Part shown: positions 1 through 64,000 of the stretch, one piece after another
Layout: the number at the start of each line of letters is the position of its first letter
How positions within the stretch are numbered: position 1 is the first letter of the stretch
Assembly (NCBI RefSeq): GCF_017875315.1
Contig: NZ_JAGGMM010000001.1
Span: 62,001-126,000, forward strand
Reading direction: 5' to 3'
Origin: Methanomicrobium sp. W14
GTDB taxonomy: Archaea > Halobacteriota > Methanomicrobia > Methanomicrobiales > Methanomicrobiaceae
Length of the DNA: 64,000 nucleotides
Program-made: the position numbers and the translations under genes
Notes under the pieces: model-generated
Databases searched by the model: none
What the model was told of the DNA's origin: nothing
What the model saw: the letters and a program-made list of their open reading frames with translations, nothing else

Positions 1-293
1 GGCGATGAGATTGAAGGATTCGGGACTATAAGAAAGTGCTTTTCTGGCTATAAAATTGGTCCTTTGTTTGCTGAAAATTTTGGTACTGCCGAAAAAATAT
101 TTCTTGGTCTTTGTGATTCGGTTGATTCCGAGCCGGTGTACCTTGACACTCCTGCGCCGAATGCAGGTGCGGTTTTGCTTGCGAAAAATACGGTATGAGT
201 GAGGTTTTCGTGACTGCGAGAATGTATACGAAAGAGGTCCCAAAGCTTCCACTAAAAAACATTTTTGGTGTCACTTCTTTTGAGATGGGATGA
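1..293 (+). pseudogene. GNAT acetyltransferase, C-terminal part, frameshifted
   Basis: This is the 3' end of a gene that starts before the window. Frame 1 reads the typical C-terminal half of GNAT proteins with a YitH-like second domain (GTIRKCFSGYKIGPLF at residues 8-23, then a DTPAPNAGAVLLAK segment). It then hits TGA at 196. One base of shift after the A run at 184-188 restores the family ending (KYGMSEVF, ARMYTKE, FGVTSFEMG) and stops at 291-293. Five A's are present where six would keep the frame. A sequencing error or a recent frameshift would look the same. The family call comes from recalled motifs; the substrate is unknown. Confidence 0.7.
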
Positions 294-414
294 GTCTTTT
301 ATCCATACCTGTCTCTTTTGCACGGTCGTGGAAAATTACTGCCAAAAAGAATCCAAATAATTGTTTTACCATTTTTAGTGTCCTGGTTTATTTAACCAAT
401 AAAATTTCTCATTT

Positions 415-1117
415 TCAGTCCCAGCTGTCTGATATCTGATAATTTACACTTATATTGGAATATCCGATATCTTCAAAAAATACGGATTTCACGGATGACG
501 ATTTCCATATTGGTTCTACAAACATTAACTCCTTGTTTCCCCCTCCGATGTATTGGAGATGAAATTCAACAGGTTCCTCAGAAGGATAAAAACTGCCGTT
601 AATATAAATACAGCTTTCATATGTTCCGGACTTTTTTTTAGAGAATTCCTCTAGAGTAAGACCTCCTGGAATATTAATAACAGGCATTAAAAGTCTTGGG
701 ATGAATTTTCTGTCAAATTCTGCTAATCTGATATTCAAATCTGATAATTCTGATTTGGATGTCTTTAAAACCATCATATTTCCACGTGATGTTTTGTCAA
801 CTGACAGGTTCCAGTCCGTATTTAGTCTGTAAACATCAGGTTCATCATTAACTCTTTTCAGTAAACCTTCAGAAAATACCGGTTCTCCGTCAACATAAAC
901 AGGAAGAGGAATCATGATTGTAGTTTCTCCTGTGGTTTTTACAGAATCAAGACCTGATATAGTTATGAAATAATTATTATTGCCCTCTGATCCAAAGACA
1001 AGCCATGCTGGGATATATGAAGCAAATAATAATAAAAAAAAAACCACAAATTACTGCAATGGTTACAAAAAACAAATTTTTAAGTCTGGATTTGCATTTT
1101 TTGGATTTCTCTGTCAT
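415..1117 (-). pseudogene. Membrane-anchored extracytoplasmic protein of unknown family, frame broken at a 10-base homopolymer
   Basis: An ATG at 1117 starts MTEKSKKCKSRLKN, a basic stretch followed by a hydrophobic segment (LFFVTIAVICGFFF), as expected of a signal anchor. The frame breaks at a run of ten A's (plus strand 1034-1043). With nine bases it would run into LLLFASYIPAWLVFG and continue for about 200 residues to the stop at 415-417. The outer part has no motif I recognise; it is rich in beta-type sequence (YFITISGLDSV, VYVDGEP, CIYINGSFYP). Without the frame fix, translation could start only at a GTG at 1047. The repeated element at 1324-1343 lies upstream. Function unknown. Confidence 0.5.
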
Positions 1118-1323
1118 AATTAAACCAAAAAAATAAATTAAGTTGAGTATCTAACAAGTCCCATATTATACTTGAGAGCTTCCTTTCCACATATCTCCTT
1201 TTGTATTCACCAATAAAATTGTCTCTTCATGGCACTTTGATTGAATTTTTTAAAAGGAACTTAGTGAAGATATTACTCTGGACATCCCCAGTTAGGAATA
1301 ATATGTGATTTTATAAAACTGGT

Positions 1324-1343
1324 TCTCACTATGAGATTGAACT
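1324..1343 (-). promoter_or_regulatory. Repeated element, copy A
   Basis: On the minus strand this reads AGTTCAA, four bases, ATAGTGAGA. It matches four other copies in 1.3-4.2 kb and has the same orientation and internal spacing. It lies about 205 bases upstream of the ATG at 1117. No strong TATA box is visible next to this copy. Confidence 0.5.
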
Positions 1344-1369
1344 ATCAGTACGTGATATGTTATTCCTGT

Positions 1370-1690
1370 TCAGATACCTTCCCCTGAAACTATGATCCTG
1401 AGAACTCCGGAGACTGCTGAACTGTCGCTAACCACAAAAAAAGATGAATTGTTTCTCTCAAACGGTTTAAAAAATGAATAATATCTGAATAAATATTCAC
1501 CTGCCTGTAGCTTTGTGCCTGTTTTTACGGTCAGATTTGATACATATGTCCCTTTTTTGGATACGGTAAATTCAGAATGAGATATATTTATTTTCAGGCC
1601 CATGGGAATCAGGGCCGTGATGGTCTCATTTTCTTTGTTATTTAAATCAATATATGGAGATAAGCAGTAATTTATTATCCCCGGCCCTTT
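1370..1690 (-). pseudogene. Fragment of a surface-type Ig-like domain protein
   Basis: The frame is open from just after a TAA near 1700 to the stop at 1370. No usable start precedes the internal ATG at 1603, which would give a 77-residue protein. The text (a TVSKKGTYVSNLTVKTG segment, then AGEYLFRYYSFF) resembles the beta-sandwich domains of archaeal surface proteins, where a PG-x-Y pattern precedes an AGEY strand. There is no membrane segment or sorting tail. It is probably a gene remnant, or a gene whose 5' part has been lost. A copy of the repeated element lies about 250 bases upstream on the same strand. The family match is a resemblance only. Confidence 0.35.
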
Positions 1691-2012
1691 TTAATTTCCT
1701 ATGGATTATCTCATAAATATGATGTTATAATACCTCTAAATGGGATTTTCGGACTATTTGACATTAAATAATATTGTCTGAAATTATGCAGATGTAAAAT
1801 ACAGAGGAAAAGAAGGGAAGAGGATTGGTTTAATTAAAAGGTTTTGTTTTTTTAACTGGTTGATTTATGCTCTTAATAAAAAGGATAGACGCCCCCCTTT
1901 TTCTCCCCCATTTTAGAATGGGATAGTTATGTATATACCGTTTCTCACTATGTACTTGAACTGTTATTTTTATTATTCCCCAATACAGTGTATTTTTTGG
2001 GAGAATCTGCAA
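1691..2012. other. Intergenic stretch with repeated element copy B
   Basis: No convincing gene. A 60-codon minus-strand frame (1830-2012) runs straight through the repeated element and its flanks, so I do not call it. A purine-rich run at 1801-1825 and AT-rich DNA fill the rest. Confidence 0.5.
1943..1965 (-). promoter_or_regulatory. Repeated element, copy B
   Basis: The minus strand reads AACAGTTCAA, GTAC, ATAGTGAGA. An A/T-rich TATA-like stretch (AAAAAATACAC, about 1990-2000) lies about 30 bases upstream on the same strand. The element would therefore fall near the transcription start of whatever runs toward the fragment at 1370-1690. Confidence 0.55.
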
Positions 2013-2685
2013 TCTTTTACAGTGAAATCCAATATTTTTGTGTTTTTTCAGTAAATTCAGGAGAATCTTCTAAATACAACTTTTTGCGCTTTTTTATTCA
2101 TACTATTGTTCAATAATTCCCTTATGAAGATGACGGAAATGTGCTTTTCGGGCTGTTAACTTTATATCCCCGCCCTTTGTGCAGGAACCAATGTATATAG
2201 AATTATGCAGATTAATCAGATCCGGTTTTTGCTGGCAGGATTTTTAACCTGAATATTCTGCAGGTTCCAATATTTTATTCAGGAGATATCATCGAAAAAT
2301 AGATGAGGAAACATCATACTCAACATTTTTTAAAGAAAAGAAGGAAATTGTAGCCATTAATTCCCTCTTTTAAAATTGTATTTCTGGATTGATTTTCGGG
2401 TTAGATAAAGGAGCCGGCTCCCGTTATCACCCTCCTATGAAAATAGGATACCAGTCTTTATATCTTCTATCACTATGTCGTTTAACTGTTCTCTGAAAAA
2501 ACCTTTATATGCAAATCCAAAATAGTTTTTTTGTTCAAAACCTGACTTTTTTGATAAATTTTGTAGAACTCAGTAACAGCCCGGCATATCCCTGTTATTA
2601 TATACCGTATCTGTTGTCTATGGAATTCCAGGTATAAAAACTAATTGTAAAAAATTTTGTCGGCAACAAGAATTTGTCCGGGTAT
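2013..2685. other. Gene-free AT-rich stretch
   Basis: No reading frame of convincing length on either strand. It holds the perfect 12-bp palindrome GGAGCCGGCTCC at 2410-2421 and copy C of the repeated element. On the minus strand a Shine-Dalgarno-like TAGGAGGGTGAT follows the element, but only nine codons open from the GTG inside it. This looks like a decayed gene start, or a leader whose gene has been lost. Confidence 0.5.
2468..2490 (-). promoter_or_regulatory. Repeated element, copy C, with TATA-like box
   Basis: The minus strand reads AACAGTTAAA, CGAC, ATAGTGATA. A good TATA-like box (TGCATATAAAGG, 2502-2513) precedes it, which would put the transcription start at the element itself. Confidence 0.55.
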
Positions 2686-3444
2686 TTAAGTGTAATCTCC
2701 CCTTTCAAATTCATATTTTTCTTTTATGTCACCGGGGATATTTTCAATAACAAATTTTTCAAAGCCTGACTTGATATAATAATGACCGGACTTGCCTGAT
2801 TTTCTTACTGACAAGACACCTGAACTTTCAAGTTTTTTAATATGCCAGGAGACAGCACTTTTGGATATATCAAGTTCGTCTTTAATCTCCGAGTTCCTGA
2901 TGCCGGGGTATTTTGCAATCATTGCCAGCATTTTGACCTGAACCGGGTTGTGGCAGATGCTGATAATTTTTCTCTGTTTTCCTGAGAATGTGTTGTGATT
3001 TGGAAAGACCCTTTTGGAGCGGTCTGTACTCTCCAATATTATGTGGTTGTTTCTTTCAAGGCATATGAGGTGGTACCTCAGAGTCTCCCTGTTCAGATTC
3101 ATTTCACCGGAAAGCTCTTCAATGCACTTCCCGGGATTTTCCGCGATATATTCAAGGATTTTTCTTCTTTTTGTGTTTTCAAGTGCATATCTTATTTTGC
3201 CGGTTAGAACAGGAAGAAATTTGATTGCCGCAGCAGTTCCAATAATTAACGAAGAAATCCATGAAATCTGAATCCATAATGGCAGATCAGAAAATGTATT
3301 TATTTGATCTCCACCGTGGTTATATTCAAAATTATCTTTTTGAGAATTTTCTCCAAAATTAACGCTTAAACTACAGAGACCTGCATGTACAAATAGTGCA
3401 AATGTTAGAAAAATGAAAAAGAATATTTTTAGCTTAATCTTCAT
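2686..3444 (-). CDS. Membrane-anchored transcription regulator with two winged-helix domains
   Basis: The 252-residue protein starts with a hydrophobic signal or anchor segment (residues 1-25) and has a second membrane segment near residues 57-80 (WIQISWISSLIIGTAAAI). The rest is cytoplasmic and holds two winged-helix units: residues about 92-145 (RRKILEYIAENPGKCIEEL, then NRETLRYHL) and 165-230 (LAMIAKYPGIRNSEI, then SKSAVSWHIKKLESSGVL). The second has the classic recognition-helix and wing pattern of ArsR/MarR-like archaeal regulators. The layout, a sensor loop outside and DNA-binding domains inside, is known for membrane-bound archaeal regulators. It starts 24 bases after the small secreted protein at 3469-3936, so the two are probably co-transcribed. 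It is the obvious candidate to bind the repeated element nearby; that is inference. Confidence 0.8.
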   Translation of the reverse strand: MKIKLKIFFFIFLTFALFVHAGLCSLSVNFGENSQKDNFEYNHGGDQINTFSDLPLWIQISWISSLIIGTAAAIKFLPVLTGKIRYALENTKRRKILEYIAENPGKCIEELSGEMNLNRETLRYHLICLERNNHIILESTDRSKRVFPNHNTFSGKQRKIISICHNPVQVKMLAMIAKYPGIRNSEIKDELDISKSAVSWHIKKLESSGVLSVRKSGKSGHYYIKSGFEKFVIENIPGDIKEKYEFERGDYT

Positions 3445-3468
3445 GATCTCTAATTTCTTATAAGATCA

Positions 3469-3936
3469 TTATATTGAATAACTTTCTGTTCCTGATACGC
3501 TATCTCCATAGACTTCATAGTACCAAGTCCCTTCGGGAATACCATCTGGGTCGCTGATTGTAAGTTGAATCTTCCCATTATGAGAACCGTCAGAATCATC
3601 GTAATAATATCCGAATGTATGGCCATCAGGAGCATATACTTTTAGTCTCAGAGAATTCGATGAATCCTGCCATACCAAACTGATATAGATGCTTGTATAA
3701 TGCCCGGAGACATATGAAGAAGGCCATTGTGTTTCTCCCTGTTCGATTGTAGATTGAACTGTATCTATGTGGATGTCACCAAGAGAGCCGGCACTGCTTA
3801 GCGACTGTGCCGGGTTTGCAAATGTTACCGTATATCCGTCGTTTGAGGTCTGTGCACCTGCCGCAGAAACGTCTGCTGCTGCAGCAAATGATACAAGCAT
3901 AGCTGTAGCTATAAGCATAATCAACAATTTCTTCAT
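3469..3936 (-). CDS. Small secreted protein of unknown function
   Basis: The 155-residue protein has a clear Sec signal peptide (basic start, hydrophobic run to about residue 20, AAA-type cleavage site). The exported domain is beta-rich and acidic. Its end (LRLKVYAPDGHTFGYYYDD, then SDPDGIPEGTWYYEVYG) resembles pre-peptidase C-terminal-like or proprotein-convertase P-like domains, in which a D-x-D-G-x-P-x-G-x-W pattern is common. No catalytic motif is visible. It is the first gene after the best-placed copy of the repeated element (4002-4024) and a TATA-like box near 4056-4068. The membrane-anchored regulator follows directly. The pair may be a secreted sensor or ligand with its regulator, but nothing in the sequence proves that. 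Confidence 0.7.
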   Translation of the reverse strand: MKKLLIMLIATAMLVSFAAAADVSAAGAQTSNDGYTVTFANPAQSLSSAGSLGDIHIDTVQSTIEQGETQWPSSYVSGHYTSIYISLVWQDSSNSLRLKVYAPDGHTFGYYYDDSDGSHNGKIQLTISDPDGIPEGTWYYEVYGDSVSGTESYSI

Positions 3937-4001
3937 AATTTCACCGAAACCCGTTTTACCGGGCTCTGAATGAAATTATCAATCAAGTCGTTAAAATATT
4001 C

Positions 4002-4024
4002 TCTCACTATGGAGTTGAACTGTT
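4002..4024 (-). promoter_or_regulatory. Repeated element, copy D
   Basis: The minus strand reads AACAGTTCAA, CTCC, ATAGTGAGA. It lies 65 bases upstream of the start codon at 3936 and about 35-40 bases downstream of the TATA-like box at 4056-4068, so at or just after the expected transcription start. Confidence 0.6.
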
Positions 4025-4108
4025 TCTCATATGTTCAATCTGATAAAGAATAACTTTATATATAAAATGGCGATCACGCACGATACAAAAAAACATGTAA
4101 TTAATATA

Positions 4109-4128
4109 TCTCACTATATCGTTTAACA
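4109..4128 (-). promoter_or_regulatory. Repeated element, copy E
   Basis: The minus strand reads TGTTAAA, CGAT, ATAGTGAGA, the least conserved copy at its 5' end. A TATATA stretch lies about 32 bases upstream. With copy D it forms a pair about 107 bases apart in front of the same gene. Confidence 0.5.
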
Positions 4129-4246
4129 TAAAATTTTCCGAGCGGCAATATTTTGTACGATATATGGCATCCGTTTATTTGCAGGACTGATTTATGAATT
4201 GCTGTAATAATAAAAATAGAAAAAAAAATATAATTGTTTTTAGAGT

Positions 4247-5443
4247 TTAGAAGTCAGTCATGACCCTGAACTGGTCAATCTCTTCAGTGTTCAATTCTTC
4301 AAGGAACTGTTCCGCTGCATTTTTGATGTTTTTGCTTGCAGTGATTGCACGTCCTACGACGACGATGTCGGCACCCGATTTAAGAGCTGTCTTGACGACA
4401 TGCTGCCTCACGCCACCGGCTGTTGCTACAAGGAGCTTTCCGCCTGCAGCCTTTTTGATGGCTGGGATGTTTCCCCAGTTGTATTCCGTCGACTCGTTGT
4501 CTATTGCACGGTGCATCTCGACGATTGACGGAACTGCATCTCTCTCTGCAAGCTCTTTTATGAGTTTGACCGGGTCTTCTACATTTAGCATATCGATTAC
4601 TGAGTAAATACCAGTCTTTTTAGTCTCTTTTATGAACTTCTCGATTGTCGATACAGGTGCAAGACCTGATACAACGACTGCATCTGCTGATGCGTTTGCA
4701 GCCATTCTCGCTTCGAGGTTTCCTGTGTCAAGTGTCTTTAAGTCAGCGATGATGAATGAATCAGGTCTTATATTCCTGATGCTCCCTATGACGGAAAGCC
4801 CAAACTGTTTGATTAAAGGAGTTCCGGCCTCGATTAATACGTGGTCGTTCTTTGGAACAGCATTTAAGACCTTTTCCACTGTGCCCATGTCGACAAGGTC
4901 CATGGCGACCTGGAGGTATGGCGGGTCCCAGAGTCTCTGTACCTTAAAGCCCATAACAGCGTGCCCTGCGCGGTCTTTTTCCTTAATCAGTGTCTTCTTG
5001 TCAGGGAATTTGTCAAAAGCACGGTTTATTGCAAGTTTTGTTGAACCGTAGTTGTAGCGGTATATACGGTTGTAGTCCTTTGCGTCAGGGTGCAGGTATG
5101 CACTTGCAAGGATAACCATGTCTTCAGGGTCGCATTCCCTGTTATCGAAGACGCCTTCTTCGTAGCAGTCTGCAACGGCTTTTGCAACCGCGGCCTGTAC
5201 AGCGCCGAACATTGCATTTACCTGTGATACGTGTTTGAGTGTAACTTTCGGTATTATAAGAGTTGCAGGTTTTGTCAGAAGGTTCGGCCTTACCACAGCC
5301 AGAAGAGGAGTGTGTCCTGCTGAAAGCTGGGACGCCGCGTTTGCGAACGCCATTCCGACGGGGCCTGTTTTATCACCAATTAAAAGATCTATATGCGCAA
5401 GCTCTGCGCCTTCACCTTCGAGTGCTTCACCAATTAAATACAT
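4247..5443 (-). CDS. fae-hps: Bifunctional formaldehyde-activating enzyme / 3-hexulose-6-phosphate synthase
   Basis: The N-terminal domain (residues 1-160) is formaldehyde-activating enzyme; the start MYLIGEALEGEG and the active-site histidine stretch LAHIDLLIGDK are typical. The C-terminal domain (about 165-398) is 3-hexulose-6-phosphate synthase, a TIM barrel of the OMP-decarboxylase group (ADLKTLDTGNLEA carries the D-x-K-x-x-D motif; EMHRAID follows). In methanogens the fusion works in the reverse ribulose monophosphate route: it makes ribulose 5-phosphate for pentose and PRPP synthesis, and the released formaldehyde condenses with tetrahydromethanopterin. I chose the ATG at 5443 because homologues begin there; an in-frame start exists at 5503 but adds no family sequence. 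It stands alone, with no rpiA or other pentose gene next to it. Confidence 0.93.
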   Translation of the reverse strand: MYLIGEALEGEGAELAHIDLLIGDKTGPVGMAFANAASQLSAGHTPLLAVVRPNLLTKPATLIIPKVTLKHVSQVNAMFGAVQAAVAKAVADCYEEGVFDNRECDPEDMVILASAYLHPDAKDYNRIYRYNYGSTKLAINRAFDKFPDKKTLIKEKDRAGHAVMGFKVQRLWDPPYLQVAMDLVDMGTVEKVLNAVPKNDHVLIEAGTPLIKQFGLSVIGSIRNIRPDSFIIADLKTLDTGNLEARMAANASADAVVVSGLAPVSTIEKFIKETKKTGIYSVIDMLNVEDPVKLIKELAERDAVPSIVEMHRAIDNESTEYNWGNIPAIKKAAGGKLLVATAGGVRQHVVKTALKSGADIVVVGRAITASKNIKNAAEQFLEELNTEEIDQFRVMTDF

Positions 5444-5738
5444 ATCAGGTTTCCTACCTGTCTTAATTATGGGTTTTAATTGTAGAAATAGGTAGGGTAT
5501 CACAGTTAGCCGTTTAAAATTTGAACAGTCCTGAAAGTCCGGATTAAAGTGGATTTGAATGAATTAAGGCGAGAAGTGCGGAATACCAGTCTAAGCCAAA
5601 ATATTTTCTGTCTTTTGGGAAAAAAGTTCAATTCTGACCGAAGCAGCGGCTTCCGTTCTTTTGAATACCTGGTTAAGCCCCAAAAAAAGTCTGCCTGCGC
5701 AATTAAGGGTTACGGCCGGGCAGTTTCTGATTTTAAAA

Positions 5739-5939
5739 TGGGGTCGGTGAGATTTGAACTCACGATCGACGGGTCTCTCCGAACATGCGTTTTTCTTATA
5801 AGCGCTTTCATCAGGAGATGCAGATTTTGCATCAGCGCTCCAACGGATCATCACAGGATTTCTCCTCAGAAAGACCCATTGTTCATCATACGCAAAGACC
5901 GCTGGAGCCCGTCGCCATGCCGGACTAGGCCACGACCCC
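5739..5939 (-). tRNA. tRNA-Trp (CCA) with a 127-base intron
   Basis: Exon 1 is 5902-5939 (38 bases) and exon 2 is 5739-5774 (36 bases). The acceptor stem pairs GGGGTCG with CGACCCC, with discriminator A at 5739. The anticodon stem pairs ACGGG with CCCGT around the loop CTCCAGA, giving anticodon CCA. The T arm reads GTGAG TTCAAAT CTCAC. CCA is not encoded. The intron (5775-5901) sits after position 37, the usual archaeal place. Its exact ends rest on restoring a seven-base anticodon loop. Confidence 0.92.
5775..5901 (-). ncRNA. Box C/D guide RNA within the tRNA-Trp intron
   Basis: Reading the minus strand, box C (ATGATGA) is at 5883-5889, D' (CTGA) at 5866-5869, C' (GTGATGA) at 5848-5854 and D (CTGA) at 5832-5835. 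The guide before box D (TTGGAGCG) pairs with the anticodon loop. The fifth base upstream of box D (G5840) faces C34, which is the known rule for directing 2'-O-methylation. The guide before D' (GGGTCTTT) pairs with the AGACCC stretch at the intron/exon 2 junction and points to position 38 or 39. In haloarchaea the same intron guides methylation of C34 and U39. Confidence 0.85.
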
Positions 5940-6158
5940 GTTGAAATCTAATGATTCCAAATAATTTGGAACATAATAGAATTTAACGATTTTGATATTG
6001 ACTTTTTTAAAATCCTATGTTTCGCATGAAATTTTTTTATCAGCCCCTGTTGCTTTTTTTCCGGACCGGATGTTTTTGAAAGGTACGAAATGCCGTAATT
6101 TTATCTTAGAACGTGCCTGCTAATCCGTCAAATATAATGCCTATTTTGATCAACATTT

Positions 6159-7865
6159 ATGGATATGGCTGAGATAAGCTACGCGAGCGGTTTGTCCGAC
6201 GTACCCCTGATTGGAAAGACAATCGGGGAGATGCTTGAAGAAATCGCCAAAAAATACCCTGATACTGAGGCTCTGGTTGCAGTAGACCAGAACATAAGGT
6301 GGACGTACAGCGAATTCCTTGAGAAAGTGGATGAGCTTGCACTAAGCCTTATGGCCCTCGGAGTCAACAAAGGTGACCGCGTAGGTATCTGGGCGCTGAA
6401 CTACGCGGAATGGGTAGTCGTTCAGTTTGCAACCGCAAAGTGCGGTGCGATAATGGTGAATATAAACCCTTCATACAGGACTTTTGAACTTGAGTACGCA
6501 CTGAAGCAGTCCGAAGTCCATACTCTGATTCTTCAGGGCAGGTTCAAAAATTCCGATTACGTCGGGATGTTTTACGAATCCTGTCCCGAGGCGATAGAGT
6601 CCCGTCCCGGAAAAATTTCGACTGAAAAGTTTCCGTTCCTCAGAAATGTCGTTTTTATGGGCAATATCCCTTATAACGGCATGTTTACCTGGAACGAATT
6701 CCTTGAAAAAGGGAAAAATATCAGCCGGGATGAATTAAAGGAAAGAGAAGATACTTTGTCGTTTGATGACCCGGTAAACATCCAGTATACGTCCGGGACG
6801 ACCGGTTATCCCAAAGGAGTTGTACTTACTCATCACAGTGTCATGAACAACGGCTACACGATAGGTTCCGGGATGGGGTTCACCGAAAAAGACAGGCTGT
6901 GCATACCGGTTCCTTTCTACCACTGTTTTGGTATGGTCCTTTCCAATATGGCAAGCGTTACTCACGGCGCGACAATGGTTATCCCGTCTCCGGCATTTGA
7001 TGCAGAGGCGGTTTTGAGGACTATTGACCGGGAAAAATGCACTGCCGTCCATGGTGTTCCGACAATGTTTATAGCGGAGCTGAAGCATCCCAATTTCAAT
7101 AAATACAAATACGACACACTCAGGACAGGAATTATGGCAGGCTCTCCGTGTCCTATCGAGTACATGAAGGCCGTAAATGAAAAGATGAACATGAGGGACA
7201 TTGTTATAGTCTACGGTCAGACAGAGACATCGCCTGGTGTTACTATGACGACAACCGACGACCCGCTTGAAAGAAGGGTCACAACGGTCGGCAAGACGTT
7301 TCCTCATGTTGAGCTTAAAATAATCGACCCGGTAACGCAGAGGATTGTGCCCCGCGGAGAGCCAGGGGAAATATGTGCACGCGGGTATGTCGTAATGAAA
7401 TGCTATTACAACAACCCGAGCGCCACCCGCCAGACAATTGATGCCGACAGGTGGAACCATACCGGAGACCTTGGTATTATGGACGAAGAAGGATACGTGA
7501 AGATAGTCGGCAGGTTAAAGGAGATGGTGATTCGCGGGGGCGAGAACATCTATCCGCGTGAAATAGAGGAATTCCTCTATACAAACCGCAAGATTGAGGA
7601 CGCGTATGTTATTGGTGTGCCTGACGAGAAATACGGTGAGGAGCTTATGGTATGGGTAAGGCTTCGTGACGGGTGCACAATGACGGAAGAGGAGCTTAAA
7701 GAGTTCTGCAACGGCAGAATTGCAAGGTTCAAGATCCCGAGGTATGTAAAGTTCGTGAACAGTTTCCCGATGAATGTGTCCGGAAAGATAAAAAAGCATG
7801 AAATGCAGAGCATTTCGATAAAAGAACTTGGCCTTGAGAAGGTTTCAAATATTGAAACAGCCTGA
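6159..7865 (+). CDS. AMP-forming acyl-CoA synthetase (fatty-acid or short/medium-chain acyl-CoA ligase)
   Basis: The 568-residue protein is a full-length member of the adenylate-forming (ANL) superfamily. The phosphate-binding loop YTSGTTGYPKG is near residue 209, YGQTE near 353, HTGDLG near 434, the hinge motif GRLKEMVIRGGENIYPREIE near 451, and the catalytic lysine in NVSGKIKKHE near 540. It activates a carboxylic acid with ATP to the acyl-adenylate and then the CoA thioester. Overall it resembles FadD/AcsM-type enzymes rather than acetyl-CoA synthetase (Acs is about 650 residues). The true substrate cannot be read from the sequence. Translation could begin at codon 1 or codon 3. It is transcribed alone; the next gene is convergent. 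Methanogens use such enzymes to assimilate external organic acids; that role is inferred. Confidence 0.88.
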   Translation: MDMAEISYASGLSDVPLIGKTIGEMLEEIAKKYPDTEALVAVDQNIRWTYSEFLEKVDELALSLMALGVNKGDRVGIWALNYAEWVVVQFATAKCGAIMVNINPSYRTFELEYALKQSEVHTLILQGRFKNSDYVGMFYESCPEAIESRPGKISTEKFPFLRNVVFMGNIPYNGMFTWNEFLEKGKNISRDELKEREDTLSFDDPVNIQYTSGTTGYPKGVVLTHHSVMNNGYTIGSGMGFTEKDRLCIPVPFYHCFGMVLSNMASVTHGATMVIPSPAFDAEAVLRTIDREKCTAVHGVPTMFIAELKHPNFNKYKYDTLRTGIMAGSPCPIEYMKAVNEKMNMRDIVIVYGQTETSPGVTMTTTDDPLERRVTTVGKTFPHVELKIIDPVTQRIVPRGEPGEICARGYVVMKCYYNNPSATRQTIDADRWNHTGDLGIMDEEGYVKIVGRLKEMVIRGGENIYPREIEEFLYTNRKIEDAYVIGVPDEKYGEELMVWVRLRDGCTMTEEELKEFCNGRIARFKIPRYVKFVNSFPMNVSGKIKKHEMQSISIKELGLEKVSNIETA

Positions 7866-7998
7866 AAATCCAAAATTATTTCTCTTTTTTAGGTAGTCCT
7901 CCTCTAAAAAACAGTTTCTCCTGTTATTTGTTATGCAGTTTTAATCCGGCATTTCGCCGGCTTTATGAATTACCGGGAATTATCGTGAATCCTAAAAA

Positions 7999-8010
7999 AA
8001 CCGGCCGGTT
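7999..8010. terminator. Palindrome between convergent genes
   Basis: AACCGGCCGGTT is a perfect 12-bp palindrome in an A/T-rich setting (preceded by seven A's), in the 171-bp gap between the ligase and the deaminase genes, which face each other. A shared bidirectional terminator is possible. Archaeal termination depends mainly on T-runs, so the role is uncertain. Confidence 0.3.
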
Positions 8011-8036
8011 ATTTGACAGAAAAAAAGAGGTGTGGG

Positions 8037-9365
8037 TTATAATGAGTCTTTGTATCTTTTGACAAGGTTTTCGGCGGTTTCTGAGGCTTTTTTGCAGATC
8101 TCCTCTTCTCCCGGAATAAAACCGTCGTGCATCAGAACACGACCATTGCAGATTACAGTGTCAACTGCATTCGAGCTGCATGAATAGACTGTGTTTGAGT
8201 CCTGGCTGAACAGAGGCGTCATGCAGGGAATGTTTGTCTTCAAAAGCACGATGTCTGCCTGCGCTCCCTCTTTTAGAATTCCGTCACCAAACCCGAGAGC
8301 CTTTTTGCCTGCTTCAGTTGCCATTTTTACAGCTTCATGGGCCGGAAGGACAGTGTCCGAGTTCCAGAAAAATTTCTGAAGAATTGCTGCGGTCTTCATC
8401 TCTTCAAGTATGTCCAGATTGTTGTTCGATGAGCACCCGTCAGTTCCGAGAGCCACGTTTGCGCCTGAGTCGAGGAGTTTCTGGTATGGCATTGCCCTGT
8501 TTACGGCAAGCTTCATGTTCGAGACGGGGTTGTGAGATGCCGAGACGTGTCTTTTTCCGAGAAGTTCGCATTCTGCGTCGTCAAGCCAGCAGCAGTGGGC
8601 GGCAACAGTCTTTTCACCTAGGCATCCGCATTCATCCAGAAGCTTTGCAGGTCTGACACCATTTTTCTCAATGCACTCCTTTACTTCATTTTCGGTCTCA
8701 CTGAGATGTATATGGAGCATTATGTCCTTTTCCTTTGAAAACTCCGCACACCATTTAAGGCCCTCTTTTGATACGGTATAGGGTGCGTGGGGACCTGCGG
8801 CGGCTTTTATGCGTGGATTATCCATTTTTCTGATATTTTGATAAAGGTTTTCCGTAGCCTTTATTTCAGACTCCCGCTTGTCGCTGTCGCCGAAATCGAT
8901 AAACCCGTAACTTAAAACTGCTTTGATTCCGGATTCTTCAACGGCTTTTGCCGCTGATTCCATGAAGAAGTACATGTCGTTGAATGCAACCGTTCCTGAA
9001 CGGATCATCTCTGTACATGCAAGCTTTGTACCCCAGTAGACATCCTCCGCCTTCAGGTGCGCTTCAAGAGGCCAGATCTTTTCGGAAAGCCATTGCTGAA
9101 GGTGCATGTCGTCGGCATATCCGCGTAAAAGAGTCATTGCAGCATGTGTGTGGGTGTTTGCAAACCCGGGTGATGCGACAGTGTTTTCTGCGTCGACTAT
9201 AAACTCGGGCTCTCCGGATTTGCCGGAGTATTTTTCTGAGATTTCCTCAATAATTCCCGAGTCGCTGATGAAAATATCACTTTTGCGTCCGTTAACACGT
9301 GTGTTTCGGAGAAGAACTGTCTTGTTTCCATCATAAATACCGGACGATTCATCTTTTTCCTGCAT
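8037..9365 (-). CDS. dadD: 5'-deoxyadenosine / S-adenosylhomocysteine / methylthioadenosine deaminase
   Basis: This 442-residue protein is an amidohydrolase of the MtaD/DadD group. The metal ligands are visible: HTH at residues 72-74 (NTHTHAAMTLLRGY), the histidine in LHIHLSETE, the SASHNPVSNMKLA segment, and the aspartate in LGTDGCSSNNNLD. The family removes the 6-amino group of adenosine-type nucleosides made from SAM. In methanogens the Methanocaldococcus enzyme acts best on 5'-deoxyadenosine, the by-product of radical SAM enzymes, and also on methylthioadenosine and S-adenosylhomocysteine. The next gene on the same strand in the neighbourhood, 9533-10204, is a nucleoside phosphorylase that can cleave the inosine products. 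The substrate preference is inferred from the family. Confidence 0.88.
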   Translation of the reverse strand: MQEKDESSGIYDGNKTVLLRNTRVNGRKSDIFISDSGIIEEISEKYSGKSGEPEFIVDAENTVASPGFANTHTHAAMTLLRGYADDMHLQQWLSEKIWPLEAHLKAEDVYWGTKLACTEMIRSGTVAFNDMYFFMESAAKAVEESGIKAVLSYGFIDFGDSDKRESEIKATENLYQNIRKMDNPRIKAAAGPHAPYTVSKEGLKWCAEFSKEKDIMLHIHLSETENEVKECIEKNGVRPAKLLDECGCLGEKTVAAHCCWLDDAECELLGKRHVSASHNPVSNMKLAVNRAMPYQKLLDSGANVALGTDGCSSNNNLDILEEMKTAAILQKFFWNSDTVLPAHEAVKMATEAGKKALGFGDGILKEGAQADIVLLKTNIPCMTPLFSQDSNTVYSCSSNAVDTVICNGRVLMHDGFIPGEEEICKKASETAENLVKRYKDSL

Positions 9366-9532
9366 GTTATGTTATTATCTCCTTTAAATTTTTTATTAAA
9401 ATTATCTTGTATCAGGTGATTTAAATGTGTAACCTCACATGAAAATATAACCTGCTTTTTAGTTTCATCGTTTTAGGGTGCATTTTTTCAAATTTCTGTC
9501 AAAAAACTGTCTATTTATTGCTTTTTAATAAT

Positions 9533-10204
9533 TTACCCGAGAAGATCTATTATTTTACCGATTATTTTTTCTGTTTTTTCCTTGTTCTGCCTGGACTTTT
9601 CAAGAATCAAATCATAGCTGAGTTCTTCTTTGCACAGGCCGTTGCAGTAGTTGTCAACCGAGCATATCGCAGCGAAGGGTATTTCCAGTTCGTTTGCAAT
9701 TGTAGCTTCGCTTGCAATAGTCATTCCTACGATATCCCCGGCGTCTTTTAGCATCTTAATCTCTGCGGAGGTTTCGAACCTGGGCCCTTTTGTCTGGACA
9801 TAAGTCCCGCCGGCAATTGTTTCCGGGATGTTTTTGTTTATTTTACTGATGAGCCCTGCATCGACCGACGGTTTTGCGTGCCCTATTGCATTGTTGTGAA
9901 TAGTCGGTATAGAATACGGGCTGTAGTAATCATCCGGAAGAACGGTTGTCCCCGGTCCAATCTCTTTTTTAAGAGACCCTACTGATCCAAATGCGACGAT
10001 TTTGTCTACTCCTGCAAGGGAGAGTGCGGATATGCATGCAGGGAAGTTAATCCTGTGCGGCGGGGTTCTGAACTGGTGCCGCATGAGAATGGCAATATCT
10101 CCAAGGTAAACTTCAGCGGGTCCGAATGGTGTTGAAATAATTTTTTTCTCAGTTTTCGGCAGATCCGCGTAAAAAAGACTTGTTCCTCCTATGATTCCAA
10201 GCAT
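9533..10204 (-). CDS. Purine nucleoside / 5'-methylthioinosine phosphorylase
   Basis: The 223-residue protein belongs to the MTAP/PNP family 2. GIIGGTSLFY at the N-terminus and the phosphate-site HQF-TPPHRINF near residue 45-55 fit, as do YVQTKGPRFETSAEI near 130 and the MTIASEATIANEL stretch with the purine-site glutamate. It splits a nucleoside with phosphate into base and ribose 1-phosphate derivative. Archaeal members in methanogens prefer 6-oxopurine nucleosides, matching the deaminase gene 167 bases downstream. A good ribosome-binding site (GGTGAT) lies eight bases before the ATG at 10204. A TATA-like box (GATATATG) is near 10255-10262. Confidence 0.88.
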   Translation of the reverse strand: MLGIIGGTSLFYADLPKTEKKIISTPFGPAEVYLGDIAILMRHQFRTPPHRINFPACISALSLAGVDKIVAFGSVGSLKKEIGPGTTVLPDDYYSPYSIPTIHNNAIGHAKPSVDAGLISKINKNIPETIAGGTYVQTKGPRFETSAEIKMLKDAGDIVGMTIASEATIANELEIPFAAICSVDNYCNGLCKEELSYDLILEKSRQNKEKTEKIIGKIIDLLG

Positions 10205-10524
10205 TGTTGATTATCACCGTTACCAGTTGTTATGTCTGCAGCCGGAGACCTTTTCATATATCCGGTAATCCTGTAATTTTCTTTCGGACCGTTTTTTTGT
10301 CAGCCATCAGGGTGAATACGGATTCTGTTCCTGCTGCACAATTCTGGTTAATATTTGTTACTGCCTGATTTTTATAATTCCGCATGAAGAAAGGTTTTTT
10401 GAGTATATCCGATAACGGGATTTTCAGCCGGTGGTTTCAGCCTGTTTATATCCGGGGCAGTTTTTTTGGGTATTGCGGGGACTATCAAAACTCTTAACTG
10501 ATTATATGCCCTCATAACTTTTGA
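10205..10524. other. Divergent promoter region
   Basis: No gene; 320 bases between divergent genes. Leftward, a TATA-like GATATATG near 10255-10262 fits the phosphorylase. Rightward, TTATAT at 10502-10507 is only about 20 bases before the ATG at 10525, and no ribosome-binding site precedes that ATG, so the rightward transcript may be leaderless. No repeat or stable hairpin stands out. Confidence 0.5.
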
Positions 10525-11643
10525 ATGGGAATATTTCATACCGTCGGTGACGACCAGATAAAGGCAGGGGAATGTACAGATATTTATTTTGCAAGAATAG
10601 AGGATATATTGACTGTTGAAAACAAAAATCCTGTTGTTGCTGTCGAAATAACTGCTGCATCGCTTGTTAATGACTGGGGGGTTCTGTGCGGTCTTGATGA
10701 TGCTTTAAAGCTTCTCGAAGGTCTTTCCGTGGATGTGTTTGCGATGCCTGAAGGAAGCATTTTCTATCCGGGAGAGCCTGTTATGAGGATAACCGGAAAT
10801 TACCGTATTTTCGGAAGGTATGAGACTGCTCTTCTGGGATTTTTGTGCCATGCATCAGGCATCGCATCTTCTGCTGCTCTTATTAAGGCATGTGCAGGCA
10901 GTGTCCCTGTTTACTCCTTTGGTTCACGGCGCCAGCACCCTTCAATATCAGGGATGATTGAAAGGTCTGCCTGGATTGGCGGTGCTGACGGTGCAAGCAA
11001 TACCTGTGCGCCGGCAGGTATTCCTCTGATAGGGACTATGCCGCATTCTTATGTGATGTGCCATGAAACTCCAAATGATGCCTGGGTCAATTTTGACAAG
11101 TATGCACCTCCTGAAGTCCCGCGTGTGATGCTTTGCGACACCTACTGCGATGAAAAACGTGAGGCGCTTTCTGCAGCAAAGGCAGGTGCTACGGCTGTAA
11201 GACTTGACACCCCGCGTTCACGTAAAGGGGATATCCGCTCTATTATTGAGGAAGTAAGATGGGAGCTTGATATCAACGGTTTTTCAGATGTAGGAATTTT
11301 TCTTTCCGGGGGCCTTACGGCGGATGATGTAGGAAGCCTTTCGGATATAGTGGATGCATTTGGTGTCGGTGGAGCAATCGCAAATGCTCCTGTAGTGGAC
11401 TTTTCTCTTGATATTGTTGAAATCGACGGGAAGTCAGTATCAAAAAGGGGCAAAAAAAGCGGCATAAAGGAGGTCTATGAATATGACGACGGCAGTCATG
11501 TAATGCTTCCCTTAAATGCGCCTCCTCCCGAAAACGCAAGGCAGATGCTCAAGAGTTTTATAAAGGACGGTCAGGTTCTGACACTTCCTGATATGCAGAA
11601 ATCACGTGCACGGGTTTTATCAGCACTCGGGAATTTCACCTGA
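10525..11643 (+). CDS. pncB: Nicotinate phosphoribosyltransferase, archaeal type
   Basis: The 372-residue protein matches the short archaeal NaPRTase group. Diagnostic stretches are YSFGSRRQHPSISGMIERSA near residue 132-151, the SNTCAPAGIPLIGTMPHSY loop near 158-176, VRLDTPRSRKGD near 229, and the glycine-rich phosphate site FLSGGLTADD near 262. It joins nicotinate to PRPP to make nicotinate mononucleotide in NAD salvage. Its length is within the family range. A very short or absent leader is likely (TTATAT 18-23 bases before the ATG). The gene is single, convergent with the pentapeptide-repeat gene. Confidence 0.92.
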   Translation: MGIFHTVGDDQIKAGECTDIYFARIEDILTVENKNPVVAVEITAASLVNDWGVLCGLDDALKLLEGLSVDVFAMPEGSIFYPGEPVMRITGNYRIFGRYETALLGFLCHASGIASSAALIKACAGSVPVYSFGSRRQHPSISGMIERSAWIGGADGASNTCAPAGIPLIGTMPHSYVMCHETPNDAWVNFDKYAPPEVPRVMLCDTYCDEKREALSAAKAGATAVRLDTPRSRKGDIRSIIEEVRWELDINGFSDVGIFLSGGLTADDVGSLSDIVDAFGVGGAIANAPVVDFSLDIVEIDGKSVSKRGKKSGIKEVYEYDDGSHVMLPLNAPPPENARQMLKSFIKDGQVLTLPDMQKSRARVLSALGNFT

Positions 11644-11703
11644 AAAAAATATTTATTTTAGAATTGTCTATGTAGATTTGCAGTTATTTAACAGTTTCAT
11701 TGT

Positions 11704-12204
11704 TTATTTTGTGTAGTTTCCTTTAATCCACCTGAAATCGGCGTCTTCTATGAGAGCATCCGTGAGAACGGCATTTGTGAGGTCTGCGCCTTTAAGATCC
11801 GCAAATGTGAGGTCTGCTCCGGTCAGGTTTGCTCCGCGCAGAATTGAGTAGTCAAGTCTTGCTCCTATAAGGTCTGCACCTGAGAGGTCTGCTCCGGTCA
11901 GGTCCGCAAGTGTAAGTGTTGCACCGTGAAGGTCGGCTTTTCTCATGTCAGCGCCTGAAAGCGTCGCCTTGTATGCATATACTTTTGAAAGGTCGGCGCT
12001 TTCAAGGTATGCTCCGCTGTAGTCCATGTACGACAGTGACTTTTTCTGAATATTATTGTCTTTTGTCAGATCCGAGGCATTGCTGTAACCCGGGCAGGTT
12101 TCTGTACTGGTGATCCCCATATAAAGGAGTATATTGCCTGTGACAGAGGCAACAAGTATAACTACAACTATTATCAGCAGTTTGAGGAGGGTTCTTTCTT
12201 CCAT
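11704..12204 (-). CDS. Membrane-anchored pentapeptide-repeat protein
   Basis: The 166-residue protein has one N-terminal membrane segment (residues 7-30, LLKLLIIVVVILVASVTGNILLY). From about residue 55 it carries consecutive A(D/N)L-x-x pentapeptides (LSGADMRKADLHGATL, then ADLTGADLSGADLIGARL, and so on). These fold as a right-handed quadrilateral beta-helix, here of about five coils. The fold usually serves protein binding and the exact role is unknown. The N-in anchor suggests an outward-facing helix, but the topology is not certain. It is a single gene. Confidence 0.85.
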   Translation of the reverse strand: MEERTLLKLLIIVVVILVASVTGNILLYMGITSTETCPGYSNASDLTKDNNIQKKSLSYMDYSGAYLESADLSKVYAYKATLSGADMRKADLHGATLTLADLTGADLSGADLIGARLDYSILRGANLTGADLTFADLKGADLTNAVLTDALIEDADFRWIKGNYTK

Positions 12205-12292
12205 ATATTTATAATCACCTTCTACGATTTAAACAACCGACTTCCGAGGATTTATATATTTTCTCTTTTTTATGAGATATTAATACGTATAT

Positions 12293-12330
12293 TAAAAAAG
12301 TATGATCCCTGCCTGTTATTGCAGGTATTC
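12293..12330 (-). terminator. Weak hairpin plus T-run
   Basis: On the minus strand a small stem (CCTGC/GCAGG, 12308-12325) is followed by GATCATAC and TTTTTT (12294-12299). It lies downstream of the polyprenol-kinase-like gene and upstream of the pentapeptide gene. It is a candidate terminator only. Confidence 0.3.
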
Positions 12331-12477
12331 TGTTGCCCTGTACCTTTAAACCGGATTTTACAAAAGATAGTCTTAATATTTTGTTTTTTTACAGGCAGAT
12401 ATTCTCGTGCTTTGTCTTGTTTATACTGGCAGATTTATTTTTATATTTTATAATAATATGTCCGGGACATTAAAATG

Positions 12478-13023
12478 TTATAATATGGATAATACAATGC
12501 ATACAACGAGGGGAATCGTCAGGTTGTCATCGACAGGGGATATCAGTTCCGTAATTCCTGCAAGGGCCGAAGCAACCAGGGCAGTCTGTGGATTTATGAG
12601 GAATATCAATACAATAAAGCCGGCGATTATTCCCGAGGCAGTTCCTTCCAGTGATTTCTTTTTGTAGATCTTTGTCCTGCCGAAATTAATCCCGATGATT
12701 GTCGTTACACTGTCAAGTACGGCCAGAACTAAAATTGCGGCAAAAACGATATTTTTCTCAAAGAGCACGAGACAGGTAAGTGTGCTTATAAAGAAAAGAA
12801 TTGTGCCTTTTCCGGGGACTGTGTTGTTTCTTTCAAGTTTTTGTATTATCTCCGAAAAGAGCGGTACATGAATATTTTTTGTTACGGCATCAGATATCGC
12901 AACGGATAGAAAAACGACTATTGCCATGACATATACTGCCGTTTTTTTATCCGCAAAGAATATGAAGAATGCAATGATAAAACCGAAAAACAGATGTGCG
13001 GCCTGCCTGTACTCTTCTCTCAT
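12478..13023 (-). CDS. Integral membrane polyprenol/dolichol kinase-like protein
   Basis: The 181-residue protein is nearly all membrane helices (about six). It carries the motif KKKSLEGTASG near residue 123-133, the conserved cytoplasmic loop of the COG0170 (SEC59-like) phytol/dolichol/diacylglycerol kinase group, where it reads GKSxEG. NNTVPGKGTILFF near 66-78 and DSVTTIIGINFGRTKI near 104-119 are the other family stretches. Members use CTP or related nucleotides to phosphorylate lipid alcohols; in archaea this could feed dolichyl phosphate for N-glycosylation or isoprenoid salvage. Family placement is good; the substrate is not known. Confidence 0.7.
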   Translation of the reverse strand: MREEYRQAAHLFFGFIIAFFIFFADKKTAVYVMAIVVFLSVAISDAVTKNIHVPLFSEIIQKLERNNTVPGKGTILFFISTLTCLVLFEKNIVFAAILVLAVLDSVTTIIGINFGRTKIYKKKSLEGTASGIIAGFIVLIFLINPQTALVASALAGITELISPVDDNLTIPLVVCIVLSIL

Positions 13024-13303
13024 CTTTTTCTAATGTTGTTATTTATATCAGAAGAATTCTTCTCTTTGAATTTTTTTTGAAAACTTCTTTTCAGATATTT
13101 ACTTTAAACCGGCCCCGTTTTATCCTGTTTCATCTTGGATTTATTCCATAAATCTGTTTTATGATTCAGTTATACCAATGTTTTATCCAAAATTTTATTG
13201 CAAAAAAATAGTTTTATGATCCTCAAAGCACTGCCTCCCGGTGCGACTAAAACAAACTCTATTTATCCTAGATTAACAAAATATGTAATGCACTTTTTGT
13301 TAA

Positions 13304-13375
13304 GGGCTGGTAGATCAGGGGAAGATCGCTACCTTGGCATGGTAGAGGCCGCGGGTTCAATTCCCGCCCAGTCCA
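13304..13375 (+). tRNA. tRNA-Ala (GGC)
   Basis: The 72-base cloverleaf has an acceptor GGGCTGG with CCAGTCC including the G3:U70 alanine identity pair, discriminator A, D stem GATC/GATC, anticodon stem CTACC/GGTAG with loop TTGGCAT (anticodon GGC), and T arm GCGGG/CCCGC. CCA is not encoded (TCC follows). The restriction-modification island begins right after its 3' end. Confidence 0.95.
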
Positions 13376-13424
13376 TCCGTCCTGAAGTTTAAGGTTTATC
13401 ACTTCTGAAACTGTATTTTTTAGT

Positions 13425-13550
13425 ATGACCACCACGTCTTCAAAGATAACTGCTGATGATTTTCACGGCAACAATAAGGACACTTCATTAAGACCTTTAA
13501 AAAAAGCCCCGGAAACGACGAAGTACACATTGAGGGTTGTCCATAGTTAA
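13425..13550 (+). CDS. Small open reading frame, 41 codons, uncertain
   Basis: The frame MTTTSSKITADDF up to LRVVHS is open from an ATG at 13425 to the TAA at 13548-13550. It lies inside the possible small element after tRNA-Ala. I see no clear ribosome-binding site and recognise no family. It is listed because it is immediately followed by another frame of the same length. Confidence 0.2.
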   Translation: MTTTSSKITADDFHGNNKDTSLRPLKKAPETTKYTLRVVHS

Positions 13551-13552
13551 AG

Positions 13553-13678
13553 ATGATCAAGAATCCAGAGTACTTGGGTGGATTCCGTGACTGCGAAGAT
13601 GCTGTTAATAAAGCTAAACAGAAATATCCAAGCGCGGATGGGGATATTCATTGCATATCATGGTGCCATAAAATTTAA
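13553..13678 (+). CDS. Small open reading frame, 41 codons, uncertain
   Basis: An ATG at 13553, two bases after the previous stop, opens MIKNPEYLGGFRDCEDAVNK and ends GDIHCISWCHKI. It contains three cysteines and two histidines, and its amino-acid make-up looks more protein-like than the preceding frame. The tandem arrangement suggests translational coupling. I recognise no family. Confidence 0.3.
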   Translation: MIKNPEYLGGFRDCEDAVNKAKQKYPSADGDIHCISWCHKI

Positions 13679-13843
13679 ATTGCACTAACTATTAACCTGA
13701 CGCAGGAATGCTTGTCCATCCCTGCAAAGGCTGTCTTAACGATCCCCTTGATGTATAGAATTTAACTTCAGGTTTTATTGTCGCTCAGTCCATGTATTTT
13801 CCTTGTTTTGTAAAATAAATGCTATTTTGATGATTCTCGTGGT

Positions 13844-16800
13844 TTATGCAGTAGTCTCGGTCTCATATACCGGTGACGGAAGCCTTGGATATACGCGGTA
13901 TATGTGACGGTAGATTTCATCCGTTCTGGCCTCCACATCCCCTTCCGTATAGTAATCCACCGGAAGGCCGGTCTTTTCATTCCAAAGAAAGTCATGAATC
14001 GTCAGGCGGACGGCATCACGGGTCGCCTCTTTCTCCTGCCAGTGATCCACCCGGAGTTTTCCCTTCTTCAAAGTCTTCAGAAGATCCGCTGCGACCGTTT
14101 TGATCTTTTTTATCTCGGCGGGGGAGAGGTCGGATTTTTTAAGGAGGTCGAATATCGCCAGGGTCTCTTCGTCGAGACCTTCCTTGGCGGCACGGGTTTC
14201 CTCCTCTTCCATCTCATCTACGAGTACAAGCAGTGCCTCGAATGTCTTTTCAATTATCACCTGGTCTTTCTCGCGGTTATATTCGGCTACTATCTCCTCG
14301 TAGTGTCGCTGGAAATCGGTCCGCAGCGGATTTTGTTCGAGCAGCCGTCTAAGTCTCTGTTCGATTGCGTAACTTAGATTCTGAACTGTCGTCCGCTTGG
14401 CCGGGCATTTCTTAAATTCCTGCCTGAGCCTGTCGAAGTCTATCCGGCTTATATCATAGATCACTCTGTCTTCGCCTATGTTCTCCGGTTGGGTATCAAT
14501 CGAAGCGTCTACGATCTTATGGAGTTCACGGATTATACCGGAGATATCGGCTTTGTCACGGTCATGCTGGAGGCTCTTGTAGATTATATTGACTGCTTCG
14601 TAATCCGGCCTGTAACCGTTTATGCCCTCTACATTGATGCAGGCTTTGAATTTCCTGAATACTTCGCGGCACATGACCTCGAATTTTTTCCGTGTCCTGT
14701 CATTCCCGTTTGCCGCCTCTTTTGCGGTGAGGATTGCGGCGTTCCTTTCAAAACCGGATTTTGAGCTTATCTTATCAAGTGACGCACCGTTTTCTTTGAG
14801 AAATGCCCTGACAAGGTTTATGGATTCGGCGAGGCTGGCGATTAGATCTTCTTCGGGTTTTGCAGGATCGACTTCTCCGTCTTCTCCGCCGTGGCCGTCG
14901 TCGCCTCTTCCTGCAAATGTGGCGAGTGCACTGCGAAGGTTTCTCAGAATGCCGCAGTAATCGACGATCATCCCGTTGTTCTTGCCTTCGTTGACGCGGT
15001 TGGCTCTCGCGATCGCCTGCATGAGGGTGTGTGCCTTTAGGGGTTTGTCGAGGTAGAGTGTCGAGAGGCACGGGACATCGAATCCGGTTAGCCACATTGC
15101 ACAGACTATCGCGATCCTGAACGGGTGTTTTTCCTCTTTGAATGCGTCGTCTAATGCCAGCCGCTGCATGTTGTGATATTGAGGGAGTTTCCGCATCGAC
15201 TCCGGGATGTCGATTCCCTCTTTTATCATGCGGCGGTGGGGGGTGATATCAAGGTCCCACCGGCGGAATTTCTCGACTTCGCCCTGCTCTTCGCTTACGA
15301 CTACTGCCATCCGGGTCTCACGCATCCATTCGATCTGCCTTCTCAGATAGATCTCTTCCTGTTCGCCGGGGGTGTGCTCCGCCTCCTTTTCGAGTTCGGC
15401 TCTTTGTTCGTCCCAGTACCGGGCGATCAGGTCGTACATCCTGACGCAGGTTACTTTGTCTATGCAGACGAGCATGACTTTGCCGCTCTCCCATGCGTTG
15501 GAATAATGGCCGACGAAATCACGGGCTACCTGGTCGAGCCTTTTTCCGGCGGTGATGATATGGTAATCCCTTTTGAGCTCGTTTTCGAGTCTCTGCCCGG
15601 CGTCGATGTCGTCGACTTCGAGGTCTCCGAGTTTTTCGGCTATCTTTTCGTTGATGTCCCCGACTGCGACGCCGAGTTTTTCGCCCCGCGATTCGTAGTA
15701 GAGGGGGACGGTCGCCTGGTCTTCGACTGCTCTTTTGAAGTCGTAGGTGGAGATGTAGCTGCCGAATACCCGGCGTGTGATCTCGTCGTCCTTGAAGAGG
15801 GGTGTTCCGGTGAATCCGATGTAACTTGCGTTGGGGAGTGCGTTTCGCATGTTTAGTGCGAGGGTTCCGTACTGGGTTCTGTGGGCTTCGTCGGTGATTA
15901 CGATGATGTCGTCGCGTAATGTGTAGCCTTTTTCAGGGTCGACTTCTTTGTTGAATTTCTGGATGAGGGAGAAGACGTATGATTTGTGTTCGGTGAGAAG
16001 TCTTTCCAGGTGTTTTCCGTCGGCGGGTCTGCACGGTTCCTTGTCGTTGTCGACTATTCCACACCCGGAAAATGTCTTGTAGATCTGGGTGTCGAGGTCT
16101 TCGCGGTCGGTGAGTACGACAAAGGTGTAGTTTCCGCCGAGTCTGCGATGGACTTTTCTCGTGAACATGACCATCGAGTAGCTTTTCCCGGCTCCCTGGG
16201 TGTGCCAGAATACGCCGAGTTTTCCGTTCCTGTTCTTCCTGTCTTCTACTGCTTCAAATGCCCTGTTCACTCCCAAAAACTGGTGATTGCGGGCGATTAT
16301 CTTCCTGGTGCTTCCGGCGGAGTTGTCGAAGAGGATGAAGTTTTCAAGTAGGTCGATGAAGTTTTTCTTCCCGCAGGTTCCCTTGAGGAGGGTTTCCATG
16401 TCGACGATGCCGGGGTCGTCTTCTTCGAGGCGTTTCCATTCGTTAAAGTGCTCGAACCGGCTGGTTATGGACCCTACCTTTGCGTCGGTTCCGTTTCCGA
16501 GTACGACGAAGGCGTTGTGATGGAAGAGGTGCGGGATCGTGTCGAGGTAGTCTTTGAAGTTTTTTTCGTAGGCGGCACGTATGTCCCTGTTTACGTTCTT
16601 TAGCTCCATGAAGAGGAGAGGAATGCCGTTTACGAAACCGGTTATATCAGCCCTTCTCCTGTACAGGTCACCCCTGACCCACAATTCCCTGACGCAGAGG
16701 AAATGGTTCTTTTCAGGTTCTTTGAAGTCTATGACTTTCAGCTTCTCGCGTTTCCGTTCGCCTTCTTCGTTTCTGAAGGTGACCTGAACACCGTCAAGGA

Positions 16801-17098
16801 TGAGTTCGTATTTTTCACGGTTTGTTGCGACCAGAGACTGTGTTGCTGTGGCTGACGTTATCTGCCTGATTGCATCGTCATACGCTTCTTCAGGCAGTCC
16901 GGGGTTTAGTTCCTTTAAATTTTTTCTGAGAGGCCGCGTAAGGACCACTTCGCGGTCGGAGTTTCTTCCGAGAAGACTGTCCGGTCCGAAGTCTTCGCTG
17001 TTGTAGGCGTACACCGAATCCCAGCCCAGTTTATCACTGAGGTATTCTGCGGTCGTCTGCTGGACGAGTGTGTCTTCGGTGTATATGCCGCGGGTCAT
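13844..17098 (-). CDS. hsdR: Type I restriction enzyme, R subunit (HsdR)
   Basis: The 1084-residue protein is a full-length HsdR. The nuclease PD-(D/E)xK core is at residues 151-167 (DITGFVNGIPLLFMELK: D151, E165, K167). The motor has Walker A GAGKS at 302-306, DEAH at 403-406, ITDEAHRTQYG, and TGTPLF a little further; the second RecA domain carries MLVCIDKVTC and the IARANR motif VI. A helical C-terminal region (about 800-1084) docks on HsdM. It translocates DNA with ATP and cuts DNA not methylated at the HsdS site. Its ATG overlaps the stop of the AlbA_2 gene by four bases (17095-17098), so it is the last gene of the operon. Confidence 0.95.
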   Translation of the reverse strand: MTRGIYTEDTLVQQTTAEYLSDKLGWDSVYAYNSEDFGPDSLLGRNSDREVVLTRPLRKNLKELNPGLPEEAYDDAIRQITSATATQSLVATNREKYELILDGVQVTFRNEEGERKREKLKVIDFKEPEKNHFLCVRELWVRGDLYRRRADITGFVNGIPLLFMELKNVNRDIRAAYEKNFKDYLDTIPHLFHHNAFVVLGNGTDAKVGSITSRFEHFNEWKRLEEDDPGIVDMETLLKGTCGKKNFIDLLENFILFDNSAGSTRKIIARNHQFLGVNRAFEAVEDRKNRNGKLGVFWHTQGAGKSYSMVMFTRKVHRRLGGNYTFVVLTDREDLDTQIYKTFSGCGIVDNDKEPCRPADGKHLERLLTEHKSYVFSLIQKFNKEVDPEKGYTLRDDIIVITDEAHRTQYGTLALNMRNALPNASYIGFTGTPLFKDDEITRRVFGSYISTYDFKRAVEDQATVPLYYESRGEKLGVAVGDINEKIAEKLGDLEVDDIDAGQRLENELKRDYHIITAGKRLDQVARDFVGHYSNAWESGKVMLVCIDKVTCVRMYDLIARYWDEQRAELEKEAEHTPGEQEEIYLRRQIEWMRETRMAVVVSEEQGEVEKFRRWDLDITPHRRMIKEGIDIPESMRKLPQYHNMQRLALDDAFKEEKHPFRIAIVCAMWLTGFDVPCLSTLYLDKPLKAHTLMQAIARANRVNEGKNNGMIVDYCGILRNLRSALATFAGRGDDGHGGEDGEVDPAKPEEDLIASLAESINLVRAFLKENGASLDKISSKSGFERNAAILTAKEAANGNDRTRKKFEVMCREVFRKFKACINVEGINGYRPDYEAVNIIYKSLQHDRDKADISGIIRELHKIVDASIDTQPENIGEDRVIYDISRIDFDRLRQEFKKCPAKRTTVQNLSYAIEQRLRRLLEQNPLRTDFQRHYEEIVAEYNREKDQVIIEKTFEALLVLVDEMEEEETRAAKEGLDEETLAIFDLLKKSDLSPAEIKKIKTVAADLLKTLKKGKLRVDHWQEKEATRDAVRLTIHDFLWNEKTGLPVDYYTEGDVEARTDEIYRHIYRVYPRLPSPVYETETTA

Positions 17099-18495
17099 TT
17101 TTCGCTCTTTTCTTGGATTTTTTTTCCCTTTTCAGTTAGGCGGTACTTCTGAAGCCTGCTTCGGGGCTTTTCAGGGATTGTGTATTCGACATAGCCTTCG
17201 GCCATCAATTCACGGACGACTTTGTTGAGCTGACCGGAGATCTCCTTTTGCCCCAATTCACTGGATAACATTGACTTTGACATCGACTTCTGATAAAGCA
17301 TTCTGATTATACGGTTTTCCAACGACTCTGCCCCTGACTCTGGCTGTAACTCTGGCTGTAACTCTGGCTGTGACTCTGGCTGTGACATAACAGGGCGCCT
17401 GAATGTTACCGTCACCCAGGATTCGGAAACTTCGATCACCGGCTCATCTACTTTGTAATCCCTGCACATCATACGAATTCTGCGGATTCCGCTTCCGATC
17501 TGCTCCACAAGGTTCATCCTCTGAAAGATCCCGAAGAGAAGCGGATTTCTGGGTACACTTTTGAAGCCGAGATCTTCCTCTCTCATTCCGGCGGGGAGAC
17601 CTCCGGGTGCGACGATCTCGACCCTGTCATGGAAGATATAGATCTGGATATTTGCCGTAGACCTGTAATCCCTGTGGACTATGGCATTGACCAGAGCTTC
17701 TCTTAGTGCCTCGACCGGAAGTTCAGGTCTTTCTTCCCGGCCGGTTGCGGTCGGGATCAGTTCTGTATTGAGTTTCGACTGAAGATAGGCCATACAATCT
17801 TCGTAGATTGAATAGAGGTCGCCTTTGTACTCCTTGCGGTCGAGGATCTGTACCTTATCGGTTCCGCGAAAGAGTGCACATGTAACTGTTGCACTGATGC
17901 TGATGGCGGTTATGTCGTTGGTGAGGAGCCATGCACCGGCATGGGTCATCCGGCCGTCACGGACCAGGTGAAGGTTTTGGAGGGTGGAGAGCATATCGAC
18001 TCCTTTGGGGAGCCGTGCCCTCCGGGAGAAACGCTCCCAGATTTCCGCGTTGAGGTCTCTTTTCAGGTCGAACCTGTCGCAGGCTGTCTCGTCGAAATGG
18101 ATCAGTCCTTCCTTGTAGAAGAATTCGCGTATCTCGTCTCGTGACATCTGCTGGGAACTTGCTCCTTCGCGGATGAAGAACCGTCCCCCGAAAGAATACG
18201 GTTTTCCCTGCTGTTCGGGGACGGTCACACAGAGTACATCACCGACGCTTTCAACCTCAACGGCGATTGGCGGCTCGGCGGACCGGGCGGTGGTCCGGAC
18301 TTCGGACTTAAGACTGTTATGATCAAAGACTCCGCAGATTTTCCCGTCGTTTGCGACCCCGACGAGGATCACTCCTCCGGTCGCGTTTGCGAATGCACAG
18401 ATCTCGCGGCCCATGTTCGACGTCCCGGACTTCTTGAACTCCGTCGTGAAGCCTTCGCCGAGAGAAAGAAGGTCGGAAAGCTGCGATTCGTTCAT
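17095..18495 (-). CDS. AlbA_2 domain / divergent AAA-4 ATP-binding protein of the RM operon
   Basis: Residues 8-130 form an AlbA_2 (Schlafen AlbA_2) domain: EFKKSGTSN near 19, the ANATGGVILVGVANDG core near 36-51 and FFIREGASSQQM near 107. Residues about 255-370 are the HATPase_c_4/RecG-like C-terminal unit (EALVNAIVHRDY, then PGGLPAGM). A winged-helix segment ends the protein (about 400-466). Between them is a linker of four SQPE/LQPE units. Such proteins are often found inside type I RM operons and other defence loci. Their biochemical role there is not settled; regulation or an added defence activity are options. The ribosome-binding site GGAGAG precedes the ATG, and hsdR follows with a four-base overlap. 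Confidence 0.8.
   Translation of the reverse strand: MNESQLSDLLSLGEGFTTEFKKSGTSNMGREICAFANATGGVILVGVANDGKICGVFDHNSLKSEVRTTARSAEPPIAVEVESVGDVLCVTVPEQQGKPYSFGGRFFIREGASSQQMSRDEIREFFYKEGLIHFDETACDRFDLKRDLNAEIWERFSRRARLPKGVDMLSTLQNLHLVRDGRMTHAGAWLLTNDITAISISATVTCALFRGTDKVQILDRKEYKGDLYSIYEDCMAYLQSKLNTELIPTATGREERPELPVEALREALVNAIVHRDYRSTANIQIYIFHDRVEIVAPGGLPAGMREEDLGFKSVPRNPLLFGIFQRMNLVEQIGSGIRRIRMMCRDYKVDEPVIEVSESWVTVTFRRPVMSQPESQPELQPELQPESGAESLENRIIRMLYQKSMSKSMLSSELGQKEISGQLNKVVRELMAEGYVEYTIPEKPRSRLQKYRLTEKGKKIQEKSEK
17336..17383. repeat. Four tandem 12-bp repeats inside the AlbA_2 gene
   Basis: The unit (G/A)ACTCTGGCTGT occurs four times in a row (17336-17347, 17348-17359, 17360-17371, 17372-17383). 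It encodes the QPES/QPEL linker, so changes in copy number keep the frame and only alter linker length. Confidence 0.85.
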
Positions 18496-18556
18496 ACGGG
18501 GATCTCTCCGTTCATTAGTTTTTTGAAGAGGGTTTCTTCAGTACACCGGGGGTGAG

Positions 18557-20806
18557 TCATTTTTTGAATCGATCTTTAATGTATTCATGTGTCTGGCTTG
18601 CCTTCAATTCTGTGGTGGAAGGGCCGGTGCGAACGTAGAATCTCTCGTGCTCATTGTCTTTTACGAACACGGGTGACGAAGACTTGCGACAACGTATAAC
18701 CATTACACGTTCTCCTTCATGGTCTTCGAAGTGCATGTTCATGAGCGTTGGTGTCTGGGGACTGATTCGCGATTTCACAATATTTACAAGGTGAAGACTC
18801 ATTTTATCTTCGTTGGGAAAATTATCCGCTTCTAATCCGACCGGTGATCCGTCGTCGGATATGCCGATAACCAGTGTGCCGCCGTTCGTATTCAGAAAAC
18901 CTGCAAGTGTTTTTAATGCGGCCAACTCTATTCTCTGGTCGGGAGAGCCTGTATGAAGGTTGGTTCGGAGGGTTGATTTGAATTCAACGGCTTCAGACTC
19001 CCCATTGTCGATGAGAACAGAAAGATCAAATTTTTCCTGTTTGATCTCATCTCTGCCTGCGACAAGTCTTCTGTAACCTTCCTGGATGATCTTAGCCATC
19101 AGCTCCCTTCGTTGTTCAAGGAATGTGTTGTATTCCAGATGTTCCCATTTTTCAGGGAGTGCATGATAATGATACATCTCCGCCAGTTCTGATTCTGAAA
19201 ATCTGTCTTTTAGTTCAGGGAGATATTCCGCAGGGGGCTGATCCGATATTTTCGTATTGTCGGCCCACTCGACATAGGCATAATTTGCGATCTGGTTGAT
19301 TATTCGTGTATCCGTGATATTTTGTGCGTTCAGGTACCCTTTGGGATAGAGGTGGTGGCGTTCGACTGGTGAACGGTTGGCCTGTATTGCGGGATCAAGC
19401 ATATCGCCGACTTTCGAGTTTGAAAACAGTGCTCTTACATCAAGAAGGACAAGAGCGGCATTATATGCAAATAGTGAAGGACTTCGGGGTGACGATGTTG
19501 CAAGATCGTTGGGCAAAGTTACTGACCAGAAATCGTTAGTTAGGGATATTTCGCAGATCTGGCGAAGACGATTGACAAATTTGTCAGGAGTTACCATGTC
19601 ACGCAGACGGGCGAGATCGGATTCCATAGCCGATTCGGGCGAACCTGTGAAGCGGCCGGTTACTGCTGCCATGAAGAACCATTGAGCAATTATCCTGCGA
19701 AGGGTGAATTCATCGACTCCCACTTCGGTTCTGCCGATCAGGTAGAGCATGTACGCAAACAGCAGGTTGTTCTGCGAGCTGATCATCTTCCCGCTGCGGA
19801 AACCAGCAAGCCTGATACAGCTGAGGAAGTCCTGCCAGTATTGTATGTTCAGGACCCGTGACTGTGCATCCTTAAGTTTTTCAAACTGTTCGACACGGCG
19901 TTCGTCGCTGAACTGTTCCGTTTCAAGGTCCTTTCCCCTGAGGATCGAGTAAACGTACTGCAAACGTGCACGCTTGAATGCAACTCCTACACATACGCGG
20001 AGTAACTGGGAGGGTTCGGGCTCGATGAAGTAGTTATATGGCGATGGTGTTCCCTTCGAAGGCTGCCTGGCGTCCCGGCAGAATTTTTCGAGTTCCGCCC
20101 GCCCTTCATCCCAGAATACGGACATCAGCGTCAGGATGAAATCGGCCTGGTTCAATGATGCGCCCGCACTGTTTATCCTGACGAATACGTCGGAGACGTC
20201 TTCTTCGGAGATGTCCGGCGCCAGTTCAAGGGCTGTGAACGGGAAAGAGGTTAGTGCCTGGAGCTTTGTTACAGAATTCTGGATCTTTTCAACTTCTTCT
20301 TCGCTGACTTCTCTTGCACTTTTTAATCCCTTCAGGTATTCGTCGGCAACTTTGAAGATGTTCGTACCTGTTTCCCAGATCTTCGAGATATCAGAAATAT
20401 ACGCCTTGTCCCGTTCTATTGCGGCGTCATATACTTCAAAACGCTCTTCCAGCGGATTGAATGATATATGGATACACTCGGTTTTGTAATTTCCCCGGAC
20501 AACCGGCACTCCTTTTACGACGGCATAGAGGGATGTCAGCCTCTGCTGGCCGTCGACGATTACCAGCTGCGGGGTCTTCTGTTTGACATCCGTTCCAATG
20601 GTTCTGTCGCTGGCAAGACCGTTTCGCCAGAGGAGAAGGTATCCTATCGGATATCCGCGGTACATGGAGTCGAAAAGATCACGCACCTTCGCATTTTTCC
20701 ATATAAACGGCCTCTGGATATCTGGAAGGCCGATGACTCCCATTTCGATATTATTGACCAGCGAATTCAGGGTATAATCAACTTTTGTAAAGACTGTATC
20801 ACTCAT
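18557..20806 (-). CDS. DUF262 (GmrSD-like) - HNH - AlbA fusion protein
   Basis: The 749-residue protein joins three units. Residues 5-250 are a DUF262/ParB-like domain (PDIQRPFIWKNAKVRDLFDS; nucleotide-binding motif IVDGQQRLTSLYAV near 84). Near residue 490-510, VERHHLYPKGYLNAQNI is the HNH-type nuclease motif of GmrSD-like proteins. Residues 600-749 form an AlbA_2 domain (ESEAVEFKSTLRTN, then NTNGGTLVIGISDDGSPVG). DUF262-HNH proteins include type IV restriction enzymes (GmrSD) and BrxU, which cut modified DNA. An added AlbA domain at the C-terminus is a less usual layout. It sits 61 bases before the other AlbA_2 gene in the same operon. The nuclease role is inferred from the motifs. Confidence 0.82.
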   Translation of the reverse strand: MSDTVFTKVDYTLNSLVNNIEMGVIGLPDIQRPFIWKNAKVRDLFDSMYRGYPIGYLLLWRNGLASDRTIGTDVKQKTPQLVIVDGQQRLTSLYAVVKGVPVVRGNYKTECIHISFNPLEERFEVYDAAIERDKAYISDISKIWETGTNIFKVADEYLKGLKSAREVSEEEVEKIQNSVTKLQALTSFPFTALELAPDISEEDVSDVFVRINSAGASLNQADFILTLMSVFWDEGRAELEKFCRDARQPSKGTPSPYNYFIEPEPSQLLRVCVGVAFKRARLQYVYSILRGKDLETEQFSDERRVEQFEKLKDAQSRVLNIQYWQDFLSCIRLAGFRSGKMISSQNNLLFAYMLYLIGRTEVGVDEFTLRRIIAQWFFMAAVTGRFTGSPESAMESDLARLRDMVTPDKFVNRLRQICEISLTNDFWSVTLPNDLATSSPRSPSLFAYNAALVLLDVRALFSNSKVGDMLDPAIQANRSPVERHHLYPKGYLNAQNITDTRIINQIANYAYVEWADNTKISDQPPAEYLPELKDRFSESELAEMYHYHALPEKWEHLEYNTFLEQRRELMAKIIQEGYRRLVAGRDEIKQEKFDLSVLIDNGESEAVEFKSTLRTNLHTGSPDQRIELAALKTLAGFLNTNGGTLVIGISDDGSPVGLEADNFPNEDKMSLHLVNIVKSRISPQTPTLMNMHFEDHEGERVMVIRCRKSSSPVFVKDNEHERFYVRTGPSTTELKASQTHEYIKDRFKK

Positions 20807-20883
20807 ACGGAAGTACCCCCATTAATGATAAATCCTGATAACAATTATTTCTAAAATTGGATTTTTTGAATGATATATTAAAT

Positions 20884-22577
20884 TTATTTTGTTTTTTCCT
20901 TGGATTCCTCTTCGGGCAGGAAACATCCGCTTTGAACGACCAGATCAAGAAATTGAAGAACTTCTATTCCTTTCTCTAAAATTCCAATAAATACTATTCT
21001 TAAGGATTGATTGGGAATATCAAATTTTTCAGCGATTTTTTCATAATTACTACCTTTTCTATGAGCGCTCCCGGCCGATCGAAGTTCCTGGAGATCACGA
21101 AGGAACCTGATGTGGTCTTCGTAATCTTCAACTCCTTTTTCAACAAATGCTCTTTCAAGACGAGCAATACTGCCCTTTATACTTCCTCGCTCTTCCTCTG
21201 GAATGAACATATTTAATTTCTTTTCATATAGCGAATCAATCAAAACCTTTGCAAGAGATAAAACAAGTTCATCGAAATCTTTCAGTTCATCAGTTGATGG
21301 GATTCTTATTGATTTTAGATAATGCTCGTCTCCCTTTTCAAGTGGCAGTAAAATAGGCCATCCGAGGATATCGGTACTACTATCGAATAGTCTATGATAT
21401 CTTTGAAAAAAGATATGTTCTGGACGATCTGATTCAACTCCCTCGGCAAGGAATGCCCTTTGGAATATAGTTTCACTTAATTTTCCACATGGCTGAATAT
21501 TATAACTCTTCCAGTGAATTTGTTCTTCAGAAGGCAGATCCCGACCGAGATCCCCAAGAAATGCAACAACGCAATTATCGTGGTGGTTGTCTATTCTTAG
21601 ACTCCATAAATAACCACAACACAAATATCCATCTCCGATTTTATATTTACTCGATTTATCGTAGTATTTATCCAGAACTTCAAGTCTGAAAAAAACAGGT
21701 GTTATATAATTCGGGCACTTGATATCCTCTTTGTCTGGAAAATAAGCAAGTTTTTTTGGATCAGCTTTTTGGAGGATCGAATCTCCATCCTCACTGACTC
21801 CAATTATAAAATCTGAATATTCTTTCGGTTTCTCTTCAGCAAAACCCCAGAATCCACTTTTTTCCTTTGGAAATGGCTGAACTAAACGCTTCCCTTCCAG
21901 ATAACTTATGGAATTAATCCCATCAATACCATTGAAATCCTGATAGGATAATTCTAGATTTATTAGATTTTCACAAATATTTGTAATTGAACTCTCCTCT
22001 AAACCAAGATCCTCAAGTTTCTCTTTTGAATAAATGCGACCATGATATAGAGTAGATAAATTCATTTCTTTAATCGCTAAAAATTGTTTAATCTCTTTTA
22101 ATCTAATCTGGATTCTGTTTGAATCGACAATTGCGATGATTTCTTCATTCCCGGCTTTATCGAATTTAAGATATTGATTGTTTTTAGGATCATAGTATAA
22201 TTTATGGAATAAACGGAATTCTTCACAAATTTCTGCGTATTCGTCCCTTAAGCCACTAAATGAACTAACTAAAATCAGTGTTTCAATACCAGAATCATCC
22301 CCAAAACGCAAGTATCTAACACAAATATTTCCATCTGAATGGTATTTTCCAGCCTGTGGAAATCCTTCCTCGTATAAAAGCTCCCATGAAGTAGTACCTA
22401 GGCTTTGTTCGACTTGATCATTTGGAACTAATGCGCAATGTATACATTTTTTTCATCATCAGTTTCTTCATTGAGATAAACAGTGATCATCTCTGATGGA
22501 GACTTCTCCTTTTTGATCTCAGCAATGAATTTATCATGTGGAAGCCGTGTTTTTTCATTTTTTAAGCTAGTTGTCAT
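20884..22577 (-). pseudogene. RM-operon accessory gene of unknown family, frameshifted near its 5' end
   Basis: The ATG at 22577 overlaps the stop of hsdS (ATGA), so this is a real coupled gene. It reads MTTSLKNEKTRLPHDKF and continues to ETDDEK, then hits a stop. One base of shift at the seven-A run (plus strand T's, 22446-22452) restores a long frame (KCIHCALVPNDQVEQ) that runs through the ATG at 22311 to the stop at 20884, about 565 residues in all. I recognise no family. Near the C-terminus LRSAGSAHRKGS gives R-x5-H between predicted helices, the signature spacing of HEPN ribonucleases. The gene is AT-rich compared with hsdM and hsdR. If the frameshift is real, only the part after 22311 could be made. 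Confidence 0.6.
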
Positions 22578-23740
22578 ACGTTTATTTCTCCGTTCATCAG
22601 TTTCGGCAAGAGGAGATCGCGGGCCTGAACTAATTTTTCTGTTTCAATTGAAAGTAGATTAATCTGTTGAAGAATTGGTGAAATGTGATCAGTAAATGCC
22701 TGAATCAATTTTTCGTCAGGAACTATAAACGGGATCAATTTAAAGGTGTCCCGGATAATTGCATCAAACACAGCACCAACAGCACGGCTTCTAAACTGTT
22801 CCACCCCTTCAACAAGAGCAAAATAAAGGAAATACTGATTGAGTGGTGGTTTTGCAACTAAAGCATAACATGACTGATTCATTGCCATAGCAGTTTGAGC
22901 AAGATTAATCTTCCCAACAGTTCCACGAGCAGTTATAAACACGGTATCCCTTGGATAGAGTTTACTATTGCAATTACGAAGTCCTCCTTCTGTCAGTGTT
23001 TTCTCAGTTTTATTAACATAAGCGTAATCAACAGAATCCTTAGGAGTATAAAATGGAATGTCGCCATCCCAAAAATCCTGTACATTTGTCTTTGGCGTTC
23101 CACCACTGAGGACTTCCATAACTTCATATGCGGTCTTCCTCTCCCACCCCTCAGGAACCCCGTCAACAACCTTCACGTGCTCGTGACCGGGGAAACGGAG
23201 ACGGACGAACCATTCCTTATACAGCATCCGGGCCGCCGCCTCAAGCAGTTTGATCCGCCGCCGGTTGTTCTCGATCAGGTCGTCGTAGGCGGAGATTTGA
23301 TCTACGATTTTGCTACGATTGTTGGGATAAGGAATTTTAAATTCATTGAGTGCATCTTTTGTAAGATTAGGAAATGTAGAACCAGCAGCGAATTGTAATA
23401 AATTTTTGAGATAAATTTTAAGAGCGTAACTAATAAAAATTGTATCCTCTCTCGTATTCCCACGAATTGAGCAAACACCGCGGCCAAGTGCATATTTCTT
23501 ATCAGCCCAATTCATACGCCCTGTTGTTGATCCACGAACACAAAATATCAGATCATTTGATTCACATTCCTGCTTAGGATCTGTAGTATATAGTGTACAA
23601 TTAGGATGATCTGGTCCAAATTCAGTTGGTCCGTTTAGTAAAGGCACTCCTTGACCGTTATTATTATATGTCGATCCTTTTGGAGAAGTACCCATAATAA
23701 TCGTTGATACTTTCCCCAATTCTTGAAAATTACTCTTCAT
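22574..23740 (-). CDS. hsdS: Type I restriction-modification specificity subunit (HsdS)
   Basis: The 388-residue protein has two target-recognition halves (about residues 1-150 and 195-350), each followed by a helical spacer: DQISAYDDLIENNRRRIKLLEAAARMLYKEWF near 145-178, and QINLLSIETEKLVQARDLLLPKLMNGEI at the end. The second half shows the typical GTPKTNVQDFWDGDIPFYTPKD stretch. It sets the bipartite DNA sequence recognised by HsdM and HsdR. It starts within the stop codon of the 82-residue gene and ends within the start of the next gene. The recognition sequence cannot be predicted from this. Confidence 0.93.
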   Translation of the reverse strand: MKSNFQELGKVSTIIMGTSPKGSTYNNNGQGVPLLNGPTEFGPDHPNCTLYTTDPKQECESNDLIFCVRGSTTGRMNWADKKYALGRGVCSIRGNTREDTIFISYALKIYLKNLLQFAAGSTFPNLTKDALNEFKIPYPNNRSKIVDQISAYDDLIENNRRRIKLLEAAARMLYKEWFVRLRFPGHEHVKVVDGVPEGWERKTAYEVMEVLSGGTPKTNVQDFWDGDIPFYTPKDSVDYAYVNKTEKTLTEGGLRNCNSKLYPRDTVFITARGTVGKINLAQTAMAMNQSCYALVAKPPLNQYFLYFALVEGVEQFRSRAVGAVFDAIIRDTFKLIPFIVPDEKLIQAFTDHISPILQQINLLSIETEKLVQARDLLLPKLMNGEINV

Positions 23741-23985
23741 ACGTTTGCCCCCTCGCAGTTCCTCAAAATCCTCCAGGCAAACAGCAAGGCCCTGCCATAA
23801 ATCATCTCATCAATGATTTTGACAATCTGAATCAACCCAATTTCTCGCACCACTGGTGCGAATTCCTCCCGCGGCGAAAAAAAACATCCGGCCAACCTTA
23901 TATAGGAACCCGAAAGAATTCCCGGAAAATCTCCAACAGGTGGTTGGAGATTTTGAGATTCCATACAACCGGCCCACTCACTCAT
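23737..23985 (-). CDS. Small gene coupled between hsdM and hsdS, unknown function
   Basis: The 82-residue frame begins at an ATG overlapping the hsdM stop (ATGA, 23982-23985), and its own stop overlaps the hsdS start (23737-23740). Such double coupling strongly suggests it is translated. The text (a CFFSPREEFAPVVREIGL segment, then QIVKIIDEMIYGRALLFAWR) is helical in its second half. It shows no motif I know and no membrane segment. Small proteins in this slot could modulate assembly or restriction, or act as an anti-restriction partner; this is speculation. It could also be a remnant that keeps the reading frame alive. Confidence 0.6.
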   Translation of the reverse strand: MSEWAGCMESQNLQPPVGDFPGILSGSYIRLAGCFFSPREEFAPVVREIGLIQIVKIIDEMIYGRALLFAWRILRNCEGANV

Positions 23986-26096
23986 ACCCCCAACTCCCCG
24001 AAATTCTTCTTGATCCTCTCGGCAAGCACCACCGCTTCCGAATTAAGATCCTCAAGTTCGACGTGGATCTCCCTGAGAGCCTCCTCGAAGTCGAAGTCCT
24101 CGTCCACTTCTTCAGGTGCAACACCAACATAGCGTCCCGGCGTAAGCGACCAGTCGTTCTCCGCGATCTCCGAACGGTCCACAAGCTTCACAAGCCCTTC
24201 CACATCGCAGAGCTTCGCGTCCGGGAAACGCTCGGTCAGCCAGTGTGCCTGCCGCCAGAAATAACGGACCTGCTTCAGCTGCTCCACCGCCACATTCCGG
24301 GCGAAATCCGCATTCTTCCGTGTCCTTGTTATCTCCTTTCCCTTCCAGGCCGGACTCTTCTTTGTATTGCAGTCGCTTTCAAAAGAGTCGATGAGGCGGA
24401 CTGCAAGCTTATAGAGAAGATCGCTCTGTTTCACCAGGTCGCGGGCCGATTCCGCAAGCGGAAACAGCCGGTCGACCGCCCCCTTCAGCTCGCCGTTCGT
24501 GGTCCCCTGTGCCTCCCATGATTCTTTTTCTTTCGACAAATTATCAGCGAAAGAGTCCGCATCCGACCCGAAGACCTTCAGGGTTTCGTCGAACTCAGAC
24601 AGGGCTTCGACATGCGGACCATCCTTTGGCAGGGTACTCGCAAACGGATCGAGACACGAACGTAAAGTCGTCATCGACGAGATAAAAGACGGGATCGGCT
24701 CTATCATCCCGCCCTCATCATTGCAGCCCTTAAAACAGCATTCGCCCTCCTCCAGCATCCGGCGGCAGTAGCCCGCGACAAGATCAAGGTACTTCTCCGT
24801 ATCGCCCCGGTAGAGCCAGACAATCGCGAGAATATTCTTCTCCTGCTCCGGGCTGAAATCGTATATTTTTCTGGTAACCTTCCGGAAAACATTCCTCGCA
24901 TCGATCATCAGCACCTTATCCCGGTAATCCTCCGGTTTGTCGCGGTTTAAGAACCAGAGCTCGCACGGCACAGTCCGGGTATAGAAGAAATTCGAGCGGA
25001 TTGCAACCATCACGTCCACATCCCCCGTCTCAACCAGTCTCTGCCTCACCTTCGCCTCGTCGCGTCCCGCACTCGACGCCTGCGAAGACATCACGAAACC
25101 AGCCCGGCCGTGTTCGTTTAGGTAGCTGTAGAAGTAACTAATCCAGACGTAATTTCCGTTGGACACCTTCTCCTTCTTGTTCGTCCCCGGAAGGCCGAAC
25201 GGAAGCCTCGGGTCCTTTTTCACCTTGTCCGCATCAATTTCGTCCACGTTAAACGGCGGATTCGCCATGACAAAATCCGCCTTCCCCACAAGCTCATGAG
25301 GGTCCTCGTAATACGTAATCGCCCTCTGGATATTCCCCTCAAGACCGTGGACTGCAAGGTTCATCTTCGCAAGCCTGATAGTCGTCGCATTCTTCTCGAG
25401 ACCGTAGAAAGTCAGCCTGTCAACAGGGTTTTCGTGCAGCCGCTCGACAAAACGGGCGCTCTGGACAAACATTCCCCCGGAGCCGCAGGCAGGGTCAAGG
25501 ACGATTCCCTTCTCAGGCTCAAGGACATTTGCAATAAGGGATACGAGAGATACCGGAGTGAAGAACTCACCCGCATCGTGGGCCTTCTGGTCTGCAAACT
25601 GCGTAAGAAAATATTCATAAATCCTCCCGAAAACGTCACCTGAGACACGCTTCAGTTCATCCGGGTTCAGCGTCCTGAGGAGCTGGCCGAGTACACCGTT
25701 GTCAAGCTCCTGGTACTCGTTCTTCGGAAGAACTCCCCTGAGGCTTTCATAATCCTCTTCGATGGACTCCATCGCTTCGATTATTTTTTTCGCCCTGTCG
25801 TCACTGTCTGTAAGTGAAACAAGATAATCGAACTGTGCTTCAGGCCGGAGAAAGATTGCACTCCTCTGGGAGAAATCCTCCTTCACCAGTGCCCGTGTTT
25901 TCCCTCCGCGTCTGGGAAGACCGTTTTCTATCTCATCCTTCACCGAAAGATACCTGCTGTATGCGTGGCGTAAAAATATAAGGCCCATAACCGGCAGGAA
26001 ATATTCGTTGCTTGCGTAGTTTGAGTTCGCTCTTAAATTGTCGGCCGCATTCCACAGCCTTTTTTCAATAGCTTCTATATGTTCAAGCTGGGCCAT
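23982..26096 (-). CDS. hsdM: Type I restriction-modification DNA methyltransferase (HsdM)
   Basis: The 704-residue protein has an HsdM N-terminal helical domain (residues 5-150) and an N6-adenine methyltransferase core. SAM motif I is DPACGSGGMF at 201-210, catalytic motif IV NPPF at 279-282, and GEFFTPVSLV at 177-186 precedes motif I. It methylates adenine at the HsdS-defined site. It is some 150-200 residues longer than the common 500-residue form, with an extra acidic, helical C-terminal part (about 470-704). The ribosome-binding site GAGGAA precedes the ATG, and it is the first gene of the operon. Confidence 0.94.
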   Translation of the reverse strand: MAQLEHIEAIEKRLWNAADNLRANSNYASNEYFLPVMGLIFLRHAYSRYLSVKDEIENGLPRRGGKTRALVKEDFSQRSAIFLRPEAQFDYLVSLTDSDDRAKKIIEAMESIEEDYESLRGVLPKNEYQELDNGVLGQLLRTLNPDELKRVSGDVFGRIYEYFLTQFADQKAHDAGEFFTPVSLVSLIANVLEPEKGIVLDPACGSGGMFVQSARFVERLHENPVDRLTFYGLEKNATTIRLAKMNLAVHGLEGNIQRAITYYEDPHELVGKADFVMANPPFNVDEIDADKVKKDPRLPFGLPGTNKKEKVSNGNYVWISYFYSYLNEHGRAGFVMSSQASSAGRDEAKVRQRLVETGDVDVMVAIRSNFFYTRTVPCELWFLNRDKPEDYRDKVLMIDARNVFRKVTRKIYDFSPEQEKNILAIVWLYRGDTEKYLDLVAGYCRRMLEEGECCFKGCNDEGGMIEPIPSFISSMTTLRSCLDPFASTLPKDGPHVEALSEFDETLKVFGSDADSFADNLSKEKESWEAQGTTNGELKGAVDRLFPLAESARDLVKQSDLLYKLAVRLIDSFESDCNTKKSPAWKGKEITRTRKNADFARNVAVEQLKQVRYFWRQAHWLTERFPDAKLCDVEGLVKLVDRSEIAENDWSLTPGRYVGVAPEEVDEDFDFEEALREIHVELEDLNSEAVVLAERIKKNFGELGV

Positions 26097-26408
26097 TTTT
26101 ATTCCTCTGTTTCAAAAAAATATGAGCTTTGGTTTTGTAGTATCATATAAAATGATGATTTATTTATGTGATAGTCCTAACAATCTCGGTTATCGGGAAC
26201 TTAAAATAATTAATATGTTTATTTTTCCGAATGCCCCCGGTTGTAATCACTTTATAAAAAAAGTCTGCGTAAAACTATAAATTTTTTCATATGTTGATTA
26301 TCCAGGCCCCCTGACTTAATCCCTGTATAGTATATCTTCAGGGGAACTCAAAGCCTGAGGTGGGTCACGCACCATGTCATTTTTTCATGAAATGCCTGAC
26401 GAAGCCAC
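26097..26408. other. Upstream region of the RM operon
   Basis: No gene. AT-rich DNA with TATA-like stretches near 26140-26160 that could serve hsdM. A short inverted repeat, CTTCAGG/CCTGAGG, is near 26337-26360. I find no copy of the tRNA-Ala 3' end here that would mark the other end of the island. Confidence 0.4.
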
Positions 26409-26580
26409 TCATCCGCGAATCTGCTTCTTATAGAAGAGCGAAATAACGGCAGGCATCACGACGGTACCACCCGCGAGGGAGAAGAAGACGGTTGTCACCG
26501 TGCTCTCAACGAACATCTTTATGGCATTGAAACCGGAAAGGGAAAAAATTGTTTTTTTTGGGTATGGCATATTATATGCA
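26409..26580 (-). pseudogene. C-terminal remnant of a membrane protein
   Basis: A minus-strand frame ending at 26409 reads IKMFVESTVTTVFFSLAGGT, then VVMPAVISLFYKKQIRG: a hydrophobic helix followed by a basic tail. Codon choice (GTC, CTC, GCC, ACC) looks coding, unlike the AT-rich DNA upstream. No credible start precedes it; the in-frame ATGs lie in sequence overlapping the end of the transducer gene. It is probably the tail of a gene cut by rearrangement at the island edge. The parent family is not identifiable. Confidence 0.35.
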
Positions 26581-26586
26581 GGTATA

Positions 26587-29500
26587 TTAGTATTTGAACG
26601 CAGAATTCGCTTCGTCAAGTTTTTTGACAAGTTCGGTTACTTCGTATGTTGCACTTCCTATTTCTTCAACCGACGCACTTGCCTCTTCGGCAAGGGCTGC
26701 AAGCTCTTCTGCTTCTCTCTGGACTTCCTTTGTCTTTTCGGTTCCTGTTTCTGTGGAGTGGACAACACTGTTGGAGATATTTGCCTGGTCTTCGATTGCC
26801 TTTGCAATTTCGCCTATATCGTTTTTGACCTGACCTGCGTTTTTGATTATAGTATTCAGGACTTCTATTGTTTTTGTAACGCTTTTTACACCGTCAAGTA
26901 TTTCGGTATTCGCGGAGTTAATCGCTTTTGCAGTTTTTTCACTGCTTACCTGAACCGAGGATACTACATTTTCTATGGAATCTGTTGCTGTTCTCGCTTC
27001 AGCTGCGAGGTTTTTGACTTCACCTGCAACTACGGCAAACCCGCGTCCGTGTTCACCGGCACGTGCGGCCTCGATTGCGGCGTTTAAGGCTAAAAGATTT
27101 ATCTGGCCTGTAATGTTGTTGATTAACTTTACAACCTTTCCTACCTCATTAATCTTCTCGGAAAGATCATGTATTTCTTTTACGGACTCGCTTGCAATGC
27201 TTTCGACACTCGCCATTCTTTTGTTTGCATCGTTTCCAAGGTTCTGGGCCTCAATTCCGATGCTGACAACCTGGTCGGCCGAATTCAGGACTTCCTGTGA
27301 AGTTCCGGCAATCTCCTCGTTGGACGCCGACAGGTCTGCAATCTGTCTGCTTATATCCTCTATACTTGCCAGAAGGTTTTTCGTGAGTTCCGCGGTCTTC
27401 TGGCTTGTATTTGCGACACCTTCAGCGGCCTTTGCTATTTCGTCTGTTCCTTTGCTTACCTCCGATGAGTTTACAGAGACCTGTTTCGTGATGTTGTCTG
27501 TTATTTTCAGGTTCTTCGATACACTCTCACCGATATTGTTAAGCTCTTCCTTGAATTTCTCAAAATCGCCGCTGACGGTTATCGAATCCGTAAATCTTGC
27601 TGAAAAATCTCCTTTTGCGTAATGACCGGAAATCTGCATGGCCTCAAATATCGGTGTTGCAACAGCCTCCATAAGTTTGTTGAGATTTTCGACAAGAGTT
27701 GCAAAGTCGCCCTCATAAAGTCTGTTGTCAGCTCTTGTTTTTAGTTCTCCGTTCTTTCCTGCTATTGCAAGGGTATCTATGTCATTAATAAGGCTTTTAA
27801 GTGTGTCGCTGACGGATTTGATGGACGCTGATATTTCGACGAATACTTTCCTTATCTCCTTTGTGTATTCATCCGAATCGCCGACATCAAGTTTTATGTT
27901 ATCAGGTTTTCCGGCTGCGATCTCTTTAAGGTCTGATGCAACTTTGTCAACCTCTTTGTCCATGTACATCTTCTGGATAATTTCGCTGGTTCTGTCCTGG
28001 TATATGTAATAATTAACATCAATTTCTCCGGAATCGTTAAGAATCGGCGTCTGGAAAAGTCTCAGGTATGTCTTTGTTTTGTCTGGCCATTTTATTTCAA
28101 GGTCGGAAACCGCTTTTTTTCTTGTCTCAAAAGATGCATAGAAGTCGTCGCCTGTAAACTCTATATCAAAGTCATACAGCTTTTTAGCCATGAGCTCTTC
28201 GTAGCTTCCCCTCCATTTTTCCTCGTATTGCCTGTTAAGGTCAAGCCTGTGCTTGTCAGGCGCAAGAACCGCGATTGCCTGCGGGTTGTCTTTTATGAAT
28301 GTATCCGCACGTTTCTGGAGTTTTTTTACTTCTTTAAGCTCCTGAGTTATTTCGGTTAAGTCCTGGTATATGTAGTAGTTAACGTCAATTTCCCCGTTTT
28401 CGTCAAGAATGGGTGTCTGGAACAGCCTCAGGCAGGTGACTTCGCCTTCTGGCCATCTGATTTCCAGATCTGATACTGCCTGTTTTCTGGTTTCGAAGGA
28501 CGCATAGAAGTCGTCTCCTCCGGTTACGGTTATATCGAAGTCATACAGCTTTTTAGCCATAAGCTCTTCGTAGCTTCCCCTCCATTCCCTCTCGTATTCT
28601 TTGTTTAAGTCAAGCCTGTGTTTGTCCGCTGCAAGGACGGCAATCCCCTGCGGGTTTAACTTCAAAAATGCGTCCGCACGCCTCTGAAGCTTTTCTGAAT
28701 TCGACATCTCCTCTCTGAGTTTCGTAATGTCGTTATAGACCGTGAGGACCGAACTGACTTCTCCTGAATCGTCAAGGAACGGGATATTATATCTCTCAAC
28801 CACTTTGTTCCCTGCCGGAAATTCAATCGTAGCCTCTCCGTGACTTTCCTTTTTGCTCTCGAATGTCTCTAAAACTGATTCTCCCGCCTGTTTATGGTAT
28901 TTGAAATCTTTTATTGTAATGCTTTTGATTTCGTCATCAGAATATCCTGAAAGCTTTATAAAAGCCCTGTTGGTCTTATCTATGGACAGATTTTTATTCC
29001 ACAGAATGATAGGCATCGGATTTTCCCTGACAATCGAATCAGACACTTTCTCAAGTTGTTGAATCTGCTTTAGTTTTACTATCTGTTCGGTTAAGTCCTG
29101 GTATATGTAGTAGTTAACGTCAATTTCCCCGTTTTCGTCAAGAATGGGTGTCTGGAAGAGCCTCAGGTATGTGACTTCGCCTTCAGGCCATCTGATTTCC
29201 AGATCTGATACTGCCTGTTTTTTTGTCTCGAAGGATGCATAGAAGTCGTCTCCTCCGGTTACGGTTATATCGAAGTCATACAGCTTTTTAGCCATAAGCT
29301 CTTCGTAGCTTCCCCTCCATTCCCTTTCGTATTCTTTGTTTAAGCCAAGCCTGTGCTTGTCCGCTGCAAGGACGGCAATCCCCTGCGGGTTGAATTTCAA
29401 AAATGCATCCGCTCTTTTTTGGAGTTTTTGAGCTTTTTTATCGTTTTTCTCCCTTATTATCTCTATCTCCTTGATTTTGTTCATAAGGAGATTCATGAGC

Positions 29501-29607
29501 TGTGCATATTCCTTTTCATCACCATCATAATTTTCTGAATTAAATATCGGACCTGATGGATTTTTGATAAAATCCCTGATTATTTCCTTGAATTCCCCTT
29601 TAATCAT
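26587..29607 (-). CDS. Soluble methyl-accepting chemotaxis protein with four PAS domains
   Basis: The protein of about 1006 residues has no membrane segment. It has four PAS units: three are close copies of one another (each with [20 protein letters not shown] or its variant, then [18 protein letters not shown], then IYQDLTE), and a different one ([20 protein letters not shown]) lies between the first and second copies. A HAMP-like segment (about 600-690) leads to the signalling domain, whose hairpin tip is [20 protein letters not shown], then [13 protein letters not shown]. It should signal to CheA/CheW from the cytoplasm, with a ligand or cofactor in the PAS domains. I prefer the ATG at 29607 because GGTGG lies eight bases before it; an upstream TTG at 29622 is possible. 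No other che gene is in the window. Confidence 0.9.
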
Positions 29608-30170
29608 AGAAAACACCACCAATATGGTTTGGCTGCCGTTTAATCCGATGATCTTTTTTAAATTTCCCGTTTTTTAAAGATCATTTTGTATTCAGGCATT
29701 ATGGCAGCCTGTCAGATATTTATGAAATATTGACAAATACTCTCTAACTGGTTACGCATTTAAAGTTTATTTTTTGTTTAAAACGGAAATAAACTTGAAA
29801 AATAAAAAAAATGAAGAAATAATATTTATCTCGATGTAATATATACTGCTTATTTTTCTAAAATAATTAATACAATTTGATTCACATTGTTGATAAGATA
29901 AGTACAGTATATTTGTTGAACCATATTTGTGATAATCACTTTATTGCAGTTCGGGCAGAATAAAAGTGTCTTTTTTGTGCGATCCGTTAGTTTTATATGT
30001 AGTATATTTTGGCTCACAGCAATTTCCTGTGCAGAAAAAATATTGGCTGAATCCGGCTGTTGCAGTTTTCCGGATATATTTTTTCTGACAATTCCTGGCA
30101 GGTGTCTGCCGTTTTTTCAGGAATTGTGAACTAAAAAATTTGTTTTTTTCGTTTTATCCTGCCGGTTTAT
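29608..30170. other. Gap between transducer gene and fdhB
   Basis: No convincing gene; one 66-codon plus-strand frame has no ribosome-binding site and no family likeness. The left part is the AT-rich upstream region of the transducer gene. The right part holds the hairpin region downstream of fdhB at 30088-30127. Confidence 0.5.
30088..30127 (-). terminator. Nested inverted repeats downstream of fdhB
   Basis: ACAATTCCTG (30088-30097) and CAGGAATTGT (30118-30127) are perfect 10-bp inverted repeats. Inside, GGCAG (30097-30101) and CTGCC (30106-30110) form a second stem. It lies 44 bases past the fdhB stop, after a TTTTTT run on the minus strand. It could be a terminator or a 3' stabilising structure. 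Confidence 0.45.
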
Positions 30171-31409
30171 TCAGTCACTGAAGATATTGAATATCTGGTC
30201 ATCACCTGTGTCACCCAGGCGCTTTCTCTCCTGGCCCTCTTCGACAAGCGAGAGAACCGGCAGGTCCATGTTTTCACCCGGGACGTATCCGAACATGTCC
30301 TGCATTTCGGTCTGGATTGCATGCATGTAAAGCGAGTTCGGGATATCCATTGCGCAGAGCTCTTCACACTGTCCGCAGTTGATGCATGAGTCAGATATAT
30401 GGGAGTACCTGATAAGGTGGAACATGAAAGGAGGCGGTACCTGACCCGGGGTAACCAGATATGGCTTTTTCGTGGAGCATTCGACGCAGTAGCAGATGGG
30501 ACAGTTTTCGATGCACTGGTAGCACTTTATACATTTTGAAGTCTCTTCCATGATGAATTCAAGGCGTTCCGCACCTTTTCCGAGCTTTGCAAACTGCTTT
30601 TCACGAGCCTTGTCGGCGAGTTTGAACATTGAATTCTCGATTTTTTCCCTTATTTCGACCCCTTTGGGTAATGCTTCAGATGATTTTACTGCACCTTCCG
30701 ATACGGCTTTTGTCACAAGGTCTGCACCCTTGTCACTACAGATTTCAATGAATGTGGCTTTGCCGGCTTTGTCCCCGATTATTCCCCAGTTCCCGCATGC
30801 AAGGTCGCACTGCCTGGGAATTTTGGTCTTGCATCTCTGGCAGTTCTGGCGGCGTCCGTATCCTTCATCTTCAAGTTCGTCGATGGATATTCCTTTTTCT
30901 CCGCCTTCATACTCTATTATGAACTTTCCTTTGTCAATCTCTTCCTTGATTACCGAGTCCGGGTCCACATCGTATTTCTTTTCTATCATCTCACGGGCTG
31001 TTACGGGTGAGACCGAGCCTCCGCAGTTAAGACCTATCATTATAACGTTGTCAAGGTTTATCTGCTGCCTTTTTGCAAGTTCATACATCGCCTTTGCATC
31101 ACAGCCTTTAAGCGTCACCGCAATTTTCATATCCCTGGCGCCGTTTAGGTATTTTTTTATCAGTTTGGGCAGAAGAAGAGTCCCGCAGTGAAGTGACCCC
31201 GAAGCTTTCGTGATGTCTTTTGGGTCGGTTATGAACACCGGCTTTGCATCATACAGGTCAAGCCCTTTCTGCACGGTCAGAACGCCGTCTACAATTTTGT
31301 TTTCAAGTGCGTATTTCAAAAGAGCTGTAACAGCTCCGCCGCACTCTCCTTTTGAAAGAATTTCAGAATCCGACGCCCATGCATATATTTTATCGTTTTT
31401 TGCTGCCAT
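30171..31409 (-). CDS. fdhB: F420-reducing formate dehydrogenase, beta subunit
   Basis: The 412-residue protein belongs to the FrhB/FdhB family, which binds FAD and passes electrons to F420. The N-terminal core (ILSKGECGGAVTALLKYAL; SGSLHCGTLLLP) is typical. Two ferredoxin-type clusters lie near residue 290-305 (CIKCYQCIENCPICYC) and 340-355 (CINCGQCEELCAMDIP). With FdhA it oxidises formate to CO2 and reduces F420, feeding methanogenesis or electron bifurcation with heterodisulfide reductase. It begins five bases after the fdhA stop, so the two form an operon. Confidence 0.95.
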   Translation of the reverse strand: MAAKNDKIYAWASDSEILSKGECGGAVTALLKYALENKIVDGVLTVQKGLDLYDAKPVFITDPKDITKASGSLHCGTLLLPKLIKKYLNGARDMKIAVTLKGCDAKAMYELAKRQQINLDNVIMIGLNCGGSVSPVTAREMIEKKYDVDPDSVIKEEIDKGKFIIEYEGGEKGISIDELEDEGYGRRQNCQRCKTKIPRQCDLACGNWGIIGDKAGKATFIEICSDKGADLVTKAVSEGAVKSSEALPKGVEIREKIENSMFKLADKAREKQFAKLGKGAERLEFIMEETSKCIKCYQCIENCPICYCVECSTKKPYLVTPGQVPPPFMFHLIRYSHISDSCINCGQCEELCAMDIPNSLYMHAIQTEMQDMFGYVPGENMDLPVLSLVEEGQERKRLGDTGDDQIFNIFSD

Positions 31410-31414
31410 TTTTC

Positions 31415-33472
31415 TTACGCCTCCTGCTTTTTGACTACGTTAATTGCGCACACTTTGTATTCCGGCGTCTTTGATACCGGGTCATAGGGCGTATTTGTAA
31501 TCCAGTTCGCCCGGCACTCCCAGAAGTGGAAAGGCATAAACATCACACCTTTTTTGATGTCAGGAGTAATTCTTGCCGGAACGTCCACTTCTCCCCTGCG
31601 TGAGGATGCAGTAACCGTATCACCGTTTTTGATTCCAAGCTCCTTTGCATCTTCTGAGTTTATTTCAATCCATCCGGTCGGGCAGTCCCGGTCAAGAGTC
31701 TTGCACCTGCGTGTCATAGTCCCTGACGGCCAGTGCCAGATGGTTGCACCTGTAGTCAGAATGTACGGGTAATCCGAGTCCGTCACCTCTGCCGGCGGGC
31801 GGTGTTCAATCGGGGCAAACGCAGCTTTTCCTTCCGGCATTCCATTGAAAGTCTCTGCATGCATAACTTTTGTTCCCGGATGGTCTAAGGAAGGGCACGG
31901 CCACTGTAGTCCCTGCTTCTCTATTCTTTCATAGTTCATGCCTGAATACTGGGGAGTAAGGGAAGCCATCTCGTCAAATACGTCGGATGCACTTTCCCAG
32001 CTGAATTTGTCACCCATATCCATTTTGGAGGCAATCTCAGAGATTATCTGCCAGTCATATTTCGACTCTCCTGGTCCGTTCTGGGCTTTTCTCCATCTCT
32101 GGACACGGCGTTCGGTATTCGTCTGCGTTCCGTCCTTTTCTGCAAAACATACAGCAGGAAGGACTACGTCAGCGTATTCTGCAGTTTCTGTAAGGAATAT
32201 GTCCTGGACAACAAGAAACTCGACATTTTTGAGTGCCTTGTCGACATGGCCTATATCGGGGTCGGATATAATCGGGTTTTCTCCCATCAGGTAAAGGCAT
32301 TTAAGCTTGTCGGGGTTATCTGCGAACGTGTCAAGTATTTCAGGAATTGTAAGACCCACTTTTGCCGGAACCTTTGCTCCCCATGCATCCTCGAATTTTT
32401 TGATGACAGTCTCGTCCGTAACCTTCTGGTATCCCGGAAGGACGTTTGGAAGAGCGCCCATGTCGCATGCTCCCTGGACATTGTTCTGCCCCCTGAGCGG
32501 ATTTACGCCTGTGCCGGGTTTTCCCATGTTTCCCGTAAGCATCTGGAGATAGCCTATGGAGCGGACATTGTCCACGCCGCATGTGTGCTGGGTAATTCCA
32601 AGAGTATATATTGCGGATGTTTTGTCTGCTTCATGGATCCATTTGCAGGCCGTTTCAATGTCCTCTTTTGCAACTCCCGTAATTTTGGATACGTTGTCGA
32701 GGTTGTATTTATCCTGCATTATGTTCTTTTTGAACTCTTCGAACCCTGTTGTCCTGGATTCTATGAACTTTTTATCTTCCCACCCGTTTTGGATGATATA
32801 CTGCATCATTCCGTTTAAAAGTGCTATGTCTGTGCCGGAATAGTGCTGCAGGTGCAGGTGGGCCTGTTTTGCAGTAGGCGTTCTGCGTGGGTCGCAGACA
32901 ATAATCTTTGCACCTCTCTTTTTTGCCTGCATAATTCTTCTGCCTATAAGCGGATGTGCCTCAAAATTGTTGCTTCCTATTATGAAGCAACAGTCAGTCT
33001 CGGCAATGTCTCTTATAGAATTGGTCATTGCTCCTGAACCAAAAATCTGTGCAAGGCCGGCGACGGTTGACGCATGGCACAGCCTTGCGCAGTGATCGAC
33101 ATTTGGTGTCTGCATAACAATGCGGCCGAATTTCTGGAGTGCGTAATTGTCTTCGTTTGACGCACGTGCACAGCATATAACTGCAGATTCCTCCCCTTTG
33201 TACTGGTTGAATTTTTCCGCAACAAGACTTATTGCTTCATCCCATGAAGCCTTAACGAATTTTCCGTCTTTTTTTATAAGCGGTGTAGTCAGCCTGTCAG
33301 GTGAGTTTACGAATTCGTGGGCGTATGCACCTTTTTGGCAGATTCTCCCTTCATTGACCGGTGAACGCTGAAACGGCGCAGTTCCTACAACTTTACCGTC
33401 AACTACGACGAGATTAAAAGAGCAGCCGACACCGCAGTAGGGACAGGTTGTCGGGACATAATTAAATTCCAT
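31415..33472 (-). CDS. fdhA: F420-reducing formate dehydrogenase, alpha (molybdopterin) subunit
   Basis: The 685-residue catalytic subunit has the N-terminal [4Fe-4S] site C10, C13, C17 and C45 (CPYCGVGC, then ICQKG). The molybdopterin-binding body follows. The residue binding the metal is Cys132 (DHCARLCHASTVAG), not selenocysteine. The end (WHWPSGTMTRRC, then FMPFHFWECRANWITN) is the MoCo-binding dinucleotide domain. It oxidises formate. GAGGT lies ten bases before the ATG, and a TATA-like box (CTTTAAATAGG, minus strand) lies near 33510-33520, about 35-50 bases upstream. Divergent to the formate transporter gene. Confidence 0.96.
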   Translation of the reverse strand: MEFNYVPTTCPYCGVGCSFNLVVVDGKVVGTAPFQRSPVNEGRICQKGAYAHEFVNSPDRLTTPLIKKDGKFVKASWDEAISLVAEKFNQYKGEESAVICCARASNEDNYALQKFGRIVMQTPNVDHCARLCHASTVAGLAQIFGSGAMTNSIRDIAETDCCFIIGSNNFEAHPLIGRRIMQAKKRGAKIIVCDPRRTPTAKQAHLHLQHYSGTDIALLNGMMQYIIQNGWEDKKFIESRTTGFEEFKKNIMQDKYNLDNVSKITGVAKEDIETACKWIHEADKTSAIYTLGITQHTCGVDNVRSIGYLQMLTGNMGKPGTGVNPLRGQNNVQGACDMGALPNVLPGYQKVTDETVIKKFEDAWGAKVPAKVGLTIPEILDTFADNPDKLKCLYLMGENPIISDPDIGHVDKALKNVEFLVVQDIFLTETAEYADVVLPAVCFAEKDGTQTNTERRVQRWRKAQNGPGESKYDWQIISEIASKMDMGDKFSWESASDVFDEMASLTPQYSGMNYERIEKQGLQWPCPSLDHPGTKVMHAETFNGMPEGKAAFAPIEHRPPAEVTDSDYPYILTTGATIWHWPSGTMTRRCKTLDRDCPTGWIEINSEDAKELGIKNGDTVTASSRRGEVDVPARITPDIKKGVMFMPFHFWECRANWITNTPYDPVSKTPEYKVCAINVVKKQEA

Positions 33473-34322
33473 GTTTGCAATACCTCTACAAAATATCCTT
33501 AAAGAAAAAACCTATTTAAAGTACACTTATGATTTGGGAGAGAAAATGGATATTTGCCCTTTCTAATCAAAAATATGAGATATAAATGCTCATTTACAAA
33601 ACAAATTAATTAAATAAATATATTTTATTGAATGTGCTGTACATGTAAAAAAACGATAAAATGTTCCTCATTTATATATTCGCGTTTATATTAAGACCTC
33701 TGTGGCAAAATAGGGTAAATATGCCTGAAAATCTGAAGTGATTCCCGTCTCTCGTATTACCTTTAATTAAGGTCATGCCCGTAAAGACATTTCATTTATT
33801 TTTTGTGATATCAGGTGACCTGGGAGAAAAACGTTTACCAAAATTATTTTTGGGTACCCCGGATGCATTTCCTGCATATTCAGTAAATTTGCGATTTTAT
33901 TATAAATTAAAGATTATATGCTGTTTTTTTAGGGTGCGTGCCGTAAAAAAATGAGTTGCTTTTATGTTAACTTTCTGATACAATTAATTATGATATCTTT
34001 ACCTGAAAGAGGGGTACTTCACCTTTTTTTTCTGTAAAAGATTATTTTCTCCTGATATAAATAGAAAAATATTATATATCGAATTGCCTAATTCTGAAAT
34101 GCTGATAATTATTTAAAACCATTGTGTGGCAAAACGGAGGAATTTTCCGGGTTTTTGTTCTCATAAGAGTACTGTACAGTGTAAAAGCCTGTAAGCTGTA
34201 AAGAGACTCTTTCCAAAATCCGGATTGGTGTTTAAATTGTCAGTCGTAAGCAGTTAATCTGATAGATTGAGAGTTATATCGGATTTAAAGTTTGCTTATA
34301 CTTTAATTTGGAGGTAATTGAT
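33473..34322. other. Long divergent regulatory region of the formate genes
   Basis: No gene in 850 bases, which is long for this genome. On the left is the fdhA promoter (CTTTAAATAGG near 33510-33520). On the right are fdhC signals: GTTATATCGG (34273-34282) and the ribosome-binding site GGAGGT (34310-34315). TGTGGCAAAA occurs twice in the same orientation, at 33701-33710 and 34125-34134, each followed by a G-rich stretch. Between them are long AT-rich tracts. Regulation of formate genes by formate or hydrogen supply is known in methanogens; the control sites are not. Confidence 0.5.
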
Positions 34323-35192
34323 ATGGTATTTCATGCACCGGCGACTATAATTGCCAAAGTAGGAACTGCCGGCAAAGGCAAGTGTGCATTACCTGCCTGG
34401 AACATGCTTCTTCGTGGGTTTATGGCAGGTGCCTATATTGCAATGGGAGCTGCTCTTGCAACTGTATGTTCGACGGGTGTTGCTGATTATCTGGGTTCAG
34501 GAATGGCCAAGTTTGTTCTTGGTGCCGTATTTCCTGTCGGGCTTATCATAATCGTTCTGACTGGAGCGGAGCTTTTTACAGGAGATGCAATGTTTGCACC
34601 TATGGCTGCCTTTATTCACAGAATAAGCTGGGGATCAGTTCTCAGGCTGTGGCTGTGGGTGTACATAGGAAATCTTATCGGGTCAATCGTTTTTGCCTAT
34701 TTTGTTGCATACGGTCCTTATACATCATGGTCTGCAACCGGCACCGCGACGGTCACTGCATTTGGTATGACAGCGGTAAACATTGCGGCCGGTAAAACGA
34801 GTTATATAGGGCTTGCTGCGACATGGTCATGTTTCCTGAAGGCTATCTGTTGTAACTGGCTTGTAAATCTTGCAATACTCCTTGGAATATGTGCGGATGA
34901 TGCTGTAGGTAAAATCCTTGGAATCTGGTTCCCGATAATGGCTTTTGTTGCAAGCGGATTTGAGCACTGTGTGGCAAACATGTTCTTCATTCCTGCAGGG
35001 CTTTTCACGGCGCCTTACCTGTCGGCGGACCAGATGGCGGCAATAGGGGCCAAACTGAACAATCTCAGCTGGGTTTCCATGTGGACCAACAACATTATTG
35101 TTGTTACAATCGGAAACATTATCGGAGGAATGATATTTGTCGGAGTTATCTATTATTATTCCTTCAAGAAAGAGATTGAGGGAAGCAACTAA
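34323..35192 (+). CDS. fdhC: Formate transporter (FNT family)
   Basis: The 289-residue protein has about six membrane helices of the formate/nitrite transporter family. NMLLRGFMAGAYIAMGAAL near residue 26-44, ELFTGDAMFAP near 84, and CNWLVNLAILLG near 178-190 are the family landmarks. It probably brings formate in for the dehydrogenase encoded next to it. I chose the ATG at 34323, preceded by GGAGGT eight bases upstream; an earlier in-frame TTG at 34308 would overlap that ribosome-binding site. Confidence 0.95.
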   Translation: MVFHAPATIIAKVGTAGKGKCALPAWNMLLRGFMAGAYIAMGAALATVCSTGVADYLGSGMAKFVLGAVFPVGLIIIVLTGAELFTGDAMFAPMAAFIHRISWGSVLRLWLWVYIGNLIGSIVFAYFVAYGPYTSWSATGTATVTAFGMTAVNIAAGKTSYIGLAATWSCFLKAICCNWLVNLAILLGICADDAVGKILGIWFPIMAFVASGFEHCVANMFFIPAGLFTAPYLSADQMAAIGAKLNNLSWVSMWTNNIIVVTIGNIIGGMIFVGVIYYYSFKKEIEGSN

Positions 35193-35226
35193 ATTTAATT
35201 TTTTTTACTGAAAGGTTAAAGGTTAA

Positions 35227-35718
35227 ATGAAGATAAAAGGCAAAACTGTAAGGATTTCGGTAATTAATATTGCTGTTGTAGTAATGCTTGCGCTGTTTCT
35301 TGCATTCTATTTTGTTTCAAGCGGTGACTTTTCGTTTCTTATAACTGGCAGTATATTTCTTGTCATGCTGCTTCTGATTCCTGCTGCCCTGAATTATATG
35401 AGCCAGGACCAGTATGAGAAAATTGCACCGGTTTATGAGAGTGAAGCCAGGAAAACAAGAATTAACGCCATTACTTCTGCAATGATTGGAGATATCGTAA
35501 AAATAGAGGGTTTAGTCGGATGGGTGCGTTTCAAATCGCTTAACAGGCCGCAGTACCTTGTATCTGACAAGTCCGGTGAAATATCCGTTAAAATGTTTAC
35601 AACTCCGTCAGAAGACGTGAATAAGGGTGATATCGTGGAGGTTTACGGGCAGGTAATCAGAAGATATATTGTCGCCGGTGACCCTGTGATAAATGCAGTT
35701 ATCATAAGAAGAAAATGA
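35227..35718 (+). CDS. Membrane protein with a cytoplasmic OB-fold domain
   Basis: The 163-residue protein has two membrane helices (about residues 11-31 and 36-58). A soluble domain follows from about 80, reading GDIVKIEGLVGWVRFKSLNR, then PQYLVSDKSGEISVKM and GDIVEVYGQVIRRY. The alternation fits a nucleic-acid- or oligosaccharide-binding OB fold of the kind annotated in other methanogens. Function unknown. It lies 34 bases after fdhC on the same strand and may be co-transcribed with it. Confidence 0.6.
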   Translation: MKIKGKTVRISVINIAVVVMLALFLAFYFVSSGDFSFLITGSIFLVMLLLIPAALNYMSQDQYEKIAPVYESEARKTRINAITSAMIGDIVKIEGLVGWVRFKSLNRPQYLVSDKSGEISVKMFTTPSEDVNKGDIVEVYGQVIRRYIVAGDPVINAVIIRRK

Positions 35719-35869
35719 AAAGGATTTTTGGAATTTCTGTCAAAAAATAAAGGACTAATCTTTCATGCACGGTGTTTGCCTGCCGGGTAATCCCGGAAAT
35801 GTCTATTATTTAAGGTACTTCAGGGAATTTCGGGGAGTAATTCCGGTTTTTGTTTAACAGGTTGTTATT

Positions 35870-36217
35870 ATGGATAAAAGTAAAATCCGTATCTTTGAAA
35901 AAATTCTTTTGCACAAATGGCTGATTCCGCCGGTAGTTGCCTTTTCAGGAATAGTCATCGGGATGATTTTCGGTCTGTTTTTCGCGCCGGGATATTGGTA
36001 TTCGGGTGTTTTGGGATGCTTTATAGCATCGTTTCTGCTTGGATACATTGCGTATACTATGCCGAAAAAAGATATCGTGTCGCTTTTATGCCCGCTTTAT
36101 GCAGTGATAATCTTCAATCCGTGGAGCGGATATTCGACCGGGCTTATAATGCAGGTACTTTATGCAGCAACAGTCTTTCTGATATCGTACAGGCTTGAAA
36201 AAAGGTTCAACAATTAA
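35870..36217 (+). CDS. Small multi-pass membrane protein, unknown function
   Basis: The 115-residue protein has three or four hydrophobic segments (about residues 16-37, 39-60, 70-85 and 92-108) and a basic tail (RLEKRFNN). I recognise no family. It starts 151 bases after the OB-fold gene and may have its own promoter. Its hydrophobicity and plus-strand position in line with neighbours support a real gene. Confidence 0.5.
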   Translation: MDKSKIRIFEKILLHKWLIPPVVAFSGIVIGMIFGLFFAPGYWYSGVLGCFIASFLLGYIAYTMPKKDIVSLLCPLYAVIIFNPWSGYSTGLIMQVLYAATVFLISYRLEKRFNN

Positions 36218-36369
36218 ATATTGAAAAACTGCAACACCGTAACGGAATTCGGGTGTGAGTTTGGAGAATTCAGCCTTTCAAGTTCATGATAAAAACCAGC
36301 TGATTTCTGTTCTGGAATCATTAAAGGGTTATCAATAACATAATACTATAGAAACAGGTAAAGTTCGGT

Positions 36370-36415
36370 GATTTTTTGGTCTTACTGCCATCAGATGTGC
36401 AGTTTCCAAAAAATC
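36370..36415 (+). promoter_or_regulatory. Inverted repeat upstream of the phosphate transport genes
   Basis: GATTTTTTGG (36370-36379) and CCAAAAAATC (36406-36415) are perfect 10-bp inverted repeats with a 26-base loop, followed by TTTTT. It lies about 150 bases past the preceding gene and 46 bases before the DUF47 start. It could be a terminator of the former or a leader structure or operator of the latter. Confidence 0.4.
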
Positions 36416-36461
36416 TTTTTCCTGCCAGTGTAATAATAATAAACGCTAAGGTGATTATTTA

Positions 36462-37091
36462 TTGAGCTTGAAAGACTGGTTGATTCCGCAGGACAAGCAT
36501 TTTTATGATCTGTTCGAGCAGCAGGCAGCGACTCTTATTAAAGCTGCCGATCATCTGCATTATATGATTGAGAGTTATGGTGACATCAAAAATCAGTGCC
36601 ATAAAATGAAAACATATGAACATTCCGGAGATGATATTACACATTCTATATACCAGCTCTTAAACCAGAGTTTTATAACTCCTATAGAGCCCGAGGAAAT
36701 ATCAAGGCTTGCATCCGGGATGGACGATATACTTGATGCAATCGATGATACCTCGCAGAAGATGTTTTACTATGATATAGATGCGACTGACAAATACATG
36801 CTTGAGTCCTCAAATATCATATGCTCACAAACGAGGGTGCTTGAAAAGGCTGTTCTTGGGATAAGAGACCTTAAAGACCCGAAAGGCGTAGCAGACCTTT
36901 GCATTGAGATAAACAGGCTTGAAAATCTTGCCGACGAGGTCCTGGGAGTTGCCCTTCAGGCCCTTTTCAAGACAAATGATGCAATCCGTATTGTCAAGTT
37001 CAAGGACATCTATGAGATAATGGAAGAGACAACGGACAGGTGCGAGGATGTTGCAAACCTCCTTGCTGACATTGCAATCAGGCACTCCTGA
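36462..37091 (+). CDS. DUF47 family PhoU-like accessory protein of the phosphate transporter
   Basis: The 209-residue all-helical protein matches DUF47 (Pit accessory protein, PhoU-like). The start (LKDWLIPQDKHFYDLFEQQA) and the E/D-rich helices (HSGDDITHSIYQLLNQSFIT, ETTDRCEDVANLLADIAI), which in PhoU bind metal, are typical. The start is probably TTG, since AAGGTGAT lies seven bases before it and no ATG is in place. The PiT transporter gene starts six bases downstream. The usual view is that DUF47 proteins regulate the permease. Confidence 0.88.
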   Translation: MSLKDWLIPQDKHFYDLFEQQAATLIKAADHLHYMIESYGDIKNQCHKMKTYEHSGDDITHSIYQLLNQSFITPIEPEEISRLASGMDDILDAIDDTSQKMFYYDIDATDKYMLESSNIICSQTRVLEKAVLGIRDLKDPKGVADLCIEINRLENLADEVLGVALQALFKTNDAIRIVKFKDIYEIMEETTDRCEDVANLLADIAIRHS

Positions 37092-37097
37092 GAAATT

Positions 37098-38279
37098 ATG
37101 GATATAATTGTAATAGTTCTCGGAATATTCCTGGCCCTGATGTTCAACTTCGTAAACGGGCTTAATGATGCGGCAAACTCAATAGCGACAGTTGTAGCGA
37201 CAAAAGCTCTAACTCCTTTCAAAGCGGTTTTGATGGCCTCGGTTTTCAACATGCTCGGGCCGTTTTTGTTTTCGACCGCGATTGCGAAAACAATCGGGAA
37301 AGGCATCGTTGAATCCTCTTTTCTTACAACTCACCTGATTCTTGCTGCAATGGTTGGTGCTGTCATCTGGGTCTTTTTCGCTTCTTATTTTGGTATTCCC
37401 GTATCAAGCAGTCATGCCCTTGTAGGTGGTCTTGTAGGTGCGGGAATTGTCATGGGCGGAATGAGTGTCATAATCTGGCCTGATCTTACGACTGTTTTAA
37501 TGCTCTTAATTTATGCGGTTGCAGGAGGACTTATTGTTTCGGCGGTCTTTGCAGTGGCGTGTGTCCGCAACAACGATGACTGGAAAAGATACCTTGGATT
37601 TTCATTTCTGACTGGTATTGCGCTGACTGTTCCTCTTCTGATGATAACGGGGACTCTTTCAGTTACAGGTATATTTGCAGTGATAATCTTCATCGTCGTA
37701 TCCCCTATGCTTGGAATGATATCTGCTTTTCTTCTGGGTGTAGTTATTATGAGAATTTTCAGAAATAAATCACCCCATAAGATTGAAAGAGGATTTCGGC
37801 CTTTCCAGGTAGTTGCCGGGGCATTTCAGGCAATAGGTCATGGTGCAAACGATGCGCAGAACGCAATGGGTATGATTACTGCAATGCTTTTTGCGGCAGG
37901 TGTTATATCGGCATTTGAAGTTCCTTTGTGGGTCATTGTTTCATCATGTCTTGCAATCTCTCTTGGGACTCTTCTCGGGGGCTGGAAGGTAATAGACAAG
38001 ATGGCCAACAAAATAACCAAAATAAGACCTTATCAGGGCCTTTCAGCCTCTTTTTCCGGAAGCGGTGTTCTTGCCCTGATGACGTCTTTCGGTGTTCCGG
38101 TGTCAACAACCCATGCGATAAGCGGTTCGATTATGGGTGCCGGTATGACAAGAGGCTACACTTCAGCCGTACGCTGGAACAGTGTCCGTGAAATCATTGC
38201 GGCATGGTTTCTGACTATTCCGTGTGCGGCAATTGTTTCAGGGATTGTTTATTTCATCTATGCATCGGTTATGCTATAG
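37098..38279 (+). CDS. pit: Inorganic phosphate transporter, PiT family
   Basis: The 393-residue membrane protein has about ten helices and the two inverted signature motifs of the PiT family: FNFVNGLNDAANSIATVV near residue 15-32, and AIGHGANDAQNAMGMI near 250-265. GIPVSSSHALVGG (about 98-110) and GVPVSTTHAISGS (about 330-342) are the paired repeat ends. It couples phosphate uptake to a cation (sodium or proton). It follows the DUF47 gene by six bases, as in many prokaryotes. Confidence 0.94.
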   Translation: MDIIVIVLGIFLALMFNFVNGLNDAANSIATVVATKALTPFKAVLMASVFNMLGPFLFSTAIAKTIGKGIVESSFLTTHLILAAMVGAVIWVFFASYFGIPVSSSHALVGGLVGAGIVMGGMSVIIWPDLTTVLMLLIYAVAGGLIVSAVFAVACVRNNDDWKRYLGFSFLTGIALTVPLLMITGTLSVTGIFAVIIFIVVSPMLGMISAFLLGVVIMRIFRNKSPHKIERGFRPFQVVAGAFQAIGHGANDAQNAMGMITAMLFAAGVISAFEVPLWVIVSSCLAISLGTLLGGWKVIDKMANKITKIRPYQGLSASFSGSGVLALMTSFGVPVSTTHAISGSIMGAGMTRGYTSAVRWNSVREIIAAWFLTIPCAAIVSGIVYFIYASVML

Positions 38280-38415
38280 GATGCAGAGACAAAAAAGAAA
38301 TATTTTTTTTGAAAAATCATATATTTTGGGCATTTATTTCGCTGAAAAATTTCTGAAGAACATGAACCAAAACTTTTCATATTTTGGTTCGGTTAAAGGA
38401 AATGGCATCTTTTAA

Positions 38416-39528
38416 ATGAAAGTTTGGTTTAGTAATAATATGATACCGGATAATCTCAAAAAAAACGGTCTTGTAAGACTGTCCCTTCTGGTTGCGGTTG
38501 TCGGACTGGGTTTTATTCTTGTATGCGGGTGTACAGGCGACGGAAATGCGCCTGTAAATTCAGACGGCGGTGAAACTGCAGTGAATGCATCAACAGAAAA
38601 AAATATTGGGTTAAACGAAACCACTTCTTCTGAAAGCGAAGTTGACTACTCTGACCCCTACAACTGGCTGTCCCTGCCTGCTGTTGACAAGGAAGTCGAC
38701 GTGTTTTACGTATACCCAACGGTAAGTAGTAATTCGTCCGGCTCCATGCTTATAAGCGATGACACTGACAGGGCGCTCGCACAAGGTATTCTTGAGGCCC
38801 AGGCAAGTGTTTACGAAACTTCTGCAAATGTTTTTGCACCGTATTACAGGCAGATGTCAACAGGCGTAACGATGTCCGGCAGCGGTCTTGCAACGGATAC
38901 TGATGAATTTAAGCGTGGTGCAAAGGATGTTGAGGCTGCATTCGACTATTATATCGACAATCTCAATAACGGCCGTCCGTTTATAATTGCAGGCCACAGC
39001 CAGGGGACGATGGCGCTTATTGAGCTGATAAAAAACCGTTTCGGTGACGACCCAAAGTTAAGGGACCGTCTTGTCGCAGCATATCTTATCGGCTACACTG
39101 TGACGGATGACGACCTTTCAAAGGCAAACCTTACCGCAGCAAGTGGTGCAAACGATACCGGAGTCGTAATTACCTACAATACGCAGTCGCCGTCGTCTGT
39201 CGGAGGGCCGATGCTTATGGCAGGTGCACACTGCATCAACCCTCTGAACTGGAAGACGGACCCGACATATGCGGATGCATCGGAAAATCTTGGTGCAGTG
39301 TTTTACAATGATTCTACCGGAGAATTCCTGCGTGAAGTCGCAAATTACAGTGATGCACAGATAAACATGACATCCGGAGCCCTGATGACAAACATTCCAA
39401 AAGGAGAGGAGCTTGATATCGGCTCTTACCCGGAAGGTGTCTATCACCGCTATGATTACGCTTTCTGGTACAGAAACCTTGAGCAGAATGTGGGCGACAG
39501 GATTCAGGCATATCTTGCAGCCCACTAA
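38416..39528 (+). CDS. DUF3089 lipoprotein, alpha/beta-hydrolase-like
   Basis: The 370-residue protein has a lipoprotein-type signal ending at a cysteine (FILVCGCTGDG), so it is probably anchored to the outer face of the membrane. The mature part matches DUF3089: DVFYVYPTV near residue 99, ANVFAPYYRQM near 140, KRGAKDVEAAFDYY near 165 and IAGHSQGTMALIELI near 190, the last being the nucleophile elbow G-x-S-x-G of an alpha/beta hydrolase. The true substrate is unknown; related proteins are annotated as lipase- or esterase-like. Translation may start at the first ATG or at codon 9; neither has a clear ribosome-binding site. Confidence 0.8.
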   Translation: MKVWFSNNMIPDNLKKNGLVRLSLLVAVVGLGFILVCGCTGDGNAPVNSDGGETAVNASTEKNIGLNETTSSESEVDYSDPYNWLSLPAVDKEVDVFYVYPTVSSNSSGSMLISDDTDRALAQGILEAQASVYETSANVFAPYYRQMSTGVTMSGSGLATDTDEFKRGAKDVEAAFDYYIDNLNNGRPFIIAGHSQGTMALIELIKNRFGDDPKLRDRLVAAYLIGYTVTDDDLSKANLTAASGANDTGVVITYNTQSPSSVGGPMLMAGAHCINPLNWKTDPTYADASENLGAVFYNDSTGEFLREVANYSDAQINMTSGALMTNIPKGEELDIGSYPEGVYHRYDYAFWYRNLEQNVGDRIQAYLAAH

Positions 39529-39649
39529 ACCAATAATTTTGCGTAATTTTTTTAGTATGACCGGATACAGCCCGGCCGGACTGGTGAAATTCAAAATTAA
39601 TCTAAGATCTTTAAGTTAAGAGTAAATCCGGTTCACCTGATATTTGATA

Positions 39650-40297
39650 TTAGAGGGGATTCTCCCTGTAATACCTGCAAATATCTTTAAGCCCGCATTT
39701 TTCACATGCAGGTTTTTTTGCGTCGCATACGGCTCTTCCGTGTGAAATAAAAAGGAAATTGATTTTTCCCCATGCTTGTTTCGGGTATATTGATTTCAGG
39801 TCCTTTTCGACTTTTACAGGGTCAGTATTTTCAGTCAGTCCGAGGCGGAAAGAGACGCGTTTTACATGCGTATCCACTGCAATGCCCTCGTTTATGTTGT
39901 ATGCATGGTTTAAAACTATGTTTGCGGTTTTTCTCCCGACGCCCGGAAGATTAACGAGCTCTTCAATCGTTTTCGGGACTTTGCAGTCGTATTCGCGACA
40001 TAAAATTTCTGATGCACTGACTATGTTTTTTGCCTTCGAGTGGTAAAAGCCGGTGCTTCTGATAAGTTCTTCGACTTCCGTGATATTGGCTTTTGAGAGG
40101 CTTTTGCAGTCCGGGTACTTTTCGAAAAGCTTTTGTTTTACCCTGTTTACCGTTTTGTCAGTCGTCTGTGCGGAAAGTATGGTCATTACAAGAATCTGGA
40201 AAGGGTTTTCAAACTCCAGAAAATTGAAATTAGTACCCTTTTTTACGTATAGTTTTTCAAGAACAGAATATATTTTGCAGGCATCTTTTGTATGCAT
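39650..40297 (-). CDS. nth: Endonuclease III (DNA glycosylase/AP lyase)
   Basis: The 215-residue protein has the helix-hairpin-helix (LPGVGRKTANIVL, residues 117-129) with catalytic Lys123 and catalytic Asp142 (AVDTHVKRVS). The [4Fe-4S] site is C191, C198, C201 and C207 (C-x6-C-x2-C-x5-C). It removes oxidised pyrimidines and nicks the abasic site. The length is normal. tRNA-Pro lies 13 bases upstream on the same strand; a promoter between them has no room, so the gene may be transcribed through the tRNA. Confidence 0.95.
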   Translation of the reverse strand: MHTKDACKIYSVLEKLYVKKGTNFNFLEFENPFQILVMTILSAQTTDKTVNRVKQKLFEKYPDCKSLSKANITEVEELIRSTGFYHSKAKNIVSASEILCREYDCKVPKTIEELVNLPGVGRKTANIVLNHAYNINEGIAVDTHVKRVSFRLGLTENTDPVKVEKDLKSIYPKQAWGKINFLFISHGRAVCDAKKPACEKCGLKDICRYYRENPL

Positions 40298-40310
40298 AAA
40301 AAAACACTTA

Positions 40311-40385
40311 TGGGGTAGGGCAGATTCGAACTGCCGTCAAAGCGTCCCAAACGCTCTAGGATGGACCAGGCTACCCTACTACCCC
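40311..40385 (-). tRNA. tRNA-Pro (TGG)
   Basis: The 75-base cloverleaf has acceptor GGGGTAG with CTACCCC, discriminator A, anticodon stem GAGCG/CGCTT with loop TTTGGGA (anticodon TGG), and T arm GGCAG TTCGAAT CTGCC. CCA is not encoded. No intron. Confidence 0.95.
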
Positions 40386-40453
40386 TTCTGTGACATCACT
40401 TATTTGTTCGTTCTGTTAAAAAATATGCCGGTTTTGTATTAAATTATCAGGCG

Positions 40454-41158
40454 TCAGAGGGGCAGGGGACATTTTTTTGAGCTGCTTACAACCGAACCGC
40501 AGAATTTTCCTTTTACAAGCGCTTCTGTCAGGTTTTTGGTGTCTGTTCCGTCAAGGACTATCAGAGGTATCATGCTTCTCTGGATTATTTTTGCGGCGAC
40601 GAGGTCTATTACGTTGTTTGAGCCTGCACCCATTTTTCCTTCGGATACAATCGATATGAGGTCTTCAGGGGTCATCGTCTCGAATTTTTCTGCACTGCTG
40701 TTCTTTTTCGGGTCTTCCGAATATATTCCGTCTATTGAAGTTGCGTTGATTAAAAGGTCAGCTTTAACGCGTTCTGCAAGGACTGCCGAGACCGCATCAG
40801 TAGTCTGTCCCGGGGTGACACCGCCCATAACAACAATCTTTTTTGATTCTGCATATTTCAGTGCGTCAGTATAGTCCCTGGCAACAGCAGGATAGGCGAA
40901 GTCCCCGAGGGCCCATAGAAGAAGCGATGCATTTATCCTTGTTATCATTATTCCAAGTTCGTCCGATGCGGCTTCGTCGATACCAAGCGAGCGCGCAACA
41001 TCGATATACCTTCTGGCTTCACCGCCGCCTCCGATGACTATGAAGACCTGGTATTTTTCAGACAATCCGGACAGGGCATCCCGGTAATCCTTTATTCTGT
41101 TGGATTCAAGTGAAGGGACAAGAACAGAACCGCCAAGTGATATTACGATTTTTTTCAT
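40454..41158 (-). CDS. pyrH: UMP kinase, archaeal type
   Basis: The 234-residue protein is an amino-acid-kinase-fold enzyme of the archaeal UMP kinase type. ISLGGSVLVPSLE near residue 6-18 is the ATP lysine/glycine loop. VIGGGGEARRYIDVARSLG near 41-59 is the UMP site, and INATSIDGIYSEDPKKN near 137-153 with KMGAGSNNVIDLVAAKI near 172-188 are typical. It phosphorylates UMP to UDP with ATP. Length and order are normal. Confidence 0.95.
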   Translation of the reverse strand: MKKIVISLGGSVLVPSLESNRIKDYRDALSGLSEKYQVFIVIGGGGEARRYIDVARSLGIDEAASDELGIMITRINASLLLWALGDFAYPAVARDYTDALKYAESKKIVVMGGVTPGQTTDAVSAVLAERVKADLLINATSIDGIYSEDPKKNSSAEKFETMTPEDLISIVSEGKMGAGSNNVIDLVAAKIIQRSMIPLIVLDGTDTKNLTEALVKGKFCGSVVSSSKKCPLPL

Positions 41159-41345
41159 ACTAAAACTAAATTTTGGTTATGATAGCATATATTCTTTCCA
41201 AAAACATGCCCGGGATATTTCATATAGGACTTTGGAAGAAAATATCCCATATATCAGGCGTTTTAAAAATGTTTGTCGTGTAAAGAAAGGAGAGCCCTTT
41301 TTTAGATAATCCGGGAAAAGGAATTTTTTTTCTATTTTTCGGGTT

Positions 41346-41492
41346 TTAATTTTCCAGAAATTTTTCAGGCTCCTTGTCAAAAGAAATTTTGCAGCCTTTT
41401 GCGCAGAAATAATACCTTTTTCCTTTGTATTCTGATGTATATTCCGCTGTTTTTTCATCAACATCCATTTTGCATACAGGGTCTGTCGCCAT
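41346..41492 (-). CDS. YHS-domain protein
   Basis: A 48-residue protein starting at an ATG at 41492 (GAGATGA lies seven bases upstream; an in-frame ATG at 41549 adds an unconserved stretch). It is a single YHS domain: DPVCKMDVDEKTAEYTSEYK, then KRYYFCAKGCKISFDKEPEK. Cysteines at DPVC and YFCAKGC fit metal binding, often copper or another heavy metal. Such domains occur beside metal-transport ATPases, but none is in the window. Confidence 0.85.
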   Translation of the reverse strand: MATDPVCKMDVDEKTAEYTSEYKGKRYYFCAKGCKISFDKEPEKFLEN

Positions 41493-41707
41493 TTTTATGT
41501 CATCTCGTTTTACATTTTTTTGCAGATGTCTTTTCAGGCTTTCCTGCAAATAATTATCTTTAAGGATGTTTTTTGCAGATTAAGATTTCCCTGTGCAAAA
41601 GCTGTCTGTATTTTTATCTGCCGGGGATTTTTGAAATTCCAAAAGAAGGGGAAACATTATACGTAAAAACCTGCTGATAAAAGACCATTGGCAGGTGAAC
41701 GGATAGA

Positions 41708-42715
41708 ATGCATGAAGCTGTTCTTTATGAAAAAACCGGTGATAATTCTGTAAAATGCGGACTTTGCAGCCACAGGTGTCTGATTAAGGAGAACAAGAGT
41801 GGAATATGCGGCGTCAGGACCAACAAAGGCGGAACCCTTTACACCGAAAGTTACGGAAGGGTAAGCGCGGAAGCCGTCGACCCGGTCGAAAAAAAGCCCC
41901 TTTATCATTTTCTTCCCGGAACACAGGTATATTCACTGGGGGGAATCGGGTGCAACTTCAGGTGCAAACACTGCCAGAACTGGGAAATATCCCAGTGTAC
42001 GACCGCAGACTTTCTTCACGGCTTAAGCCCGCAGAAGGGTGTTTTAAAAGCTCTTGATTACAGGTGCAGAAGCATTGCATGGACATACAATGAGCCAACT
42101 CTCTGGCACGAATATGCGATGAACATGGGAAAGCTGGCCCAAAGTGAAGGTCTCGGGACGATATATGTAACAAACGGTTATATGACGGAAGAGGCCGTAT
42201 CCGAACTTTCAGGGATGCTTTCTGCATTCCGCGTGGATATTAAGGCTTTCACCGACGACTTTTACCGTAAGATCTGCGGTGCGAAACTTCAGCCTGTCTT
42301 GGATGCGACGGTTAAGGCGAAGGAGTGCGGGATGCATGTCGAGACTGTAACCCTTCTTATTCCCGGCCTGAACGATTCCGACGACGAGATAAAAAGTCTT
42401 GTCAGCTGGATTTATGAAAATCTCGGTGAAAATACTCCTGTCCATTTCACGGCTTTCCACCCGGATTACAATATGACCAGTCTTTCCCCTACACCCCTGA
42501 AAACTCTTGAAAAAGCGTATCTGTTTGCAAAGGATGCCGGAATCAGGTATCCTTACATAGGAAACGTAGCGTCACATCCTTACTGCAACACATGGTGTCA
42601 CAACTGCGGCGCCCTTCTTATAGAAAGACACGGATTTATGCAGGATGAGGTGAACCTTGACAAAGATATGTGCAAAGTATGCGGGGCAAAAATACCTGTC
42701 GTGAGATCTTTATGA
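41708..42715 (+). CDS. AmmeMemoRadiSam system radical SAM enzyme
   Basis: The 335-residue protein has a radical SAM CxxxCxxC at C82, C86 and C89 (GGIGCNFRCKHCQNWEIS) and an N-terminal cysteine set (C17, C20, C24, C34), typical of the AmmeMemoRadiSam protein in COG1180. NPxLW-like TYNEPTLWHEYAM near 125 and a C-terminal zinc-type cysteine pair set (WCHNCG, then CKVCG) also fit. The family's reaction is unknown; the partner AMMECR1 and MEMO genes are not adjacent. GGTGA precedes the ATG by nine bases. Confidence 0.9.
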   Translation: MHEAVLYEKTGDNSVKCGLCSHRCLIKENKSGICGVRTNKGGTLYTESYGRVSAEAVDPVEKKPLYHFLPGTQVYSLGGIGCNFRCKHCQNWEISQCTTADFLHGLSPQKGVLKALDYRCRSIAWTYNEPTLWHEYAMNMGKLAQSEGLGTIYVTNGYMTEEAVSELSGMLSAFRVDIKAFTDDFYRKICGAKLQPVLDATVKAKECGMHVETVTLLIPGLNDSDDEIKSLVSWIYENLGENTPVHFTAFHPDYNMTSLSPTPLKTLEKAYLFAKDAGIRYPYIGNVASHPYCNTWCHNCGALLIERHGFMQDEVNLDKDMCKVCGAKIPVVRSL

Positions 42716-42843
42716 TTTTTGAGAGGTTTTTTCAACTGTGTTGCATAATCCGCCCGAACAATACTATAAATAAATGAACCGGAGGTAAAGAAGAAGGCTT
42801 GGAATATTTTGGCGGGATTCCACGGAAAAATAAATTAATTATT

Positions 42844-43509
42844 TTAAATTTTGTCCTGTTTTTTCCAGTAGCTGTATTCGTGCTTCCACTCATCTTTGTT
42901 TTGCGTGACAAGCACCTTCATCCTCTCCCCTATTTCGCCGTGAAGTCTTTCCTGTTCAGGCCAGGTTTTTTTCTCTTTAATTGCCTCAAAAAGCTCTTCA
43001 CCGCAAGCATATGCCTGTTTTTTAGCTTCTTTGATACCGTTCGGGTCTGGCCCGATGTCGATGTTTACTTTACCTGTGGTGTTTGCACCCAGGACAATGA
43101 GAGTTGAGTTCAGGTATTCAGCAACCGAGTCGGAGTTTGCTCCTCCTGCAGTGGATACCGAAAACCCGTATTTGCCTGTAAACTTCTGGCAGTGTATGGA
43201 GTCTGCAAGCCTGTCGAGAAACACCTTCATCTGCGCAGAGACTGAGTTTATGTAGTTGGGAGAGCCGAGAATTATCCCGTCGCTCTCCATGATTTCATCA
43301 AGGATCTCCTGATAGTCGTCTTTTCGCACGCATTTGCCTTTTTTATAGCATACGCCGCATGCCTTGCAGAATTTAATATCCTGTTTGCACAGGTCAATGT
43401 ACTTTGTGTCTGCACCTTTTTTTTCAGCTCCTAAAAGACCTTCTTCTACAAGCGATGCGGTAACGCTTTTCTTTCCCCTCGGGCTTGCGCACAATCCGGT
43501 TATCTTCAT
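42844..43509 (-). CDS. Iron-sulfur flavoprotein (NADPH-dependent FMN reductase fold)
   Basis: The 221-residue protein has a flavodoxin-like FMN fold (GLCASPRGKKSVT near residue 5 binds phosphate, LGSPNYINSVSAQMKVFLDR near 81-100 is typical). A compact cysteine motif C48, C51, C54, C60 (CKACGVCYKKGKC) fits the [4Fe-4S] site of Methanosarcina iron-sulfur flavoprotein. Members reduce O2, peroxide or other acceptors with electrons from ferredoxin; the role here is inferred. The start (GGAGGAC nine bases upstream) overlaps the stop of the lipoprotein gene by ATGA, so the two are coupled. Confidence 0.85.
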   Translation of the reverse strand: MKITGLCASPRGKKSVTASLVEEGLLGAEKKGADTKYIDLCKQDIKFCKACGVCYKKGKCVRKDDYQEILDEIMESDGIILGSPNYINSVSAQMKVFLDRLADSIHCQKFTGKYGFSVSTAGGANSDSVAEYLNSTLIVLGANTTGKVNIDIGPDPNGIKEAKKQAYACGEELFEAIKEKKTWPEQERLHGEIGERMKVLVTQNKDEWKHEYSYWKKQDKI

Positions 43510-43904
43510 TTGTAGTCCTCCGAAATGTCTATATCAAGATTATACTCTTTTCCGCATTCCCCGTTAAGTTTTGCTGTAAATAATTTGTAGTCCCCCTCAT
43601 CTATAACCTCAAAAAAATGACTGTCTGTGTCGGCGGTTTCCCCTGAATTCCGGTCTATGAGGTTACACCTTACCATGACGTTTTTTGCATTGCCTGTACC
43701 TGCGTTCTTAACTTCGACCTGCGAGACGTAATAGCACGAACCGTCAGTAGTATAGTGCCTTTCAAGTGAGGATGCGGTCTTTTCAAATCCGTGGGTACTG
43801 ATGCTTTTTTCAGTTGTGGAATCCGATGAGCACCCCGCACAGAATGCCGCAAACAGAAGAACCGTAACAGCTGCAATTATATATATAGCATTTTTTGTAC
43901 TCAT
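43506..43904 (-). CDS. Small putative lipoprotein
   Basis: The protein of about 132 residues starts MSTKNAIYIIAAVTVLLF, a signal peptide ending at FCAGC (lipobox-like cysteine). The mature domain has a beta-sandwich look (YTTDGSCYYVSQVEVKNAGT, then FTAKLNGECGKEYNLDID), as in FxLYD-like domains that read small extracellular modules. An ATG at 43922 gives six more residues. The flavoprotein gene follows by a four-base overlap. Function unknown. Confidence 0.6.
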   Translation of the reverse strand: MSTKNAIYIIAAVTVLLFAAFCAGCSSDSTTEKSISTHGFEKTASSLERHYTTDGSCYYVSQVEVKNAGTGNAKNVMVRCNLIDRNSGETADTDSHFFEVIDEGDYKLFTAKLNGECGKEYNLDIDISEDYK

Positions 43905-44039
43905 ACCTGTCAGAACCTCCATGTTTCATTTTATACTCACGTCCGGGAATAAATGTTTTCATCGAGTAATACCAAATATGAAGTGCTTATACTAATTGTC
44001 ATTTGAAGAGGAGATTCTTTTTAATCCGGTGAATAAAAA

Positions 44040-45386
44040 ATGAAGGCAGTTATTCTTGCGGGCGGCACCGGGACCAGGCTATGGCCCCTGTCGCGTGAAT
44101 ATTACCCAAAACAGTTTTTGAACATTGACGGAAATTCCCTTTTTCAGGGGACCTTTTTGAGGGCACTTAAGTTATGCAGACCCGAGGATATCATTGTCGT
44201 GACAGGAGAAATATATCAGTTCCTTGTAAAAAGCCAGATAGAAGACCTCGGCTACAGCATACCTGAAGGTCATATTTTAAAGGAGCCGTGCGGTAAAAAT
44301 ACGCTTCCTGCAATATTTTGGGGCGTCAAAACCGTCCGCGATGAATCGGGAGATGATGACATTATAGTTTTCCCGAGCGATCACCTTCTTTCGGACGAAT
44401 CGATAGAAATTTTCAAAAAGGCGGAAAATCTTGCGAAGGACTATATTGTGGTCTTCGGTGTGAAGCCCGACGGCCCCAATACCGGTTACGGCTACATAAA
44501 ACCGGGTCAGACTCTTAAAGACGGCTTCAAGGTTTCCGAGTTTAAGGAAAAGCCGGACCTTTCACTTGCTGAAAACTACGTGAAGTCCGGTTATCTCTGG
44601 AACAGCGGGATATTCCTTTTTTCATCGAAGGTTTTTCTTGACGAAGCCAAAAAATACCAGCCGGAAATGACAGATATATTCTCCGGAGAAGATATAGATT
44701 ACCCTTCGCTTGATTCTGTGTCCATCGATTACGGTCTTCTGGAAAAATCGGGAAGAGTCGCAGTAGTTCCGCTCGACTGCTTCTGGAGTGATCTTGGAAG
44801 CTTCAAATCATTTTACCTGGCAAAAAAGCCTGATGAAAACGGCAACGTGGGTTCAGGTGAATTTCTTGATTCGAAAGGCAATTATGTCTCTTCAGGCGGA
44901 AAAAAGGTGGCACTTGTAGGAATTGAGAATACGGCGGTTGTGGACTCCGGGGACGCACTTTTAGTCTGCAATATGAACTGCACGGAGTCGGTAAAGGAAA
45001 TTGTAAAGAGGTACCAGGAAAGAGGTGACGATATCGCGAAATATCACCTTACCGTAAACCGCCCGTGGGGGTCGTATACGGTTCTTGAGTCCCATGACTT
45101 TTTCAAGATAAAAAGGGTCTCTGTAAAACCCGGGAATGTCCTTTCGCTTCAGATGCATTATCACAGGAGTGAACACTGGGTTGTTGTAAGCGGAAGTGCG
45201 GAGGTTACTGTGGATTCGGATGTCAGGACGCTTGTCAGGGGACAGAGCACTTATGTCCCGGCAGGTGTCAGGCACAGGCTTGCTAACCGCGGAAAAATCC
45301 CTCTTGAGGTAATTGAGGTTCAGATAGGAGAGTATCTCGGGGAAGATGACATAGAAAGATTCGATGATATCTACGGGAGAGTTTAA
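44040..45386 (+). CDS. Mannose-1-phosphate guanylyltransferase / mannose-6-phosphate isomerase
   Basis: The 448-residue protein has an N-terminal nucleotidyltransferase domain (GGTGTRLWPLSREYYPKQF near residue 8-26; FPSDHLLSD near 113; FKEKPD near 171; NSGIFLF near 190). A C-terminal cupin domain (about 345-448) reads NRPWGSYTVLE, then LSLQMHYHRSEHWVVVSGSA with the metal-binding histidines, and YVPAGVRHRL. It makes GDP-mannose from mannose 6-phosphate and GTP, for glycans or archaeal lipid-linked sugars. Members are usually about 450-480 residues, so it is complete. Confidence 0.93.
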   Translation: MKAVILAGGTGTRLWPLSREYYPKQFLNIDGNSLFQGTFLRALKLCRPEDIIVVTGEIYQFLVKSQIEDLGYSIPEGHILKEPCGKNTLPAIFWGVKTVRDESGDDDIIVFPSDHLLSDESIEIFKKAENLAKDYIVVFGVKPDGPNTGYGYIKPGQTLKDGFKVSEFKEKPDLSLAENYVKSGYLWNSGIFLFSSKVFLDEAKKYQPEMTDIFSGEDIDYPSLDSVSIDYGLLEKSGRVAVVPLDCFWSDLGSFKSFYLAKKPDENGNVGSGEFLDSKGNYVSSGGKKVALVGIENTAVVDSGDALLVCNMNCTESVKEIVKRYQERGDDIAKYHLTVNRPWGSYTVLESHDFFKIKRVSVKPGNVLSLQMHYHRSEHWVVVSGSAEVTVDSDVRTLVRGQSTYVPAGVRHRLANRGKIPLEVIEVQIGEYLGEDDIERFDDIYGRV

Positions 45387-45579
45387 TGGTTTTAATGCCA
45401 TTTGTTCCGGGATTTATTGCCTTAAGATATAACTGAAAAAAACAGGTCTCTAAAATAAACAGACCGGATGTTCATCTTCTCCATAAAGCTTTTAGCCCTT
45501 TTTTCTTTGATTACTGTTATTTTTACTTCAAAATTTTAGCATAATCCCGGTTCAGCCTGTGTTTCCGTGTATCAGTATT

Positions 45580-45981
45580 TTTCAGACCCTTGTTTTACTG
45601 GATGTACCACTTCAAGTCCTCCGGTGGATCAAAGGCCCGCCCCGGCACCCGAGTTTCAATCCTTGTTTTATTGGATGTACCACTTCAAGCACTAGAGCAA
45701 GAGCACTTCAAAATATTCAGAGATTGTTTCAATCCTTGTTTTATTGGATGTACCACTTCAAGGTGCGGTGTCCTCCGGGTAACTTCGGCCGCTCTGAGTT
45801 TCAATCCTTGTTTTATTGGATGTACCACTTCAAGTCTTATACCTGACAGTATGCTGCTTCCTACCGCGTAGTTTCAATCCTTGTTTTATTGGATGTACCA
45901 CTTCAAGAAGAAATAAATCAATTTTTACAAACCATACATATGATGTTTCAATCCTTGTTTTATTGGATGTACCACTTCAAG
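45580..45981 (-). CRISPR. CRISPR array, six repeats and five spacers
   Basis: Five intact 37-bp repeats at 45653-45689, 45726-45762, 45798-45834, 45871-45907 and 45945-45981 are identical (plus strand begins GTTTCAATCCTTG and ends CCACTTCAAG). A sixth copy (45580-45616) is degenerate over its first ten bases. Spacers are 36, 36, 35, 36 and 37 bases. On the minus strand the repeat ends in ATTGAAAC, the usual 8-base type I-B crRNA handle, and the degenerate copy lies at the left, so transcription runs leftward with the leader on the right. No cas gene is in the window. Confidence 0.97.
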
Positions 45982-46065
45982 CGCAGATAATTTTGGTTCT
46001 TTTTTCATATAACTGAAATTCGGCACCTGAAATTTGCGTTATGTTTTCTTCTGGCAAAATTATCG

Positions 46066-46080
46066 GACTCCTTATAAATA
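46066..46080 (-). promoter_or_regulatory. Probable promoter in the CRISPR leader
   Basis: The minus strand reads CTATTTATAAGG near 46069-46080, a good TATA-like box. Transcription starting about 25 bases on would give a leader of roughly 65 bases before the first repeat. AT-rich DNA of about 85 bases lies between. Confidence 0.5.
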
Positions 46081-46202
46081 GAAGAAATCAGCCTGCCCTT
46101 TTAATCTTAATTATAGTATTCACTAATAAATAAATGAAACCGGCAGATCAGAACTAAAAAAAAGTGTGAATAATTCTCTTTTCCAGTGATGTTTTTTGTT
46201 TT

Positions 46203-46637
46203 TTAATTGCTGGTCTTGATTTCATCCGCTTTTTTGACGAAATAATATCCTGCGGTAAGAGCTATTACTAAGGCACCGATTCCTATAAGCTCAAAATCGG
46301 ATGTAGTGTTCGGGTCGATAACGATGACCTTTCTTGATATTGCAATTATTGCAAGGATCAAAACAATTCCGACCTCTATCTTTTTTGTCTCAAGGAACGA
46401 CTTTATGGTGTCCATCAGTTCAAGGCCGATTAATATCAGCAGGAAAAAATCAAAGAACTGTAAAATTCCGTATGTTTCAAGCAGGTACGGAGTGCCGTCA
46501 TAGAGAAGGTTGGACAGTATAATTGTAACAAGTTCAAATAAGGAAAAGACTATTACTATGATAAGTAGTATCATAAGAACCATGTAGACTATCGTTTCGA
46601 TGTCTGTTATGCCTTTGAGAACCTTTTCATCTAACAT
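46203..46637 (-). CDS. PsiE-family membrane protein
   Basis: The 144-residue protein has four membrane helices and the PsiE landmarks: TYGILQFFDFFLLILIGLEL near residue 55-75, then KSFLETKKIEVGIVLILAII near 79-98, and SRKVIVIDPNTTSDFELIGI near 101-120. The family is named for induction in phosphate starvation in E. coli, but its function is unknown. It lies on the leader side of the CRISPR array and is transcribed toward it. Confidence 0.85.
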   Translation of the reverse strand: MLDEKVLKGITDIETIVYMVLMILLIIVIVFSLFELVTIILSNLLYDGTPYLLETYGILQFFDFFLLILIGLELMDTIKSFLETKKIEVGIVLILAIIAISRKVIVIDPNTTSDFELIGIGALVIALTAGYYFVKKADEIKTSN

Positions 46638-46843
46638 TTTCTTTTCAAGAAATCTCTTTTTATAATATATATTGGTACTGTCTGGCAGGCTTTTATGGAA
46701 AGAAATTCATTTATTCGCTTCTGACTTTTTTTAATTCTGCAGGTGCCAGTTGACATGAGCTTTTGGAGAAGACCTTTAAAAGAGGAAAAATTAATTTTGC
46801 CAATAATATCTGCATCAAATTTTTTTATGGGACAATTTGATCT

Positions 46844-47122
46844 TTAATCCTTGCACTCGTCGTGTTTGCCGCAGAAATCGGTCCTGACAATTTTCGGGCC
46901 GTTTTTATCAAGAGCATAATATGAAGGGTTGCCGACAAGGTCTGAGACGTTTATTTTCATTTCGATAAGATTTTCATAACTGAACAGTTCAGAAATTATC
47001 TGGTCACCAGCCATGTACGACACCTGAAGCCCGTTGAAACTTTTCTGAACACCTATTATTTTCTCCATGCTACCAAGATGGTAGGTTACACTACATATAT
47101 TTTTTTCAGAGATGATTCTCAT
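46844..47122 (-). CDS. Small hypothetical protein
   Basis: The 92-residue protein reads MRIISEKNICSVTYHLGSME, then SYENLIEMKINVSDLVGNPS and ends with DFCGKHDECKD. It looks like a soluble alpha/beta protein with a C-terminal cysteine/histidine tail. I do not recognise a family. The gap of about 200 bases upstream of 46637 and about 116 bases before the next gene leave room for its own promoter. Confidence 0.5.
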   Translation of the reverse strand: MRIISEKNICSVTYHLGSMEKIIGVQKSFNGLQVSYMAGDQIISELFSYENLIEMKINVSDLVGNPSYYALDKNGPKIVRTDFCGKHDECKD

Positions 47123-47238
47123 CGCAGAATCTCAAAACGTTTTTTTCTGTTTTTGAAAATCAGTGGATTCATATTTAACAGCGTTTTGACGTATATCTCC
47201 GGCGGAGACATATGTGAATTTAAAAAAGTTTGATTTTA

Positions 47239-47517
47239 TTATTTTTTGTTGTTTACCGGCTTTACAGAGTCCATGGTGTAGTTTCCCTCAGTGACAACAT
47301 TGTCCTTTACTATGTAATATGGTATTACCATTATCGTCATCACGATGACTGCTGCAACCGCAAGCAGTATCAGAATTCCCAAAAGCACAATAAAACCAAG
47401 TATCAGGTATTCAAGGAAGTATAAAGCAAGTATTATTGCGGCAATGAGAATTATCGCTGCAATGATTATGAATCCTGCTCTTCCCGCACGCCCTGAATTT
47501 CCGCTTGTATCATTCAT
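47239..47517 (-). CDS. Small membrane protein
   Basis: The 92-residue protein has two long hydrophobic segments (about residues 15-38 and 40-68; FIIIAAIILIAAIILAL, LILGFIVLLGILILLA) and a hydrophilic C-terminus (VVTEGNYTMDSVKPVNNKK). I see no family motif. The next gene (AIM24-like) on the same strand lies 74 bases upstream and may be part of the same transcription unit. Confidence 0.5.
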   Translation of the reverse strand: MNDTSGNSGRAGRAGFIIIAAIILIAAIILALYFLEYLILGFIVLLGILILLAVAAVIVMTIMVIPYYIVKDNVVTEGNYTMDSVKPVNNKK

Positions 47518-47591
47518 TTTAAAATTCCCCTCTTCATTTCCAATAAAAGCATAAGCAGGCAGGTTTAACCTTTTGCCTGCAGTTTAAATTC

Positions 47592-48299
47592 TCATATATC
47601 AATGTCAATCGCTCCGCTGTTTCCTGATGAATTCGGCAGGAACGGGTTGAGTGAATTTGCAAGCTGCTGAAGTGTCATGGACTGGATAATTATTTTTCCC
47701 GGTCCTGTCAGTGTTGTAAGAAAAAACCCCTCTCCTCCGAACATTGCTGTTTTTATGCCTCCTGAGGCCTGGATCTCAAACTGAACCGAAGGTTCCCAGC
47801 CGACCACGTGTGCGGTCGAAATTTTGTACACCTGGCCCTGCTCAAGATTTATTTCGACAAGGTCTCCGCAGGCATGTAAAAATACCATGCCGCTTCCGGA
47901 AAGGTGCTCCAGGATTAATCCCTCGCCGCCGAAAAACGTGGAGCCCAGCTTTTTCTGGAACGCTATATTCCATTCGACTCCTTTTTCGGCACATAAAAAG
48001 GCATCTTTCTGCACAATGAACTCTTTTCCGGTTATATCCATCGGGTAAATTTTTCCGGGCGCACTTCCGGCAAAAGATATGACGCCGTTTCCTCCTCTGC
48101 CTGTAAAGTTCGTTATCATGAAAGACTCACCGGCAAGCTTTCTTTTTATTCCCTTGAAAAGCCCTCCCTGGAGTTCGGCTTTCATTTCGACGTTGCCACT
48201 CATGTAAACCATGGCGCCTGCTTCTGCCCAGACCGTCTCGTCAGGGCTGGTCTCGATTGTGACAAACTGGAGGTTGTCTCCGGATATGGTGTATTTCAT
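47592..48299 (-). CDS. AIM24 / TIGR00266 family protein
   Basis: The 235-residue protein has the typical glycine-rich repeats of the AIM24 family: FVTIETSPDETVWAEAGAM near residue 12-30, SFMITNFTGRGGNGVISFAG near 56-75, FGGEGLILEHLSGSGMVFLH near 125-144 and FGGEGFFLTTLTGPGKIIIQ near 190-209. It forms a compact beta barrel. Function is unknown in prokaryotes. It is a complete length for the family. Confidence 0.9.
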   Translation of the reverse strand: MKYTISGDNLQFVTIETSPDETVWAEAGAMVYMSGNVEMKAELQGGLFKGIKRKLAGESFMITNFTGRGGNGVISFAGSAPGKIYPMDITGKEFIVQKDAFLCAEKGVEWNIAFQKKLGSTFFGGEGLILEHLSGSGMVFLHACGDLVEINLEQGQVYKISTAHVVGWEPSVQFEIQASGGIKTAMFGGEGFFLTTLTGPGKIIIQSMTLQQLANSLNPFLPNSSGNSGAIDIDI

Positions 48300-48374
48300 G
48301 TTGCTTCACCTTTGTTGTTTGCTTTAGTCAGGCAATTGTTAGGTAATTCTCTGATATAACAATATATGATGCTT

Positions 48375-49211
48375 TCAGGCAGACGCTTCTTTCCTTTCTA
48401 CGGTGCACACGGTCCCAGAACCTCTTGCACTGGCAGTTCCGGGGCCTGAAATCTCTTTTAATGCAATAATTATTCCGATAGTACTTCCGTTTTTTGTTTT
48501 CGGGACAATTCTTATTCTGACAGTGACCGGCTCTCCGTATTTATCAGTGATGCATACCTTTTTTTCGTTTGCGGAAATTGTTCCGGTTAATTCTTTGTTG
48601 TTGTCCGGCATATCTTTCCGGGGTACTGCAAAATATTCCGGTGATATTCCAAAAAGGTCAGAGACAGATTTGCAGATGATGTCATTATTGAAGAACCCGG
48701 TCAGATTTTCAAGGTACGGGTTTATGTAAAGGACTTTTCCGGACGGGTTTAAAATCAGGATACCCTCGTCATACAATGACATGCTTTTCACACCTGTGGG
48801 GATTCCGGCAGTATTTTCCCCATGTGCCTTTTGGTTCATCTCGAAAATCCGTATTGCGACTGAAACGGATGACAAAAGCTCTTTCTTCTGGAATGGCTTT
48901 GCGAGAAATCCGTATGGTTCGGCTTTTTTGGCCCTTTCAACTGTTTCGCTGTCGGTAATTCCTGTCATAAATATTATGGGTATCCCGAAAAGATGCGTAA
49001 GGTAGCCGGCTGTTTCTATACCGTCAATATTGCCTCCCAGGTTAATGTCGGAAATTACGAGGTCGGGGTGGCTTTGTGCAGCTGCCGCAAGGCCTTTTTC
49101 TCCGGTTTCAGTAGTGCCTGAAATTTCATACCCGTCTTTTTCGAGAAATACCGAGATAATTTCTGCTATTGCAGAGTCGTCTTCAATCAGAAGAATCTTT
49201 CCTGATGCCAT
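48375..49211 (-). CDS. Response regulator with PAS domain
   Basis: The 278-residue protein has a receiver domain (residues 3-120: LLIEDDSAIAEI, the phosphate-accepting Asp in LVISDINLGGNIDG near residue 55, and the lysine in GFLAKPFQKKELL near 103). A PAS domain follows (about 145-260: LSLYDEGILILNPSGKVLYI-like start, then NPYLENLTGF). It carries no DNA-binding or kinase unit, so output is probably by protein contact. It begins three bases after the PstS-like gene stop, so they form an operon. Confidence 0.85.
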   Translation of the reverse strand: MASGKILLIEDDSAIAEIISVFLEKDGYEISGTTETGEKGLAAAAQSHPDLVISDINLGGNIDGIETAGYLTHLFGIPIIFMTGITDSETVERAKKAEPYGFLAKPFQKKELLSSVSVAIRIFEMNQKAHGENTAGIPTGVKSMSLYDEGILILNPSGKVLYINPYLENLTGFFNNDIICKSVSDLFGISPEYFAVPRKDMPDNNKELTGTISANEKKVCITDKYGEPVTVRIRIVPKTKNGSTIGIIIALKEISGPGTASARGSGTVCTVERKEASA

Positions 49212-49214
49212 TAT

Positions 49215-50315
49215 TTAATTCTCTCCTCTCAGTTCCGCTGCTGAGAAATAACCTATTTCATTGAAGTATGCTGTTGATGACGGATCTGACGCAAAATATA
49301 TGAAATCTTTTACCAGATGCGGTGTTTCTTTGCATGTCACATAGTTAAGCGGCCTTGTAAGGCCTGTTATGTAATAGGAATCCTTGGTTTCGGATTTTGA
49401 CTCGTCATTCTTAAGTTCCATTAATATATCCTCTCTTATGCTGTTCATGTTCACAGGAAGGGCATTCTTTGCGCCTTTATCCAGGACCTTTAATATTTTT
49501 ACACCGGGATCGGATTCGGCATAACCGAAATCAACGAATCCTACGGAGTTTGCGTTGTCCTTGACAAGGTTTAGGACTTCTGCGTTTCCTTTTGCGGAGA
49601 TCTGTGCAATATCACCTGATTTTCCCGTGTCCCGGGCTTCAAATGAGTCGTCAAGGTTTTTTTGTCCGTCAAAAAGCCAGCCTGCAAACGTTTCTTCAGT
49701 TCCCGACTCTTCGCTTCTCTGTATAACCGTTGTTATATTGCATATGCCGGGCATTGAGGAGACATTTTCAGATTTATTGTTGTAGAGCATCGTGAGCTCT
49801 TCATAAGTTATTGTATCAATGCTGTTCATCCGGGAGGTAATTATTACAATTGCACTTGCCCCTATCTGGTAAACTTTCATTTCCGGATATTTCTCAAGTT
49901 CAGATTCCTTTATTTTTCGTGATGCCGACCCTATGTCAACTACGTCTTTTCCGGCATCCTCTATGCCTTTGCTTGATCCCCCGCCGGTAACGGTTATTTC
50001 AATATCCGGGTGGTCGTTCATATAAGCTGTCGCAAGGAGTTCGGAAACCGGCTGGATTGTCGTAGAACCTGATATTGAGAGTTTTTTATCACTTGTTGAT
50101 GTTTTTGAGGATATGTCTTTTGTCTCTTTTCCTGTACATCCCGATATTACTATAACCAGAAAAATAAGTAAAATCATCAAAATTATTGTTACGGTGAAAT
50201 TATTTCTTTTATTAAGCTTTGCCGGGATGTTTTTTTTAAAATAAATTCTTTTTTTGCTGTTTTTTTTTGGCATAGTCATCACGTTCGGGCAGAGTTGTAT
50301 AGAAGACATTTTCAT
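49215..50315 (-). CDS. PstS-like phosphate-binding lipoprotein, orphan
   Basis: The 366-residue protein has a membrane segment ending in a lipobox-like cysteine (LVIVISGCTGKET, about residue 48-60) after a basic N-terminus. The mature domain matches the PstS family: SGSTTIQPVSELLATAYM near 80-97 and TVTGGGSSKGIEDA near 106-119 form the phosphate site; DIGSASRKIKESE, QRSEESGTEETFAGWL and ITGLTRPLNYV follow. No pstCAB genes are near. It sits with a response regulator downstream and a hybrid kinase divergent, so it may act as a receptor rather than a transporter part. The ATG at 50315 gives an unusually long N-terminus (about 45 residues before the helix); a later start is possible. Confidence 0.82.
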   Translation of the reverse strand: MKMSSIQLCPNVMTMPKKNSKKRIYFKKNIPAKLNKRNNFTVTIILMILLIFLVIVISGCTGKETKDISSKTSTSDKKLSISGSTTIQPVSELLATAYMNDHPDIEITVTGGGSSKGIEDAGKDVVDIGSASRKIKESELEKYPEMKVYQIGASAIVIITSRMNSIDTITYEELTMLYNNKSENVSSMPGICNITTVIQRSEESGTEETFAGWLFDGQKNLDDSFEARDTGKSGDIAQISAKGNAEVLNLVKDNANSVGFVDFGYAESDPGVKILKVLDKGAKNALPVNMNSIREDILMELKNDESKSETKDSYYITGLTRPLNYVTCKETPHLVKDFIYFASDPSSTAYFNEIGYFSAAELRGEN

Positions 50316-50450
50316 TTTTGGTCAGACATATACTTTATCACTGTAATATACATCGCAAAAGTATTAATCTATACCAAGATATATTGTATATTAATAATAT
50401 ATTCTCTTTAGGCATACTATATCTATCCGCTGTATGATAATTGTACTTGA
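50316..50450. promoter_or_regulatory. Divergent promoter of the PstS-like gene and hybrid kinase
   Basis: A very AT-rich 135-base region. It holds a partial inverted repeat around 50368-50400 (AGTATTAATCTAT, then TATATTGTATATTAATAAT) and several TATA-like stretches that can serve either side. No ribosome-binding site precedes the kinase ATG at 50451. Confidence 0.4.
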
Positions 50451-53400
50451 ATGAGTAAAGGCCGGAGAGGAAATAACAAAATATATTCATTTAAAAAGTT
50501 TTTTGGTCCCGAAAAACTGCGAAACGATGTTGCTTCCAAAAGATCACTCCGCACGACAACAGCTGCAATAATTGCGGTAACTTTGATAGGCCTTATAATT
50601 TTATTATATGTTTTTTCATCTGTAAGTCTTAATTCAGGGTTTTCAAGTCTCGAAGAAGATCTTACCAAAGATAATGTCAACAGGGCCATAAATGCCCTGA
50701 ATTCGGACATTGAAAGATTTGATGCAATTGCGAATGCATGGGCGACATCAGAAGGGCTTTCCGGTTTTATTGCAAGCGGGGATACGTCTGAGGCACGCAA
50801 TACATTCCCGGACGGAAGACTTGTTGACGTAGGAGTAAATATTCTCCTGATAACTGATTCAAAAGGTGATATTCTATGGCATAAATACATGAATCTGGAC
50901 TACAACCACCAGATGCCTACGCCGAAAAGTCTGTTGTCGCAGATTGCCGCACATGAAGACCTGATAGGATCAAATGAGGTCAAAGGTGTAATTATGCTGA
51001 ATTCCGGGCCTATGCTGATTGCGTCCAGGTCCCTTTACGATTCGGGTACGGGGGATTTTTTGGGAAATCTTCTCGTGGGACGTTACCTGGACAGAGATGA
51101 GGTATCGTCTCTTTCAAAGACGACGCAGCTTTCCATTCTTGTAATTGAAAACAGATCAGGGTCTGAAAAATACTTCAAAGCATTTGATGGAGTCAGGAAT
51201 TCTGGTGCCGGGAATGCAACTCCCGTAATTATACGTGCACTTGATGAAAACAATATAGCCGGGTTTTCGGAAATATCCGATATATATGGTAAGCCTGTTG
51301 CAGTCCTCCAGGTCACAACTCCACGTGACGTGACGCTTTACGGAAGAGGTGTATTTGATTTTCAGATATTCTCACTTATTTTTGCTGCCCTTATATTTGG
51401 TGTTGTTACGCTTGTTCTGATACAGAGATTAATCATTTCAAGGCTTGAAAGTCTCAACCGACAGATTCGGTCCGTTGCCGAGACCGAAAATCCCGGCAGC
51501 AGGATTGATGTCCGCGGAAATGATGAAATTTCATCACTCGGGTCAGCCATAAGCAGGATGCTTGAATCTATAGAGAAGGGAGAGGAAAATTACAGCAGAC
51601 TTTTCGAAAATGCAAATGATCTTATCTTTACTATTAATAATTACGGGGATTTTACTTCTGCAAACCGGGCAATGGAGAATATGGCAGGCCTGGGGAGAGA
51701 TGAAATTTTAGGAAAGAATATCCGTGATTTTATCAGAACCGGGGATATAGGCAAAATAGATGGTGTTATGTCACAGATGAAAAATTCTGCAGCGGAAAAG
51801 ACTGAGGTAAGGTTCATTTCAGGTGATGCCAACGAATATATAATTGAGTTCAGTGCCCAAAAACTGGCTGAATCATCAGATAATGCCGGTTTTTTTGTTA
51901 TTGCAAGAGACGTTACAGCAAAGAGAAAAGCTGAAGAGGAGGTGAAAGTCCACCGCAACCGTCTTAAAGACCTTGTTAGGGAAAGGACAATGCAGCTTGA
52001 ACTGGCAAATTCAAATCTTGTAAAAGAGGTTGACGGAAGAATAAAATTTGAGGAGAGTCTTGCCGCTGAAAAAGAAAGGCTTTCTGTAACTCTCTCATCT
52101 ATTGCCGAAGGAGTTGTCGCAACCGACTCCTCGGGCAATGTCACTCTTATCAATAAGGAGGCGGCGGCAAAAACCGGCCAGAGCTATGAGTCTGTATCAG
52201 GAAAAAAGGTTGAAGAAGTTATCAGGCTTGAGGAAAGCGGGAAGTATCCCGGTATCAGAAAAATCGTTGATGAAGTAATATCAAAAGGAAAAGTCTATGA
52301 AATAAACACGGGAATAGGACTTTATGATACCGGCGGAAATAAATGCCCTGTTGTATTGTCAGTTGCTCCTCTTTTAGGCAGGCACGGTGGCTTTAAAGGT
52401 GCCGTTATTGTTTTCCGCGACATTTCTGAGCGTCTTTTATGGGAGGACGAGGCCTTAAAAAGGCAGAAACTGGAATCTCTGGGCGTCCTTGCCGGTGGAA
52501 TTGCGCATGACTTCAATAATATCCTGACTGCAGTTTCAGGAAATATTGCCCTCGCAAAAAATTTTGCAGGAAAAAACAAGGATTTATGCCTGCGTCTTGA
52601 TGAAGCGGAAAAAGCTGTTTTCAGGGCTAAAGGGATAACAAAACAGCTTATCACATTTTCAAAAGGAGGGGAGCCTGTAAAGCAGGTCTCTGATATAAGA
52701 CAGCTTATCCATGAGTCGTCCGAATTTGTCTCTCACGGGAGCAACATCCGCCTTAATTTTGATATTGCAGATGACCTGATGAATGTGGAGGCGGATCGCG
52801 GTCAGTTGAGCCAAGTGATTGAGAATCTTGTAATAAATGCTATTCAGGCAATGCAGAACGGTGGAAGTATATATATTAAGGCTAAGAATGCAGGCAGGAT
52901 TTCAGGAAAAGACTGGCTCGGGGACGGGGAATATGTTTTAATTTCAGTAAAGGACGAGGGTCCGGGCATACCGGAAGAATATCTCAAAAAGGTTTTTGAC
53001 CCGTATTTCACGACAAAAAAGAACGGAAACGGCCTGGGGCTTGCGTCATGCATGTCGATAATAAAAAAACACGGTGGAGCCATAAAGATTTCCTCAAAGG
53101 CGGGCAAAGGGACAGAATTTAAGATTTACCTGCCGGCAACGGACAAAAAACCAGTTTCCTGTTTGCCTGAACCAGATGAAAAACTCTCAGGGTCCGCAAG
53201 GGTCCTTGTTATGGACGATGACAAAAGCATCTATGATGTCATTCCGGTCCTTCTGCGGGGCTATGGCTTTGAGGTTGAGGCTGCAAAGGACGGTGCCGAA
53301 GCGGTAAGGCTTTATCAGCAGTCCCGTGTTCTGAATAAGCCTGTAGAAGTATTTGTTATGGACCTTACAGTTCCGGGGGCTCTTGGTGGTGCCGATACTA

Positions 53401-53591
53401 TAGGATTTTTAAGAGAGCTTGAACCCGACATTCTTGCAATAGTCTCAAGCGGGTACTCAAATGACCCCGTTATGGCTAATTTCAGGGATCACGGCTTTGA
53501 TGCGGTTTTACCGAAGCCTTACAGGATAGAAGACCTTGTAAGGCTTATAAACAGACTTGTTCTCGAAAAGAAGGAAAATAAAGGTAAATAA
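50451..53591 (+). CDS. CHASE4 hybrid sensor histidine kinase
   Basis: The 1046-residue protein has an N-terminal helix (about 38-62), a CHASE4-type extracytoplasmic sensor (about 65-300), a second helix (about 300-328) and a HAMP linker. Two PAS domains follow (about 380-495 and 540-665). The kinase core has H-box LGVLAGGIAHDFNNILTAVS near 675-695, N-box ENLVINAIQAM near 790, and DEGPGIPEEYL, GNGLGLASCM in the ATP-binding lid. A C-terminal receiver domain has DDD near 922 and the acceptor Asp in VFVMDLTVPG near 968. It senses an external signal and phosphorylates its own receiver or a partner, perhaps the nearby response regulator. Divergent to the PstS-like gene. Confidence 0.92.
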   Translation: MSKGRRGNNKIYSFKKFFGPEKLRNDVASKRSLRTTTAAIIAVTLIGLIILLYVFSSVSLNSGFSSLEEDLTKDNVNRAINALNSDIERFDAIANAWATSEGLSGFIASGDTSEARNTFPDGRLVDVGVNILLITDSKGDILWHKYMNLDYNHQMPTPKSLLSQIAAHEDLIGSNEVKGVIMLNSGPMLIASRSLYDSGTGDFLGNLLVGRYLDRDEVSSLSKTTQLSILVIENRSGSEKYFKAFDGVRNSGAGNATPVIIRALDENNIAGFSEISDIYGKPVAVLQVTTPRDVTLYGRGVFDFQIFSLIFAALIFGVVTLVLIQRLIISRLESLNRQIRSVAETENPGSRIDVRGNDEISSLGSAISRMLESIEKGEENYSRLFENANDLIFTINNYGDFTSANRAMENMAGLGRDEILGKNIRDFIRTGDIGKIDGVMSQMKNSAAEKTEVRFISGDANEYIIEFSAQKLAESSDNAGFFVIARDVTAKRKAEEEVKVHRNRLKDLVRERTMQLELANSNLVKEVDGRIKFEESLAAEKERLSVTLSSIAEGVVATDSSGNVTLINKEAAAKTGQSYESVSGKKVEEVIRLEESGKYPGIRKIVDEVISKGKVYEINTGIGLYDTGGNKCPVVLSVAPLLGRHGGFKGAVIVFRDISERLLWEDEALKRQKLESLGVLAGGIAHDFNNILTAVSGNIALAKNFAGKNKDLCLRLDEAEKAVFRAKGITKQLITFSKGGEPVKQVSDIRQLIHESSEFVSHGSNIRLNFDIADDLMNVEADRGQLSQVIENLVINAIQAMQNGGSIYIKAKNAGRISGKDWLGDGEYVLISVKDEGPGIPEEYLKKVFDPYFTTKKNGNGLGLASCMSIIKKHGGAIKISSKAGKGTEFKIYLPATDKKPVSCLPEPDEKLSGSARVLVMDDDKSIYDVIPVLLRGYGFEVEAAKDGAEAVRLYQQSRVLNKPVEVFVMDLTVPGALGGADTIGFLRELEPDILAIVSSGYSNDPVMANFRDHGFDAVLPKPYRIEDLVRLINRLVLEKKENKGK

Positions 53592-53602
53592 ACGGGTATA
53601 AT

Positions 53603-54352
53603 TTATATCTCGCAGGCTGTCTTTTCAAAAAACAGCATGACATTGTCCTTTGAGAGCAGGGGGTCTTCATGGATTTCATTCCACTTTTCCTTTTGAAGCC
53701 TTTTAAGTTCTACCTTTATTTTTCTTTTCTCCTCTCTCTCTTTATTTCTCACAGCTTTCACCGATTCCGGGACTGGAGACCTTGCAATGTTTAGGGCGGC
53801 ATTTATATCTGCATTTTCCTGGTATCCGCAGTGCGGGCATGAAAAGACCTTCCTGTGCCTGTGGCCAAATCTTCCGCACCTGCTGCATATCTGTGACGTA
53901 AATGACGGGTCGACATAGATAACGGTTATTCCGCACCTGACTGCACGGTTTTCGACCATCTGGCACAGGTTTTTAAAGTACCATCCGTTTATGCTGAAGT
54001 CATATATTTTCTCAGGATTCATGCCTTTTTTACGGCTCTTTTTTGATATCATCTCAAATTTTATGCCGCAGTTAAGGTTAAGCGCAATTTTTATTATTTC
54101 ATGGCTTAAATACCTGTTTAAGTCCATTAACTGCTCTTTTTCACACCTGTCTATTCTTTTCGTGCTGTTTTTGCTCTTTTTTGATTTGTTCTCTTTTCTT
54201 TTTCTGCTGAAATTATCGTGTATTATACGTGCTTCCTTTCCTAGTCCGGCTGTAAACCCTGTCCCCGGTTCAGCAACAACAGCTATTGATCCGGTGGTAT
54301 TCAGGTCTATTCCTATCCATTTCCCGGGTGCAGGTACGGTTTCGGTTGTCAT
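53603..54352 (-). CDS. TnpB-like protein reduced to the RuvC/zinc-finger half
   Basis: The 249-residue protein has the RuvC-like catalytic acids in place: D16 (GIDLNTTGSI), E100 (GIKFEMISKK) and D182 (ADINAALNI). A zinc finger has C156, C159, C172 and C175 (ICSRCG, then CPHCG). These match IS200/IS605 and IS607 TnpB. Normal TnpB is about 370-430 residues with an N-terminal WED/REC half, which is missing here. I find no coding trace of it upstream, although a start at residue 1 puts the RuvC motif only 14 residues in. It faces the kinase gene end to end, 11 bases apart. It may be a domesticated nuclease or a truncated transposon gene; no tnpA is visible. Confidence 0.75.
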   Translation of the reverse strand: MTTETVPAPGKWIGIDLNTTGSIAVVAEPGTGFTAGLGKEARIIHDNFSRKRKENKSKKSKNSTKRIDRCEKEQLMDLNRYLSHEIIKIALNLNCGIKFEMISKKSRKKGMNPEKIYDFSINGWYFKNLCQMVENRAVRCGITVIYVDPSFTSQICSRCGRFGHRHRKVFSCPHCGYQENADINAALNIARSPVPESVKAVRNKEREEKRKIKVELKRLQKEKWNEIHEDPLLSKDNVMLFFEKTACEI

Positions 54353-54728
54353 GATACATTAATCTCCGGAAGAGTTGGTAGTATTTCAGGAATTTTTCGC
54401 GAAAGAATGAAACAAAAAAAGCAGTTTTCTGAATGAATCCTTATTCGGGGACCCATGTAAGACAATTGAGTTTAATGTAATAAATATTTTGCCCCAAACC
54501 AATATCTAAATATCCAAAAATCTATTCTTATAAGTATAAATATGGGTCTGAAATCTTACCAATAGGTGTTCATGTTTTCTTTGAAGTCCCCGGTGAGTGT
54601 CTGCGGTTCAAGAGACTCCCGCAGTTTTATGGGTGCACAAAATTTTAATGGACTCATTTTAAATGGACTTTTTGTCCTGAAATTTTTTGTTGGCTGGCCT
54701 GGTAACTTTGTGTTTTTTAAAAATTGTA
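54353..54728. other. Gap between TnpB-like and PEGA-protein genes
   Basis: No convincing gene. An 81-codon plus-strand frame covers the end of the PEGA-protein gene in antisense and is not called. I looked for the missing N-terminal half of TnpB here on the minus strand and did not find it. Confidence 0.5.
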
Positions 54729-56843
54729 TTATTTTTTTGATGATAAATCCTCATTTACAGCTGTTGGTTCAGACCTGTCATACGGCACGACAGTGCATGT
54801 TATTTCTTTAAACATCGACCTGTTGTAAAATAGTCCCACATCATAAGTTCCTATTGGCATGTAACTGAATGTATGTGGGGTGGATTTGCCGGTATATGCG
54901 CCTTTAAGGTATATTTTTGCACCCTGCGGGATACTGTTTATGGTAAGTGTACCATACGGGTATTCATCAAGAACAGCGTTAACAGTATAATCCGGACTTT
55001 GTTTTGTACTTGCAACATAGATTTCATCAAGGTAAGGGTAGTAACCGTCTTTTTGTATTTCAATCCTGTGGGTGCCCCCGGAAATATTTTGGATTTCTGC
55101 GGGTGTGGCTTTTCCTGAACTGTGCCCGTCGATGAATATATCTGCGCCTGAAGGACTGCTGTTGAATTCAACTGTTCCGAATCTGAACGAGTTGCCAATT
55201 TCAATTGATCTGCCGTTATAATTGTTGGTTATTGTTTTGGAATAGTATTTGCCGCCGGAATAGAATGTGATATAATCACTGAACTGGTTTACCAGTACTT
55301 CTGAAGGGAAATTGTATTCGGGTAAACTGCCGGACACCATAAACGGACTTGTTTCAAATTCGTTTGAACTGACTGTAACTTTGCTTTTTTTGTTTACATT
55401 ATCATATGTCAGTTTTTCATAGTTTATCTGCCCGGAAGACAGATAGACATCTTTTGAAAGAAGTATTTCATCGCCGGTTTGTTTTACGCTTCCTGTAGCG
55501 GATGAAAGTTTAATGTAATGCCATCCCGGTTTAAGTCCGTAAAACAGGTGCGGTGTATAATAGTTAGTATCCTCTCCGTCAAGATATATACGCAGACTGC
55601 CCGGGTATGAGGTTATGTACATTCCGGTTGCAGACGGACCTTTTTCTGAAACAACGGTATTTTTATCCGGTTCTTTGGGGTATAAGTTGTTTTTCCTGGT
55701 CAGGTCAAAATATTTTCCTGTTTCATACCCGTTTCTTACGATTATGTCCTCTTCTTCTGTCCGGTATCCGTCTTTCTCAAGATAGATACTGTATACTCCT
55801 GCGGGCAGGTCCTCAATTGTGCAGTTTGTTGTCAGGTTTGTTTTTACACCGTCAATATATATCCGGGCATTTGTGGGAGTGGAGGTTATGTTGAGATTTC
55901 CGAATTCAGGAATCCATGAATTCTCAGAGAGGGGGATATAGCGTGAAAAACCGTAATCTATTTCAGAAAGAGAATCCCCTGTGTTTTCTTTGGATGAGGA
56001 CCTGGTATTTACAATGTATCCGCTGATTAGTGTCCGGGTATTTTTATCAGACACTGATGAGTTTACTTTATTTGTCCACGCAATCGCACCGTTTGAGGTG
56101 CCATACGCATTAAGTGCATATCCGTATGCGTTGAAGACAACTGTTTCACCGTTGTAATTCTCGATGGAATATTCAACTTTTGCCATTCCGCTGTTTGTAA
56201 GGCCTGACATTCCGCTGTTCATTCCGAGAATGCCCACCTTTGCATCGACGAAGAATATATGGAAATCCTCGCTCCTGACCTGGCCGGTCATTATTGGATA
56301 GTCTTTGTTTCCTGCCGGTTTCCAGTTCTGCGGGCCATACATTACCGATGACAGCCTGAAGTCTCTGTCAAGCGCATCGCGAGAGTACGATACAGAGGAT
56401 TCTGCCAAAGTTTCTTCTTCTCCGCAGACAGGTGTCCATTTATACCCGCTTACTTTAAGATGAATCTTAAAGTTGTCGTTGATTTCAGAATCTCCGTCAG
56501 GGTTTCTTATTGCAATCATCAGAATAGCCTTTTCGAAGTACCCCATGCTGCCTGTGTCTGACAGGTAAAATGTGCCTGAATCAGAAGATGTCCTCGTAAG
56601 TGTTCCGTCAGGCTCGGATGTGCTTGTTGTTATATGAAGAGAGTTGAGACCAATGTCCCCTGATGAAAATCCAAGGTAATATGCACCCCCGTTTGCCATA
56701 GAGATGGAAATTTTGTTATTGTCAGGTATTTCATTTGTATTGAAATCCCATGCCGATGACGGTGAATATGCCGTAAAGTAAAGCATTAATGCCATCAGTA
56801 TAATTAAATATGTTTTTTTAACAAATGTGCGGTTATTTTTCAT
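54729..56843 (-). CDS. Secreted PEGA-repeat surface protein
   Basis: The 704-residue protein has a signal peptide (to about residue 31, AYSPSSAWDFN). The N-terminal beta domain (about 40-290) has no clear family. Four PEGA domains follow: about 315-380 (LNITSTPTNARIYIDGVKTN, then GYRTEEEDIIV), 410-460 (MYITSYPGSLRIYLDGEDTN), 560-620 (GTVEFNSSPSGADIFIDGHS) and 635-690 (GTLTINSIPQGAKIYLKGAY). PEGA units are common in archaeal surface proteins and are thought to bind surface-layer or wall partners. No membrane anchor is seen at the C-terminus. It is a single gene. Confidence 0.85.
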   Translation of the reverse strand: MKNNRTFVKKTYLIILMALMLYFTAYSPSSAWDFNTNEIPDNNKISISMANGGAYYLGFSSGDIGLNSLHITTSTSEPDGTLTRTSSDSGTFYLSDTGSMGYFEKAILMIAIRNPDGDSEINDNFKIHLKVSGYKWTPVCGEEETLAESSVSYSRDALDRDFRLSSVMYGPQNWKPAGNKDYPIMTGQVRSEDFHIFFVDAKVGILGMNSGMSGLTNSGMAKVEYSIENYNGETVVFNAYGYALNAYGTSNGAIAWTNKVNSSVSDKNTRTLISGYIVNTRSSSKENTGDSLSEIDYGFSRYIPLSENSWIPEFGNLNITSTPTNARIYIDGVKTNLTTNCTIEDLPAGVYSIYLEKDGYRTEEEDIIVRNGYETGKYFDLTRKNNLYPKEPDKNTVVSEKGPSATGMYITSYPGSLRIYLDGEDTNYYTPHLFYGLKPGWHYIKLSSATGSVKQTGDEILLSKDVYLSSGQINYEKLTYDNVNKKSKVTVSSNEFETSPFMVSGSLPEYNFPSEVLVNQFSDYITFYSGGKYYSKTITNNYNGRSIEIGNSFRFGTVEFNSSPSGADIFIDGHSSGKATPAEIQNISGGTHRIEIQKDGYYPYLDEIYVASTKQSPDYTVNAVLDEYPYGTLTINSIPQGAKIYLKGAYTGKSTPHTFSYMPIGTYDVGLFYNRSMFKEITCTVVPYDRSEPTAVNEDLSSKK

Positions 56844-57291
56844 TTTTAGATTACCCGGAAATATGAACTTTTTTTAAATGCTCTTTTTCTGTAACGTGGA
56901 AGACACCTGTTTATCAGCTAACTCATTTATCTTCTGGTGAATAGCTCTGTAAACCGGTGATTTTGTCGCTCAGAATTACCATCTGCACTGCATTGCATAA
57001 TATATTTTGCCTGTTTTTTTAACTGCCGGAAACAACGTGATAACGGAAAAAAACTATTTCACGTTTTTTTCAGGACATTTTACTTTTATTACGGTCTTTT
57101 GCCATGTCATGATCGGTTTTTAAACTCTCATCCGTGATTTTCTAATGTAATGAAATATCAGATTGACAGAGATTTCAGGAAAATTATGTTTTTGTGCCAT
57201 TTAAATACAAAAAATTACAGATTTGTCCTTGCTGGAAATCAACACAATAACCCGGGGAATTTTTTGCATCAGCTCATTATCTAATACTGGT
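56844..57291. other. Gap upstream of the PEGA-protein gene
   Basis: No gene I can support. A minus-strand stretch around 56935-57000 opens a 19-codon frame (MVILSDKITGLQSYSPEDK) that resembles the start of a PRC-barrel domain, then stops. It may be a remnant. The rest is AT-rich; it includes the 3' side of the EVE gene. Confidence 0.4.
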
Positions 57292-57747
57292 TTATCCCCT
57301 GGGTGTTTCTGAAGCCTTCATGATGAAATCGTAGTCTTCGTCCGGAACAGTTCTCATTGCCGTTCTCAGGTGACCTGTCCACTGTTTTTTGTTCGTGATG
57401 AAATTAAGTTTAGGAATAAGGGCCTTGAAGTCCAGTTCTTCCGGAAATATTTTGATTGGCCTTAATCTGATCCTGTACGGAAAGCTTTCGTCTCCGTGCA
57501 TTGACGGCGGTCTGATGAATAAAGGGGCTGTATCTTCAAAAGGTTTTGATGCAATTTCAAAGGCTGCTGTTATTGCAGACGGAATTATTGTATCTTCTAC
57601 GGTCTCCTGTTTTACGAATATAAGAATTTTATCTCCGGGCTTTGATCTTTCAATACTTTTTTTGTTCCTTTTCGGGACTCCCCAGATGTTATTTTTCCTG
57701 ATTATTTCCCAGTTGTCCCTGTTTGTCGATGCAATCCAGACTGTCAT
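57292..57747 (-). CDS. EVE-domain protein
   Basis: The 151-residue protein is a single EVE domain of the PUA-like fold: WIASTNRDNWEIIRKNNIWG near residue 4-23, then SIERSKPGDKILIFVKQE near 31-48, and FITNKKQWTGHLRTAMRTV near 116-134. EVE and related YTH domains bind modified bases. In prokaryotes some EVE proteins recognise 5-methylcytosine-type bases in DNA restriction systems, while others may act on tRNA. No nuclease domain is fused here, so the role is open. Confidence 0.88.
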   Translation of the reverse strand: MTVWIASTNRDNWEIIRKNNIWGVPKRNKKSIERSKPGDKILIFVKQETVEDTIIPSAITAAFEIASKPFEDTAPLFIRPPSMHGDESFPYRIRLRPIKIFPEELDFKALIPKLNFITNKKQWTGHLRTAMRTVPDEDYDFIMKASETPRG

Positions 57748-58039
57748 TGAAAAGGTTTATAGTAATTCATATTTAATAAAGTGACTTTCATCTGAATTCT
57801 GAAGGAAAATTCAATAGAGTTGTTGACGAAAATGACAAAAATCTACTCAAATTGAAATTTCATGAATTTCGTATGTCGTTTTTATTACAACACAGGGACT
57901 TACAGCATTCACTATGCATAAGTAGTTTTGAAAGCAGACACTTGGATAAACAGTTTAATTGAAACTTTTTAGACATTATAAAAAACCGGGTTTTGGAAAA
58001 TCCGTTACGATTTCACCTTCCTTTAAAATTTTCATAGTT

Positions 58040-58373
58040 ACGCTTCTTTAGGCAGCTAACCTTGTAATGCTTGTTTCAGCGGCTGACGAATCTCCGGGAA
58101 CCCCCTCGATTCGCGCCGAAGACACATGGGACAATGACGGCAGTTACACGATAATTATGAACCTTTGGTGGGGGCGTGAACGGTGATAAGGTCACTCTTT
58201 ATGAAAACGGAGATATTGTAGAGAGTTTTTCTCTTTCTGTTGATTCCCCGAATTCTCAGAGCTGCACTTTTGACTTCAGCGATAAAAGTGACGATACCTA
58301 CAGTTATTGTGTGGGATTGTCCAATTCTACCGGTTTCACCCGGAGTGATGCTATAGAGGTAACTGTCATTTAA
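58040..58373 (+). pseudogene. Decayed small secreted protein gene
   Basis: A signal-peptide-like string (FIVTLL, stop, AANLVMLVSAADE) runs into TWDNDGSYTIIMNLWWG. It contains an in-frame TAG and then a one-base excess in a run of five G's (58170-58174). Correcting the latter gives VNGDKVTLYENGDIVESF and a C-terminal beta strand set ending at 58373. The text resembles an Ig-like or fibronectin-like unit of carbohydrate-active or surface proteins. The shifted part could be translated only from the ATG at 58176. Two lesions suggest real decay. Confidence 0.5.
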
Positions 58374-58423
58374 GATTCATATTAAATCTTTTTTCATTTT
58401 ATGCAAAAGGAAAAGAAAAAAAA

Positions 58424-58803
58424 TCAGATCTCTTTTTCGTATATAATGACGTCCAGGACTTTTCCAAATTTTTCGCCGACGTTTTTCAGGTGGGCACATT
58501 TTTTATAACCGGCTTTTTCAAGCATTTGCGTGCTTGCCTGGTTTTCCGAGCAGAATCTTCGAAGTGCCTGAGAGCGGAAATGCCTGTACCTTTTCCAGTG
58601 TATTCAGGCTTGAGATAAACGCTAAGTTCGGCGGACCAGTCATAAGCCTGCCTTTTATTATATTGTGCCATATAGCAGAACCTGATTGTACTGTTCCCGT
58701 CCTTAATCGTAAATGAAGCATATTTGGGATGCGAAATATGAATAAGATCTTCCAAATCCTTTGTTGTCATTTCCTCGCTATGAAATGTCACAGAGGAGTT
58801 CAT
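58424..58803 (-). pseudogene. GNAT acetyltransferase remnant, phosphinothricin-type
   Basis: The frame from the ATG at 58803 reads a normal GNAT middle (SFTIKDGNSTIRFCYMAQYN, then LSVYLKPEYTGKGTG). It then loses frame near 58560-58580. Another frame continues RFCSENQASTQMLEKAGYKK, then FGKVLDVIIYEKEI and stops at 58424. Comparison with the usual GKG-x-G to ENQAS spacing suggests that 20-30 residues are missing at the junction, so a deletion, not a simple base error, broke the gene. Two decayed genes lie side by side here. Confidence 0.65.
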
Positions 58804-58929
58804 TTATAATAGTTGTATTTTTCGGCAATTTCAGGCAGGTCTTCTTTTGCCGTTGGAAAAAATTCCACCATACAATTGACATTTACTTTTCAGTGTATCA
58901 ATTTATTGTACCTTTTATTGTTTCGCGGC

Positions 58930-59841
58930 TCATTTGTATTTTATGCAACGGACCTTATGTCCACCTGATTCGCGTAAAATCTGCTTTTTTTTGCACTCTT
59001 CAGTTCTCTCAGTACATCTGGAGTAATACCTGCACCACTCCTGCCCTGAAATTACTCCTTCTTCAGGTTCAGAGATTTTCAGGTCCAAATAAAAAAGTGC
59101 AGAGAGTAGAGCTTTTGTGTAGGGGTGAAGCGGATTTTCAAAAACGTCCATACCTTCTTCAACGATTTCACCTGCAAACATCACGTAGGTTCTGTCTGCG
59201 ACGGCCTTTGCAAGGCCCAGGTCGTGTGTTATGATTACAAGTGCGCAGCCCTGTCTTTCCCGTGTTTGCTTGAGAACAGACATTATCTGTGCCTGGACTG
59301 AGACGTCAAGCATTGAAGTCGCTTCATCTGAGATTATAACTTTAGGGTCAAGTGTAAGTGCACGTGCTATAACCATCCTCTGCAGCTCTCCTCCTGAAAC
59401 TTCGTGAGGATACCTCTCTTTAAGTTCACTGCCAAGCCCCACCTCTGCAATTCGTTTGTCTACCTTTTCTTTTATCTCGCCGGGAGCCGTTTTTCCGGCA
59501 ATGACAAGGGGTTCTGCAACCGACTTCCCGAGAGTCCACCGCGGGTCTGCTGCATCGTCCGGGTGCTGGGGTATCAGCTGAAATGCTGTCCTGAGACCCC
59601 TAAGTTCTTTGTTTTTCATTGCTGTAATGTTTTTACCGTAAAAATAAACCTCACCACATGTTGGTTTTATCTGTCCCATGAGCATTTTTGCAAGGGTTGT
59701 TTTCCCGCAACCTGACTCTCCCACTATGGCAACGGTTTCACCTTCTCCTGCTTCTATGCTGACATTGTCTACAGCTTTTTTTTCTACAGGCGAAATGATC
59801 CCCGACGAATAGACCTTACTGAGATTCTCCCCCTTAAGCAT
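58930..59841 (-). CDS. Opp/Nik-type ABC transporter ATPase, second subunit
   Basis: The 303-residue ATPase has Walker A GESGCGKTT at residues 41-49, signature VSGGELQR near 147 and Walker B IISDEATSMLD near 169. The C-terminal oligopeptide-transporter extension ends with a cysteine-rich segment (CRYYSRCTERTEECKKKQ). It pairs with the next ATPase (oppD-like) to drive peptide, nickel or opine-type uptake. It overlaps the oppD-like gene by eight bases. Its base composition is more AT-rich than the four genes upstream. Confidence 0.9.
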   Translation of the reverse strand: MLKGENLSKVYSSGIISPVEKKAVDNVSIEAGEGETVAIVGESGCGKTTLAKMLMGQIKPTCGEVYFYGKNITAMKNKELRGLRTAFQLIPQHPDDAADPRWTLGKSVAEPLVIAGKTAPGEIKEKVDKRIAEVGLGSELKERYPHEVSGGELQRMVIARALTLDPKVIISDEATSMLDVSVQAQIMSVLKQTRERQGCALVIITHDLGLAKAVADRTYVMFAGEIVEEGMDVFENPLHPYTKALLSALFYLDLKISEPEEGVISGQEWCRYYSRCTERTEECKKKQILRESGGHKVRCIKYK

Positions 59842-60799
59842 GGAGCCAGCACCTCACGTATCTTTCGCCATGTCCTTCGCCGGCCTCTCTCTTTACGAAC
59901 GGCGGAGGCGTTTTGCACCGGTCCGTCGCATAGGGACATCGCGGATGGAACCTGCACCCTTCAGGAACATCGATCATCGACGGCGGATCTCCGGGGATCG
60001 GCTTCATCCCGTTTTCAGGAAGCGATTCGAGGAGGGCCTTCGAATATGGGTGCAGTGGCTCTTCAAAGAAATCCCCTGTCCGTGCGATCTCCAGGATCTG
60101 CCCGCAGTAGTTCACCCCGATTCTGGTACTCATCGCTCTCGCGAATCCGATATCGTGCGTAATAAGCAGAAACGCACACCCGTCCCCGGTGACTTTCCGG
60201 AATGTCGCGGCGATGTTTCTCTTTTTGATAGCGTCCACGCCCTTCGTCGGCTCGTCTGCGATAATCAGCTCCGGCTCTGCCGCAGTCCCCATCGCGACCA
60301 TCGCCCGCTGGAGCATTCCGCCGCTGTACTGGTACGGGTATTCGCGGTAGCGGATCTCCGGCGGGGTGATATCGAAGAACTTCAGGACCGAACGCGTCCT
60401 CTCTTTCGCCTCTTCGCGGTTCATCCCGAGATGGGTCTTCATCGGCTCAGCGATCTGGTCGCCTACTCTCATCACCGGGTTCATCGAGAGATACGGGTTC
60501 TGGGCGATCGCTCCAATGCTTTTCCCCCTGATCTCCTGCATCTCCTTCTCCGGGATCTCTCCGAGATCTACACTGTTCAGCTTGATCGCTCCCGAGACTT
60601 CAGCGGCCGGGGAGAGCAGCCTCATCACCGCGAGCCCGAGTATCGACTTCCCGCTCCCCGACTCACCGATGAGTGCGAATGTCTCGCCTCTCTCTATAGT
60701 AAATGTGGTATTCTCCACCGCCCTCACAGGACCCCGGTGAGTATGTATGAACACGGACAGGTTGTCGATCTCAAGCAGTGCAGGTCTTTCGTCCGTCAT
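59834..60799 (-). CDS. Opp/Nik-type ABC transporter ATPase, first subunit
   Basis: The 321-residue ATPase has Walker A GESGSGKS near residue 42-49, signature YSGGMLQRA near 161 and Walker B LIIADEPTKGVD near 181. The C-terminal extension has the peptide/nickel-type cysteine pair (CRFHPRCPYATDRC). It overlaps the permease gene by four bases (ATGA) and the other ATPase by eight. GC-rich codon use sets it apart from its downstream partner. Confidence 0.92.
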   Translation of the reverse strand: MTDERPALLEIDNLSVFIHTHRGPVRAVENTTFTIERGETFALIGESGSGKSILGLAVMRLLSPAAEVSGAIKLNSVDLGEIPEKEMQEIRGKSIGAIAQNPYLSMNPVMRVGDQIAEPMKTHLGMNREEAKERTRSVLKFFDITPPEIRYREYPYQYSGGMLQRAMVAMGTAAEPELIIADEPTKGVDAIKKRNIAATFRKVTGDGCAFLLITHDIGFARAMSTRIGVNYCGQILEIARTGDFFEEPLHPYSKALLESLPENGMKPIPGDPPSMIDVPEGCRFHPRCPYATDRCKTPPPFVKREAGEGHGERYVRCWLHA

Positions 60800-61638
60800 G
60801 AGATCCTCCCCTCCAGTTCGGTTGCAGTCATGTGCCGGTCGAGAACATCACGCAGCCCGTCGCCGAAGTAGTTAAACGCAAAGACTGTTATCATTATCAT
60901 AAGACCCGGAAATATCATCATATAGGGAGCCGACGAGAAATAACTCCTTCCGGCGTTTAGCATTGCACCCCACTCCGGCGTCGACGGCTGGACTCCGAGG
61001 CCGAGAAAACTCAGTCCCGCCGCGGCAAGAACAACATTTCCTATTCCGAGCGTGGCCATGATGAGAACCGGCGTTACGATATTCGGGAGTATATGTCTCG
61101 CGATAATGTATCCGTCCGAAGCCCCGACCCATTGCGAAGCCTGGATATATCCCTTCGTCCTGATATCGAGCGTCGAGCCGCGTGCGACTCTTGCAAAGAC
61201 CGTCCATTCAACAATAATCAAGGCGATCATCATATTCTCCAGCCCCTGCCCGAGGAACGCCGTGATCCCGAGTGCGAGGAACATCGACGGGAACGCGAGA
61301 AAACTATCGGTCAGCCTCATCAGGACCTCGTCTGCCCATCCTCCGTAATATCCTGCAAAGACCCCGATCGAGACTCCGATCGCCATCGATATGAACGTGA
61401 CCGTAAACCCGACGAAGAGCGAGGCCCGTGCACCATACATCACCATAGTCAGGATGTCCCTTCCCAGCTGGTCCGTCCCGAACAAATGCTCAAAAGACGG
61501 TGGCTGGAGCCTGTCCTGGAGGTTCTTCTCCGTATAATCGTAGGGTGCAAGAACATCCGCGAATAGCGCGATGAAGACCAGGAATGCCAGTATGACAACG
61601 GATATCGCAATCTGCCGGTTCTTAAGAAGCTCTCTCAT
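60796..61638 (-). CDS. Opp/Nik-type ABC transporter permease, DppC/NikC-like
   Basis: The 280-residue permease has about six helices, an N-terminal helix, FGTDQLGRDILTMVMYGARA near residue 53-72 (family motif), and the ATPase-contact loop EWTVFARVARGSTLDIRTKG near 145-164. It starts 17 bases inside the end of the DppB-like gene. It forms the channel with that subunit. Confidence 0.92.
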   Translation of the reverse strand: MRELLKNRQIAISVVILAFLVFIALFADVLAPYDYTEKNLQDRLQPPSFEHLFGTDQLGRDILTMVMYGARASLFVGFTVTFISMAIGVSIGVFAGYYGGWADEVLMRLTDSFLAFPSMFLALGITAFLGQGLENMMIALIIVEWTVFARVARGSTLDIRTKGYIQASQWVGASDGYIIARHILPNIVTPVLIMATLGIGNVVLAAAGLSFLGLGVQPSTPEWGAMLNAGRSYFSSAPYMMIFPGLMIMITVFAFNYFGDGLRDVLDRHMTATELEGRIS

Positions 61639-62572
61639 AGCGTATCTCCGGGTTCGCCCATACGTAGACTATGTCCACGACGAAATTGACTGCGAGGTAT
61701 ATTATCGCGACAAACAGGATCGTCCCCTGCACCATCAGGTAGTCGTGCGAAAGGATCGAATTCACGACAAGGTTTCCTATTCCCGGCCACCCGAATATCG
61801 TCTCGACGATAACCGAGCCGTTGAGCAGGAACCCTATCGTTAGGCCGGTTACCGTGATCACCGGAATAAGGGAGTTTTTGAGTGCATGGCGGGTGATCAC
61901 TGTTTTCTCCGGCAGCCCTTTCGCTCTCGCAGTTGTGATGTAATCCTTTCCCATCACCTCCAGCATGCTCGATCTCGTCATTCTCATTATGACCGCCGCC
62001 GAACTTGTCCCAAGCACGAGTGCAGGAAGGATCATGTACGATATGTCTGTCCCGTGCCCGAAACCCGATGCCGGCAGCCAGTGGAGGATAACCGAGAAGA
62101 TAACTATCATGAGGTACGCCTGCCAGAAGTTGGGGATCGAAACGCCTATCAGCGCAAAGAAACGGCAGATGGAGTCGACAATCGTGTTGTGCTTCACGGC
62201 CGAGAGGATGCCGGCCGGGATCGCAATCGCGAGTGCGATGATCAGCCCGAGAACGGCCAGCGTGAGGGTGTTGCCGAACGCGTTCAGGACCGTCTCGAAT
62301 ACCGGCTGCTCGCTCATGTAGGAATAGCCGAAATCGCCAGTGACCGCATTTTTGAGCCAGTTGAAATACTGAACGTATAACGGCTGGTCGAGGCCGTGGG
62401 CGATACGGAACGCTTCAACCGCCTCCTCGTTTACGCCTCCGCCTGGGCTTGTCATCATAATCTCCGCCGGGTCTCCCGGTGCGATGTATATCAGCGAGAA
62501 GCTCAAAAACGAGATGAACAGGAGCACAGGCACCAGGTAGAGGAGCCTTCTTATGAAGTATTCTTTTAGCAT
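61622..62572 (-). CDS. Opp/Nik-type ABC transporter permease, DppB/NikB-like
   Basis: The 316-residue permease has the typical N-terminus (YFIRRLLYLVPVLLFISFLS), the periplasmic loop with GLDQPLYVQYFNWLKNAVTG near residue 58-77, and the contact loop MTRSSMLEVMGKDYITTARA near 197-216. It overlaps the upstream methyltransferase gene by seven bases. The substrate is unknown because the binding protein is not in the window. Confidence 0.92.
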   Translation of the reverse strand: MLKEYFIRRLLYLVPVLLFISFLSFSLIYIAPGDPAEIMMTSPGGGVNEEAVEAFRIAHGLDQPLYVQYFNWLKNAVTGDFGYSYMSEQPVFETVLNAFGNTLTLAVLGLIIALAIAIPAGILSAVKHNTIVDSICRFFALIGVSIPNFWQAYLMIVIFSVILHWLPASGFGHGTDISYMILPALVLGTSSAAVIMRMTRSSMLEVMGKDYITTARAKGLPEKTVITRHALKNSLIPVITVTGLTIGFLLNGSVIVETIFGWPGIGNLVVNSILSHDYLMVQGTILFVAIIYLAVNFVVDIVYVWANPEIRYERAS

Positions 62573-63282
62573 GTTTTTTTCGCGGATATGATATATGGCG
62601 GATGTGGGTATGACGCCGCATAGTCCTTTTGACTGGAATGCTCCCTTAAAAATTTGTCATAATTCGTGAGGCTCTGCCATGAGGCGTCCGGAAAACCATG
62701 CTCCGCAACGATCGCTGTCACTTTGTCGGCGGTGTTTCCTTTACAGAGCGGTAGCGCATCTTTGATGTCCTGGTAGCATTCCTCAAAATAGGTCTCCGAA
62801 TCCGGTTCGGGCTCTTTGTCAGCCTCGTTGAACCATAAGCCGTCGATCAGGACCAGAGTTCCGCCCGGCGAGAGGATTCTCCGGCACTCTTCAAGGAATT
62901 TTTCGGGATGGGGCAGGGTCCACATTAGATATTTGCTTATCACGAGATCGTATGCCCCGTCGTCAAGGGAGAGGTTTTCAGCGTCGCCCTGCATGAATTT
63001 TGCATCGATCCCGAGCTCTTCCGATCTTTTTGCGGCCTTCTTTATCATCTCTTCGGAGAGATCGATTCCTGTTGACGAATGTCCCATCTCCGCAAGGGCG
63101 AGGGCAAGGACGCCGGGGCCTGTCCCGATCTCGGCGACACGGATCGTCTTTCCTTCAGGGATATACTCCGACAGCGTCTTCTTCCAGACCTCCATCTCCT
63201 CTTTGATGAGATCCGAGAACTCCTCGTGATATGTCGTGCTGCGCCAGTTCCAGTAATCTGCGATCTTTTCCTTGCAGTTCAT
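62566..63282 (-). CDS. SAM-dependent methyltransferase, transporter-linked, copy 2
   Basis: The 238-residue class I methyltransferase has motif I VAEIGTGPGVLALALAE near residue 49-65, the acidic loop GIDLSEEM near 72, and motif VISKYLMWTLPHPEKFLEEC near 116-135. The start KIADYWNWRSTTYHEEF is shared with its paralogue at 63279-63971; the two share family-wide and local features throughout. It overlaps the permease gene downstream by seven bases and the paralogue upstream by four. Substrate unknown. Confidence 0.88.
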   Translation of the reverse strand: MNCKEKIADYWNWRSTTYHEEFSDLIKEEMEVWKKTLSEYIPEGKTIRVAEIGTGPGVLALALAEMGHSSTGIDLSEEMIKKAAKRSEELGIDAKFMQGDAENLSLDDGAYDLVISKYLMWTLPHPEKFLEECRRILSPGGTLVLIDGLWFNEADKEPEPDSETYFEECYQDIKDALPLCKGNTADKVTAIVAEHGFPDASWQSLTNYDKFLREHSSQKDYAASYPHPPYIISAKKTC

Positions 63283-63971
63283 GATATCTTCACCGATGTA
63301 ACCAGATATGGGGTGGCACAGTATTCACTGGCACTCGTGCAGTCGCATCTTCTCATATACTCCCCGTATTCGGGAAGGTACTTCCACGAGACATCCAAAA
63401 AGCCGTTTGTTCTCATGAGCCCTGAGATCTTTTCCGGGGTGTTGCCATGATAAAGCGGAATGCAGTCCCTGATCTCGTCCGGACAGTCCTCCGAATCCGG
63501 CTCTCCGGGCCTGAACCACTGCCCGTCTATCGAGATAATTCTTCCACCGGGAACAATCACTCTCCTGCATTCGCGGAAAAAGAGGTCATGGTCAGTAAGC
63601 GTCCACAACAGGTGCATGTTTATGATAATATCGAACGAGTTGTCGTCAAAGGGGAGTTTCTCCGCGTCGCCGTGTGAAAAGTCGATTTTAAGGCCGCGTT
63701 TATCAGCCTCCGCACCCGCCCGGCCGAGCATTTCTTCCGAAAGATCAACGGCGGAAACTTTGCAGCCCATTTCCGCAAATGTAAACGCCTGGATGCCGTG
63801 GCCTGTTCCGATATCGAGGACTCGGATATTCTCCGTATCCTCCGGCAGGAACCCGGTCAGGTATCCCTTCATCATGGCGATCTCCTCCCCGATGGAGTCT
63901 CGAAACATCTTCCTGTATTCCGGACTTCTGCCGTTCCAGTAATCATGAACTTTGGTCTTTTTGTCTGTCAT
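63279..63971 (-). CDS. SAM-dependent methyltransferase, transporter-linked, copy 1
   Basis: The 230-residue class I methyltransferase has motif I VLDIGTGHGIQAFTFAE near residue 50-66, AVDLSEEML near 74, and IIINMHLLWTLTDHDLFFRE near 113-132. The start is KVHDYWNGRSPEYRKMF, matching its paralogue's KIADYWNWRSTTYHEEF. A ribosome-binding site (AAAGGAA) precedes the ATG at 63971. It is the first gene of the operon within the window. A substrate-binding protein gene may lie just beyond. Confidence 0.88.
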   Translation of the reverse strand: MTDKKTKVHDYWNGRSPEYRKMFRDSIGEEIAMMKGYLTGFLPEDTENIRVLDIGTGHGIQAFTFAEMGCKVSAVDLSEEMLGRAGAEADKRGLKIDFSHGDAEKLPFDDNSFDIIINMHLLWTLTDHDLFFRECRRVIVPGGRIISIDGQWFRPGEPDSEDCPDEIRDCIPLYHGNTPEKISGLMRTNGFLDVSWKYLPEYGEYMRRCDCTSASEYCATPYLVTSVKIS

Positions 63972-64000
63972 TTTGCACGGGTTCCTTTTGAATATTGATT

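Follow-up and report, generated by a model that had tools for sequence, protein, structure and literature searches.

The window, a 64-kb stretch of DNA from Methanomicrobium sp. W14, carries near its left end a compact locus in which five copies of a short element, a putative membrane-anchored regulator, and a secreted protein lie between two conserved flanks. The features of the locus are given here in order of position, with the element copies lettered a to e and with alignment columns numbered from the G of GTTCAA as column 1.

1..290, plus strand: end of a protein, left conserved flank, 71-83% identical to the ORF bordering the cassette array of genome G006
415..1117, minus strand: membrane-anchored partner-type protein, frame lost at a 10-A run (plus strand 1034-1043)
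1326..1342, minus strand: element copy a, GTTCAATCTCATAGTGA; TATA (columns 25-30) at 1313-1318; precedes the membrane partner gene
1370..1603, minus strand: truncated relic ORF, behind copy b
1945..1961, minus strand: element copy b, GTTCAAGTACATAGTGA; TATA at 1932-1937; ahead of a cassette leader, now decayed, and the truncated ORF
2470..2486, minus strand: element copy c, GTTAAACGACATAGTGA; TATA at 2457-2462; ahead of the remnant of a leader only, without an ORF
2686..3444, minus strand: regulator, 252 aa; hydrophobic N-terminal helix, disordered segment, long hydrophobic helix in 56-102, two winged helix-turn-helix domains
3469..3936, minus strand: secreted jelly-roll protein, 155 aa; signal peptide and jelly-roll beta-sandwich
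4004..4020, minus strand: element copy d, GTTCAACTCCATAGTGA; TATA (weak) at 3991-3996; precedes the operon of secreted protein and regulator
4032..4049, plus strand: partial inverted element copy, TGTTCAATCTGATAAAGA, with 3 mismatches; in the interval from copy d to copy e
4056..4067, minus strand: strong TATA box, from its sequence the likely one of the secreted-protein/regulator operon; in the same d-to-e interval
4111..4127, minus strand: element copy e, GTTAAACGATATAGTGA; TATA at 4098-4103; 107 bp from copy d
4247..5503, minus strand: fused Fae-Hps, right conserved flank

The left flank protein is acetyltransferase-like by inspection. The partial inverted copy overlies the predicted start of the strong-TATA promoter, and like copies are present in the related genomes G013 and G016.

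The five copies are 17-mers of the form GTTMAA-N4-ATAGTGA, all on the minus strand in one orientation with a 4-base spacer and all within 2.8 kb; each lies, as an exact match, where the initial annotation had reported it. Exact matches to TCACTATNNNNTTKAAC number five in the window, where 100 dinucleotide shuffles gave none (mean 0.00, maximum 0), and the further statement that the window holds no other copy is borne out for exact copies throughout the 64 kb. A match to a relaxed pattern, at 7514, falls within coding sequence. Across the 2.54-Mb genome the number of exact copies rises to eight, the additional ones lying at C2:50471, C2:55239, and C2:345951. Matches with one mismatch number 10, against 8 for a reversed-pattern control; one of them, a CATGGTGA variant (A-to-G) at C1:303504, leads a secreted-protein gene and was treated as the ninth copy of the genome, the remaining nine being at about the level of the control. 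The same genome therefore has four copies outside the locus (three exact and one variant). The earlier proposal of a local regulon with its own operator thus holds insofar as the element appears to be a regulatory site tied to the regulator at 2686-3444, but the regulon is not only local.

The description of this regulator as a membrane-anchored double winged-helix protein agrees with the sequence and with a structural model (mean pLDDT 85.5), in which hydrophobic helices are predicted at residues 2-24 and within 56-102, the disordered segment comprises about 25 residues, and two winged helix-turn-helix domains (Pfam HTH_24, HTH_5, and HTH_HVO_0163_N) occupy the regions 108-148 and 155-224. 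A DNA-binding domain and at least one predicted transmembrane region are thus found in the same protein, as in the TTRs, one-component regulators that combine a DNA-binding domain and a membrane anchor in a single chain (PMC10269533). ArnR and ArnR1 of Sulfolobus are TTRs, and ArnR activates surface-structure genes via two promoter boxes (PMC6396743). The layout of ArnR, with one N-terminal helix-turn-helix, a HAMP-like domain, and C-terminal membrane helices (PMC6396743), differs from that seen here, in which N-terminal hydrophobic helices are followed by two winged helices. Unlike ArnR, moreover, the window regulator is encoded together with a secreted jelly-roll protein, and its putative targets are variable secreted cassettes. 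For the jelly-roll protein, no sequence relative was found among solved structures (PDB); the similarity found is one of fold, between its model (mean pLDDT 79) and the beta domains at the C-terminus of subtilases such as KP-43 and Tk-SP.

The distribution of element and regulator links the two. Among 199 genomes of the order, five encode a regulator ortholog at E ≤ 1e-120, and they alone have at least five exact copies, the remainder having zero to two; the naive chance of such a match, 1/C(199,5) = 4e-10, ignores kinship, the five genomes all belonging to one family. In four relatives of the window's genome (G006, G007, G013, and G016), the orthologs share 50-68% identity, the regulator lies amid copies of the element, two of which, spaced 107-108 bp, stand ahead of its operon with the secreted protein, so that the spacing of copies d and e is kept. 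In G004, from the same genus as the window, the regulator is reduced to a fragment and two exact copies remain; G011, from the genus of G016, is without a regulator ortholog and retains one. Judged from these genome comparisons, the element is very probably the operator of the regulator at 2686-3444.

Alignment on the element of 60 sites from seven genomes, 42 of them non-redundant (differing mutually by more than 20%), gives the consensus A(C/T)(A/T)-GTTCAAGnnCATRGTGA-RAR. In the 42 promoters, whose spacing evidence is not all independent because many cassettes duplicate one promoter-leader block, a TATA box that is 93-100% A/T stands constantly at columns 25-30, 7 bp downstream of the element, initiator-like ATTTTCAA occupies columns 43-51, and the 3' end of the element abuts or overlaps the BRE (columns 18-20). 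With a start near column 51, the element would span about -50 to -34, just upstream of the BRE and slightly into it.

This geometry differs from that of the initial annotation, in which the element fell at or just after the transcription start, with TATA-like boxes 15-45 bases upstream, a placement implying a transcript-level element in the 5' UTR. AT-rich stretches do precede some copies, and the box at 4056-4067, upstream of copy d, has the look of a real TATA and would suit such an element. The claim does not generalize, however, as the TATA box of constant position is the downstream one; with the conserved TATA and initiator of the 42 promoters elsewhere lying downstream of the element, the placement at the start is contradicted and the element would be outside the transcript of that promoter. 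The position of the TATA box led to the rejection of a 5'-UTR or start-site element, which is considered extremely improbable.

The pairing of a secreted jelly-roll protein with a membrane regulator is seen again in Methanomicrobiales, Methanolobus, Methanoperedens, and Archaeoglobi, so that the element is not a peculiarity of one locus and appears instead as one specificity of a widespread archaeal module. Upstream of the paralogous modules lies an inverted pair of another site, CAGTTSGAYGATNTGGACA in methanogens and TTCTCAARAYATGGTCAGAA in Archaeoglobi; no direct repeats of about 107 bp were found upstream of these modules, the inverted pairs standing there instead. Every paralog arm (28 from methanogens, 11 from Archaeoglobi) keeps the register of the window, with a TATA at columns 25-30, and of 15 loci whose divergent gene was scored by inspection, 14 have one for a predicted secreted protein. 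The window's genome itself includes such a module besides its first, at C1:288003-291700. Of its three other-type sites, two lie in the gap that separates the divergent genes, and the third precedes a second cassette. The existence of two paralogous regulators and two site types, each type beside its own regulator and all at the same promoter position, argues strongly, if indirectly, for recognition of these sites by the regulators. The alternative that a variant TFB or other basal factor, instead of the regulator, reads the element as a general promoter element would explain why it adjoins the BRE and TATA. Such a factor would be expected neither from the merely 8-16 copies in each regulator-bearing genome (up to 13-16, dispersed, in the relatives), confined to secreted or membrane targets, nor from their absence in relatives without the regulator, nor from the other sequence that the paralogous regulator of the same genome has at this position. 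This alternative is very unlikely, and a general promoter feature was discarded on the distribution across the 199 genomes.

If the element is an operator, its position also bears on the direction of control. The usual binding place of archaeal activators is just upstream of the BRE, that of repressors on the promoter itself or downstream of it (PMC5512572, PMC5937170). The sites in the 42 promoters and 39 paralog arms lie directly upstream of the BRE/TATA, the position typical of activators. Sites immediately upstream of the BRE/TATA are likewise used by EarA and TFB-RF1 (PMC5512572, PMC5937170), the second of which also acts on its own operon, as is proposed for the window regulator; both differ from it in being soluble, in their unrelated or different sites, and in their targets. 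The fixed spacing between element and TATA favors activation, and the regulator is, on this ground, probably an activator, with the overlap of the element and the BRE leaving room for repression. A repressor bound to the element would block TFB/TBP at the BRE/TATA and be released on a signal. The extension of the conserved element into the BRE would be suited to this, as would the ArsR-like wing domains, which in fold comparison resemble repressors such as SmtB and NolR, and the additional copy, partial and inverted, that overlies the probable start of the regulator operon would fit autorepression. That three operator classes keep one distance to TATA, and one helical phase, fits contact with the basal machinery better, and the place upstream of the BRE is usually an activator's (PMC5512572, PMC5937170). 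Repressors tolerate more positions, and a repressor operator appears rather unlikely. Whichever its sign, autoregulation is suggested by the strong TATA box and the partial inverted copy between copies d and e.

The genes behind the element have a common character. Of 50 distinct ORFs behind the element, 48 have a hydrophobic N-terminus; among the window's other ORFs the count is 12 of 43 (Fisher p = 1e-12). Many targets have in common a signal peptide of about 30 aa, resembling MKLKKGMRALSLLLVMALxGAMFVPVVSA, after which the sequences diverge completely; this peptide is all that their N-terminal parts share, and the mature parts vary. Recognized mature domains include M12 reprolysin-like metalloproteases, a C39-like peptidase, and DUF6345 (one with a weak CHAT match), and most other mature parts match no Pfam family. 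The secreted-protein gene is usually followed by a second one, encoding a membrane protein or lipoprotein. Orphan membrane proteins under the element match the prodomains of M12 proteases (E to 6e-35); such homologues are found directly under the element at L020, in the window's genome, and once in L049, and two occur in the same operon-like run in L048. A prodomain held in the membrane could inhibit the protease.

The secreted-protein cassettes also have in common a leader of about 195 nt that ends CCGGCAU...GAUUAAGGUUUGCAUGCCGGU near the start codon. The leaders of L044, L045, and L047 have no match in Rfam at E ≤ 5, and a known RNA was set aside on this account. An alignment of nine leader sequences gives 28 pairs, seven of them with double changes; this covariation is not upheld in a wider alignment of 19 sequences, which retains one short sequence-conserved stem only, without covariation.

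In G006, G007, G013, and G016, promoter, leader, and signal peptide are repeated together as one block, and the array of G016 holds transposase-like and duplicated pieces. These observations are what might be expected if the element were carried along as a passenger in a cassette repeat that moves or recombines, and had no regulatory role, and the initial annotation had itself named a longer dispersed repeat as an objection to its proposal. The copies at 1326, 1945, and 2470 do form part of cassette units of promoter and leader, which occur repeatedly in relatives. The element is, however, also kept in promoters without the leader (those at L020, L048, L123, and the regulator operon among them), where its spacing to TATA persists, and the same TATA register is seen in the diverged paralogous modules. 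The element is thus not conserved only within a longer repeat, as a functionless one would be, and the passenger explanation is highly improbable.

In G006 the same flanks (Fae-Hps and the 1-290 protein) enclose an array of about 10 kb, as compared with about 2.4 kb in the window. At least two of the five window promoters (1945 and 2470) now precede relics and not intact genes, and the frame-disrupted protein at 415..1117 is 79-80% identical to an intact one at L049:5186-5887 and has an intact relative in G004. By these comparisons the cassette array in the window is decayed, and the fact that most window targets are relics suggests that the system is decaying here.

Together, the observations are well accounted for by a membrane regulator that uses the element as its operator to control a dispersed regulon of secreted and membrane proteins, a reading that is probably correct as a whole. 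The regulator would remain in the membrane and receive an outside signal via a short extracytoplasmic segment, with the secreted jelly-roll protein possibly serving as its ligand or sensor. Its cytoplasmic winged helices would bind the element, and the bound regulator would then help TBP or TFB onto the promoter, activating transcription. The regulon would consist of the regulator's own operon, the secreted-protein cassettes, several of them protease-like, and the membrane-anchored partners.

The use of these products is a more tentative matter. Variable secreted protease-like proteins with membrane partners, together with the turnover of arrays between relatives, suggest antagonism, and it may be, with somewhat less than even probability, that the products act against competing microbes while the membrane partners protect the producer. 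Archaeal polymorphic toxins/VARTIG are comparable in their variable secreted proteins, in arrays that differ between close relatives, and in adjacent membrane proteins proposed as partners (PMC8416519). They are unlike the present system, in which no large multidomain toxin with a common delivery region was seen, promoter, leader, and signal peptide are the common parts, and there is a dedicated membrane regulator with its operator. Likewise, lineage-specific secreted proteases (C39, PepSY/M4) and membrane proteins, with a suggestion of conflict, are reported in the consulted part of the account of archaeal "dark matter" islands, which describes no regulator-operator system for them (PMC4158269).

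Membrane-bound one-component regulators and variable secreted islands are thus already known in archaea (PMC10269533, PMC6396743, PMC4158269, PMC8416519). The regulon is apparently undescribed; a literature search found no description of the module, the operator, or the regulon, which is weak evidence of novelty. What these parts might amount to, with somewhat less than even probability, is an undescribed signalling and weapon system ranging from Archaeoglobi to Methanosarcinales/Methanomicrobiales, in which the module would control secreted, fast-changing, protease-like effectors and membrane-anchored inhibitors via a TATA-positioned operator and, in the lineage of the window, one module copy would have become the master regulator of dispersed cassettes.

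To our knowledge, archaeal regulators with a known operator are few, and how archaea deploy secreted weapons is hardly understood. Here, the operator, the candidate regulator, the targets, and a second specificity of one genome can all be read from sequence, so that a membrane-to-promoter switch in methanogens becomes directly testable, and the element offers a DNA signature for candidate conflict proteins that sequence families have overlooked.

The genome of strain W14 itself carries a complete second divergent module (L150 2003-6832, corresponding to positions 288003-292832 of contig C1), which has its own type of operator and two secreted-protein cassettes. The secreted-protein genes are preceded by a conserved leader of about 195 nt, found among others at L044 6607-6875, L045 9020-9390 and L047 15592-15864. 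Its 3' part is nearly invariant (CCGGCAT...GATTAAGGTTTGCATGCCGGT), it has no match in Rfam, and it may act in the control of translation or serve as a site of recombination.

The prodomains of the secreted M12-type proteases of the regulon have homologues among membrane-anchored proteins from which the catalytic domain is absent:

L020 4179-4955, one protein
L048 3479-4096 and 5858-6544, two proteins
L049 13161-13835, one protein

These proteins are candidate immunity proteins.

Two further features of the window lie on its minus strand:

5830-5893, minus strand, sR3 C/D-box RNA (Rfam match)
45653-45981, minus strand, CRISPR repeats of CRISPR-DR7 type, five copies

ARAGORN reports no tRNA at 5830-5893. 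As the sR3 RNA in relatives lies within a match to a split tRNA, about 190 nt long (L045 5757-5948; L047 1171-1357), this segment is probably a pre-tRNA with the C/D-box RNA inside its intron.

The frame of the membrane protein at window 415-1117 is broken by a run of ten A (1034-1043, plus strand); the break fits gene decay, an error in sequencing and a switchable tract alike. In the array of the relative G016 (L047 2886-18790), transposase-like ORFs, a duplicated fragment of the fused Fae-Hps gene and three copies of the regulator, two of them broken, point to active cassette turnover.
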